A stretch of 33,713 bases of DNA from Caldifarciminota bacterium (lineage in GTDB: Bacteria; Hydrothermota; Tepidihabitantia; SM23-42): contig CP070686.1 in the NCBI GenBank assembly GCA_020353055.1, positions 463,082 through 496,794 on the forward strand. Direction: 5' to 3'. Of the stretch, positions 1-33,713 are shown piece by piece; within the stretch, counting starts at the first letter, position 1; each line of letters opens with the position of its first letter. The notes under the pieces are model-generated. The model searched no databases, was not told the origin of the DNA, and worked only from the letters and a program-made list of their open reading frames with translations. The position numbers were made by a program, and so were the translations under genes.

Positions 1-530
1 AAATATGGATCTTTCATTTTTCCGTCGTCATCGAACATTGCCCGGACCGGGTGGAACTCTACCATATAGAAAATCCCATCTTCTTTGAGGAAATGGTGAA
101 TGATTCTACCCCACTCTGCGAGATCAGGCAGCCAGCAGAGCACACCGTATGACGTGTAGACAAGGTCGAACTTTTCACTAAGAACTTCACGGGCGTCGTA
201 GACGTTACTTTGGATGAAGCGGCCCGGAATGTCGAATTCTTTTGATAATGATCTTGCAAGTCGTATTGCTTCCTCTGAAAAATCGATACCGGTTACCTTA
301 GCACCCAACCTTGCCCAGGATAAAGTATCCATGCCGAAATGACACTGCAGGTGTAGCAACGATTTGCCCGAAACATCACCAAGTTCTTCCAGTTCAATGA
401 AGTTGAGGGAACTTTTTCCTTTCTTGAAACCATCCAGATCATACATCCTTGAACTTTTGTTTATTGAAACCAGGCCGTTCCAGAGTTGCTTATTCGCTTC
501 AAAATATTTTTTTAACGAGTCACTATTCAT
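1..530 (-). CDS. Class I SAM-dependent methyltransferase, partial (C-terminus off the left edge)
   Basis: The minus frame reads without a stop from an ATG at 530 to the window edge, giving about 176 residues. It carries a class I methyltransferase motif I (LLHLQCHFGMDTLSWARLGA, then VTGIDFSEEAI) followed by a motif II/III-like FDLVYTSYGVLCWLPDL. Proteins with this layout bind S-adenosylmethionine in a Rossmann fold and methylate small molecules or proteins; the substrate cannot be told. The start is chosen because upstream ATGs lie in another frame that stops at once, and because a good promoter lies 52 bp upstream. The Shine-Dalgarno match is weak. The gene is divergent from the acyltransferase-like gene at 674. 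Class is confident; function is unknown. Confidence 0.85.
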   Translation of the reverse strand, partial: MNSDSLKKYFEANKQLWNGLVSINKSSRMYDLDGFKKGKSSLNFIELEELGDVSGKSLLHLQCHFGMDTLSWARLGAKVTGIDFSEEAIRLARSLSKEFDIPGRFIQSNVYDAREVLSEKFDLVYTSYGVLCWLPDLAEWGRIIHHFLKEDGIFYMVEFHPVRAMFDDDGKMKDPY

Positions 531-581
531 GGTTTTGTCGTTCGATGAACATTTGTGAGAAAATCTTCATAATACGAATCA

Positions 582-610
582 AGGATAGTCATAGCATTAA
601 GCAATGTCAA
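582..610 (-). promoter_or_regulatory. Sigma-70-type promoter for the methyltransferase
   Basis: On the minus strand, TTGACA (610-605) and TATCCT (587-582) are separated by 17 bp. The predicted transcription start is near 575, giving a leader of about 45 nt before the ATG at 530. Confidence 0.6.
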
Positions 611-630
611 GATTTGACGTCAGTTGCCTC

Positions 631-658
631 TTGATTCTGTGCAGGCATGGTGTATAAT
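631..658 (+). promoter_or_regulatory. Sigma-70-type promoter for the acyltransferase-like gene
   Basis: TTGATT (631-636) and a perfect TATAAT (653-658) are 16 bp apart. The predicted start near 665 leaves only about 9 nt before the ATG at 674, so the message is nearly leaderless. The spacer contains GGCATG, which recurs in other promoters of this window. Confidence 0.6.
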
Positions 659-673
659 AGAACCGCCTAGAGT

Positions 674-1357
674 ATGAACTACTACAAGATCGCTTGCAGA
701 TATGTAGCTCCGATATTCCGTATCTTTTTCAATTACAGAATTATCGGCAGTGGAAATCTGCTTTGGGCTGCTGCGCGGGGCACGGTGGTAGTCTGCACTA
801 CGCATTCATCCGATCTCGGCGGGATGATCGTCGGCATGGCGGTGAGCAGGGTTTTGGAGACCGAGCCGTGGATCATTGTCAATGTAAAATATCGCAGGAA
901 CCATTTGACCAATTTCTTTCTGAAGGATATGAATATTGTATGGATTATAGGCAATGACATGTTGGGTAACTACCCCGCACTTAAAAAAATCAAAGAACTG
1001 ATTGTGAAAGGAGGTAAGAGAGCAATTATTGTTGCCCCGCAGGGCGTATATAATAAGCCTTTGCCAGATGCCATCGAATTCAGACAGGGTTTTGCCATAC
1101 CTTGCATTCAGGCTGTAAGGGGTGGTGCGAGCGTCAATATTGTACCGGCTATTGATGTTGGCGCTAGTTATAAAGGCTTCCCGGCATTTGGTAGGCGTAT
1201 TGCTGCTGTTTTTGGATTACCAATTGAGGTAAAAAAACACGCAGACAGAAATGGACTGACCAGAACTCTGGAAAAATCAGTCAAACAACTCATAACAGTG
1301 TACGGCGCGCTGTTTTGCGCATGTTGTCTCTTAGCGCGAATCTATGCACGTTGTTGA
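674..1357 (+). CDS. Acyltransferase-like protein of the PlsC/LPLAT type
   Basis: The 227-residue protein has the general order of blocks of lysophospholipid acyltransferases. An N-terminal hydrophobic stretch is followed by VVVCTTHSSDLGG, which sits where the catalytic H-x4-D motif is expected. Then come a VAPQGVYNKP block, in the place of the usual FPEGTRS motif, and FRQGFAIPCIQA...VNIVPAIDV, which resembles the FKKGA...VPIVPVAI segment. Such enzymes acylate lysophospholipids at the inner membrane. The canonical histidine motif is altered (H-x2-D), so activity is uncertain. The C-terminus is Cys-rich (FCACCLLARIYARC). No Shine-Dalgarno is seen, which fits the very short leader predicted from the promoter at 631-658. 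The assignment rests on motif order only. Confidence 0.5.
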   Translation: MNYYKIACRYVAPIFRIFFNYRIIGSGNLLWAAARGTVVVCTTHSSDLGGMIVGMAVSRVLETEPWIIVNVKYRRNHLTNFFLKDMNIVWIIGNDMLGNYPALKKIKELIVKGGKRAIIVAPQGVYNKPLPDAIEFRQGFAIPCIQAVRGGASVNIVPAIDVGASYKGFPAFGRRIAAVFGLPIEVKKHADRNGLTRTLEKSVKQLITVYGALFCACCLLARIYARC

Positions 1358-1384
1358 TCAATGTGCATGAAGGGAGGAAGATTT

Positions 1385-3367
1385 ATGCCGAGATATATAA
1401 GTGTTTGTGCTTTGTCTTTTTGTATTCTTCTTTTTGTCAGTGGAAATGCCGAAGGCTCGCGTATTGATGATAGGTATTATGAGGAAACGCTGAATCCAGC
1501 CCGTAAGGTCAGTTCAATGGGATCAATCGTTGGCCGTGATTCCATGCCATACCAGTCAGGTTGGCCTATTCACTTGCAGGGGTGGATCTGGAGCGCAATT
1601 AGTTTTATCAATGCAGACGCCAGCGGGAATCTTGAAGTATTGTGTTCACGCACAACAGGCGGTATCGTTCACCTCAAGAATTGTGACGGCACCAATTTTA
1701 CCAACTGGCCGGTTACCTTTGGACAATACAATTACGGCGCCCCAGTCGGCGGCGATGTTAATGGTGACGGAATGATGGAGGTGTTCACCGGAGCCAATAC
1801 CAGTGGCGGGTATGCCGTCTTGTACGGTTGGCAGATAACGGGCAGCGCGTTGCCGGGATTTCCTGTTTATTTCGCAACCGGAACACAGGTGAATTCATGT
1901 CCGGTGCTGTCTGATCTTGATTATGATGGTGACCTTGAAATAGTATTCAGTCTTTATGAGGGCGACAGCACCTATGTTCTTCATCATGATGGGACCAGTC
2001 TGGATGGCTGGCCAAAGGCGAGCCCCAGCAACGTTCGGGATGCGCCGGTTATCGGAGATCTTGACGGTGATGGTGACCTTGAGGTGATTGTCGTCACGGC
2101 AAGTGACCTTTATGCGTGGCATGATGATGGCACTGAGTGCAATGGGTTTCCCCGTGACATAGGTCCTTACTATACTGATGGTCTTGCCATGGGTGACCTT
2201 GATGGTGATGGATACGGTGAGATCATCGTCACTACGGTCGGTGCTAACAACAATGTGCGCGCTTATGGCCATAATGGCGGTTCATTGTCAGGATGGCCGC
2301 AGAGCACAGGAGCAAGTTTGTATTCGGAACCGTGTCTTGGCGATCTCGATGGTGATGGTGACCTGGAAGTGGTAGTTGGCGCGACCGGGATCAACACCGA
2401 ATACCACGTCCACGCCTGGCATCACACCGGCGCAGTAGTTAATGGCTGGCCTGCGATAACCGCAATTGGTGAATGGTGTCAGAGTTCATCTGCGATCGGT
2501 GATATTGACGACGATGGCGATATGGAGGTAATCATCGGCTGTGATGACAGCGAGGTTTATGCATTCCATCATGATGCGAGTTTGGTGGCAGATTGGCCAA
2601 TAACCAACCCCAGAGATCAGGTATCAGCACCAATAACGCTTGGTGACATTGATCGCGACGGTGACATCGAAGTGGGTGTTGGCAGTCTGGATAGCCTCGT
2701 GCATATCTGGGATCTGAGCGCGGCCCTTGAGATGGCGAATATTGAATGGCAGACATACCATCACGACCACTGGTTCACTGGCTGGTATCATCCGGTGCCT
2801 CCGGAAAATCTCAGCGGCGGATTGAACGGGAGCGATGTCGAACTCGTTTGGTCTGAGAACTCAGAGCCGGATATTTTAGGCTACAATGTCTATCGTAGTC
2901 TGAACAGTGGTTATCCTTATACTAAACTAACAGATGAAGCAATTGCCGATACAACTTACGTCGATTCAACGGTTGCTGGGGGTAACACTTATTATTACGT
3001 AGTGACTGCTTGCATAAGGGCGGGTTCGGAAAGCCGATACAGTGATGAGATCGCCGTGCCGGTCACTGCAGTGCAGGAACTTGTCGGGAGCGATGTCGAA
3101 AACAACTTCTGGGTCACCAACCCATCGCGAAGTAATGCTTCGCTCCGCTTTAGCATGAAGAACAGGGGTCAGGTTCATATCCGCGTATACAATGTGTTGG
3201 GTGAGGAGATAGCGACTGTAATGAATTCGATCAAGGATGCTGGAACCTACAGCCTTGGTTGGGACTGTACTGATGATGCCGGGAAGAGGTTGCCCGGTGG
3301 AGTTTATTTCCTCAATTTTGCGACCACACAATATTCGGCGACACGGAAATTGCTTCTGCTAAAATAG
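1385..3367 (+). CDS. Secreted FG-GAP/VCBS-repeat protein with FN3 and C-terminal sorting-type domain
   Basis: A signal peptide (MPRYISVCALSFCILLFVSG) is followed by about seven repeats with Ca-binding-like loops such as DLDGDGDLEV, DIDDDGDMEV and DIDRDGDIEV. These are typical of a beta-propeller of the FG-GAP/VCBS type. A fibronectin type III domain follows (about residues 470-565, LVWSENSEPDILGYNVYRS). The C-terminus resembles a FlgD-Ig/T9SS type A sorting domain (IRVYNVLGEEIATV ... LPGGVYFLNF). The protein is probably exported across both membranes and surface-attached or released. I place the start at 1385 because AAGGGAGGAAG ends just before it and the signal peptide then begins correctly; an in-frame ATG at 1361 is upstream of that site. 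The gene ends at a strong terminator and converges on a related gene. Confidence 0.85.
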   Translation: MPRYISVCALSFCILLFVSGNAEGSRIDDRYYEETLNPARKVSSMGSIVGRDSMPYQSGWPIHLQGWIWSAISFINADASGNLEVLCSRTTGGIVHLKNCDGTNFTNWPVTFGQYNYGAPVGGDVNGDGMMEVFTGANTSGGYAVLYGWQITGSALPGFPVYFATGTQVNSCPVLSDLDYDGDLEIVFSLYEGDSTYVLHHDGTSLDGWPKASPSNVRDAPVIGDLDGDGDLEVIVVTASDLYAWHDDGTECNGFPRDIGPYYTDGLAMGDLDGDGYGEIIVTTVGANNNVRAYGHNGGSLSGWPQSTGASLYSEPCLGDLDGDGDLEVVVGATGINTEYHVHAWHHTGAVVNGWPAITAIGEWCQSSSAIGDIDDDGDMEVIIGCDDSEVYAFHHDASLVADWPITNPRDQVSAPITLGDIDRDGDIEVGVGSLDSLVHIWDLSAALEMANIEWQTYHHDHWFTGWYHPVPPENLSGGLNGSDVELVWSENSEPDILGYNVYRSLNSGYPYTKLTDEAIADTTYVDSTVAGGNTYYYVVTACIRAGSESRYSDEIAVPVTAVQELVGSDVENNFWVTNPSRSNASLRFSMKNRGQVHIRVYNVLGEEIATVMNSIKDAGTYSLGWDCTDDAGKRLPGGVYFLNFATTQYSATRKLLLLK

Positions 3368-3382
3368 TGAAACGTCGTCGCA

Positions 3383-3422
3383 AAATAATAAGGGAGGGTC
3401 AGATGACCCTCCCTTATTATTT
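3383..3422. terminator. Bidirectional intrinsic terminator
   Basis: A perfect 18-bp inverted repeat (3383-3400 with 3405-3422) has a 4-nt loop, a GGGAGGGTC core and A/T-rich outer arms. Either strand therefore gives a GC stem followed by a U-rich tract. It lies between two convergent FG-GAP genes and can end both transcripts. Confidence 0.9.
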
Positions 3423-3436
3423 GATCCTTGGATGTC

Positions 3437-4678
3437 TCAGCGCGTAATTACTAAACTCGTTGTTCGTATTTCAGAATCAGTCGTGAGACGGGCAAGATAT
3501 ATCCCCGCTGGTAATTTCCTGCCGCGACTATCCGTTGCGTTCCATGAGAACCTGTGCTCTCCACTCGGCCTGTATCCGTTCGTGGGGGTGGACACCAGAC
3601 GGCCGTCAACAGAATAGACGTCGATTCTTACATTCGCCGGAGTCTCGAGCGAGAATGCAAACTGCGCCGTTCCCGTTATTGGATTGGGTGAGACCACAGG
3701 GCCAGTGATCTTTGTGATTTCCTGCTCACCTTCTTGTATTCCGGTACCCGAGGCGTTTTCGCATAATTGTACATTACCTTCATACCCGCCGATCAGAAGG
3801 TCGAGGTCACCATCACCACCCCAGTCGACAAAATGCAGGCGGGAGCCAGCAACTACATCTATGGGTGTGCCGCTTTCCGTCTTCAATGTATCGAACGTAG
3901 CATTAAAAGAAGGGTTTCCGGCGCTGCCTACATTCTTATAGAAATATACCCGTCCATCATCATTGCCAATCATCAGGTCTTTGAGTCCATCCCCATCGAG
4001 GTCATATACTACTGGGTTCATTCTGTATCTGTAGATTTGAGATGTTCCTGCATACACCATTGAGTAATTGCCAAAGACTGGTGAGGAATTCGTGCCCTGG
4101 TTACCGTATACCCTGATGTTCCCGGTGTTGGGTGAACTGGGTAGTTCTTCTCCAACGATGAGATCTTTTTTGCCGTCATCATTCCAATCAACGACAAACG
4201 GAAAACTATTGGAGCTAACTTTGATATCGAAACCGTTTGCCTTGATATGACCTTCATCTGTAAGACCACTGCCCGACTCGAGGAAAAGCGTTAAGTAGCC
4301 TTCTCGATCGCCGGTTATAAGATCTCTCTGTCCGTCTTCATTCCAGTCGCAGACCGCGACCGTTGAGCCTTGACATCAACCGTAGGGCAGTTGAATCGTT
4401 GCGCCGTTTGCCTGCAGAAAAGTATTACCAAAGAAAACCGGGTCATTGTTTTCACCCACGTTTTCGTAAAAACGGACCATTCCCATGTCAAACTGGCCAA
4501 CGATTAGGTCCTTCTTATTATCTCCGTTCCAGTCGTAAGAAAAGGGCGAACCATATAGACCGACATCGATTGCCGTTGCACCGTCAAAAATGTAGACCGG
4601 TGTCTTGAAACTGGGCGCCTGGCCATGCAATGCGATCACGAGTCCGCTTACAATTAATATCGCAAAAATCCGCTTCAT
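3437..4678 (-). CDS. Secreted FG-GAP-repeat protein with an in-frame UGA at codon 101 (candidate selenoprotein or interrupted gene)
   Basis: From the ATG at 4678 (GGGGAG just upstream) the frame encodes a signal peptide (MKRIFAILIVSGLVIALHG) and one propeller repeat. It meets TGA at 4378-4376 in the context LPYG-UGA-CQGSTVAVCDWNEDG. The same frame then continues without another stop to 3437, so this is a single in-frame codon, not a frameshift. The downstream part has four more repeats (VCDWNEDGQRDLI, VVDWNDDGKKDLI, VYDLDGDGLKDLM, FVDWGGDGDLDLL) and a T9SS type A/FlgD-like C-terminal domain (RIDVYSVDGRLVS ... LPAGIYLARL). Full length would be 413 residues. The repeat spacing runs smoothly across the UGA, and codon 102 is Cys. 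Explanations are selenocysteine insertion (a SECIS-like hairpin follows), a point mutation or an assembly error. UGA as a general sense codon is ruled out because neighbouring genes end in TGA. Confidence 0.75.
4344..4362 (-). promoter_or_regulatory. SECIS-like hairpin just downstream of the in-frame UGA
   Basis: Read on the minus strand, CGGTCGC (4362-4356) pairs with GCGACTG (4350-4344), with one G-U pair, and encloses the loop GGTCT (4355-4351). The stem begins 13 nt after the UGA and the loop begins after 20 nt, within the range known for bacterial SECIS elements. The E. coli fdhF element also displays GGUCU in its apical loop. The bulged U of the E. coli stem is not present here. The element is visible in the sequence; function as a SelB site is inference. 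Confidence 0.45.
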
Positions 4679-4790
4679 TTTTCTCCCCTTTTATTCTTGG
4701 AATCTATTAATGTATTAGGCTCTATGCCTTTATTTAACAGACGTGATTCAGAGGCAAATCGTTACGGCATTACTCAGCCGGGAAGAGGTG

Positions 4791-7700
4791 TTACTGCTTC
4801 TGCTGCTTCAATAGCAGCTCTATTGCGCTGGTAAGCTGACGGTCGCTGCTCGAACCGTCTTCTTCGGGCATGTTTTCGACAAAAATGTCGGGTTCAACCG
4901 GTTTGTTCTCAAGATTTTCGCCGGTGAGCAAGTACCAACCTGTCATGGGCACCCTGAAGTAGGTGCCTTCGTGTAATTGGATATCGACGGTGCCGATGAC
5001 CGCGCCAAAAGTCGGAACGCCGATTATTGTTCCCAGCCCAAGTTCTTTGAAACCGGCCGGGAATATCTCAGCATCGCTGTAGCAGAATTCGTTGATGAGG
5101 AGTGCCGTAGGTTTGTCCCATCTGAAGATTGAGTTATATAACTTCTTACCATCTCTTTCGATCGAATAAGCGTATGAGGTTCGGCGCAGTATGTTCAGGA
5201 GCTCGTCATGAATCGAGCCGCCGCCGTTATATCTTATGTCAATGATCAAGCCTTCTTTTCCCATTTCCTCGTACAGGTCTTTTTCGAATTTTCTAAGATT
5301 CTGTTCGTCCATGGATGCGATGTAGAGGTAGCCGACATGACCCTTGCTTTTTTCGTGCACATAGTCCCTGTTCGCGCGGATCCAGTTATCATTCACTGCA
5401 TTGAGAATCGCGTTGGGATCTTCGGGAGTCAGTTTTGTTTTTCGTGAGTCGCCTCTGTCCGTGATCGACAGCAGTATCTCCTTGTTGTTCATGTTACGCA
5501 GGAGAGAATACATGTTGGAGCCACTTTTTATCGATTCGCCATTGATATGTGTGATTATCTCACCGGGTTTCATATTGGCGTCGGTCTTGCTGGCAGGTGT
5601 ATTCGGTATTACCGTCATCACTTTAATGCCAGCGCCGGTGAAATCGGGATCTGGTATGATCCCGATAGACCCGGATCTTTCTCCGTCCGGGCGGACCTTC
5701 CACACGCCGAGATGGGATGCATTGAGCTCGCCGGTCATCATTCTGATGACGTCGTGGAAATCACGCGTTTCGCGGGTATGTGTTGCCCAATCCGCGTACT
5801 TGTCATACATCATATGCCAGTCGACACCATGAAAATCACTGTCGTAGAAGCCGTCCTGGAGTGACCACCACGCTTCTTTTAGAACCTGCTCGCGTTCGGC
5901 TTGACGGTCGATGCCGATCTGGACTCGAAAGTTCAGCGGCTTCGGTTGTGTTGTCGCGATGTCAACCTTAAAGATCTGTCCTTCTTTTGAAAGATAATAA
6001 ATATCCTTGCCGTCGCGCGATACAAAGAACATCTTCGGGTCGACGTTGGTATGTGTTACCCTCTTTAATTCCTTACCTAACCAGTCCACGGTCCAGATGT
6101 CATCGCTGCCGTGATTGTCCGAATGCATTGCGAATTGCCGTCCATCCGGGGACTGTGCTACTCGATTATATCCACCTCTCACCTCTGTGACGGTGTGAAT
6201 TCTTTCACCGATGTCTTCGAGATCGATGAAGACATTGGCGGCGACTACGATCGTATCCGATTCGCTCTTCTCCCAGTAATCGCGATCTCTGTCTTCATCT
6301 TCCTTTAGCATGAATACATATTTCATCCATAGATTGCCGATAGCGTCGCGTGAGGCAAAAGCGATCCTTCGTCCGTCCTGGCTCCACATTGGCTTGTAGT
6401 CGTCATTAGGATGGTTGGAGATGTTGACCGGTATCATCTTCCCGTCGGCGGCAACCAAATAGACATCCTCGCGCCAACCGAGGGCCGTGCGGCTGAATGC
6501 GATCCAACGGCTGTCCGGAGACCAGTCGATCCACAAAACGTCGTTTTCACGGCACAACTTGATACTGTTTTTCCCTTCTTTGCTCATGACATGGAGCTCA
6601 CCATGGTTCTTTAAATAGGAGATAAGTTGACCGTTGGGCGAGAACGTTGGTTTGTATTCGGTGTTCTCGGTGTCTAATATTTTCTGTGTTCTGAAAACAA
6701 GATCTTCGTGGAATCGCTTTTCACTCTGTGGAACTACGGTGAAGATATCCATATCGCCGTCTTCCATCGCCACGTAAATGAGCATTTCTCTGTCAGGATG
6801 CCATGCTACATCCTTTTCTATGTGTGGGGTGTTGGTGACGCGGACGATCTTATCAGGTGAGCCTTCTTTGATTCCCATTACGAATATATCCCCGCGTACG
6901 ACAAATGCCAGTTCATTTTCGTTTGGTGAAAGTGCGAATTGTGATGCTTCTGCGGCAAAGGTCTCGAATGAGAAAGGCTCGGTTGCGTAATCTTCATTGA
7001 CCGAGATTTGGATTCTTTTGCTCTTGGCGGTTCGGGTATCGTAGATGCAAATTTGATCCAGACATTCGTAGGATATCAGTGAACCATCGTATGATATTCT
7101 CGGGAAATGTATATCTTCGGTTTCAAAAGTCATTTGCTCAGGGTCTATGCCGTCAAAGCTCATGCGCCAAATATTGCTCACCGTGTTCGGACCACGGTCA
7201 CTTATGAAATAGAGTTTGCCATCCAATGCTGAATACATCGGGTATGCGTCACGACCCTCATAGTCAGTAATTTTCTCGGATATACCGTCGGGCAATATTT
7301 TCCTGTAAATATCTTGATTAGCACCGCCCTTGTACCGGCGTCGCCACCAGGCTGCGCCGCCGCGTTCATAATATAGGGTTTTTCCATCCGGCAAGATATT
7401 TGGGTTGTATGCTTCAAACGGAGCGAGAATTTGCGGTGTACCGCCCTCGATCGAGATGCGGTATAGAATCGGTCTGATCGTGTAGCGCTGGGATGAGAAA
7501 AGGACAGATTTGCCGTCTGGGGACCATCCGTATAAGAGATCATAATTAGAATAGAAAGTAAGCCTTTTCGGGGGTTTTTGTCCGTCCGAAGGGATGATGC
7601 ATATGTCATCGTTGCCCCACCGGTCGGTCATGAATGCAATCGATCTCCCATCCGGTGACCAGTAAGGTCTGCTATCGTATGCCGGGTTGACCGTCAGCCT

Positions 7701-7874
7701 TTGAGCAACACCGTCCTCTGTACTCGCGACCCATATGTCTCCGTGGTAGGAAAAGGCAATTCTGCTTGCGTCGGGTGAGGGCGCTGGGTGGCGCCCGCCA
7801 AGAATAACAGCCCCGAAAACGGGGCTGAAAAATGCGATCAGTAACAAATTGATGATATGATTTCTAAGTTTCAT
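4791..7874 (-). CDS. Tricorn-like protease (TolB/WD40 propellers, PDZ, peptidase S41)
   Basis: The protein is about 1027 residues, close to the usual tricorn length. It begins with a signal peptide (MKLRNHIINLLLIAFFSPVFG), so it probably acts in the periplasm. About ten TolB/PD40 blades follow (such as APSPDASRIAFSYHGDIWVAS and WSPDGRSIAF). A core helical domain comes next, then a PDZ domain (GIKVMTVIPNTPASKTDANM), then an S41 fold (LIIDIRYNGGGS). Predicted catalytic residues are the His of GELNASHLGVW (near 721), the Ser of CYSDAE (near 933) and the Glu of ENLENKPVEPD (near 989). Tricorn enzymes cut peptides processively into short fragments. I chose the ATG at 7874 over one at 7889 because the latter overlaps the -10 box, while 7874 coincides with the predicted transcription start. 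Confidence 0.93.
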   Translation of the reverse strand: MKLRNHIINLLLIAFFSPVFGAVILGGRHPAPSPDASRIAFSYHGDIWVASTEDGVAQRLTVNPAYDSRPYWSPDGRSIAFMTDRWGNDDICIIPSDGQKPPKRLTFYSNYDLLYGWSPDGKSVLFSSQRYTIRPILYRISIEGGTPQILAPFEAYNPNILPDGKTLYYERGGAAWWRRRYKGGANQDIYRKILPDGISEKITDYEGRDAYPMYSALDGKLYFISDRGPNTVSNIWRMSFDGIDPEQMTFETEDIHFPRISYDGSLISYECLDQICIYDTRTAKSKRIQISVNEDYATEPFSFETFAAEASQFALSPNENELAFVVRGDIFVMGIKEGSPDKIVRVTNTPHIEKDVAWHPDREMLIYVAMEDGDMDIFTVVPQSEKRFHEDLVFRTQKILDTENTEYKPTFSPNGQLISYLKNHGELHVMSKEGKNSIKLCRENDVLWIDWSPDSRWIAFSRTALGWREDVYLVAADGKMIPVNISNHPNDDYKPMWSQDGRRIAFASRDAIGNLWMKYVFMLKEDEDRDRDYWEKSESDTIVVAANVFIDLEDIGERIHTVTEVRGGYNRVAQSPDGRQFAMHSDNHGSDDIWTVDWLGKELKRVTHTNVDPKMFFVSRDGKDIYYLSKEGQIFKVDIATTQPKPLNFRVQIGIDRQAEREQVLKEAWWSLQDGFYDSDFHGVDWHMMYDKYADWATHTRETRDFHDVIRMMTGELNASHLGVWKVRPDGERSGSIGIIPDPDFTGAGIKVMTVIPNTPASKTDANMKPGEIITHINGESIKSGSNMYSLLRNMNNKEILLSITDRGDSRKTKLTPEDPNAILNAVNDNWIRANRDYVHEKSKGHVGYLYIASMDEQNLRKFEKDLYEEMGKEGLIIDIRYNGGGSIHDELLNILRRTSYAYSIERDGKKLYNSIFRWDKPTALLINEFCYSDAEIFPAGFKELGLGTIIGVPTFGAVIGTVDIQLHEGTYFRVPMTGWYLLTGENLENKPVEPDIFVENMPEEDGSSSDRQLTSAIELLLKQQKQ

Positions 7875-7880
7875 GCCATC

Positions 7881-7909
7881 AATATACAATAGTTTAGGGA
7901 TAGTGTCAA
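7881..7909 (-). promoter_or_regulatory. Sigma-70-type promoter giving a leaderless tricorn transcript
   Basis: On the minus strand, TTGACA (7909-7904) and TATATT (7886-7881) are 17 bp apart. The expected start, about 7 nt past the -10 box, falls on the A of the ATG at 7874. Confidence 0.7.
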
Positions 7910-8029
7910 GTGAGCCAGATTTCTGAAATATCGGGGATTGAGATTTGTGTTTTCCGATTTCTAATTCGATTTCGGCTAAACCTTCGGCTATTCCTTTTTG
8001 TCATAAATAATGAGAAAAGGGAGGTCATT

Positions 8030-8476
8030 ATGGCCGATAAATTCATTAGCCGATGGGAGCCTTTTAGAGACATGCTTAGTTTACGTGCGGACATGGACCG
8101 CCTATTCAGCAGCCTTTTTGGCGGTACTTATGAAGAAAGAGAGGGATTGTGGGCGCCGATCGTTGATATTGAGGAAGATAACGACAATATCACGGTAAAG
8201 GCTGAGATCCCGGGAATGAGCAAAGATGATATCAAGGTGTCGGTCCAGAGCAACATATTGACGATTACAGGAGAGCGCAAACACGAGAGTGAAACGAAGA
8301 CTAAAACGTTTCACCGGGTCGAACGGTCCTATGGTAAATTCAGCCGGATGATCACGCTGCCGACCGATGTTGATTCGGATAAGGTTAAAGCGAACTACAA
8401 AGATGGTATTCTCAGCATTACTTTGCCCAAGCCAGAGGCGGTTAAGCCAAAGCAGATCGATGTTGAAATAAAATAG
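8030..8476 (+). CDS. Small heat shock protein, Hsp20/alpha-crystallin family
   Basis: The 148-residue protein has the standard Hsp20 build. The N-terminal segment is WEPFRDMLSLRADMDRLFSS. The alpha-crystallin domain (about residues 45-140) contains PIVDIEEDNDNITVKAEIPG and ITGERKHE, the conserved FSRMITLP and the hallmark KANYKDGILSITLPK. The C-terminal tail has the short IDVEIK extension. It is an ATP-independent holdase that binds unfolding proteins in the cytoplasm. The start at 8030 has GGGAGG about 4-8 nt upstream; the longer reading from 7910 adds a non-homologous hydrophobic stretch and is rejected. The upstream region holds an 8-bp direct repeat (TTCGGCTA at 7971 and 7983). A clear terminator follows. 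Confidence 0.95.
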   Translation: MADKFISRWEPFRDMLSLRADMDRLFSSLFGGTYEEREGLWAPIVDIEEDNDNITVKAEIPGMSKDDIKVSVQSNILTITGERKHESETKTKTFHRVERSYGKFSRMITLPTDVDSDKVKANYKDGILSITLPKPEAVKPKQIDVEIK

Positions 8477-8493
8477 TACTCACCTCTGCATGA

Positions 8494-8523
8494 AAAAAGG
8501 GCAGGCATAGACCTGCCCTTTTT
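8494..8523 (+). terminator. Intrinsic terminator after hsp20
   Basis: GGGCAGG (8499-8505) and CCTGCCC (8512-8518) form a perfect GC stem with a 6-nt loop, extended by five A-T pairs and ending in a T run. It also lies just past the end of the minus-strand TfoX-like gene and may serve both strands. Confidence 0.9.
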
Positions 8524-8535
8524 ATTTATTGTCGG

Positions 8536-8895
8536 CTAACGTTTTGAACGTTTCTTCTTCCGCGGTAATGACCGGGTATAACTGATAGATTTTCTAAGTA
8601 GTTCTGAAAAAATGTCTTTCTTCGTGTAGACACTCTTCGGCAACGCCACATATTCCTTCATCACCCTGCCCGGCCGCGGCTCAAAGCGTTTGGCATGCGG
8701 GAATTTTTTCAGCTTCTCGTCAATGTCGGTGGGCGCCAAACGAATGAATATGTCATCCCCGTACGCGCCGATGAACATATTGCCATTGATGAAGTACGAC
8801 GGGCAGCCGAACATTATGCGTGACTGACATTCAACGTTCTTGAGCCGTTCTTTGAGGAGGAGACTGATTTTCTCAGAGGGCTTTTTCCACTTCAT
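8536..8895 (-). CDS. TfoX/Sxy N-terminal domain protein
   Basis: The small basic protein (119-123 residues) matches the TfoX N-terminal domain in order: MKWKKPSEK at the start, RIMFGCPSYFINGNMFIGAYGDDIFIRL in the middle, then FEPRPGRVMKEYVALP. It ends in a lysine/arginine tail (PRKKKRSKR). The full-length family includes the competence regulator Sxy, but stand-alone N domains like this one are common and have no settled function. The ATG at 8895 is preferred; an in-frame GTG at 8907 would add four residues and neither has a strong ribosome site. A 9-bp direct repeat (TGAAGATTC at 8916 and 8928, 12 bp apart) lies just upstream. Confidence 0.85.
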   Translation of the reverse strand: MKWKKPSEKISLLLKERLKNVECQSRIMFGCPSYFINGNMFIGAYGDDIFIRLAPTDIDEKLKKFPHAKRFEPRPGRVMKEYVALPKSVYTKKDIFSELLRKSISYTRSLPRKKKRSKR

Positions 8896-8997
8896 AGTAT
8901 GCTTCACTTAGTGACTGAAGATTCTGTTGAAGATTCGTTATTCAGCCTAATGATAATGCTAACCAAATCAAGTCGTCACACCGATGCCGTGCGATCA

Positions 8998-9903
8998 TCA
9001 GAATTTGACCACAAAGTTGATATAGGGAATGAGTGGCCAAGCTATATCGGCGCCTACAAGCATTAGCATTGCTAGGTCGACACTCAACGTTTCTCCGAAG
9101 AATCGGACTCCGCCCGAGATCAGCGGCTCTTCGAGGCCCGGGAGGAGCCAGTTCTCACTGACAAGCGAGACGCGTTTTGTCATCCGGTACTGCCCTCCCA
9201 GCATGAGAAATGGTTTGTCCGCAAAGTCCCAGTCGACGAAGCCATAACCCAAGCCACCCGTAATGTTGTTATCAGCATTACCTAGAGTGCCAACTCCGTA
9301 CAGGATTCCCACCATGGGTTCGGCTTCGCCGGGTAGCCCGACCATCATAATGCCGGCTGCTAGGGAGGTGTTATTCATGTTGAATCCTACTTTGGGGGTG
9401 AAATAGAACAATTGATCGGGAATGGCTAATCCTGGCATGAGGGACATGCCACCGGCAATCGTGATGTTGTCAGTGACGCCAACGGCAACCATTGGGAAGA
9501 ACACCATGTAATCCGCAAAGTACCCAGAACCTGCCTTTAAGTTGCGCGCGGTCGGCGCAAAGAACAATCTTGTGTCATTAGGATTGGGGAACCAATAGGC
9601 GCCTTTCTTTATATAAGCTGCCGGTATTTCGATTATCTCCTTTATCTTCAGGGTCGCTATTTCAATCTCGCCTATGTCCGATTGAAAAACCACTACATTA
9701 TCCTTGATCTCTGTTATACGGCCGATGAAAGTTGAACCATCTGTCGTCTTTATCATCTGGACATGGAGTGAGTCAGGTACCCTCAGCGTGCCCTTAATGT
9801 GGGATGTTTCCAAGGCCTGTAGCGGCATCAGGTACAGGATAAGAATAGTGACAGCAACAGAAATCGCAATGCCCTGTACTGATAGCTTCTTCATATATAT
9901 CAT
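8998..9903 (-). CDS. Putative outer-membrane beta-barrel protein
   Basis: This 301-residue protein has an N-terminal signal/anchor segment (about residues 5-31). A short domain follows in which DGSTFIGRITEIKDNVVVFQ resembles an Sm-like beta fold. The remaining two thirds are rich in alternating Gly/aromatic strands (ITGGLGYGFVDWDFADKP, LMLGGQYRMTKRVSLVSE) and end in a terminal aromatic, INFVVKF, as is usual for outer-membrane barrels. No specific family or cargo is recognised. The ATG at 9903 is chosen because AGGAGG lies 6 nt upstream; the next Met, at 9894, is too far from it. The gene has its own near-perfect promoter. Confidence 0.7.
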   Translation of the reverse strand: MIYMKKLSVQGIAISVAVTILILYLMPLQALETSHIKGTLRVPDSLHVQMIKTTDGSTFIGRITEIKDNVVVFQSDIGEIEIATLKIKEIIEIPAAYIKKGAYWFPNPNDTRLFFAPTARNLKAGSGYFADYMVFFPMVAVGVTDNITIAGGMSLMPGLAIPDQLFYFTPKVGFNMNNTSLAAGIMMVGLPGEAEPMVGILYGVGTLGNADNNITGGLGYGFVDWDFADKPFLMLGGQYRMTKRVSLVSENWLLPGLEEPLISGGVRFFGETLSVDLAMLMLVGADIAWPLIPYINFVVKF

Positions 9904-9947
9904 ACCTACCTCCTGACTATACTAAGCGTACATGTTCGTGCTGGCGA

Positions 9948-9976
9948 ATTATAGGTGGCTGGATGACTCTTGTCAA
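9948..9976 (-). promoter_or_regulatory. Perfect consensus sigma-70 promoter for the barrel gene
   Basis: On the minus strand, TTGACA (9976-9971) and TATAAT (9953-9948) are separated by exactly 17 bp. The transcript should start near 9941, with a leader of about 38 nt containing AGGAGG. Confidence 0.88.
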
Positions 9977-10076
9977 GCGGTTGAAATGCGTGGTGAAAAG
10001 CGAAAGCGGTAACCTTCCCGAATTATATTTCCGGTAAGTCCTTATCTGGCAAGTATGTAACGCGTGAAGTCTTGTA

Positions 10077-10104
10077 TTGACCAGGCATGCATCATTGTTA
10101 TACT
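10077..10104 (+). promoter_or_regulatory. Sigma-70-type promoter for the VOC gene
   Basis: TTGACC (10077-10082) and TATACT (10099-10104) are 16 bp apart, 55 bp before the VOC start. The spacer contains GGCATG. Confidence 0.65.
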
Positions 10105-10158
10105 ATGATAACTAGTTGGTTGAACGCAGGAACAGTTGGCTATTGAAAGGGGGTTTCT

Positions 10159-10542
10159 ATGCCGAGGGTAGTACATTTTGAAATATATGCAGATGAACCC
10201 GAGAGGGCAATAAAGTTCTACAAAGGTGTTTTTGGCTGGAAAATCGAGAAATGGCAAGGGCCCATGGATTACTGGATGGTGTATACTGGTAATGACGGAC
10301 CCGGGATTGACGGCGCAATTACCAGGCGCGAACAGCCTTTGAGGGGCGGTGATGGATTCGTTGCTTTTGTCTGTACTGTCGGTGTGAAGCCGATCGATGA
10401 ATATATTGACAAAGTGAAAGCGGGCGGCGGGCAGATAGTTGTTCCCAAACGCCCGGTGCCGGGTGTTGGCTGGTTCGCCCAGTGCAATGATACCGAAGGC
10501 AACTGGTTCGGGCTGATGGAGGACGACCCGGGAGCGAAATAG
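10159..10542 (+). CDS. VOC-superfamily protein (glyoxalase/extradiol dioxygenase fold)
   Basis: The 127-residue protein is a single VOC unit made of two beta-alpha-beta-beta-beta modules. The first contains VVHFEIYADEPERAIKFYKG and FGWKIEKW. The second contains FVCTVGVKPIDEYIDKVKA, GGGQIVVPKRPVPGVGWFAQ and the end strand GNWFGLME. Candidate metal ligands are the His of VVHFEI and the Glu near the C-terminus. Members act as lyases, dioxygenases, resistance proteins or ligand binders, and this one cannot be assigned further. GAAAGGGGG precedes the ATG at a normal distance. Confidence 0.88.
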   Translation: MPRVVHFEIYADEPERAIKFYKGVFGWKIEKWQGPMDYWMVYTGNDGPGIDGAITRREQPLRGGDGFVAFVCTVGVKPIDEYIDKVKAGGGQIVVPKRPVPGVGWFAQCNDTEGNWFGLMEDDPGAK

Positions 10543-10620
10543 ATACTTGCTCGCCTCTGTTCATTGTATTGTGAGATTTGAGTCATTAATAGGCATTGAA
10601 ATGACAGGAAGGAGGTCAAT

Positions 10621-12273
10621 TTGAAATACCTTTGCGTTGCATTAATGATGATTTTATCCCTGGCTGCGAGTTTCGGGGGCAGCAAGACATTAGATGAATA
10701 TATCACAGAAGCCGAGGAATACAAGAATGCGGGTCAGTTCGATAAAGCAATATCCACGATGGAACAGGCGGTTACAGACTATCCGGAAGATAGTGACGCT
10801 TATTTGCATCTTGGTGTGATGCTCGGCGAAAAAGCGCAGAGAATACGCGATTATATGCAAATCTATGACTTTGTGGGACGGGCATTTATGATGTGGGATA
10901 AGGCCCTTTTACTGAATCCCAATAACTTCATAGCGAGATATTATCGCGGAGCCTGGGCGCTTAATATGCCCAAATTCGTGGGGCGATTGGAGAGTGGAAT
11001 AAATGATCTTGAGATTGTCACGCAGGCGTTAGAGCAATCACCTGATCCATCCTCAAAAGAGAGATTGTTGGAGGCCTACCAATATCTGGCTGGAGGTTAT
11101 CAGAAAAATGCCCAATACTCAAACGCAAGAAGTGTGCATGAAAAGATCATCAAGCTCGTACCAGAGACTGAATATGCGGAAGCAGCACGCCAAAACATTT
11201 CTAAGATCAAGCAATTTGAACGGTGGCAAGCCGAGCGTGCAAAGAGTAGGAAAAGCGACGATCCGAAAATTGTTGAACTGGAGGGAAAGGTTGCGAAAGA
11301 TCCAGAGAATTTCGGTCATCTCTTTGCCCTGGGAAGCGCTTATTATGAGACTGGAGATTATGAGCAGGCCGAGAAAATGCTGCGCCGGGCGATCGACGTT
11401 GATGGCTCCAGTAGGGAGGCATATAAGTTGCTGGCATCCACTCTGGGTGAAATCTCCGATGTTGGTTATGACCCGAGAATCTACATGGATACTGATTTTC
11501 GTACTGACCTTGCTTTCGAAACCATCGATATCTTGGATAAGGCAGTATCATTAGCACCCGATGATGTTGAACTGAGGTTGACGCGGGCAATATTGTCCAT
11601 ACAATTGCCATTCTTTGTGAACAGGATCGGTGAGGGTATTGAAGAGTTAGAGGCGATTATCGAAAGTGACGTACAGGATGAGATGAAGGCACAGGCTCTT
11701 TACTGGCTGGGTTACGCGCATCAGAAAATGGGAACGACATACTGGATAGAAGTGGTATCAAATTATTCGGCTACAAGCGCTGCAGGAGATGTGTTCAATA
11801 CGCTGCGTCCGCCGGTAAGGCACGTTGATCTGTCAAAATACGGTGCTCCCATTGTCTACATTGATTTCGAATTAGGTTATCGCGACGAACTAGCGCCTCA
11901 AACTGCAGTTTGGATCGAGGATGCTGAGGGGAAGTTCATAAAGACGGTTTATGTTTCCGGTTTCAGTGGCTATGCGAAAGAGCGGCAGGTTAACCTTCCG
12001 GTTTGGGCAAAGTCTTCTGAATTCGCAGGTGTCGATGCTGTGACCGGCGCGAGCATTGACCTGGGGCACCATGTTTACATTTGGGATCTGATTGATCATT
12101 TAGGGAAGAAAGTGAGTCGAGGCCAATACAAGGTCGTTGTTGAGGTTGCCTACTGGCCGAGTATGCAGTACCAGCGCGTAGAAGCACCGGTCGATATAAA
12201 TAAAAGTGAAATGCATAAGGTTGTTGAAGAAGGTAATCTTATTCCGTATCTGGAGGTGCGCTACCTGCCCTGA
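10621..12273 (+). CDS. Exported TPR protein with C-terminal DUF2271-like domain
   Basis: The 550-residue protein starts at TTG (10621) with GAAGGAGGTC directly upstream and a signal peptide (LCVALMMILSLAASFG). Helical TPR units follow: residues 23-60 (EEYKNAGQFDKAISTMEQAV), further units through about 200, a second set at 215-260 (YYETGDYEQAEKMLRRAI), and more to about 385. The last 150 residues match the DUF2271 pattern: TAVWIEDAEGKFIKTVYV, VDAVTGASIDLGHHVYIWDL and VSRGQYKVVVEVAYWP. DUF2271 proteins are periplasmic and often sit with respiratory or FMN-binding redox proteins; no such neighbour is seen here. A role in periplasmic protein assembly is possible but not shown. Confidence 0.8.
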   Translation: MKYLCVALMMILSLAASFGGSKTLDEYITEAEEYKNAGQFDKAISTMEQAVTDYPEDSDAYLHLGVMLGEKAQRIRDYMQIYDFVGRAFMMWDKALLLNPNNFIARYYRGAWALNMPKFVGRLESGINDLEIVTQALEQSPDPSSKERLLEAYQYLAGGYQKNAQYSNARSVHEKIIKLVPETEYAEAARQNISKIKQFERWQAERAKSRKSDDPKIVELEGKVAKDPENFGHLFALGSAYYETGDYEQAEKMLRRAIDVDGSSREAYKLLASTLGEISDVGYDPRIYMDTDFRTDLAFETIDILDKAVSLAPDDVELRLTRAILSIQLPFFVNRIGEGIEELEAIIESDVQDEMKAQALYWLGYAHQKMGTTYWIEVVSNYSATSAAGDVFNTLRPPVRHVDLSKYGAPIVYIDFELGYRDELAPQTAVWIEDAEGKFIKTVYVSGFSGYAKERQVNLPVWAKSSEFAGVDAVTGASIDLGHHVYIWDLIDHLGKKVSRGQYKVVVEVAYWPSMQYQRVEAPVDINKSEMHKVVEEGNLIPYLEVRYLP

Positions 12274-12290
12274 TTCATAGTGACTATGTT

Positions 12291-12968
12291 TTACAGTAGT
12301 TTCGCGAAAATCAAGATGTCGAGTAGAATGAGAAATAAGAACTGAATGACGAAATAGTGTATTATTACTGTGCCCTTAGTCCGTAATCCTGATTTACAGT
12401 AACTCAGGGTAACAAGAAACGCAACAATAAACCACGCGATGTAATTTTGCAGTGGCGCAACAGGCAGCGTCCACTGCCAGTAGTCGAGATTCACGGCCAC
12501 AATCTCAAGTGGTATGTCAAACACGGCCGTGAGTGATCCCGCCAGCAGTGCGCAGCACCAACAGTTGCCAGCAAGTATCCGGTTGCACAGTCGGCTGGCT
12601 ATCGTAATGGCCCCCAGAACGACGATCACCCAGTATAAGCCGATAACCAGGGGGACCTCAAGGAATTTAATGCCGAGAGTGCCACCGTAATGGTATTCAC
12701 CAAAAATGATGCCGCTGTGTACACCGAGCACTTCCACCGCGAAAGTGAAGATGAAGGTGCCGAGACACCACAACATGAATTTGATATCGATGCCCGTCGT
12801 CCTGAGCAGAGCTGCCGCACCTGAGATGAGAAGTACATAAGGTGTCAAAGCGAGCATATAAGGGAAGGTGATATCGACGGCGTGTCCGACAATGCCGGCA
12901 GCATAGACAGCGTACAATACGAAGAGTAAAACTTTGTCATTAAAAAAACGACGGATCCCTGGATTCAT
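12291..12968 (-). CDS. cruF: CruF-type carotenoid 1,2-hydratase (DUF422)
   Basis: This 225-residue polytopic membrane protein carries the CruF signature VEVLGVHSGIIFGEYHYGGT followed by KFLEVPLVIGLYWVIVV, and the later AVFDIPLEIVAVNLDYWQW. CruF adds water to the psi end of an open carotenoid end group, giving a tertiary 1'-hydroxyl. It is known from gamma-carotene-derived pathways and, in haloarchaea, from bacterioruberin synthesis. The start at 12968 overlaps the crtD stop by 4 nt (ATGA) with GGAG upstream, so the two are probably translationally coupled. It is the last gene of the operon and converges on the TPR gene with a 17-nt gap. The LAGNCWCCALL segment is unusually Cys-rich. Confidence 0.85.
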   Translation of the reverse strand: MNPGIRRFFNDKVLLFVLYAVYAAGIVGHAVDITFPYMLALTPYVLLISGAAALLRTTGIDIKFMLWCLGTFIFTFAVEVLGVHSGIIFGEYHYGGTLGIKFLEVPLVIGLYWVIVVLGAITIASRLCNRILAGNCWCCALLAGSLTAVFDIPLEIVAVNLDYWQWTLPVAPLQNYIAWFIVAFLVTLSYCKSGLRTKGTVIIHYFVIQFLFLILLDILIFAKLL

Positions 12969-14449
12969 TTTTCTCCTTTCATAACCAGATCTGCCGCAAT
13001 TCGACCCGAAAGCAGAGCGAGGGGCATGCCGCCGCCTGGATGGCACGTGCCACCACAAAAATACAGCCCGCGGTAGATCATGGACTTATTTTGCTGCCTC
13101 ATGAATGCGCCCGTGATACTGTTCGATGCCATGCCGTAGAGGCTGCCCTTGCTGCTACTGGTCTCCCTTTCAATGTCACGCGGTGTCATTACAGATTCAT
13201 ATACGATGAGTTTCTCGATATCGATACCCAGTGTCCTTTTGAGTTTCTCGGTGACGGTTTTTCTTACTCTTTGGGTTTCTGCTGACCAGTTCTGTCCGGC
13301 CATATACGGGGCATTTATCATGACAAACCAGTTCTCGTACCCGTTGGGCGCATCTGTTTGGACATACTTCGATGTTATATTTATATAGATTGTGGGGTCT
13401 TCAGGGCATTTTTTGTTTCTGAATATATCTCTGAATTCTTTTTGATAGTCGTTCGAGAAAAATACGTTGTGTACCTGCAGATCACCGGGATTGCCCTTTA
13501 TCCCCCAATAAAAAACAAGTGCTGAAGATGATGGCTCTTTATGCCTGTACATTCTGGCCATTGGCGAGTTGCGGTCCTCGAGTAGCACACCGTAGACATT
13601 CCTGACATCCGAATTTGCCACAACGACCTCATGGTCTACGATAGTATTGTCCATCTGGATCGCCTTTATCCGGTGTTTTTCGTGGATTATTCTGGTGACT
13701 TCTTGACCGAAGTGAAACCGTACGCCTTTTTTCTTGGCGATGTCGTACAGGGCCCGCGGGATTGAGTTAATGCCCTCATCAACATTGTATGCGCCGAAGT
13801 AAAACTCGACATAGGGTATGATCAAAAACGTTGCCGGCGCACGGTAGGGCGATGAACCATTATAGGTCGCATAGCGGTTGAATAATTGCACAACCCGGTG
13901 GTCGCTGAAATACATGCTGTTCATTTTATTGAGCGTTCTGGATACTCCAAGTTCGCCGAGATGTGTGAGGGCGGAAAGACTATTACTGCTCGGAGTACGG
14001 AAAGTGATGAGCGGACTGTTAAACAAGAAAATATCAGCTGCAAGTTCATATATTTCTTTGCAGCGTTCGAAGTAACTGTTTATACTTGATCGTTTATCTT
14101 TGGTCTTTGCCGCGAATTCTTCTGCGAGACGTTTCATGTCAGCGTAGGCATTGATAATCGTTCGGTCCGGGTATAAATACCGGCAATTTGTGTGAAGTCT
14201 TTCAAAATGGAGAAACCTGTCAGGGTGCGCGTCCAGTTCCTCAAAATGTTTCTTGAAGACGAACGGCATGGTTAACAGGGATGGTCCTTTGTCGAACCTG
14301 AATCCTGATGCGCGTAGGACGCTGGCTTTGCCGCCTGGTTCGGCATTCTTCTCATATACGTCGACCCGGTATCCCGCGTGCGCGAGATGTGCAGCCGCTG
14401 ACAGTCCGCCGATGCCAGCGCCGATTACGGCGACGCTCTTCTGCCCCAT
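12965..14449 (-). CDS. crtD: CrtD-like carotenoid 3,4-desaturase (CrtI superfamily)
   Basis: The 494-residue flavoprotein has an N-terminal FAD-binding motif (VAVIGAGIGGLSAAAHLAHA, then VYEKNAEPGGKAS). It also has the superfamily substrate region (FDKGPSLLTMPFVF) and the C-terminal FAD motif GLYFCGGTCHPGGGMPLALL. I call it CrtD rather than phytoene desaturase for two reasons: a second protein in the operon fits CrtI better, and CrtD plus CruF plus a lycopene cyclase is the known set for myxol/saproxanthin-type carotenoids. It would introduce the 3',4' double bond after CruF hydration. It overlaps the lycopene cyclase gene by 25 nt and cruF by 4 nt. The split between CrtI and CrtD among the two paralogues is inference. 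Confidence 0.78.
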   Translation of the reverse strand: MGQKSVAVIGAGIGGLSAAAHLAHAGYRVDVYEKNAEPGGKASVLRASGFRFDKGPSLLTMPFVFKKHFEELDAHPDRFLHFERLHTNCRYLYPDRTIINAYADMKRLAEEFAAKTKDKRSSINSYFERCKEIYELAADIFLFNSPLITFRTPSSNSLSALTHLGELGVSRTLNKMNSMYFSDHRVVQLFNRYATYNGSSPYRAPATFLIIPYVEFYFGAYNVDEGINSIPRALYDIAKKKGVRFHFGQEVTRIIHEKHRIKAIQMDNTIVDHEVVVANSDVRNVYGVLLEDRNSPMARMYRHKEPSSSALVFYWGIKGNPGDLQVHNVFFSNDYQKEFRDIFRNKKCPEDPTIYINITSKYVQTDAPNGYENWFVMINAPYMAGQNWSAETQRVRKTVTEKLKRTLGIDIEKLIVYESVMTPRDIERETSSSKGSLYGMASNSITGAFMRQQNKSMIYRGLYFCGGTCHPGGGMPLALLSGRIAADLVMKGEK

Positions 14450-15111
14450 TTATCCTCAGCAAAACGATAGAATATCAGGTAAAGTGAAAGTAGCGAAAAG
14501 TTGTAGAAAAAGTCTTCGACCGGAATGGAGGTTATTCTTAGTCCGATGATAGCACCTTCGGCGTACGTGACTACCGGAAGGGAGGTGAGAAAGTAATTGA
14601 AAACTGCAAAGAGTGCGGTACAGATTAGAATATATAGCCAGTAAAGATTTGATACAAATATCGTCTTGAAGCAGAACCGTGCGCTTACGAAGATGATTGC
14701 GGAAATTAATAGAACCGTAGCCGTATAGCTCCTGTTGATGAAAATAATAGCGCCCGTAAAAAATAGCAGTGCTAAAATTCCATAGATATGCTTATTGATG
14801 GAAAAAGCCGTTTCTTTTATGTAAGTGCGAAACGTCTCGTAAAGAAAAAGACAGCTGTAGGGTACGGTGATGAAAAAGAGTATTTCCTCAAACGGGAGTC
14901 CGAATATGTTGAAACCGTGCACGTATTCATTATTGAATGACCAGTCGCCGCGACCGCTGGCCACTGCATCCCATATCACGAACATACTGCCGACGATGAG
15001 GATGGAAAAGGCCAACGGCTTCAATTTCCGGTAGTAGTAAACCCTCGGTGCAAAGGTCAATGCTAGGGGTATTGCGATGATGACGACGTTAAGAATTAAA
15101 TACAATCTCAC
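14425..15111 (-). CDS. Lycopene cyclase, CrtYcd type (two fused cyclase domains)
   Basis: The 228-residue membrane protein contains two lycopene cyclase domains in tandem. The first has WDAVASGRGDWSFNNEYVHG and the PxEE motif LPFEEILFF; the second has the matching IPVEDFFYNFSLLSLYLIFY. About six to seven hydrophobic helices are visible. This fused form is known from archaea and Bacteroidetes and turns psi ends into beta rings, giving gamma- or beta-carotene. The GTG start at 15111 overlaps the upstream gene's TGA by 4 nt (GTGA). With CruF present, cyclisation of one end only is expected. Confidence 0.9.
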   Translation of the reverse strand: MRLYLILNVVIIAIPLALTFAPRVYYYRKLKPLAFSILIVGSMFVIWDAVASGRGDWSFNNEYVHGFNIFGLPFEEILFFITVPYSCLFLYETFRTYIKETAFSINKHIYGILALLFFTGAIIFINRSYTATVLLISAIIFVSARFCFKTIFVSNLYWLYILICTALFAVFNYFLTSLPVVTYAEGAIIGLRITSIPVEDFFYNFSLLSLYLIFYRFAEDKWGRRASP

Positions 15112-15674
15112 GGCTCATCTTTCAATTCTGTGTTGAGTTGTTCGAGCCGAGTCCGTTGTGCCGCATCCAATTGATCTGTCCCCAGTATATACTCGACCAT
15201 GTCTTTCTGTATATTTTCGTTGACGAAACTGTAATCGCGCTTTTCGAGCATTGTTATTACTTTCTGCAAATCCTCTGGCACCTTGCCGGCCATTCCGAAG
15301 ATACCCGGAATCTGGTGGAAAAAGGAAAACCGCAGGAAACGGCCTTCGAGCAGTTCGGGATCATTGTCTACGGCATGATTCATTTTGTCAACTGCTCGAG
15401 ACACGTAAACGAATTTACTGATTGGGTTTGAGGCATGACGCCCCTTGAGTCCTTCGAGGGCGGCGTAGTAGGCGAGGACCACCGGTGAATACTTATTGTA
15501 GTCACTCGAGAAATTGTCTTTGATAAACTTCATGTAATAAGCCGTAGTATCTTCGTCTTCAACTGCAACGTAGAAACCGATTCGGATCTTGTTCAGTATC
15601 TCGTCATTTACTATGGAGGAGTCTTTTTCGGCAAAAATTAAGGTGAGGATAGCAGGAAAAAGACAAAGGTACAT
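15108..15674 (-). CDS. Conserved-looking exported helical protein inside the carotenoid operon
   Basis: The 188-residue protein starts with a short signal peptide (MYLCLFPAILTLIFAEKD). The start at 15674 is set by GAGGGGGG 9 nt upstream; a longer reading from 15812 overlaps crtB and is rejected. The mature part is predicted helical and TPR-like, with PVVLAYYAALEGLKGRHASN, YVSRAVDKMNHAVDNDPELL and EGRFLRFSFFHQIPG. From memory, similar small proteins with a 'PLxxAYxAA...NPxxK...AVxxDPxNxEIRFLR' pattern occur in Bacteroidetes near carotenoid genes, but I cannot confirm this here. Its position between crtB and the cyclase, and its overlap with the cyclase start, suggest a periplasmic role in carotenoid production or handling. 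No enzyme motif is seen. Confidence 0.75.
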   Translation of the reverse strand: MYLCLFPAILTLIFAEKDSSIVNDEILNKIRIGFYVAVEDEDTTAYYMKFIKDNFSSDYNKYSPVVLAYYAALEGLKGRHASNPISKFVYVSRAVDKMNHAVDNDPELLEGRFLRFSFFHQIPGIFGMAGKVPEDLQKVITMLEKRDYSFVNENIQKDMVEYILGTDQLDAAQRTRLEQLNTELKDEP

Positions 15675-15697
15675 TTTTATGGTCCCCCCCTCTGTGG

Positions 15698-16525
15698 TCA
15701 ATGGTAGCGAAAGGTGCTGTACGCATAGCGTGACACAATGTATGATATTGATGGCTTGACTTTTTTCTCGTAGACGACCATGGGTTCCTTCCTGATCTTT
15801 TGGGCGGTCCATTTATACATATCAGAGGCAGTCTTTATGGGTATGAAGTATCGTTTTGGTATGTAAGGGAACCCCTGTTCAGCAATCCGCTGCCATGATT
15901 CGTAACGATCGATTTGCCCACGTATCCATGCAGCAAATTGTGTCTCGCGCTTGCTGATATGCTCATGTTCCAGGGATTCCAGTCCGTGTTTCGTCAGATC
16001 GCTCTGAGGCAGATACTGGCGTCCGAGGTCGAGGTCCTCGCGGATATCACGTATAAAATTAATGTATTGCATTGCCCTGCCGAGATACCGTGCGTACTCG
16101 TAAGACTCCTTCGGTAATTCCATGATGCGTGCCATCATCATTCCGATGACTTCAGCCGAGCCGTGCATGTAATTAATTGTTTCCTCGATCGTCTCATACC
16201 TATTCTCTTTCAGGTCCATCTCCATCGATTTCAAGAAGGCGTGTACCCATTCTTCATTGAATCTTCTTTTATTGAGTAATTGGACGAAGGAATCGATCAC
16301 TACGTCACCGCTAGTATTGCCCTTAAGCGCGGTCCGATAATCATCCCAGAACCTGTAGAAATCTTCTTTCTGCTGCGGCATGATGTCGACAAAATTATCT
16401 GCTTTGCGTACGAATGCGTACAGTACAAAAACGTCACCGCGTACATCCATGGGAAAGAAGAGAGAGCTGTAAAAATATGTCTTGCTGCCTTCTTTAAAAA
16501 TCGAGTAGAGTGTTCTGTTAACCAT
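15698..16525 (-). CDS. crtB: Phytoene synthase (squalene/phytoene synthase family)
   Basis: The 275-residue protein has the expected family features. These are the N-terminal SKTYFYSSLFFP, the first Asp-rich motif in YAFVRKADNFVD, and the second in QYINFIRDIREDLDLGRQYL. Between them lies the segment MHGSAEVIGMMMARI, typical of phytoene rather than squalene synthases. It condenses two geranylgeranyl-PP into phytoene at the membrane surface, the first committed step. No geranylgeranyl-PP synthase gene is in the window. The start overlaps the crtI stop by 8 nt. Confidence 0.93.
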   Translation of the reverse strand: MVNRTLYSIFKEGSKTYFYSSLFFPMDVRGDVFVLYAFVRKADNFVDIMPQQKEDFYRFWDDYRTALKGNTSGDVVIDSFVQLLNKRRFNEEWVHAFLKSMEMDLKENRYETIEETINYMHGSAEVIGMMMARIMELPKESYEYARYLGRAMQYINFIRDIREDLDLGRQYLPQSDLTKHGLESLEHEHISKRETQFAAWIRGQIDRYESWQRIAEQGFPYIPKRYFIPIKTASDMYKWTAQKIRKEPMVVYEKKVKPSISYIVSRYAYSTFRYH

Positions 16526-17993
16526 ATTGTTTCCTGATCTGCTCGTTCACTATTTGTGAAGATATGACGACCATTGGTACACCAATACCCGGGTGGTTGT
16601 AGCTCCCTGTGTAGAATAGATTCTTCACCTTTTTGCTCTGATGCGCCGGTCGAAAGACAGCAGTCTGTAGTAGCGTATGTGACATACCAAGTGCTGTGCC
16701 TTTGTATGCATTATACGCTTGAATAAAGTCATTGTGGGCAAAGGTTCTTTTCACTGTAATGTGCTCCCTGAGTTTGACGTCTATTAGTTCTTCGAGGTGT
16801 TTGATGGTCTTGTCGAAGTATTTCTTTCGGATCGATTCATTGTCCTCAAGACCGGGCGCGACCGGTACCAGAATAAAAATGTTCTCCGAGCCGTCCGGCG
16901 CTACCGTACTATCCGTCTTGGATGGGCAGCATACGTAATAACTCGGGCTCTCAGGCCACGCGGGTTCGTCAAAGATGGAATGGAAATGTTCATCCCACGA
17001 ATTATCGAGGTAAAGATTGTGGTGCAGAATATTTGGTATCTTCTTCTTCAGTCCTAAATAGATCAGAAAAGCCGAAGGCCCCATTTTCTTTCTCTTCCAG
17101 TAGCCTTCAGGGTATGTCGTGAATTCCGAACTGAGCAATTTGGTTTCTGCAAAATGATAATCAGCATTTACCACAACCAAGTCGGCATTAAACTCCCCCT
17201 TGTCAGTAGCAACGCTTACGGCACGGCCGTTCACAACATTGATTTTCCGTACGTCTTGCTTGAGCATTATTCTGGCGCCCTGTTCCTCGGCCAATTTAAG
17301 GAAACCACTAACGAGTTTGCCAAGTCCGCCGCAGGGATACCAAACTCCGAGGTCAAAATCAACGTGAGACATTATCGAATAAAGAGCAGGTGTGTTATCT
17401 GGCGAACCGCCAAGAAAAACAACCGTGTACTCTAATATCTTTCTGACTTCGGGACTGTCAAAGTATCGGCGCGTGAATTTGTCGAAACTCTCAAAGATTC
17501 TGAGCCGGGTGCCCTTCGTTAATATTTGCCAGTTAAAAAAATCGAAAACCGTTTTGTATTCACGATACATGAGTTCACTCATCGCAATTTCGTATTGGTA
17601 GCGAGAGACATCGAGGTAATTCTTGAGCTTAGTGCTTCCGTCCTTTTCAAGTGTATTGAATAGTCCATCGATACCAGTGCGGTTAGCAGGTACGTCCACC
17701 GTCTTCTTACCACCGAAGAAAACTCGGTAGTTGGGGTTCAGCCTCGTGAGTTTGTAGTAATCAGTGGTCTTTTTGTTGAAAGTCTCGAAAAAATTCTCGA
17801 ATACGTCTGGCATCAGATACCAGGACGGCCCCATGTCGAAGACAAATCCGTCTTTGCGCCAGACTCGAGCCCTGCCTCCTGGCTGTTCATTCTTCTCGAG
17901 TATCGTTACATCGAAACCATCTTGTGCCAGAAGGGCGGCAGCAGATAATCCCCCGAATCCTGCCCCGATGATGATCGCCTTCTTTCGTCTCAA
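16518..17993 (-). CDS. crtI: Phytoene desaturase
   Basis: The 491-residue flavoprotein has the CrtI signature set: AIIIGAGFGGLSAAALLAQD with ILEKNEQPGGRARVW, the substrate-side FVFDMGPSWYLMPDVFENFF, the central GGLGKLVSGFLKLAEEQGA, and the C-terminal YTGSYNHPGIGVPMVVISSQ. It should desaturate phytoene to lycopene. It is the promoter-proximal gene of a six-gene minus-strand operon. The start is TTG at 17993, with AAGGAG 7 nt upstream; no better ATG lies near. The promoter is at 18027-18054. Confidence 0.92.
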   Translation of the reverse strand: MRRKKAIIIGAGFGGLSAAALLAQDGFDVTILEKNEQPGGRARVWRKDGFVFDMGPSWYLMPDVFENFFETFNKKTTDYYKLTRLNPNYRVFFGGKKTVDVPANRTGIDGLFNTLEKDGSTKLKNYLDVSRYQYEIAMSELMYREYKTVFDFFNWQILTKGTRLRIFESFDKFTRRYFDSPEVRKILEYTVVFLGGSPDNTPALYSIMSHVDFDLGVWYPCGGLGKLVSGFLKLAEEQGARIMLKQDVRKINVVNGRAVSVATDKGEFNADLVVVNADYHFAETKLLSSEFTTYPEGYWKRKKMGPSAFLIYLGLKKKIPNILHHNLYLDNSWDEHFHSIFDEPAWPESPSYYVCCPSKTDSTVAPDGSENIFILVPVAPGLEDNESIRKKYFDKTIKHLEELIDVKLREHITVKRTFAHNDFIQAYNAYKGTALGMSHTLLQTAVFRPAHQSKKVKNLFYTGSYNHPGIGVPMVVISSQIVNEQIRKQYG

Positions 17994-18026
17994 TACAAAC
18001 TCCTTGCTTTTCGTGTTGTGGACCTA

Positions 18027-18054
18027 AGTATAGCATACTTTGGTGATATGTCAA
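18027..18054 (-). promoter_or_regulatory. Sigma-70-type promoter of the carotenoid operon
   Basis: On the minus strand, TTGACA (18054-18049) and TATACT (18032-18027) are 16 bp apart. The predicted start is near 18020, about 27 nt before the crtI TTG codon. No obvious operator or B12/LitR-type site is seen. Confidence 0.75.
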
Positions 18055-18092
18055 GTTATCCTGTCTACGAGGTGTAATATACTAATCAGTGC

Positions 18093-18121
18093 TTTACAAT
18101 AGCGAAATGCATGAATATAAT
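18093..18121 (+). promoter_or_regulatory. Sigma-70-type promoter for the 26-codon peptide and membrane/peptidase genes
   Basis: TTTACA (18093-18098) and a perfect TATAAT (18116-18121) are separated by 17 bp. The expected start near 18128 precedes the AAGGAG site of the small ORF at 18165. Confidence 0.75.
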
Positions 18122-18164
18122 CTATCAGTTAACGGATTTAACAATACAGAAAGGAGAATTAACA

Positions 18165-18245
18165 GTGAAAGGGATATTCAGGGTTTTACGGTATGTATTG
18201 GTCTTTGTTTTTCTGACGATGTTCGTATTATGCAATGGTGGCTGA
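18165..18245 (+). CDS. 26-residue single-helix membrane peptide
   Basis: A GTG start at 18165 has AAAGGAG 8 nt upstream and lies about 37 nt after a predicted transcription start. The product begins MKGIFRVLRY, continues as one hydrophobic stretch (VLVFVFLTMF) and ends VLCNGG before TGA. A basic N-terminus followed by a single hydrophobic helix fits a small inner-membrane peptide. The LCNGG end also looks like a lipobox cut short. It could be a functional small protein, a leader peptide for the membrane-protein gene 125 bp downstream, or the remnant of a lipoprotein. Confidence 0.5.
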   Translation: MKGIFRVLRYVLVFVFLTMFVLCNGG

Positions 18246-18370
18246 CCGTTTGCAAGCACAAGGTCTTTGTGCAATAGTGAAGAAACTACAACACAGTCTG
18301 AATAGTATTAAAATACCCGGTATGGTGATACACCGCTGTCGGGGATGCCTGATGCCTTTAAGGGGATTCC

Positions 18371-19027
18371 ATGGATAGGAAGGATTTTTCGATTGATGAA
18401 GCGTTGAGGTTTGGATGGAACACGATGAAGACCAATTTCTGGTTCTTCTTCGGCATTCTCGTTGCCATGATTGCCGCGATATACATCCCTTATGCATTAG
18501 CTGTTGTCGCCGACAGGCTCTCGTCGGGCTTGGCTTTCCTGTTCTACGTTGTGTCATATGTGATAGCCATGATCGTTAACATTGGGTTGATACGGATTGT
18601 CCTCAAATTGGTTGACGGCGAAAAACCGGATTTCGCAGATCTATTTCGTTTTCAAGGATTCTTCTGGCGATATCTAGGCGGCAGCCTGTTGATGGCGCTG
18701 ATCGTGAGCGTGGGAGTCATGCTTTTTGTTATTCCCGGGATCATATGGGCGATCGTGTTCCAGTTTTATGGTTGGCTGATAATCGACAAGAACCTCGGTA
18801 TTATGGACGCTCTGAGTCACAGCCTCAAAATAACGAAGACGGTTAGGTGGAAATTACTCGGATTTGGAGTTTTGCTTGGTTTAATAAATTATCTTGGGAT
18901 ACTCGTTTTTGTGGTCGGTTTATTTGCAACCATTCCGACCACGATGGTCGCTTATGCACATGTTTACCGAAAATTACTGGTTCAGACCGAGAATTCCGGA
19001 ACAGTAAGGAGTAAAGCCAATGACTAA
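18371..19027 (+). CDS. Polytopic membrane protein, paralogue of the one at 21167
   Basis: The 218-residue protein has about six hydrophobic helices. Its central motif FVIPGIIWAIVFQFYGWLII, followed by GIMDALSHSLKITK and RWKLLGFGVLLG, is typical of the DUF975/GDPD-membrane-domain-like group of integral membrane proteins. No catalytic function is known for this type. AAGGGGATTCC precedes the ATG. The last 8 nt overlap the start of the M1-like peptidase, so the two are likely co-expressed. A paralogue lies beyond the peptidase (DFSxxEALxxGWNxMKxNxWFF shared at the N-terminus). Confidence 0.8.
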   Translation: MDRKDFSIDEALRFGWNTMKTNFWFFFGILVAMIAAIYIPYALAVVADRLSSGLAFLFYVVSYVIAMIVNIGLIRIVLKLVDGEKPDFADLFRFQGFFWRYLGGSLLMALIVSVGVMLFVIPGIIWAIVFQFYGWLIIDKNLGIMDALSHSLKITKTVRWKLLGFGVLLGLINYLGILVFVVGLFATIPTTMVAYAHVYRKLLVQTENSGTVRSKAND

Positions 19028-20912
19028 AAATTCTGTGCTGGTCTCGGGTATTCTATTCGCGACTCTTGCCATTGCAGAAAATGAGTGCGGAGCTGCAAAG
19101 GATTATAAGATCGTTGAATACAATATGACGGTGCGCATCCCTGAGACTTATGACCGTGTCGAAATAGATGCGCTGCTGGGTATTAGCAGGACCTCCCGGG
19201 AAGCACCAAATTGTGTGCGGATTTTGCTTGGTAAGAATTTCCGCGGCGCGAAATTCGTTAACGTCGGGGTGTCAGCCACGCAGAATGAGCAGGTGCCATT
19301 TACCTTTGAAGATTCGCTCCTAAGTATCGATGTGTCGAATATATATGGCGAGAGGTCAAAAAGTTGGCTGCTTATTGAATACGACATGGTTAAAGACACT
19401 ATTTTCTACGATGAATATTCGCCGTTCTCTTGGGAGATATCCGATTCGCTCTGTCACATAAATGCTTCGATCACGCGGACCGATAACTGGTATCCAAAAA
19501 TCGCCGGTACCATGCCGGAAAGGCTTGCGCCTTACCGGTTGACCATTGACGTTCCGGCGAAATTCGAGGTGATGGCGTCAGGTCGTTTGAAGGATATGGT
19601 TGTTGAACAGGGGCGCAAGACCTACTCGTGGGAGAATTATGAGGGCGTGACCGACCGCAGTCTGTACTTCTTTGCCCAGGAACAGGCGAGAACGATCAAG
19701 GAATTTCCGGATGGATTACGAGTGATAATGTATACATCCGAAAATGCCCGGCAGGATAACATGGATTTTCTTGCCGAGGTGGTTCATAAATCTTACAGAT
19801 ATTTCGAGAGCGTGTATGGCGAGCTGCCATGGAACGAGTACAAGATGATGTCATTTGTCTACGGCTACTCAGGACTTTTCAACTCGTCGAATGCACCGGT
19901 TTCGTTATTTGATTCGGAAATTGTCCATAACGATATCTACTTTCCAACCAGATCTGTTGTTCACGAAGTATCACATACCTGGTGGGGAAATGTTATATCG
20001 AGCAACGCGGACGAGAATTACTGGCTATATGAAGCGTTTGGCAAGTACTCGGAAATCGTTGGTATCATGCCGGCTCTGGGAGCGGATGTAGAAAACCTCA
20101 GTTTTTTCCGTTTGAAATTGTGCACGTTGCCCTATATAGATTACGTGCCGTCCATCAAGGATGCGCAGAACGTTGATGATCGCGTGCTTGTGACTGTCGC
20201 CGCTTATTATATGGGTGCGACGTATCTCCGGATGCTGAGGCATGTAATGGGCGAGGAAAATTTCTACAAGGGCATCAGGCATTATGTCAAAAATAGTTGG
20301 GGTAAGTGTATTTCGGCCGATGATTTTGTCGGGGCGATGAAGAAGTATTGCCCGCGGGAGCATTATGGTATGATAATTGATTACATATCGAATCCCGGCT
20401 ACGCGCGCTACGATATCAAGAAGCTCGGTACTGAATACAAGGATGGTAGATATATTCACGAATACAGCATATTGAACGTTGGTGATAAAGATATCTTTGT
20501 GCCTTATAGAGTCGAGAGTGACTTGGAGAGCTACACGGATGATCTTTTCGTGAAAAAAGGTGAACACGTAATCGTGAAGGTGCTGAGCCGACAGAACGAA
20601 GCGGTCGATCATATTACGTTGGATCCGGAAGAAATATTCCCGGTCTGCAGAGCAGGGCTCAAGGGTCCAGGAGCCACTGTATATGAAAGTCCGCAGGGAG
20701 AAGTGAGGGTCTACAACATCGCAGCGGATTGTCCCTTTGCCAGAGCCGGCATTACACAAGATATGTCTCTGATCGAGATGGATGGCGTGCAACTCGCCGG
20801 CAATGACCTGCGTGCCCTGAATCACATGATGTTAAGGCCAGAAGGCGACGCAGTAAATTTTTCCGTGAAATCAGGTGATGATGAACCGTACGAAGTCACG
20901 GTAAGATACTGA
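19020..20912 (+). CDS. Exported M1-like zinc metallopeptidase with C-terminal PDZ domain
   Basis: The 630-residue protein has a signal-like N-terminus and an M1-type beta domain. The gluzincin site is HEVSH at 315-319 with the third ligand Glu at 338 in WLYEAFGKYSE, the exact HExxH-x18-E spacing of family M1. The usual GxMEN exopeptidase motif is not seen; GYSGLFNSSNAPVSL occupies that region, so substrate choice may differ from true aminopeptidases. The last 90 residues (VRVYNIAADCPFARAGITQD) look like a PDZ domain, as in some bacterial M1/M61-like enzymes. It is flanked by two paralogous membrane proteins. Like the tricorn protease it probably works on peptides in the cell envelope. Confidence 0.85.
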   Translation: MTKNSVLVSGILFATLAIAENECGAAKDYKIVEYNMTVRIPETYDRVEIDALLGISRTSREAPNCVRILLGKNFRGAKFVNVGVSATQNEQVPFTFEDSLLSIDVSNIYGERSKSWLLIEYDMVKDTIFYDEYSPFSWEISDSLCHINASITRTDNWYPKIAGTMPERLAPYRLTIDVPAKFEVMASGRLKDMVVEQGRKTYSWENYEGVTDRSLYFFAQEQARTIKEFPDGLRVIMYTSENARQDNMDFLAEVVHKSYRYFESVYGELPWNEYKMMSFVYGYSGLFNSSNAPVSLFDSEIVHNDIYFPTRSVVHEVSHTWWGNVISSNADENYWLYEAFGKYSEIVGIMPALGADVENLSFFRLKLCTLPYIDYVPSIKDAQNVDDRVLVTVAAYYMGATYLRMLRHVMGEENFYKGIRHYVKNSWGKCISADDFVGAMKKYCPREHYGMIIDYISNPGYARYDIKKLGTEYKDGRYIHEYSILNVGDKDIFVPYRVESDLESYTDDLFVKKGEHVIVKVLSRQNEAVDHITLDPEEIFPVCRAGLKGPGATVYESPQGEVRVYNIAADCPFARAGITQDMSLIEMDGVQLAGNDLRALNHMMLRPEGDAVNFSVKSGDDEPYEVTVRY

Positions 20913-20914
20913 CT

Positions 20915-20934
20915 TTTGATGAACTTTCATCAAA
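20915..20934 (+). terminator. Possible weak hairpin after the peptidase gene
   Basis: TTTGATGA (20915-20922) and TCATCAAA (20927-20934) form an 8-bp AT-rich stem with a 4-nt loop directly after the stop codon. There is no downstream T run, so termination is doubtful. Confidence 0.25.
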
Positions 20935-21044
20935 CCCGAAAAGATGTATATCTTTAATCCTTATGGAGGTAGTACGCTGCCGAGCATGTTGAGTGGCATT
21001 GAGTCGAACGAAAAAGGATCGTTGAATCTAAAAACAGCACAGTC

Positions 21045-21072
21045 TTGACACTCATGCTACGGCATGTATAAT
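21045..21072 (+). promoter_or_regulatory. Consensus sigma-70 promoter for the 21167-24172 genes
   Basis: TTGACA (21045-21050) and TATAAT (21067-21072) are separated by 16 bp, with GGCATG abutting the -10 box. The predicted start near 21079 leaves a leader of about 88 nt before the GTG at 21167. Confidence 0.82.
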
Positions 21073-21166
21073 CAAATGGTTCTTTGCTGACTACCCAATA
21101 GTCTCTGTAATCTTTATTCTATATCATTGGTATCGGTGAACGCCCGCTGCGTTCAGGGAGGTAATA

Positions 21167-21835
21167 GTGGAAAAGAAAGATTTTTCTGTTGAAGAAGCCC
21201 TACAGTACGGTTGGAATATCATGAAGGCGAACATCTGGTTCTTTGTCGGCGTGCTGGTCGTGGCGTGGGCACTTGCCGGCGTGCCGCATATTATAGCCAG
21301 TATTCTTCAAAAAGAATCCAGTGGCCTAGCATTTTTCTTCAGGGTCATTGGATGGGTTGCGGACATCATTATTTCGATCGGGTTGATCAGCATTGCGCTG
21401 AAATTCCTTGATAACCAGGAGCCGAAGTTCGAGGATCTTTTTTCGTTTAGACCATACTTCTGGAAATATCTTGGTGCCTCGATACTGACCGGTTTAATTG
21501 TCTGGGTCGGATTTGTTCTATTAATCGTCCCCGGCATATATTGGGCGCTTAAGTTTCAGTTTTTTGGTTACTTTGTAGTTGAACAGGGGCGTGATCCGGT
21601 TGAATCGATGCGAATGAGTTCGAGGATAACTCAAACCATCAAGTGGAAATTATTGGGGTTCGGCGTCGTTCTGGCAATAATTAACGTGGTTGGTGCAATA
21701 TGTTTGTTTGTTGGACTTTTCGTCACCATACCGGTGACTCTGCTTGCATACGCTTCTGTGTATCGCAAATTGCTCCGACAAACTGAATCTGCACAGTTGA
21801 TGCCGGCTGCTTCTGAGGCAGCGCCGGTCAGTTAA
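21167..21835 (+). CDS. Polytopic membrane protein, paralogue of the one at 18371
   Basis: The 222-residue protein shares its whole layout with the 18371 product: KDFSVEEALQYGWNIMKANI at the start, LLIVPGIYWALKFQFFGYFV in the middle, then a TIKWKLLGFGVVLA segment and the end VYRKLLRQTES. About six transmembrane helices are visible. The start is GTG at 21167 with GGGAGG 8 nt upstream. It has its own consensus promoter and probably heads a unit with the next two genes (gaps of 34 and 65 nt). Function is unknown; the duplicate pair around the peptidase suggests a local duplication. Confidence 0.8.
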   Translation: MEKKDFSVEEALQYGWNIMKANIWFFVGVLVVAWALAGVPHIIASILQKESSGLAFFFRVIGWVADIIISIGLISIALKFLDNQEPKFEDLFSFRPYFWKYLGASILTGLIVWVGFVLLIVPGIYWALKFQFFGYFVVEQGRDPVESMRMSSRITQTIKWKLLGFGVVLAIINVVGAICLFVGLFVTIPVTLLAYASVYRKLLRQTESAQLMPAASEAAPVS

Positions 21836-21869
21836 AGATTCACCGCCAAATGAGAAAATAGGGGGGTTT

Positions 21870-22628
21870 GTGAGGAAGTACATATTAGTTTGTAGCACGA
21901 TAGTAGTCTTCGCAATATCTTTTGCGCAAGGCAAGACCATTCGTGCTGATCTCACTAATGACAATGTAGAGGATATAATAAGGATGGGCATGAAGATCGT
22001 TACGGTGCAGGATGGCGCGTCTGGAAAATTGCATACCATCGTTGTAGGTGAGGAACATCTTGCTGACATATCTATAGATGATTACTTTGGGGGTACCAAG
22101 GGAAATGAGCTTGCCATTCTGACTCTGCCCGAAAAAGAATACTTAAGCGAAGTTTATGGATACCGGAATAAGCGTTTTGTGAAGGTATCCGAAGTTCTTC
22201 CGGGTGAACTTACGTTCGATGAGGAAATACGTCTCTTTGGTCATTCTGCGCACAGGTGGGATCAGCATGAGGTTTTGATATACTGGCCCATAATCGAGCA
22301 CGAAGGTAAACTACAGGCGGCACCGCTTGTTCAGTTTTCCGAGACAACGTTGGTTGTGGAGAAGAATAAGACAACTGAGTTTAAAATAAGATTGCCCGGC
22401 AACACGTTCACGATGTGCGTTGCCACAACGCTGGATAAAGATGTCATCGCGTTCCTGCTGGACGAGGATGGAACGCTTATAAAACAGACCAAGATCGATT
22501 CACGTATCGGTTTCTACGGGCGCGTTATCACTGAAAGAGCGAAAAGTATCACGTTTAATATCGATAATTCGCAATCCAATAAACCCAAAACCGTTCATGT
22601 CATTATTAAACAATACCAATATCCATAA
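21870..22628 (+). CDS. Secreted protein of unknown function
   Basis: The 252-residue protein has a signal peptide (MRKYILVCSTIVVFAISFAQ) and starts at GTG 21870 after AGGGGGG. The mature part looks beta-rich; ADLTNDNVEDIIRMGMKIVT faintly recalls an FG-GAP-like entry strand. The C-terminal half (about 160-250) could be a beta-sandwich. I recognise no family. It probably belongs to the transcription unit starting at 21045. Confidence 0.65.
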   Translation: MRKYILVCSTIVVFAISFAQGKTIRADLTNDNVEDIIRMGMKIVTVQDGASGKLHTIVVGEEHLADISIDDYFGGTKGNELAILTLPEKEYLSEVYGYRNKRFVKVSEVLPGELTFDEEIRLFGHSAHRWDQHEVLIYWPIIEHEGKLQAAPLVQFSETTLVVEKNKTTEFKIRLPGNTFTMCVATTLDKDVIAFLLDEDGTLIKQTKIDSRIGFYGRVITERAKSITFNIDNSQSNKPKTVHVIIKQYQYP

Positions 22629-22658
22629 TTTTGTTTCATATTTAAGAAAGGACTACAA

Positions 22659-22697
22659 ATGAAGCATCTCTGTAACCATGCTGGGAGGCAGCAATGA
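22659..22697 (+). CDS. 12-codon leader ORF overlapping the next gene's start
   Basis: AAGAAAGGA is followed 5-6 nt later by ATG (22659). The ORF encodes MKHLCNHAGRQQ and ends in a TGA that overlaps the ATG of the oxidoreductase by 3 nt. The GGGAGG site of the oxidoreductase lies inside it. This arrangement fits translational coupling, but an ORF this short may be chance. Confidence 0.35.
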   Translation: MKHLCNHAGRQQ

Positions 22698-24172
22698 GTT
22701 CCGTCGTGATAGTTGGTGCTGGTATGGGTGGCCTCATGGCCGGAAATCTTCTGGCAAAGAAGGGCCACAAAGTTGCCATATTCGAATCTCATACAATGCC
22801 TGGCGGGTATACCGCGGGTTTCTGGCGCAAGGGTTATTATTTTGAGAGCGGGACGCTGTCTTTTGAAATGGCAAGTTTGATATTCCCGGCCATGCGTGAT
22901 ATCGGCGTTTATGATAAACTGCAGTTTGTTCGTCAAATAGCGCGTTGGGTCACACCGGACTATGATTTTGTGATGCATTCCCTCGATGATATGAAAAAAT
23001 CAATACTCGAAGCTTTCCCTTCGGAAAGAGAAAGGCTCTTGAAATATTTTGCCGAGATCGATCGCATGTGTGGTATATACAAGGGGCTTGAAAAACCAAA
23101 TACCTTCTTGAATAAACTAACATTCCCGTTACGTATGTCCAGGTTCGTTAACATGGTCCGGAAGTATGGAAGGATGACCAGTTCCGAATTTGCCGAGATG
23201 TATTTTGAAAAAAAGTCCAAGGTATATTTTACGTTCAAGGATGTCGGATATCCTGATATGCCCGCGATGGTAGTGCCGGCAGCATTCATGTCATTTCTCG
23301 ATGACTACTGGACCGTTAAGACGGGCATGCAGTCGTGGGCTGATGTCCTTGCGGAGAATTTCCGCAAACTCGGTGGTGAGTTGAAACTGAAATCAAGGGT
23401 CGAAAGGATACTCACAAAAAATGGAACCGCAACAGGCGTGACCTGCGGCGGAAAAGACTACATGGCGGATTATGTTTTATCTGCCTGTGACTACAAGAAA
23501 ACCTTCTTGAATCTCCTCGATGACCGGTCGTTGCTTAGTGATGATTTCGTTGAGAAGATCCAAAATGCAGCCGTTTCTGAAGGCTTTTTTGTGGTATATC
23601 TGGGACTTGATATTCCCCGGGAGAAGATGGTGGAGTATCTGAAGGTTCCTCATATTCTGTACGGAGACTGCAATCCGCCAGGCCCTGACATGGGTGATGC
23701 AACAGACGAGAAGTTTTTTGAGAAGGTATGGCTCAGTGTATATTCACCGTCACTCATGAACGAAGACCTCGCACCCAGGGGTAAGTCCTCGCTGATGATC
23801 AGCTGTATGGTTCCGTTAAGGTGGATGAACAACTGGGGTGGCGGCGACCGGAAGATCTATAAAGAACTGAAGGAAAAAGCAAAGAAAGCTCTGATCAAAC
23901 GATTCTCATCGATAATTCCTGATCTTGAGAAGCATATTGAATTCGAGGATGCGGCGACGCCTCTGACCTATGAACGGTATACCGGCAACAGTGACGGTGC
24001 TTCGTCGGCGTGGTCGTGGAATCCTAATAAGTGGTTTTACAATAATCCGAACAGCACGACGATCGACACGCCGGTCAAGAACCTGTACATAAGTTCATGC
24101 TGGGCTTACGAGTTTGGCGGCATCCCGACCACGGTAAAAGCCGCGTACATGTGCGCGAAACGGATAGCGTAA
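22694..24172 (+). CDS. CrtI-superfamily FAD-dependent oxidoreductase (CrtISO/RetSat-like)
   Basis: The 492-residue flavoprotein has the N-terminal motif VVIVGAGMGGLMAGNLLAKK and MPGGYTAGF, and a C-terminal FAD-side region ending YISSCWAYEFGGIPTTVKAA. In place of the CrtI MGPS block it reads FESGTLSFEMASLIFPAMRD, which differs from the two desaturases in the operon. Relatives include carotene isomerase-like and retinol saturase-like enzymes and many uncharacterised oxidoreductases. It may act on carotenoids because the crt operon is near, but it is on the other strand and in another unit. GGGAGG lies 5 nt before the ATG. Confidence 0.8.
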   Translation: MSSVVIVGAGMGGLMAGNLLAKKGHKVAIFESHTMPGGYTAGFWRKGYYFESGTLSFEMASLIFPAMRDIGVYDKLQFVRQIARWVTPDYDFVMHSLDDMKKSILEAFPSERERLLKYFAEIDRMCGIYKGLEKPNTFLNKLTFPLRMSRFVNMVRKYGRMTSSEFAEMYFEKKSKVYFTFKDVGYPDMPAMVVPAAFMSFLDDYWTVKTGMQSWADVLAENFRKLGGELKLKSRVERILTKNGTATGVTCGGKDYMADYVLSACDYKKTFLNLLDDRSLLSDDFVEKIQNAAVSEGFFVVYLGLDIPREKMVEYLKVPHILYGDCNPPGPDMGDATDEKFFEKVWLSVYSPSLMNEDLAPRGKSSLMISCMVPLRWMNNWGGGDRKIYKELKEKAKKALIKRFSSIIPDLEKHIEFEDAATPLTYERYTGNSDGASSAWSWNPNKWFYNNPNSTTIDTPVKNLYISSCWAYEFGGIPTTVKAAYMCAKRIA

Positions 24173-24289
24173 AAGACAGAGGTTGAGAACTTAAGAAGGT
24201 AAGAGACTGGGTTAAACAAGCCAACCTGCCGTAGATCCTGACAAGGGGTATGTTTTGTTGATCTTTGACGCTCTCTCAGGTTGTGCCTG

Positions 24290-24718
24290 TCAAAGTCTTT
24301 CCAGCACCGCCTCGCCAAGCCAGTTCTCCCCTGCTACCTTGAGCGTTGCGCTGATGTAGAGCCTATCGCCTTTCAGGTCACAATGCCGTACTTGGTCAGT
24401 CCCGACCCAATTGGGGAATTTCGCGCCTTTAACATGATGTGTGACAATGCTTTTTTCTTCATCCACAGTGTATGTCCCGCAGTACGCATCGAATCTCTCA
24501 TAAGCCTGTTTTATCTCATCTGCAGTTCCGGTCTTCAGGTCATCCGACGCGAACGGCTGGCGTTCGGGGTCCATGAGTAGTGCTGACATATACCCACCTG
24601 GCGTATAGATCAATATGCCAAAAAGGTTTTCTCCGTACGGGTAGACCATTTTCCCGTTGTCGCTTCTCAAAACCATGCTTTTGAACACCCAGGTACCCAT
24701 CAACTCATTCCCTTTCAT
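24290..24718 (-). CDS. Lipocalin-like domain protein
   Basis: The 142-residue protein matches the short lipocalin-like (Lipocalin_5) pattern: an N-terminal LMGTWVFKSM, then GILIYTPGGYMSALLMDPER, YCGTYTVDEEKSIVTHHVKG and the closing WLGEAVLERL. No signal peptide is seen, so it is probably cytoplasmic. Ligand and role are unknown. It starts 6 nt after the stop of the S15-family hydrolase gene and is therefore likely translated from the same message. Confidence 0.8.
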   Translation of the reverse strand: MKGNELMGTWVFKSMVLRSDNGKMVYPYGENLFGILIYTPGGYMSALLMDPERQPFASDDLKTGTADEIKQAYERFDAYCGTYTVDEEKSIVTHHVKGAKFPNWVGTDQVRHCDLKGDRLYISATLKVAGENWLGEAVLERL

Positions 24719-24724
24719 GTTATT

Positions 24725-26518
24725 TCAGATCTTTACGATTGGTAAATCGATATGTGATGCAAATCGTTGGCTACGATATACTTTCACTGTTGGCGGGGGG
24801 ACAAGTTGCCCTTGTTCACTGTAACTCTGGTCCGCGCCAGTTAGAGTTAGTCTCATTCGGCTGCCTTTTTTGAAAACTCTGGCAATAGGTAAAAGATCGA
24901 ACTTTAACTCGACTACTTTATTCTTTTCTAATGGTTTTGCATCGGACGCAAAGTGCCGGTGATAAGGAATCCCCAGATTATTGAAAGACGGTTGCATGAG
25001 TAGTCTATGTGAAGCCCTTAGAATGCCATTTGTAATATGTGTCGATGTCCCGTTATCATCGATCTCTTCCAGATAAGCATAGCAATCAACATCATTTGTT
25101 GTTGATGTTATATAGAGTGTTACAACGGGATGACCGATTATTGTCACATCATCTTCGAGCGGCATCGATGTAAATGTCAACCCTTTAGCATCATTGACAC
25201 TCATATCATCTTCGTCTGACGATGCGCTGTAATCAACAGTGTAAGTATCATGCCCCGTATCGCTTGTTGGTTCCTGCGTGGAGAGAACCCCATCGTTCAC
25301 AGACTTGATGCTACCTGAAGGTCCCGTTGTGAAGAAGTAAGATACATTTTCGGCATTAGGCAATGGCCAATGATCGGTACTATACCACTTACTAACATCA
25401 CCGCTTTCGATTGCTGCATAATTGATTGACGGTTCGTCCATGATTCCATTGTCAATACCCTTAAGCCAGTAATCGAACCAGCGGAGTTGCTCCACGGCAA
25501 GTAAGTCGTCCCAGTCATAAGAAGCGTGAGACCATGGCCCAATTGTTAACTTCTGAGGGTTACTAAGGTTGGCAGACCATTGAAACATATCGCGTATGTT
25601 GAAATCATACCATCCGGCCCATTGATATACCGGAATGCCAGATTCATTAACCTCCTTTGCGTAGGTTCTGGGGTTGTTGTCGATCCAGAACGCGAGGTCA
25701 TTTACCCGGGTGTCACGATATGTATATGTCTTAAGAAAAATATAAGGATCCACATTTCTCTGGTGTTCGGCCCTCGCTTCCGCAAGCATTACACCACCAG
25801 AATCTTCATCTACAGGCGGTGCGGCGGTCTCAATGTCCCAATGACTCAAGGAGCGGCTTGCGCCTTGCGCAAGTTTGTCACCGAATACTCCGCCCCTATA
25901 GATTATTTCATAAAGATCAAACGTGGCCATGGATGGAAAGATTGCCTTAAGATGTGGTGGAGCCTGCGCGGCGGCTCGAAATTGCATGTAGCCAGAGTAG
26001 GAGTGACCAAACATGCCGACATTGCCATCTGACCAAGGTTGAGTAACAATCCATTCTGTGATTTCGTATAGATCCCTGGCTTGGTCAATTGAATTAGGAC
26101 CCCTGTCATTCGAGCCGTATGATGCTCCGGTGCCCCGCGCATCAACCACCACAATCACATAACCGTGTTTCACCAGTGTTTGCAGTGGTGGAGAGCGATC
26201 TACCATTGAAAGAATGTTTCCATCCTGCTCACGTGCCCGATGATATCGATAATAGTTCCATACTGCCGGCATCGGTTTTGTGGCTGCCTTTCCTCCCTTT
26301 GCCGGACGGATAATATCCACTGCGAGTTTCACGCCGTCGGACATTTCCAGATAGCGTGATGTCCGAACCCATTCGCTGTATAGCGGTTGGGAGTATCCAA
26401 CATATCTGCCGAATTTGGATGCGCTGTATCCAACCCGTTTCGGCTTCTGTCCGCTCATCATACTACTGCAAAGTAGAACCGCTAAGAAAATAGAAGACGG
26501 TTTGCGCAAATATGGCAT
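24725..26518 (-). CDS. Exported CocE/NonD (S15-type) alpha/beta hydrolase
   Basis: The 597-residue protein has a signal peptide (SSIFLAVLLCSSMMSG) and the CocE/X-Pro-peptidase layout. The N-terminal strand block is YLEMSDGVKLAVDIIRP and the oxyanion region is VVVDARGTGASYGS. The nucleophile is the Ser of GHSYSG (near 173), the acid is the Asp in WAGWYDFN and the base is the His of GPWSHASYDW. A jelly-roll domain follows (DDVTIIGHPVVTLYITSTTN onward). Such enzymes cleave esters, amides or X-Pro dipeptides. The start is the ATG at 26518, 7 nt after AGGAGG; a GTG lies directly before it. It is probably co-transcribed with the lipocalin-like gene. Confidence 0.9.
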   Translation of the reverse strand: MPYLRKPSSIFLAVLLCSSMMSGQKPKRVGYSASKFGRYVGYSQPLYSEWVRTSRYLEMSDGVKLAVDIIRPAKGGKAATKPMPAVWNYYRYHRAREQDGNILSMVDRSPPLQTLVKHGYVIVVVDARGTGASYGSNDRGPNSIDQARDLYEITEWIVTQPWSDGNVGMFGHSYSGYMQFRAAAQAPPHLKAIFPSMATFDLYEIIYRGGVFGDKLAQGASRSLSHWDIETAAPPVDEDSGGVMLAEARAEHQRNVDPYIFLKTYTYRDTRVNDLAFWIDNNPRTYAKEVNESGIPVYQWAGWYDFNIRDMFQWSANLSNPQKLTIGPWSHASYDWDDLLAVEQLRWFDYWLKGIDNGIMDEPSINYAAIESGDVSKWYSTDHWPLPNAENVSYFFTTGPSGSIKSVNDGVLSTQEPTSDTGHDTYTVDYSASSDEDDMSVNDAKGLTFTSMPLEDDVTIIGHPVVTLYITSTTNDVDCYAYLEEIDDNGTSTHITNGILRASHRLLMQPSFNNLGIPYHRHFASDAKPLEKNKVVELKFDLLPIARVFKKGSRMRLTLTGADQSYSEQGQLVPPPTVKVYRSQRFASHIDLPIVKI

Positions 26519-26617
26519 CACTGTACCTCCTTTCTTTTAGGGCAACGTGATCTTTCTCCTGTAACAATTCTTGAATACTTTCTTTGATATGTTCTATGTA
26601 TAGTTTCAAGTCAGTTT

Positions 26618-28756
26618 TCAGAAGTATATCAGATATTTTATTTTGACCGCCGCGATTCTCTCTGCCAATTCCAGTCCATCGCCTTCATCTCTGCGTAAGT
26701 TATTGAATGCCACATATAGCCAGCTCTTGGGTGAGAAATTCCAAGCGAATAGAAATCCGATCCTGTTTGAATAAACTTCGGCCGTGCTTATTTTTCCTTG
26801 ATCGGTAACGAAAACGAATTCTGAATACAGTGAAACATCCATATCAGCATTGAGCTGGTATTCGATGCGCGGCGTCCAGATCGGCGTGATTGCATGTAAC
26901 TCCCCGGTTGGCTCCCATTCCATGATGAAATCACCGTAGGTTATCAACGACAATTGTGATACCGGCATGAAACTCATCCAGTGCCATATCCATAACTGGC
27001 TGGCGATCCATTTCTGATCGTAGATCGCGCTGCGGTAATAGTTGTAGCGATGAGACCAATCAAAGCCAAAGTGCAGGTACATATTCTCGCGCAGCCCGCT
27101 CCAGACATTGGTTTCAACACTGCGGTATACATAGTCGGTGTCGGCTTCATACATTTTACCGGCCTGCGCGTAGATATTGAATCCCCAGAGGTTGCGGAAA
27201 CGGGGTTCGACGAATAGCGAGACGAATTTTGACCATTGCTCGCTCTCCGGGTACTTCGTTAATACAAAGCCCGGTTCAAGATAAAATCTGAGTATCGGTC
27301 CGGTTTCAGGATACCTGGCGGGCCCCGCTGCAAGGTACAGGTCAGTCACTCCTTGCCAAGGCACATACCCCATATCTGCAACGTCAAAGGAGTCATCAAC
27401 CGAAACGAAGCTGCCGACGGCAATGAAATTACTCGAACGGTGTATACCGCCGGACGATACTGCGTAGCCGCGTTTTCCATTCTTATCGCTCAGTGCCGAC
27501 TGGATGATGAGTTGCGATGGACCGGCGCGGTACGCCCCGTCGAAACCCAATGCGTAGTTGTAGTCATCCCGGCTGGTTCCGGTGCCGCTGAACATCATGC
27601 CGATGTCGGAGTTATCGAAAACTGCGCGGTTGAGACGCGCAACTGCAAAACCGCGGTCGGGTATGATCAGAGTATCGCTGCCGATCGTGTCAGTGAATTC
27701 ACCGGTATAGGCGCCCAGCGCGCCAAAGTTCCAGTCACTTCCTTTATTTATGAATTTTAATCCGCCAAGTATAGGTATTGAACCGAGCCAGGGAGGTGGT
27801 AGTGATTCACCCACACGGCGGCTATAGAATATATCCAATGAGCTGAAGAACCCGAGACCCAGATGTGACATTCTAAATACATCAAGACCTTCGACAAAGA
27901 ATGGTCGGCGTTCTTCCAGACGAACCGGGTAGCGTGAAAGGTTAAAAGTGTAAGGATCTGATTCGATTTGTGCAAAATCAGGGTTGACCGTTGCGTTGAG
28001 GGTCGTTTGTGATGAAGGGTCCCATTTGAAATTGAAACTCAGGCTGGGCCTGTAGTCTGTCGAATCTCCTCTACGGTCATATCTAAAAAAGCCTTCCGGG
28101 TATAACTCTACGTAGTATCCCTTGGCTTTAGGATGCACGTTTTTCAACGTACCGAAATTCGAAACCTGCATTCCTTCCTGTTGAAGAACTTCGGTCCAGT
28201 GAGTTACCGCATAATCCTTGATGTGCCAGCGCCGGATGTTAATGCCCCATTCATCCAGTCCTTTTTTATACCGGATGGATTTGAACGGGATTTTTATCTC
28301 GATCTCATACCTCTCATCATACTTTTTTTGGCCGAAGAACCAGACATAATCCCATGATATGTCTTGCACCCGGCCATCCTCGAGTAACAAGCCATCATCA
28401 TAATGCCCGCTCAAACATACGGCAAACATGTATGCCATACTCCTGCTGTTGAATGTATCCAGGTAGATCCAAACGTGGTCTTCGAGTCCTTTGAAAGAGG
28501 CGACAGGTTCTCTGCCCGGCGTATTACAACGTAGTGCTATGTAGAGATTTTCGTCGTCGGCAAGGAAATAAACGACCGTCTGCTCGCTGGCCGGCATGCG
28601 GTCATTTGGCTGGTATTGTATGAAGTCGTATGCAGAATCAGCTTGCAGCCACAGGTTTTCTATAACGCCATCGATATGCGGCGCCTCTGTAGTATATCTT
28701 AACTCAACACTTTTTGTGTTAACGACAAACAACGAAAACAATAATGCTATCATCAT
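26618..28756 (-). CDS. DUF5916 outer-membrane protein with N-terminal CBM9/DOMON-like domain
   Basis: The 712-residue protein has a short signal peptide (MMIALLFSLFVVNTKS). A CBM9-like sandwich follows (APHIDGVIENLWLQADSAYD, then YFLADDENLYIALRC and EIEIKIPFKSI). The DUF5916 barrel part contains the family hallmark LNATVNPDFAQIESDPYTFN, RRPFFVEGLDVF and IFYSRRVGESL, and many amphipathic strands run to a terminal IKYLIYF. Function of the family is not established; a surface or outer-membrane role is likely. AGGAGGT abuts the first of two ATGs (28756 and 28753); spacing favours the second slightly. The promoter at 28792-28819 overlaps an inverted repeat. Confidence 0.9.
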   Translation of the reverse strand: MMIALLFSLFVVNTKSVELRYTTEAPHIDGVIENLWLQADSAYDFIQYQPNDRMPASEQTVVYFLADDENLYIALRCNTPGREPVASFKGLEDHVWIYLDTFNSRSMAYMFAVCLSGHYDDGLLLEDGRVQDISWDYVWFFGQKKYDERYEIEIKIPFKSIRYKKGLDEWGINIRRWHIKDYAVTHWTEVLQQEGMQVSNFGTLKNVHPKAKGYYVELYPEGFFRYDRRGDSTDYRPSLSFNFKWDPSSQTTLNATVNPDFAQIESDPYTFNLSRYPVRLEERRPFFVEGLDVFRMSHLGLGFFSSLDIFYSRRVGESLPPPWLGSIPILGGLKFINKGSDWNFGALGAYTGEFTDTIGSDTLIIPDRGFAVARLNRAVFDNSDIGMMFSGTGTSRDDYNYALGFDGAYRAGPSQLIIQSALSDKNGKRGYAVSSGGIHRSSNFIAVGSFVSVDDSFDVADMGYVPWQGVTDLYLAAGPARYPETGPILRFYLEPGFVLTKYPESEQWSKFVSLFVEPRFRNLWGFNIYAQAGKMYEADTDYVYRSVETNVWSGLRENMYLHFGFDWSHRYNYYRSAIYDQKWIASQLWIWHWMSFMPVSQLSLITYGDFIMEWEPTGELHAITPIWTPRIEYQLNADMDVSLYSEFVFVTDQGKISTAEVYSNRIGFLFAWNFSPKSWLYVAFNNLRRDEGDGLELAERIAAVKIKYLIYF

Positions 28757-28770
28757 ACCTCCTGTGTATT

Positions 28771-28801
28771 TCTCTATACAATTAAGTTGTTAGTATAGAG
28801 A
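28771..28801. promoter_or_regulatory. Inverted repeat over the DUF5916 promoter (operator candidate)
   Basis: TCTCTATAC (28771-28779) and GTATAGAGA (28793-28801) are perfect 9-bp inverted arms separated by 13 bp, so their centres are 22 bp or two helical turns apart. One arm covers the -10 box and the other lies in the early transcript, as expected for a dimeric repressor site. Confidence 0.5.
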
Positions 28802-28819
28802 ATATGCAACCGATGTCAA
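28792..28819 (-). promoter_or_regulatory. Sigma-70-type promoter for the DUF5916 gene
   Basis: On the minus strand, TTGACA (28819-28814) and TATACT (28797-28792) are 16 bp apart. The start is expected near 28785. Confidence 0.78.
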
Positions 28820-28852
28820 CGATGGACGCGCGACGCTGTACGCTTAACGCGA

Positions 28853-28868
28853 CATGCCGTACGGCATG
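28853..28868. repeat. Perfect 16-bp palindrome
   Basis: CATGCCGTACGGCATG is identical to its reverse complement. It lies 34 bp upstream of the -35 box of the DUF5916 promoter and contains the GGCATG hexamer seen in other promoters. Confidence 0.6.
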
Positions 28869-28887
28869 AAAGTGAGAGGCTTAGTAC

Positions 28888-28943
28888 GTAGGGCAGGGCT
28901 TTAGCCATGCTTTGTGTGCCGCAAACCTGAAAGCTTGGCCTAC
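28888..28943. repeat. Degenerate dispersed hairpin-type repeat
   Basis: The element opens with GTAGGGCAGGGCTTTAGCC and closes with GCTTGGCCTAC, so its ends are inverted (GTAGG/CCTAC). From memory, this 'GTAGGGC...CCTAC' layout resembles short intergenic repeats common in environmental bacterial genomes. Only one copy is in the window. Confidence 0.4.
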
Positions 28944-28955
28944 ATTTCTCGAAAT

Positions 28956-28986
28956 TCCAAATGTAAAATGCCTGTCCCCATTTGGA
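28956..28986. repeat. REP-like fragment with a TGCCTGTCCCC core
   Basis: TCCAAATG (28956-28963) and CATTTGGA (28979-28986) are perfect 8-bp inverted arms around a core containing TGCCTGTCCCC. That core is, from memory, typical of REP elements mobilised by REP-associated transposases. No transposase gene is in the window. Confidence 0.4.
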
Positions 28987-29018
28987 TTTGATAAATCAGG
29001 TAACTACAGATGCCGCGT

Positions 29019-29104
29019 CGTCATTGCGAGCCTTGCGTAGCAAAGTGAAGCAATCTCAGTAGTTCAACGGTACCAACGAAAATAACGCGAATAACGAACC
29101 AAAC
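29019..29104 (+). repeat. Dispersed CGTCATTGCGAG repeat, copy A
   Basis: The copy starts CGTCATTGCGAG and reaches an inverted GCAAT about 25 nt later. It then has a 23-bp block (around 29049-29072, CTCAGTAGTTCAACGGTA) that is identical in copy B at 31569, followed by AACGAA-rich sequence. With 28853-28986 it accounts for the 344-bp gene-free stretch before the nitroreductase gene. Confidence 0.75.
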
Positions 29105-29145
29105 GTCTTCAGAGTTTTATCTCAACCCCTAATCCTCTTAGCTTC

Positions 29146-30006
29146 TCAATGTAAAGCCTGCGTCCAGCTAATCATGTATGTTGTTTTATCCGGCAGATTG
29201 GGCAGTAGTGGTTCAGTGAGGTCCCACTTCCCCTCAAGTCCGTTCTTGGCTGCTCCCAGCTCAAAATGGCACATCGCAATGCCGATATCAATATCGTGCA
29301 ATTTATTCTTCTCGTAACCTTGATTCACCACTTTTTTGAAAAAGTGATATGAATGTTTGCTCTGATCTTTCACTATACGCCACGGTTGTGCATTGCCGGC
29401 CGATGGAGAGAGGCGCAGGAATTCCAGTGCCTCCGCGTATGGTCCGGCTGCTTCTTTGCTCAGTGGGTTGCTGATATCGCCATGGAAGAAAATTTCTCTC
29501 CAATCATGCCTCTTTGAGGCACGGATAGCGAACCTGGCGATCTTTTCTTTCACGGTACGCTCCTCGGCCGGGTATCCGATGAGTATGATTGCCGGTATGG
29601 TTTGGTCTTCTTTAATATTTATGCCCTCAATTGCATGTCGATCAAAATACGCAACCCAGCATGTGCCGAGTCCAAGTTCGGTCGCTTTCAGAACGATATG
29701 TTCCATCGCATAACCGTAACTCATATGGTGGAAATCTGCCTTCTCGATAATGCCGGCGATAAAACTCCTGAGATTCTTGAATAACCCGTACGCCGACATT
29801 TTCTTTTTCTTCAATTCCTCAACACTGAACTCAAGGAGTGAATATTCGATCTTCTCGTTCCAGAGTCCATTATTCACTATTCTACCAAAACTAAGTAATT
29901 CTTTTTTGTCATTCTCATTGAGTAGTATATCTTCATACGTGCGACACGAGGTCCTTCTTTTCACTGTTTCGTCGATCGGTTTTTTGAAATAGTTCAAATA
30001 ACTCAT
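29146..30006 (-). CDS. Nitroreductase-family protein (TM1586-type)
   Basis: The 286-residue protein has the nitroreductase N-terminal RRTSCRTYEDILLN and the flavin-side segment AMEHIVLKATELGLGTCWVA. The second half contains EALEFLRLSPSAGNAQPWRI, the classical 'SAxNxQPW' FMN site, here placed late as in the circularly arranged TM1586-like group. Such enzymes use FMN and NAD(P)H to reduce nitro groups, quinones or related substrates, or bind flavin without known activity. GGAG lies 6 nt before the ATG at 30006. It is divergent from the FG-GAP gene at 30224. Confidence 0.85.
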   Translation of the reverse strand: MSYLNYFKKPIDETVKRRTSCRTYEDILLNENDKKELLSFGRIVNNGLWNEKIEYSLLEFSVEELKKKKMSAYGLFKNLRSFIAGIIEKADFHHMSYGYAMEHIVLKATELGLGTCWVAYFDRHAIEGINIKEDQTIPAIILIGYPAEERTVKEKIARFAIRASKRHDWREIFFHGDISNPLSKEAAGPYAEALEFLRLSPSAGNAQPWRIVKDQSKHSYHFFKKVVNQGYEKNKLHDIDIGIAMCHFELGAAKNGLEGKWDLTEPLLPNLPDKTTYMISWTQALH

Positions 30007-30027
30007 CGTTTCTCCTTCATGAACCCT

Positions 30028-30055
30028 AGTATATATGTTGGCTGTTTTGTGTCAA
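30028..30055 (-). promoter_or_regulatory. Sigma-70-type promoter for the nitroreductase gene
   Basis: On the minus strand, TTGACA (30055-30050) and TATACT (30033-30028) are 16 bp apart. GGCATG lies directly before the -35 box. The start is expected near 30021. Confidence 0.78.
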
Positions 30056-30091
30056 CATGCCGGTGCTTTGATCGCCATCTAGAATCGATCC

Positions 30092-30120
30092 TTGACAATC
30101 AAACGGCATGCTGGTAGAAT
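30092..30120 (+). promoter_or_regulatory. Sigma-70-type promoter for the FG-GAP gene at 30224
   Basis: TTGACA (30092-30097) and TAGAAT (30115-30120) are separated by 17 bp; the spacer contains GGCATG. The leader would be about 97 nt. Confidence 0.68.
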
Positions 30121-30223
30121 AATTTATCTAAGTGTCGGTGATGATCATTATGATTAAGTTTGTTGTCACAGTTTCGCTGCGCGGGATAATCGATGAGCGT
30201 CGTAGACGTTCAGGGAGGAGTTT

Positions 30224-31522
30224 ATGAGAAGTGTTGTTGTATTTTTCGTGTTGTTGACCATAATGCCCGTATTTTTATCCGCTCAGATAGGTTGGACCGA
30301 GCATATTGTTGATACAAACTTCGGGTTTGCATCCTGGGTCTTTGCGATTGACCTGGATGGCGATGATGATACGGATATTCTTGGTACGGCGTATGATGAT
30401 GATGATGTCGCATGGTGGGAGAATGATGGTAGCCAGAACTTCACGAAGCACACGATCGCAGGAAATTTCGACGGTGCCTATTGTGTGCACGCGGTCGATA
30501 TCGATGACGACGATGACATCGATGTGATAGGGGCGTCGACTGTGGATAGTCTCGTTGCTTGGTGGGAGAATGACGGTAATGAGAACTTTACGTACCACGC
30601 GTTGGCACCCATCCTTCCTTCCGCAATTTCTTGCTATGGAATAGACATTGAGCCGGATGGGGATGTTGATATTGTCGGTTCAGGGTACTGGTCCGGCGAT
30701 ATCTTCTGGTGGGAGAATGACGGTAACGAGAACTTCACATACGATACTGTGGGATTTGGTTTGATCGGAGCTTGGGCCGTTAGTCCCTGTGATCTCGACG
30801 GCGATACAGATGTCGATGTGGTAGGCGTTGGGGTTTATGTGAACAGCATACGATGGTGGGAGAACGATGGTAACGAGAATTTCACTGAGCGGTCGATAAT
30901 AAATGGATTCAACGGTGCGCGTGCAGTCTATGCGGTCGATGTGGATGGAGATACAGATGTTGATGTTCTTGGCGCGGCACAGACCATGAATCGTCTTAGT
31001 TGGTTCAGAAATGATGGCAACGAGAATTTCAATGAACTCATTATCGACAATAACCTAATCAGCGCAAGCGCGGTCTATGCCGCTGACCTGGACAACGATA
31101 CGGATATCGATGTAATTGGCGCGGCTTTGCAAGGAAATGAATTCGTCTGGTATGAAAATGATGGTGTTGAGAATTTCACCAAGCATGTTATTGCCTCAAA
31201 TGACACGGGTGCGACTGCTGTTTATGCGGCTGATGTTGATACGGATGGCGATGTGGATGTTCTGGGTGCCGCGGCAGGTATCGATGAAATCATTTGGTGG
31301 GAGAGTAATGTTGTAGGTGTTACCGAGGGCGATAACAAGATTATTGCTTCTGAGTCATTTTTCCCGACGTTAATCGTTGGCCAAATCTACCTTCCCGATG
31401 ACAAAACCTGCAAGATCTTCGACATCACCGGCCGCGAAGTAGCGAATGTAAATCTGAAACCGGGTGTATACTTTATCAAACGTGAAGGCGTGATAATACA
31501 AAAGATCGTTAAGGTTTACTAA
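30224..31522 (+). CDS. Secreted VCBS/FG-GAP-repeat protein with short C-terminal sorting-type domain
   Basis: The 432-residue protein has a signal peptide (VVVFFVLLTIMPVFLSAQ). About seven near-identical repeats of roughly 50 residues follow, each built as 'A-x-DlDgDtDvDVlGAa ... WWENDGNENFT'. The repeated WWENDGNENF strand and the DxDxD loops suggest a Ca-binding seven-bladed propeller. The last 70 residues end in CKIFDITGREVANVNLKPG and a short VYFIKREG strand, a reduced T9SS type A-like domain. GGGAGG precedes the ATG. High identity between the repeats at the DNA level suggests recent internal duplication or conversion. No enzymatic part is seen; surface adhesion or binding is the likeliest role. 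Confidence 0.85.
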   Translation: MRSVVVFFVLLTIMPVFLSAQIGWTEHIVDTNFGFASWVFAIDLDGDDDTDILGTAYDDDDVAWWENDGSQNFTKHTIAGNFDGAYCVHAVDIDDDDDIDVIGASTVDSLVAWWENDGNENFTYHALAPILPSAISCYGIDIEPDGDVDIVGSGYWSGDIFWWENDGNENFTYDTVGFGLIGAWAVSPCDLDGDTDVDVVGVGVYVNSIRWWENDGNENFTERSIINGFNGARAVYAVDVDGDTDVDVLGAAQTMNRLSWFRNDGNENFNELIIDNNLISASAVYAADLDNDTDIDVIGAALQGNEFVWYENDGVENFTKHVIASNDTGATAVYAADVDTDGDVDVLGAAAGIDEIIWWESNVVGVTEGDNKIIASESFFPTLIVGQIYLPDDKTCKIFDITGREVANVNLKPGVYFIKREGVIIQKIVKVY

Positions 31523-31568
31523 CGCCAAGAAGGACAGGCAGGGCAAGGTATCTGCCTCAAACGATATC

Positions 31569-31635
31569 CGTCATTGCGAGCGGACGCAGTGAGCGCGGCA
31601 ATCTCAGTAGTTCAACGGTATTAACGAACCCAACG
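31569..31635 (+). repeat. Dispersed CGTCATTGCGAG repeat, copy B
   Basis: It shares with copy A (29019) the opening CGTCATTGCGAG, a 23-bp identical block at about 31597-31620 and a following AACGAACC. ATTGC and GCAAT near its ends are inverted, giving a potential hairpin. Both copies are on the plus strand and bracket the nitroreductase and FG-GAP genes. It forms the first part of the gene-free stretch 31523-31831. Confidence 0.75.
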
Positions 31636-31648
31636 ATCGTCATTAGCC

Positions 31649-31676
31649 TTGACAAATCCTGATTTATTACTATAAT
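31649..31676 (+). promoter_or_regulatory. Consensus sigma-70 promoter for the Fic gene
   Basis: TTGACA (31649-31654) and TATAAT (31671-31676) are 16 bp apart. The start near 31683 gives a leader of about 150 nt that carries the TAAGTCAAC array. Confidence 0.82.
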
Positions 31677-31679
31677 GTT

Positions 31680-31765
31680 TAAGTCAGTTATTGTTGACTT
31701 ATATGATAGATTCTGATAGAAGTTTGCTGTGGTTGACTTAGATGGCCATTTTATTTTAAGTCAAC
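31680..31765. promoter_or_regulatory. Four-site TAAGTCAAC array in the Fic promoter/leader
   Basis: Four half-sites are seen: TAAGTCA (31680-31686), its inverse TTGACTTA (31694-31701), GTTGACTTA (31732-31740) and TAAGTCAAC (31757-31765). The first pair is a 7-bp inverted repeat with a gap of about 8 bp. The second pair is a perfect 9-bp inverted repeat with a 16-bp gap. The first site begins 4 nt after the -10 box. This fits repeated operators for a dimeric regulator, or two alternative RNA hairpins. Confidence 0.65.
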
Positions 31766-31831
31766 TTACATTTACTTAAAGGGAAACATATTATTTTAGC
31801 ATTAAAAATCGATTAATTTGGAGTAAATTTG

Positions 31832-32977
31832 ATGAGTGAACGTGCCGGAACCTTTGTCAAGCAGCCAGGAGGATATAAGGCATTCATCCCGAGAATGCTT
31901 CCTCCGGTACCAGCAATAGAATACGATGATGAACTACAAACATTGCTTTCTCGGGCAGATCGGGCAATAGCCAGGCTCGACGGCATAGTGACCGTCCTGC
32001 CAAATCCAGAGTTTTTCATTGCGATGTATGTGAAAAAAGAGGCACTTTTGAGTTCGCAAATAGAAGGAACCCAGGCATCACTTGAAGGAGTACTTGAATT
32101 CGAAGCCGATATGAAGCCGAGGGACAATATAAAGGAAGTCAGGGAAGTTGTGAATTACATAAAGGCTCTGGAATACGGCATCAAGCACGTCGCAGGTGCC
32201 CGCGCCAACGCTCAATTGTTCAGAGAAATCCACCGCATTCTGATCCAGGGCACCCGGGGCAGCAAGAAAGCACTTGGTGAATTCCGTAGGACGCAGAACT
32301 GGATCGGTCTGCCCGGTGCCAATCTGTTTGAGGCTCATTTTGTTCCACCACCGCCAGAGCAGATCTTGCCGGCAATGGCCAATCTGGAGGTTTTCTTCAA
32401 TGAGCCCGATCATATGCCGCCTTTGGTGAGGGCTGCTCTGATTCATGCCCAGTTCGAAACGATCCATCCTTTTATCGACGGCAACGGGCGTATTGGCAGA
32501 CTTCTGATAACGTTCTTCCTTTTTTCCCACAGCGTATTGCGTCAGCCACTTTTGTATCTGAGTTACTACCTGAAAAAGAATCGCGAAGAATATTACAATC
32601 TCCTGATGCGGATTCGGAACGAGGGCGATTGGGAATCCTGGCTCAAATTTTTCCTTAAGGGTATTGATGAAGTGTCGCAGGAGGCAGCAGCCACCGCTGG
32701 AGAGATCATCAGATTGAAGCAGCGATTGATAGGCGTTCTCTACGAGAACAGGATCTCGAGCATATACGCGGTCAAACTCATTGATCTTTTGTTCACAAAA
32801 CACGTGATTGATGTGAAGACGGTGACCGAGGAATTTAAGATTTCGAAAGAGTCCGGAAATGAATTGGTTAACCGTTTTGAGAAACTCGCTATTTTGCATC
32901 AATTGACAGGTAAACAGCGCTATAAAAAGTACTTGTTTCAGGATTATACTGCGATCATTTCCCGGGGAACGCGTTGA
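31832..32977 (+). CDS. Fic-domain AMP-transferase, class II, with C-terminal winged-helix region
   Basis: The roughly 381-residue protein has the Fic catalytic motif HPFIDGNGRIGR near 212-223. It also has an N-terminal inhibitory motif SSQIEG (S-x3-E-G, near 74-79), which marks class II Fic proteins that restrain themselves in cis. Before the Fic core, the segment ALGEFRRTQNWIG and EAHFVPPPPEQI is typical of the Fic/DOC N-terminal family. The last 80 residues (IDLLFTKHVIDVKTVTEEFK, SKESGNELVNRFEKLAIL) look like a winged helix. Fic proteins usually move AMP onto a target hydroxyl. I take the ATG at 31832, 8 nt after GGAG; TTG at 31829 is possible. No antitoxin gene is adjacent. Confidence 0.9.
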   Translation: MSERAGTFVKQPGGYKAFIPRMLPPVPAIEYDDELQTLLSRADRAIARLDGIVTVLPNPEFFIAMYVKKEALLSSQIEGTQASLEGVLEFEADMKPRDNIKEVREVVNYIKALEYGIKHVAGARANAQLFREIHRILIQGTRGSKKALGEFRRTQNWIGLPGANLFEAHFVPPPPEQILPAMANLEVFFNEPDHMPPLVRAALIHAQFETIHPFIDGNGRIGRLLITFFLFSHSVLRQPLLYLSYYLKKNREEYYNLLMRIRNEGDWESWLKFFLKGIDEVSQEAAATAGEIIRLKQRLIGVLYENRISSIYAVKLIDLLFTKHVIDVKTVTEEFKISKESGNELVNRFEKLAILHQLTGKQRYKKYLFQDYTAIISRGTR

Positions 32978-33049
32978 GTGTACCGGACATAATATGATAT
33001 GAGTGTCTGGTGGCCCTGTCGAGATCCTCGCAGAATCTCTGTTGATGCA

Positions 33050-33107
33050 CGGACCTTCTCATCAGCAGTATTGGAGTTCAGGACAAAGCTCAGCATGACA
33101 GTTTTTG
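33050..33107. repeat. Possible remnant of a dispersed intergenic repeat
   Basis: GTTCAGGACAAAGCTCAGCATGACAG (split here as GTTCAGGACAAAGCTC then AGCATGACAG) resembles, from memory, the end of short repeats scattered in many environmental genomes. No second copy is in the window, so this is only a pointer. Confidence 0.25.
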
Positions 33108-33135
33108 GGCAACTCCGCAAAATGAGAAGCAGTTC

Positions 33136-33163
33136 TTGACAGTGTGGTGTATCTCGCAATAAT
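33136..33163 (+). promoter_or_regulatory. Sigma-70-type promoter for the NTF2-like gene
   Basis: TTGACA (33136-33141) and AATAAT (33158-33163) are 16 bp apart. The expected start near 33170 almost coincides with the GTG start codon at 33173. Confidence 0.6.
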
Positions 33164-33172
33164 ACAGATGAG

Positions 33173-33607
33173 GTGGATTTGAAGGAAATAGAAAGGCGAA
33201 TACAGGAGATCGTTGATCGCGAAACAAGAGCGTGGGATACGCAGGATGTAGACCTGCTACTTTCTATTTTCCATGAGGATATGGTTTGGCCCTGGCCCGA
33301 GAAGAATACTGACCACGATCCGGCGAATTGGGTGATGGTCCTGGGGCGGTTCGACCATGATAGATGGAAAGAGTTCTACACAAAGTTCTTCGAACAATAC
33401 CGTTTGGTCCACAATCGCCGCGAGATCGAGAAAATCGCAATTTCCGAACAAAATGATGGGGCTCTGGCAGTCGTCGATATTGATACTCTTTGGGTAAATA
33501 GAGAGACCGGTGAGGAAAATCACTGGAAAGGTCGGACCTCCAAGGTTTATTCTCTTGTCGGCCCTGAATGGAAAATGACAATGCATACTGGTGTCCTTCA
33601 ATATTGA
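33173..33607 (+). CDS. SnoaL/NTF2-like protein
   Basis: The 144-residue protein fits the NTF2-like cone fold. The helix IVDRETRAWDTQDVDLLLSI leads into FHEDMVWPWP, a long helix RWKEFYTKFFEQYRLVHNRR follows, and beta strands (ALAVVDIDTLWVN, RTSKVYSLVGPEWKMTMHTG) close the pocket. Members are small isomerases, polyketide cyclases or simple ligand pockets; no catalytic residue can be named with confidence. GTG at 33173 lies about 3 nt after the predicted transcript start, so the message may be leaderless. TTG at 33179 after GAGGTG is the alternative. Confidence 0.8.
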   Translation: MDLKEIERRIQEIVDRETRAWDTQDVDLLLSIFHEDMVWPWPEKNTDHDPANWVMVLGRFDHDRWKEFYTKFFEQYRLVHNRREIEKIAISEQNDGALAVVDIDTLWVNRETGEENHWKGRTSKVYSLVGPEWKMTMHTGVLQY

Positions 33608-33639
33608 TTTTCTGGATTGAAAATAATGAGGAGGAAAGC

Positions 33640-33713
33640 ATCGAATTAACGAAACTCGAAAATGAACTCGACGCGTTTTTTAACTTAGCTGAGTGGCCTG
33701 AAGACCCGGCAAT
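33640..33713 (+). CDS. Probable Nif3-like family protein, N-terminal fragment (cut by window end)
   Basis: The frame reads IELTKLENELDAFFNLAEWP and EDPA up to the window edge. This resembles the start of Nif3-like dinuclear-metal proteins ('LDxxLxIxEFPDDPSxNGLQV'). GAGGAGG lies 5-6 nt upstream of an ATC codon at 33640, which would be an unusual start. The only common start in frame is a TTG at 33604 that overlaps the previous stop and has no ribosome site. Only 24 codons are present, so the family call is tentative. Confidence 0.45.
   Translation, partial: MELTKLENELDAFFNLAEWPEDPA

Follow-up and report, generated by a model that had tools for sequence, protein, structure and literature searches.

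The gene on the minus strand at 3437-4678 of the window (the whole stretch of DNA that was analysed, 33,713 nucleotides) very probably encodes a selenoprotein. This is a prediction, as there is no experiment, mass spectrum or selenium measurement behind it. The gene consists of 413 codons and a terminal TGA, and its single internal TGA, codon 101, is directly followed by a Cys codon, Table 1. An earlier note on this DNA had pointed out a lone TGA in an otherwise continuous 413-codon frame, had suggested that a selenocysteine (Sec) there would adjoin a Cys, and had proposed the gene as a selenoprotein candidate. The read-through translation bears out the frame, and Cys102 follows the UGA in the gene as well as in 41 of 41 aligned homologues. 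The candidate status is supported by the conserved UGA-Cys, by a hairpin downstream of it and by the Sec machinery of the genome. Insertion of Sec at the UGA, which is inferred and not experimentally shown, is in our judgement close to certain.

Table 1. Features of the predicted selenoprotein gene and its immediate surroundings, in window coordinates.
Feature	Position	Strand	Details	Basis
Predicted selenoprotein CDS	3437..4678	-	413 aa, Sec101, terminal stop TGA	read-through translation and full-length homologues in the same frame
In-frame UGA, inferred Sec101	4376..4378	-		UGA at that column in 41/41 aligned homologues
Cys102, invariant partner of Sec (Sec-Cys)	4373..4375	-		41/41 homologues; also retained in Gly-Cys relatives
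SECIS-like hairpin	4344..4362	-	7-bp stem, loop GGUCU	folds, family-wide stem conservation, synonymous-shuffle tests
Signal peptide (inferred)	4619..4678	-	residues 1-20, MKRIFAILIVSGLVIALHGQ	model helix 2-17; hydrophobic N-terminus in complete homologues
FG-GAP beta-propeller core	3761..4549	-	residues 44-306, five DxDxDG-type repeats	Pfam FG-GAP_3, AlphaFold2, Foldseek
C-terminal FlgD-Ig / T9SS type A sorting-like domain	3446..3694	-	residues 329-411	PF13860, TIGR04183
Arg219	4022..4024	-	blade loop equivalent to Sec loop	column counts: 39/41 Arg, 2 His
Arg280	3839..3841	-	blade loop equivalent to Sec loop	column counts: 36 Arg, 4 Lys, 1 His
Asn157	4208..4210	-	blade loop equivalent to Sec loop	column counts: 38/41
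Ribosome-binding-like GGGGAG before ATG	4683..4688	-		sequence
Palindrome, probable terminator	3384..3420	.	AATAATAAGGGAGGGTC-ATCT-GACCCTCCCTTATTATT then T-run, between two convergent genes	sequence
Tricorn-like PD40/PDZ/S41 protease	4791..7889	-	directly upstream, same strand	Pfam; same order in G001, G003, G007

Homologues were sought with the read-through protein in 60 relatives and, in a second round, with a profile in 147 genomes of the phylum. At E <= 1e-60 the profile identifies 46 members in 28 genomes, and all of them have an in-frame TGA; no member without it was found among these 46 homologues. One member has two TGAs, the extra one lying upstream of the likely start codon. In 41 of 41 distinct aligned copies the UGA and the next Cys fall in one column, as does Gly104, and the identity to the window protein drops to about 36%. 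Whether homologues would have Cys, UGA or an unrelated residue at this position was named as a check in the earlier note; the UGA-Cys is invariant, it recurs in other phyla and no unrelated residue was seen. We found no Cys-Cys version at the UGA column, nor any homologue with Cys at the Sec position. The nearest non-Sec relatives have Gly at the Sec column and retain the Cys. The same genome contains a second Sec-Cys FG-GAP gene (C1:780711-781949), about 40% identical to the first. Another member, on a contig labelled Desulfuromonas sp. SDB, clusters with the WOR-3 copies L048 and L049, either by mis-binning or by transfer.

A hairpin, CGGUCGC-GGUCU-GCGACUG, starts 13 nt past the UGA. The fold reproduces the 7-bp stem and GGUCU loop of the earlier note, with the pairs C17-G35, G18-U34, G19-C33, U20-A32, C21-G31, G22-C30 and C23-G29, and the stem is continuous, without the bulged U of its E. 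coli counterpart, as had been noted. A bulged U is not universal among bacterial SECIS elements. The loop pentamer and the distance had been described as those of E. coli fdhF. The pentamer GGUCU is indeed present here, but the distance agrees only approximately, the loop GU of fdhF lying about 2 nt nearer the UGA. The pentamer is not conserved across the family, where AGUUU, AGGUU, CGUGU and AGAUA are also seen. Loop positions G25 and U26, numbered from the UGA, do not vary among the 38 aligned sequences that lack an insertion, and E. coli SelB contacts such a loop G-U.

Taken by itself, the hairpin of the window gene does not stand out (synonymous shuffle P = 0.155 over 14 codons, z = -1.8 in a narrower test). 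It lies within the range of what synonymous codons give, and the comparison across the family is decisive. Of 68 distinct Sec-Cys sites, 66 (97%) pair over 5 bp or more to enclose a 5-nt loop, compared with 31% after shuffling with synonymous codons drawn from the family. In the narrow folding test a z below -2 is reached at 73% of the 41 phylum sites and at 4% of 1369 control positions within these genes; since the sequences are related, the nominal P of 2e-23 cannot be taken as a real probability. The stems are varied (GUCGC/GCGAC, AUCGC/GCGAU, UCCAC/GUGGA, UCCGC/GCGGA, UCCAU/AUGGA), and unrelated stem sequences encode differing peptides (STVAVCDW, SSPQVVDW, ATNPQVVDW). Where L048 and L049 have a one-codon insertion, the hairpin shifts along with the inserted codon. 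Pair counts on the plain alignment underrate the hairpin, as the stem of one group is offset by 1 nt with G25-U26 fixed. In the seven Gly-Cys relatives that were examined no comparable hairpin was seen.

The earlier note asked for selA, selB, selD and tRNA-Sec in the same genome, and all four were found. The host is a 2.69 Mb genome of candidate division WOR-3 that encodes tRNA-Sec, SelA (551 bits), SelB (346 bits) and SelD (318 bits) within about 20 kb, at C1:448-463 kb; the propeller gene lies at C1:466.5 kb. The tRNA-Sec gene (C1:448326-448415, anticodon TCA) scores 75 bits with a cut-off of 47. The Rfam search for tRNA-Sec is noisy, and since other tRNAs also score at E <= 0.001 only this 75-bit match was used. 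The selD gene (C1:461771-462676; L139:15176-16132, minus strand), about 4 kb from the propeller gene, has an in-frame TGA of its own, and SelD is probably itself a selenoprotein here. Between selA and selD (L139:7276-12924, minus strand) there are same-strand genes that, from a look at their sequences only, resemble corrinoid-binding, UroD-like, BadF/BcrA-like activase and HgdB-like genes, and the block may represent a selenium or methyl-transfer pathway.

Among the 24 family-bearing relatives, the host genome included, 19 have SelB above the cut-off, three more have SelA and one has part of a SelB gene at the edge of a contig. The incomplete draft G020 has the family with neither SelB nor SelA. 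However, SelB is present as well in 25 of the 37 genomes that lack the family, and the other 12 have no SelB match. Given how common SelB is in the class, its co-occurrence with the family is merely supportive and does not discriminate. For the distant Sec forms, SelB is found in 23 of 26 genomes and SelA in two more. Among the 13 genomes with a Gly-Cys form nine have SelB, and the remaining four lack both SelB and SelA. In three genomes with a Sec form SelA/SelB was not matched (G020, G172 and G187, the last with a SelA search only).

The internal TGA could be explained without Sec in three ways. A nonsense mutation or a sequencing error in an ordinary FG-GAP gene, which the earlier note had kept as a possibility, would look alike in one assembly, and the hairpin of the window is not significant by itself. 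But the same UGA is shared by 46 of 46 phylum homologues and by other phyla, both flanks are conserved and the RNA hairpin is constrained, which refutes this explanation and leaves it next to no credence; with dozens of independent assemblies carrying it, a sequencing error is excluded. The UGA could instead be a true stop, with the invariant TGATG as a stop-start overlap, a common motif of translational coupling, and two polypeptides assembling into a split propeller. The overlapping ATG is, however, out of frame and in the window gives MSRLNGRGLRLE before it meets a stop, and the conserved hairpin would be left without a role. The TG after the TGA is invariant because the Cys codon TGY is invariant. 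We consider a split propeller very improbable. Any tRNA that reads UGA would also fit a frame with an internal UGA, so that a reassigned code or a suppressor tRNA could insert another amino acid. Against this, each gene has one internal UGA, always at the same place, a tRNA-Sec gene is present, and TGA terminates the gene itself and many others in the same loci, i.e. the codon is not reassigned; another amino acid is hardly conceivable. Nonsense mutation, stop-start reinitiation and code reassignment were thus rejected, on the UGAs of the homologues, the wrong-frame ATG and the TGA terminators.

The protein is probably an exported five-bladed FG-GAP propeller, where export is inferred from the signal peptide. 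Pfam assigns FG-GAP_3 (PF13517) with 69.8 bits, above the curated cut-off, in five stretches, and the C-terminal part matches FlgD-Ig (PF13860, 40.5 bits) and TIGR04183 (35 bits, cut-off 23), while PF18962 at 22.9 is under its Pfam cut-off of 27. A T9SS-type tail is frequent in the family and absent in some members, such as L089. The AlphaFold2 model is confident, with a mean pLDDT of 89 and a pTM of 0.71. Foldseek returns BBSome and integrin-alpha propellers; the PDB search gives general propeller matches only, with low TM-scores, as expected if the number of blades differs. The register of the repeats, together with the secondary structure of the model, leads us to infer that the Sec-Cys pair lies in the loop that joins strand D of blade 1 to strand A of blade 2. 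Conserved residues in the four loops equivalent to it are Pro45, Asn157-Pro160, Arg219-Pro222 and Arg/Lys280. A repeat loop had been regarded in the earlier note as an unusual site for Sec. The location inferred here agrees with this, but we count it in favour and not as a worry, because the active site of propeller enzymes usually lies on the face of the inter-blade loops.

Other phyla were studied by a scan of named genomes followed by read-through alignment. Sec-Cys is also present in Fermentibacterota, Fibrobacterota, Planctomycetota (including a bin labelled Kuenenia), Lentisphaerota and unnamed lineages. A Gly-Cys form is found in Planctomycetota and Verrucomicrobiota, in Planctomycetota often as GCMGC or GCLGC. 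The position of Sec is not fixed. In two Nitrospirota and in L079 Sec is in the Cys column (Gly-Sec or Tyr-Sec), in L081 and L105 Sec is followed by Gly, and L097, from a genome with SelA, has the motif GCUG. In the tree the Nitrospirota pair is placed beside the Gly-Cys forms of Planctomycetota (97/82 support) and Sec-Cys is spread over the rest; the root is arbitrary, and the ancestral state of Sec-Cys is therefore undecided. An 11-kb stretch of an unclassified bacterium contains a cluster of four Sec-Cys propeller gene copies (L067).

In the mechanism that we propose, SelB-bound Sec-tRNA would read the UGA of codon 101, aided by the hairpin, and the product would be an exported five-bladed FG-GAP propeller with a vicinal Sec-Cys pair. 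This pair, on the loop that leads from the outer strand of blade 1 into the inner strand of blade 2, would face Arg219, Arg/Lys280 and Asn157. Most likely it would cycle between selenol/thiol and selenenylsulfide, as a redox catalyst or switch outside the cytoplasm, with a substrate that is perhaps anionic. The redox reading follows from the position of Sec-Cys on the usual active-site face of a propeller. With no gene partner conserved outside the genus and a tail that some members lack, it rests on chemistry and position only, and we favour redox use of the pair just slightly.

A serious rival is that Sec is inserted but the pair is not catalytic and serves either to bind a soft metal or metalloid or, as a structural vicinal selenenylsulfide, to give a ligand pocket its shape. 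FG-GAP propellers, integrin alpha for instance, are for the most part binding modules, and the neighbouring genes offer no redox partner. Several known CU or UC selenoproteins are also tied to metal or mercury chemistry (PMC13188914). On the other hand, the GCMGC and GCLGC of the Gly-Cys relatives in Planctomycetota place a CxxC-like pair in the corresponding loop, and in Nitrospirota it is the Cys column that holds Sec; both are easier to reconcile with a reactive chalcogen than with a structural one. The conserved Arg, Arg/Lys and Asn of the equivalent loops resemble a substrate site. A non-catalytic pair is, in our view, the less probable of the two and still a real possibility. The broadest form of the redox reading, which we hold with no more than even confidence, is that of a widespread family of exported beta-propeller selenoenzymes with a vicinal Sec-Cys at the top of the propeller as a new extracytoplasmic redox centre. 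Sec would have shifted among UC, GU, CU and U-G, and the family would have been missed because its non-Sec relatives have Gly, not Cys, at the Sec column.

The neighbourhood analysis found no conserved gene partner beyond the genus and no redox partner among the neighbours. The Tricorn-like protease is a genus-level neighbour, in the same order in three other genomes of the genus and unrelated to the Sec mechanism, and a SAM methyltransferase gene also recurs near the propeller gene. The window contains two further exported FG-GAP-like repeat proteins without an in-frame UGA (1361-3367 and 30224-31522, both on the plus strand), one of them converging on the selenoprotein gene. Phytoene desaturase/isomerase-like, phytoene synthase-like and cyclase-like genes, recognised by inspection of the sequence alone, are located at 12291-17993 and 22694-24172 and form an apparent carotenoid cluster.

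Neither the window protein nor any of the relatives tested is matched by a selenoprotein model of NCBIfam (June 2026), and Pfam has no such selenoprotein family. A 2026 inventory lists 119 prokaryotic selenoprotein families (PMC13188914), and neither this inventory nor deep-Sep (PMC12013277) names an FG-GAP or propeller selenoprotein. Full-text literature searches combining selenoprotein or selenocysteine with FG-GAP, VCBS, beta-propeller or WOR-3 gave nothing relevant; an unlisted report is possible. The propeller selenoproteins are thus a family that we found in no list of known ones, and what sets them apart as a variant among selenoproteins is the fold, the export, the Sec-Cys order and the shifting position of Sec. 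Prokaryotic selenoproteins are mostly thioredoxin-like or metal-centre enzymes and are commonly discovered through UGA/Cys pairing among homologues. An entire exported family with an unrelated fold, present in at least five phyla, seems to have gone unnoticed here; no Cys-for-Sec relatives were found and standard gene calling cuts every member at the UGA. It would widen the use of Sec outside the cytoplasm, suggests that more hidden families of this kind exist, and is a concrete candidate for biochemistry.

With E. coli FdhF the gene shares the in-frame UGA, a hairpin right after it with G-U in the apical loop, and SelA/B/C/D in the genome. It differs in the absence of the bulged stem U, in the 13-nt spacing and in a protein unrelated to formate dehydrogenase. 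Thioredoxin reductase ends in GCUG, a vicinal Cys-Sec able to form a selenenylsulfide, and L097 has the same letters as this mammalian C-terminal motif; here, however, the order is mostly U-C, in an internal loop of an exported propeller without a flavin domain. PQQ methanol dehydrogenase, an eight-bladed beta-propeller enzyme with a vicinal disulfide, likewise has a vicinal chalcogen pair in a propeller, but as Cys-Cys and without FG-GAP repeats, and we found no sequence relation to it. SaoC, SaoL, MbdU and the CopZ-like CU/UC selenoproteins (PMC13188914) also have Sec adjoining Cys, in other protein families. The signal peptide, the DxDxDG repeats and a FlgD-Ig or Por_Secre_tail domain are shared with FG-GAP_3/VCBS-type propellers that have a T9SS type A tail. 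Ordinary propellers of this type have no UGA, whereas here a Sec-Cys pair is predicted to be built into the loop before blade 2.
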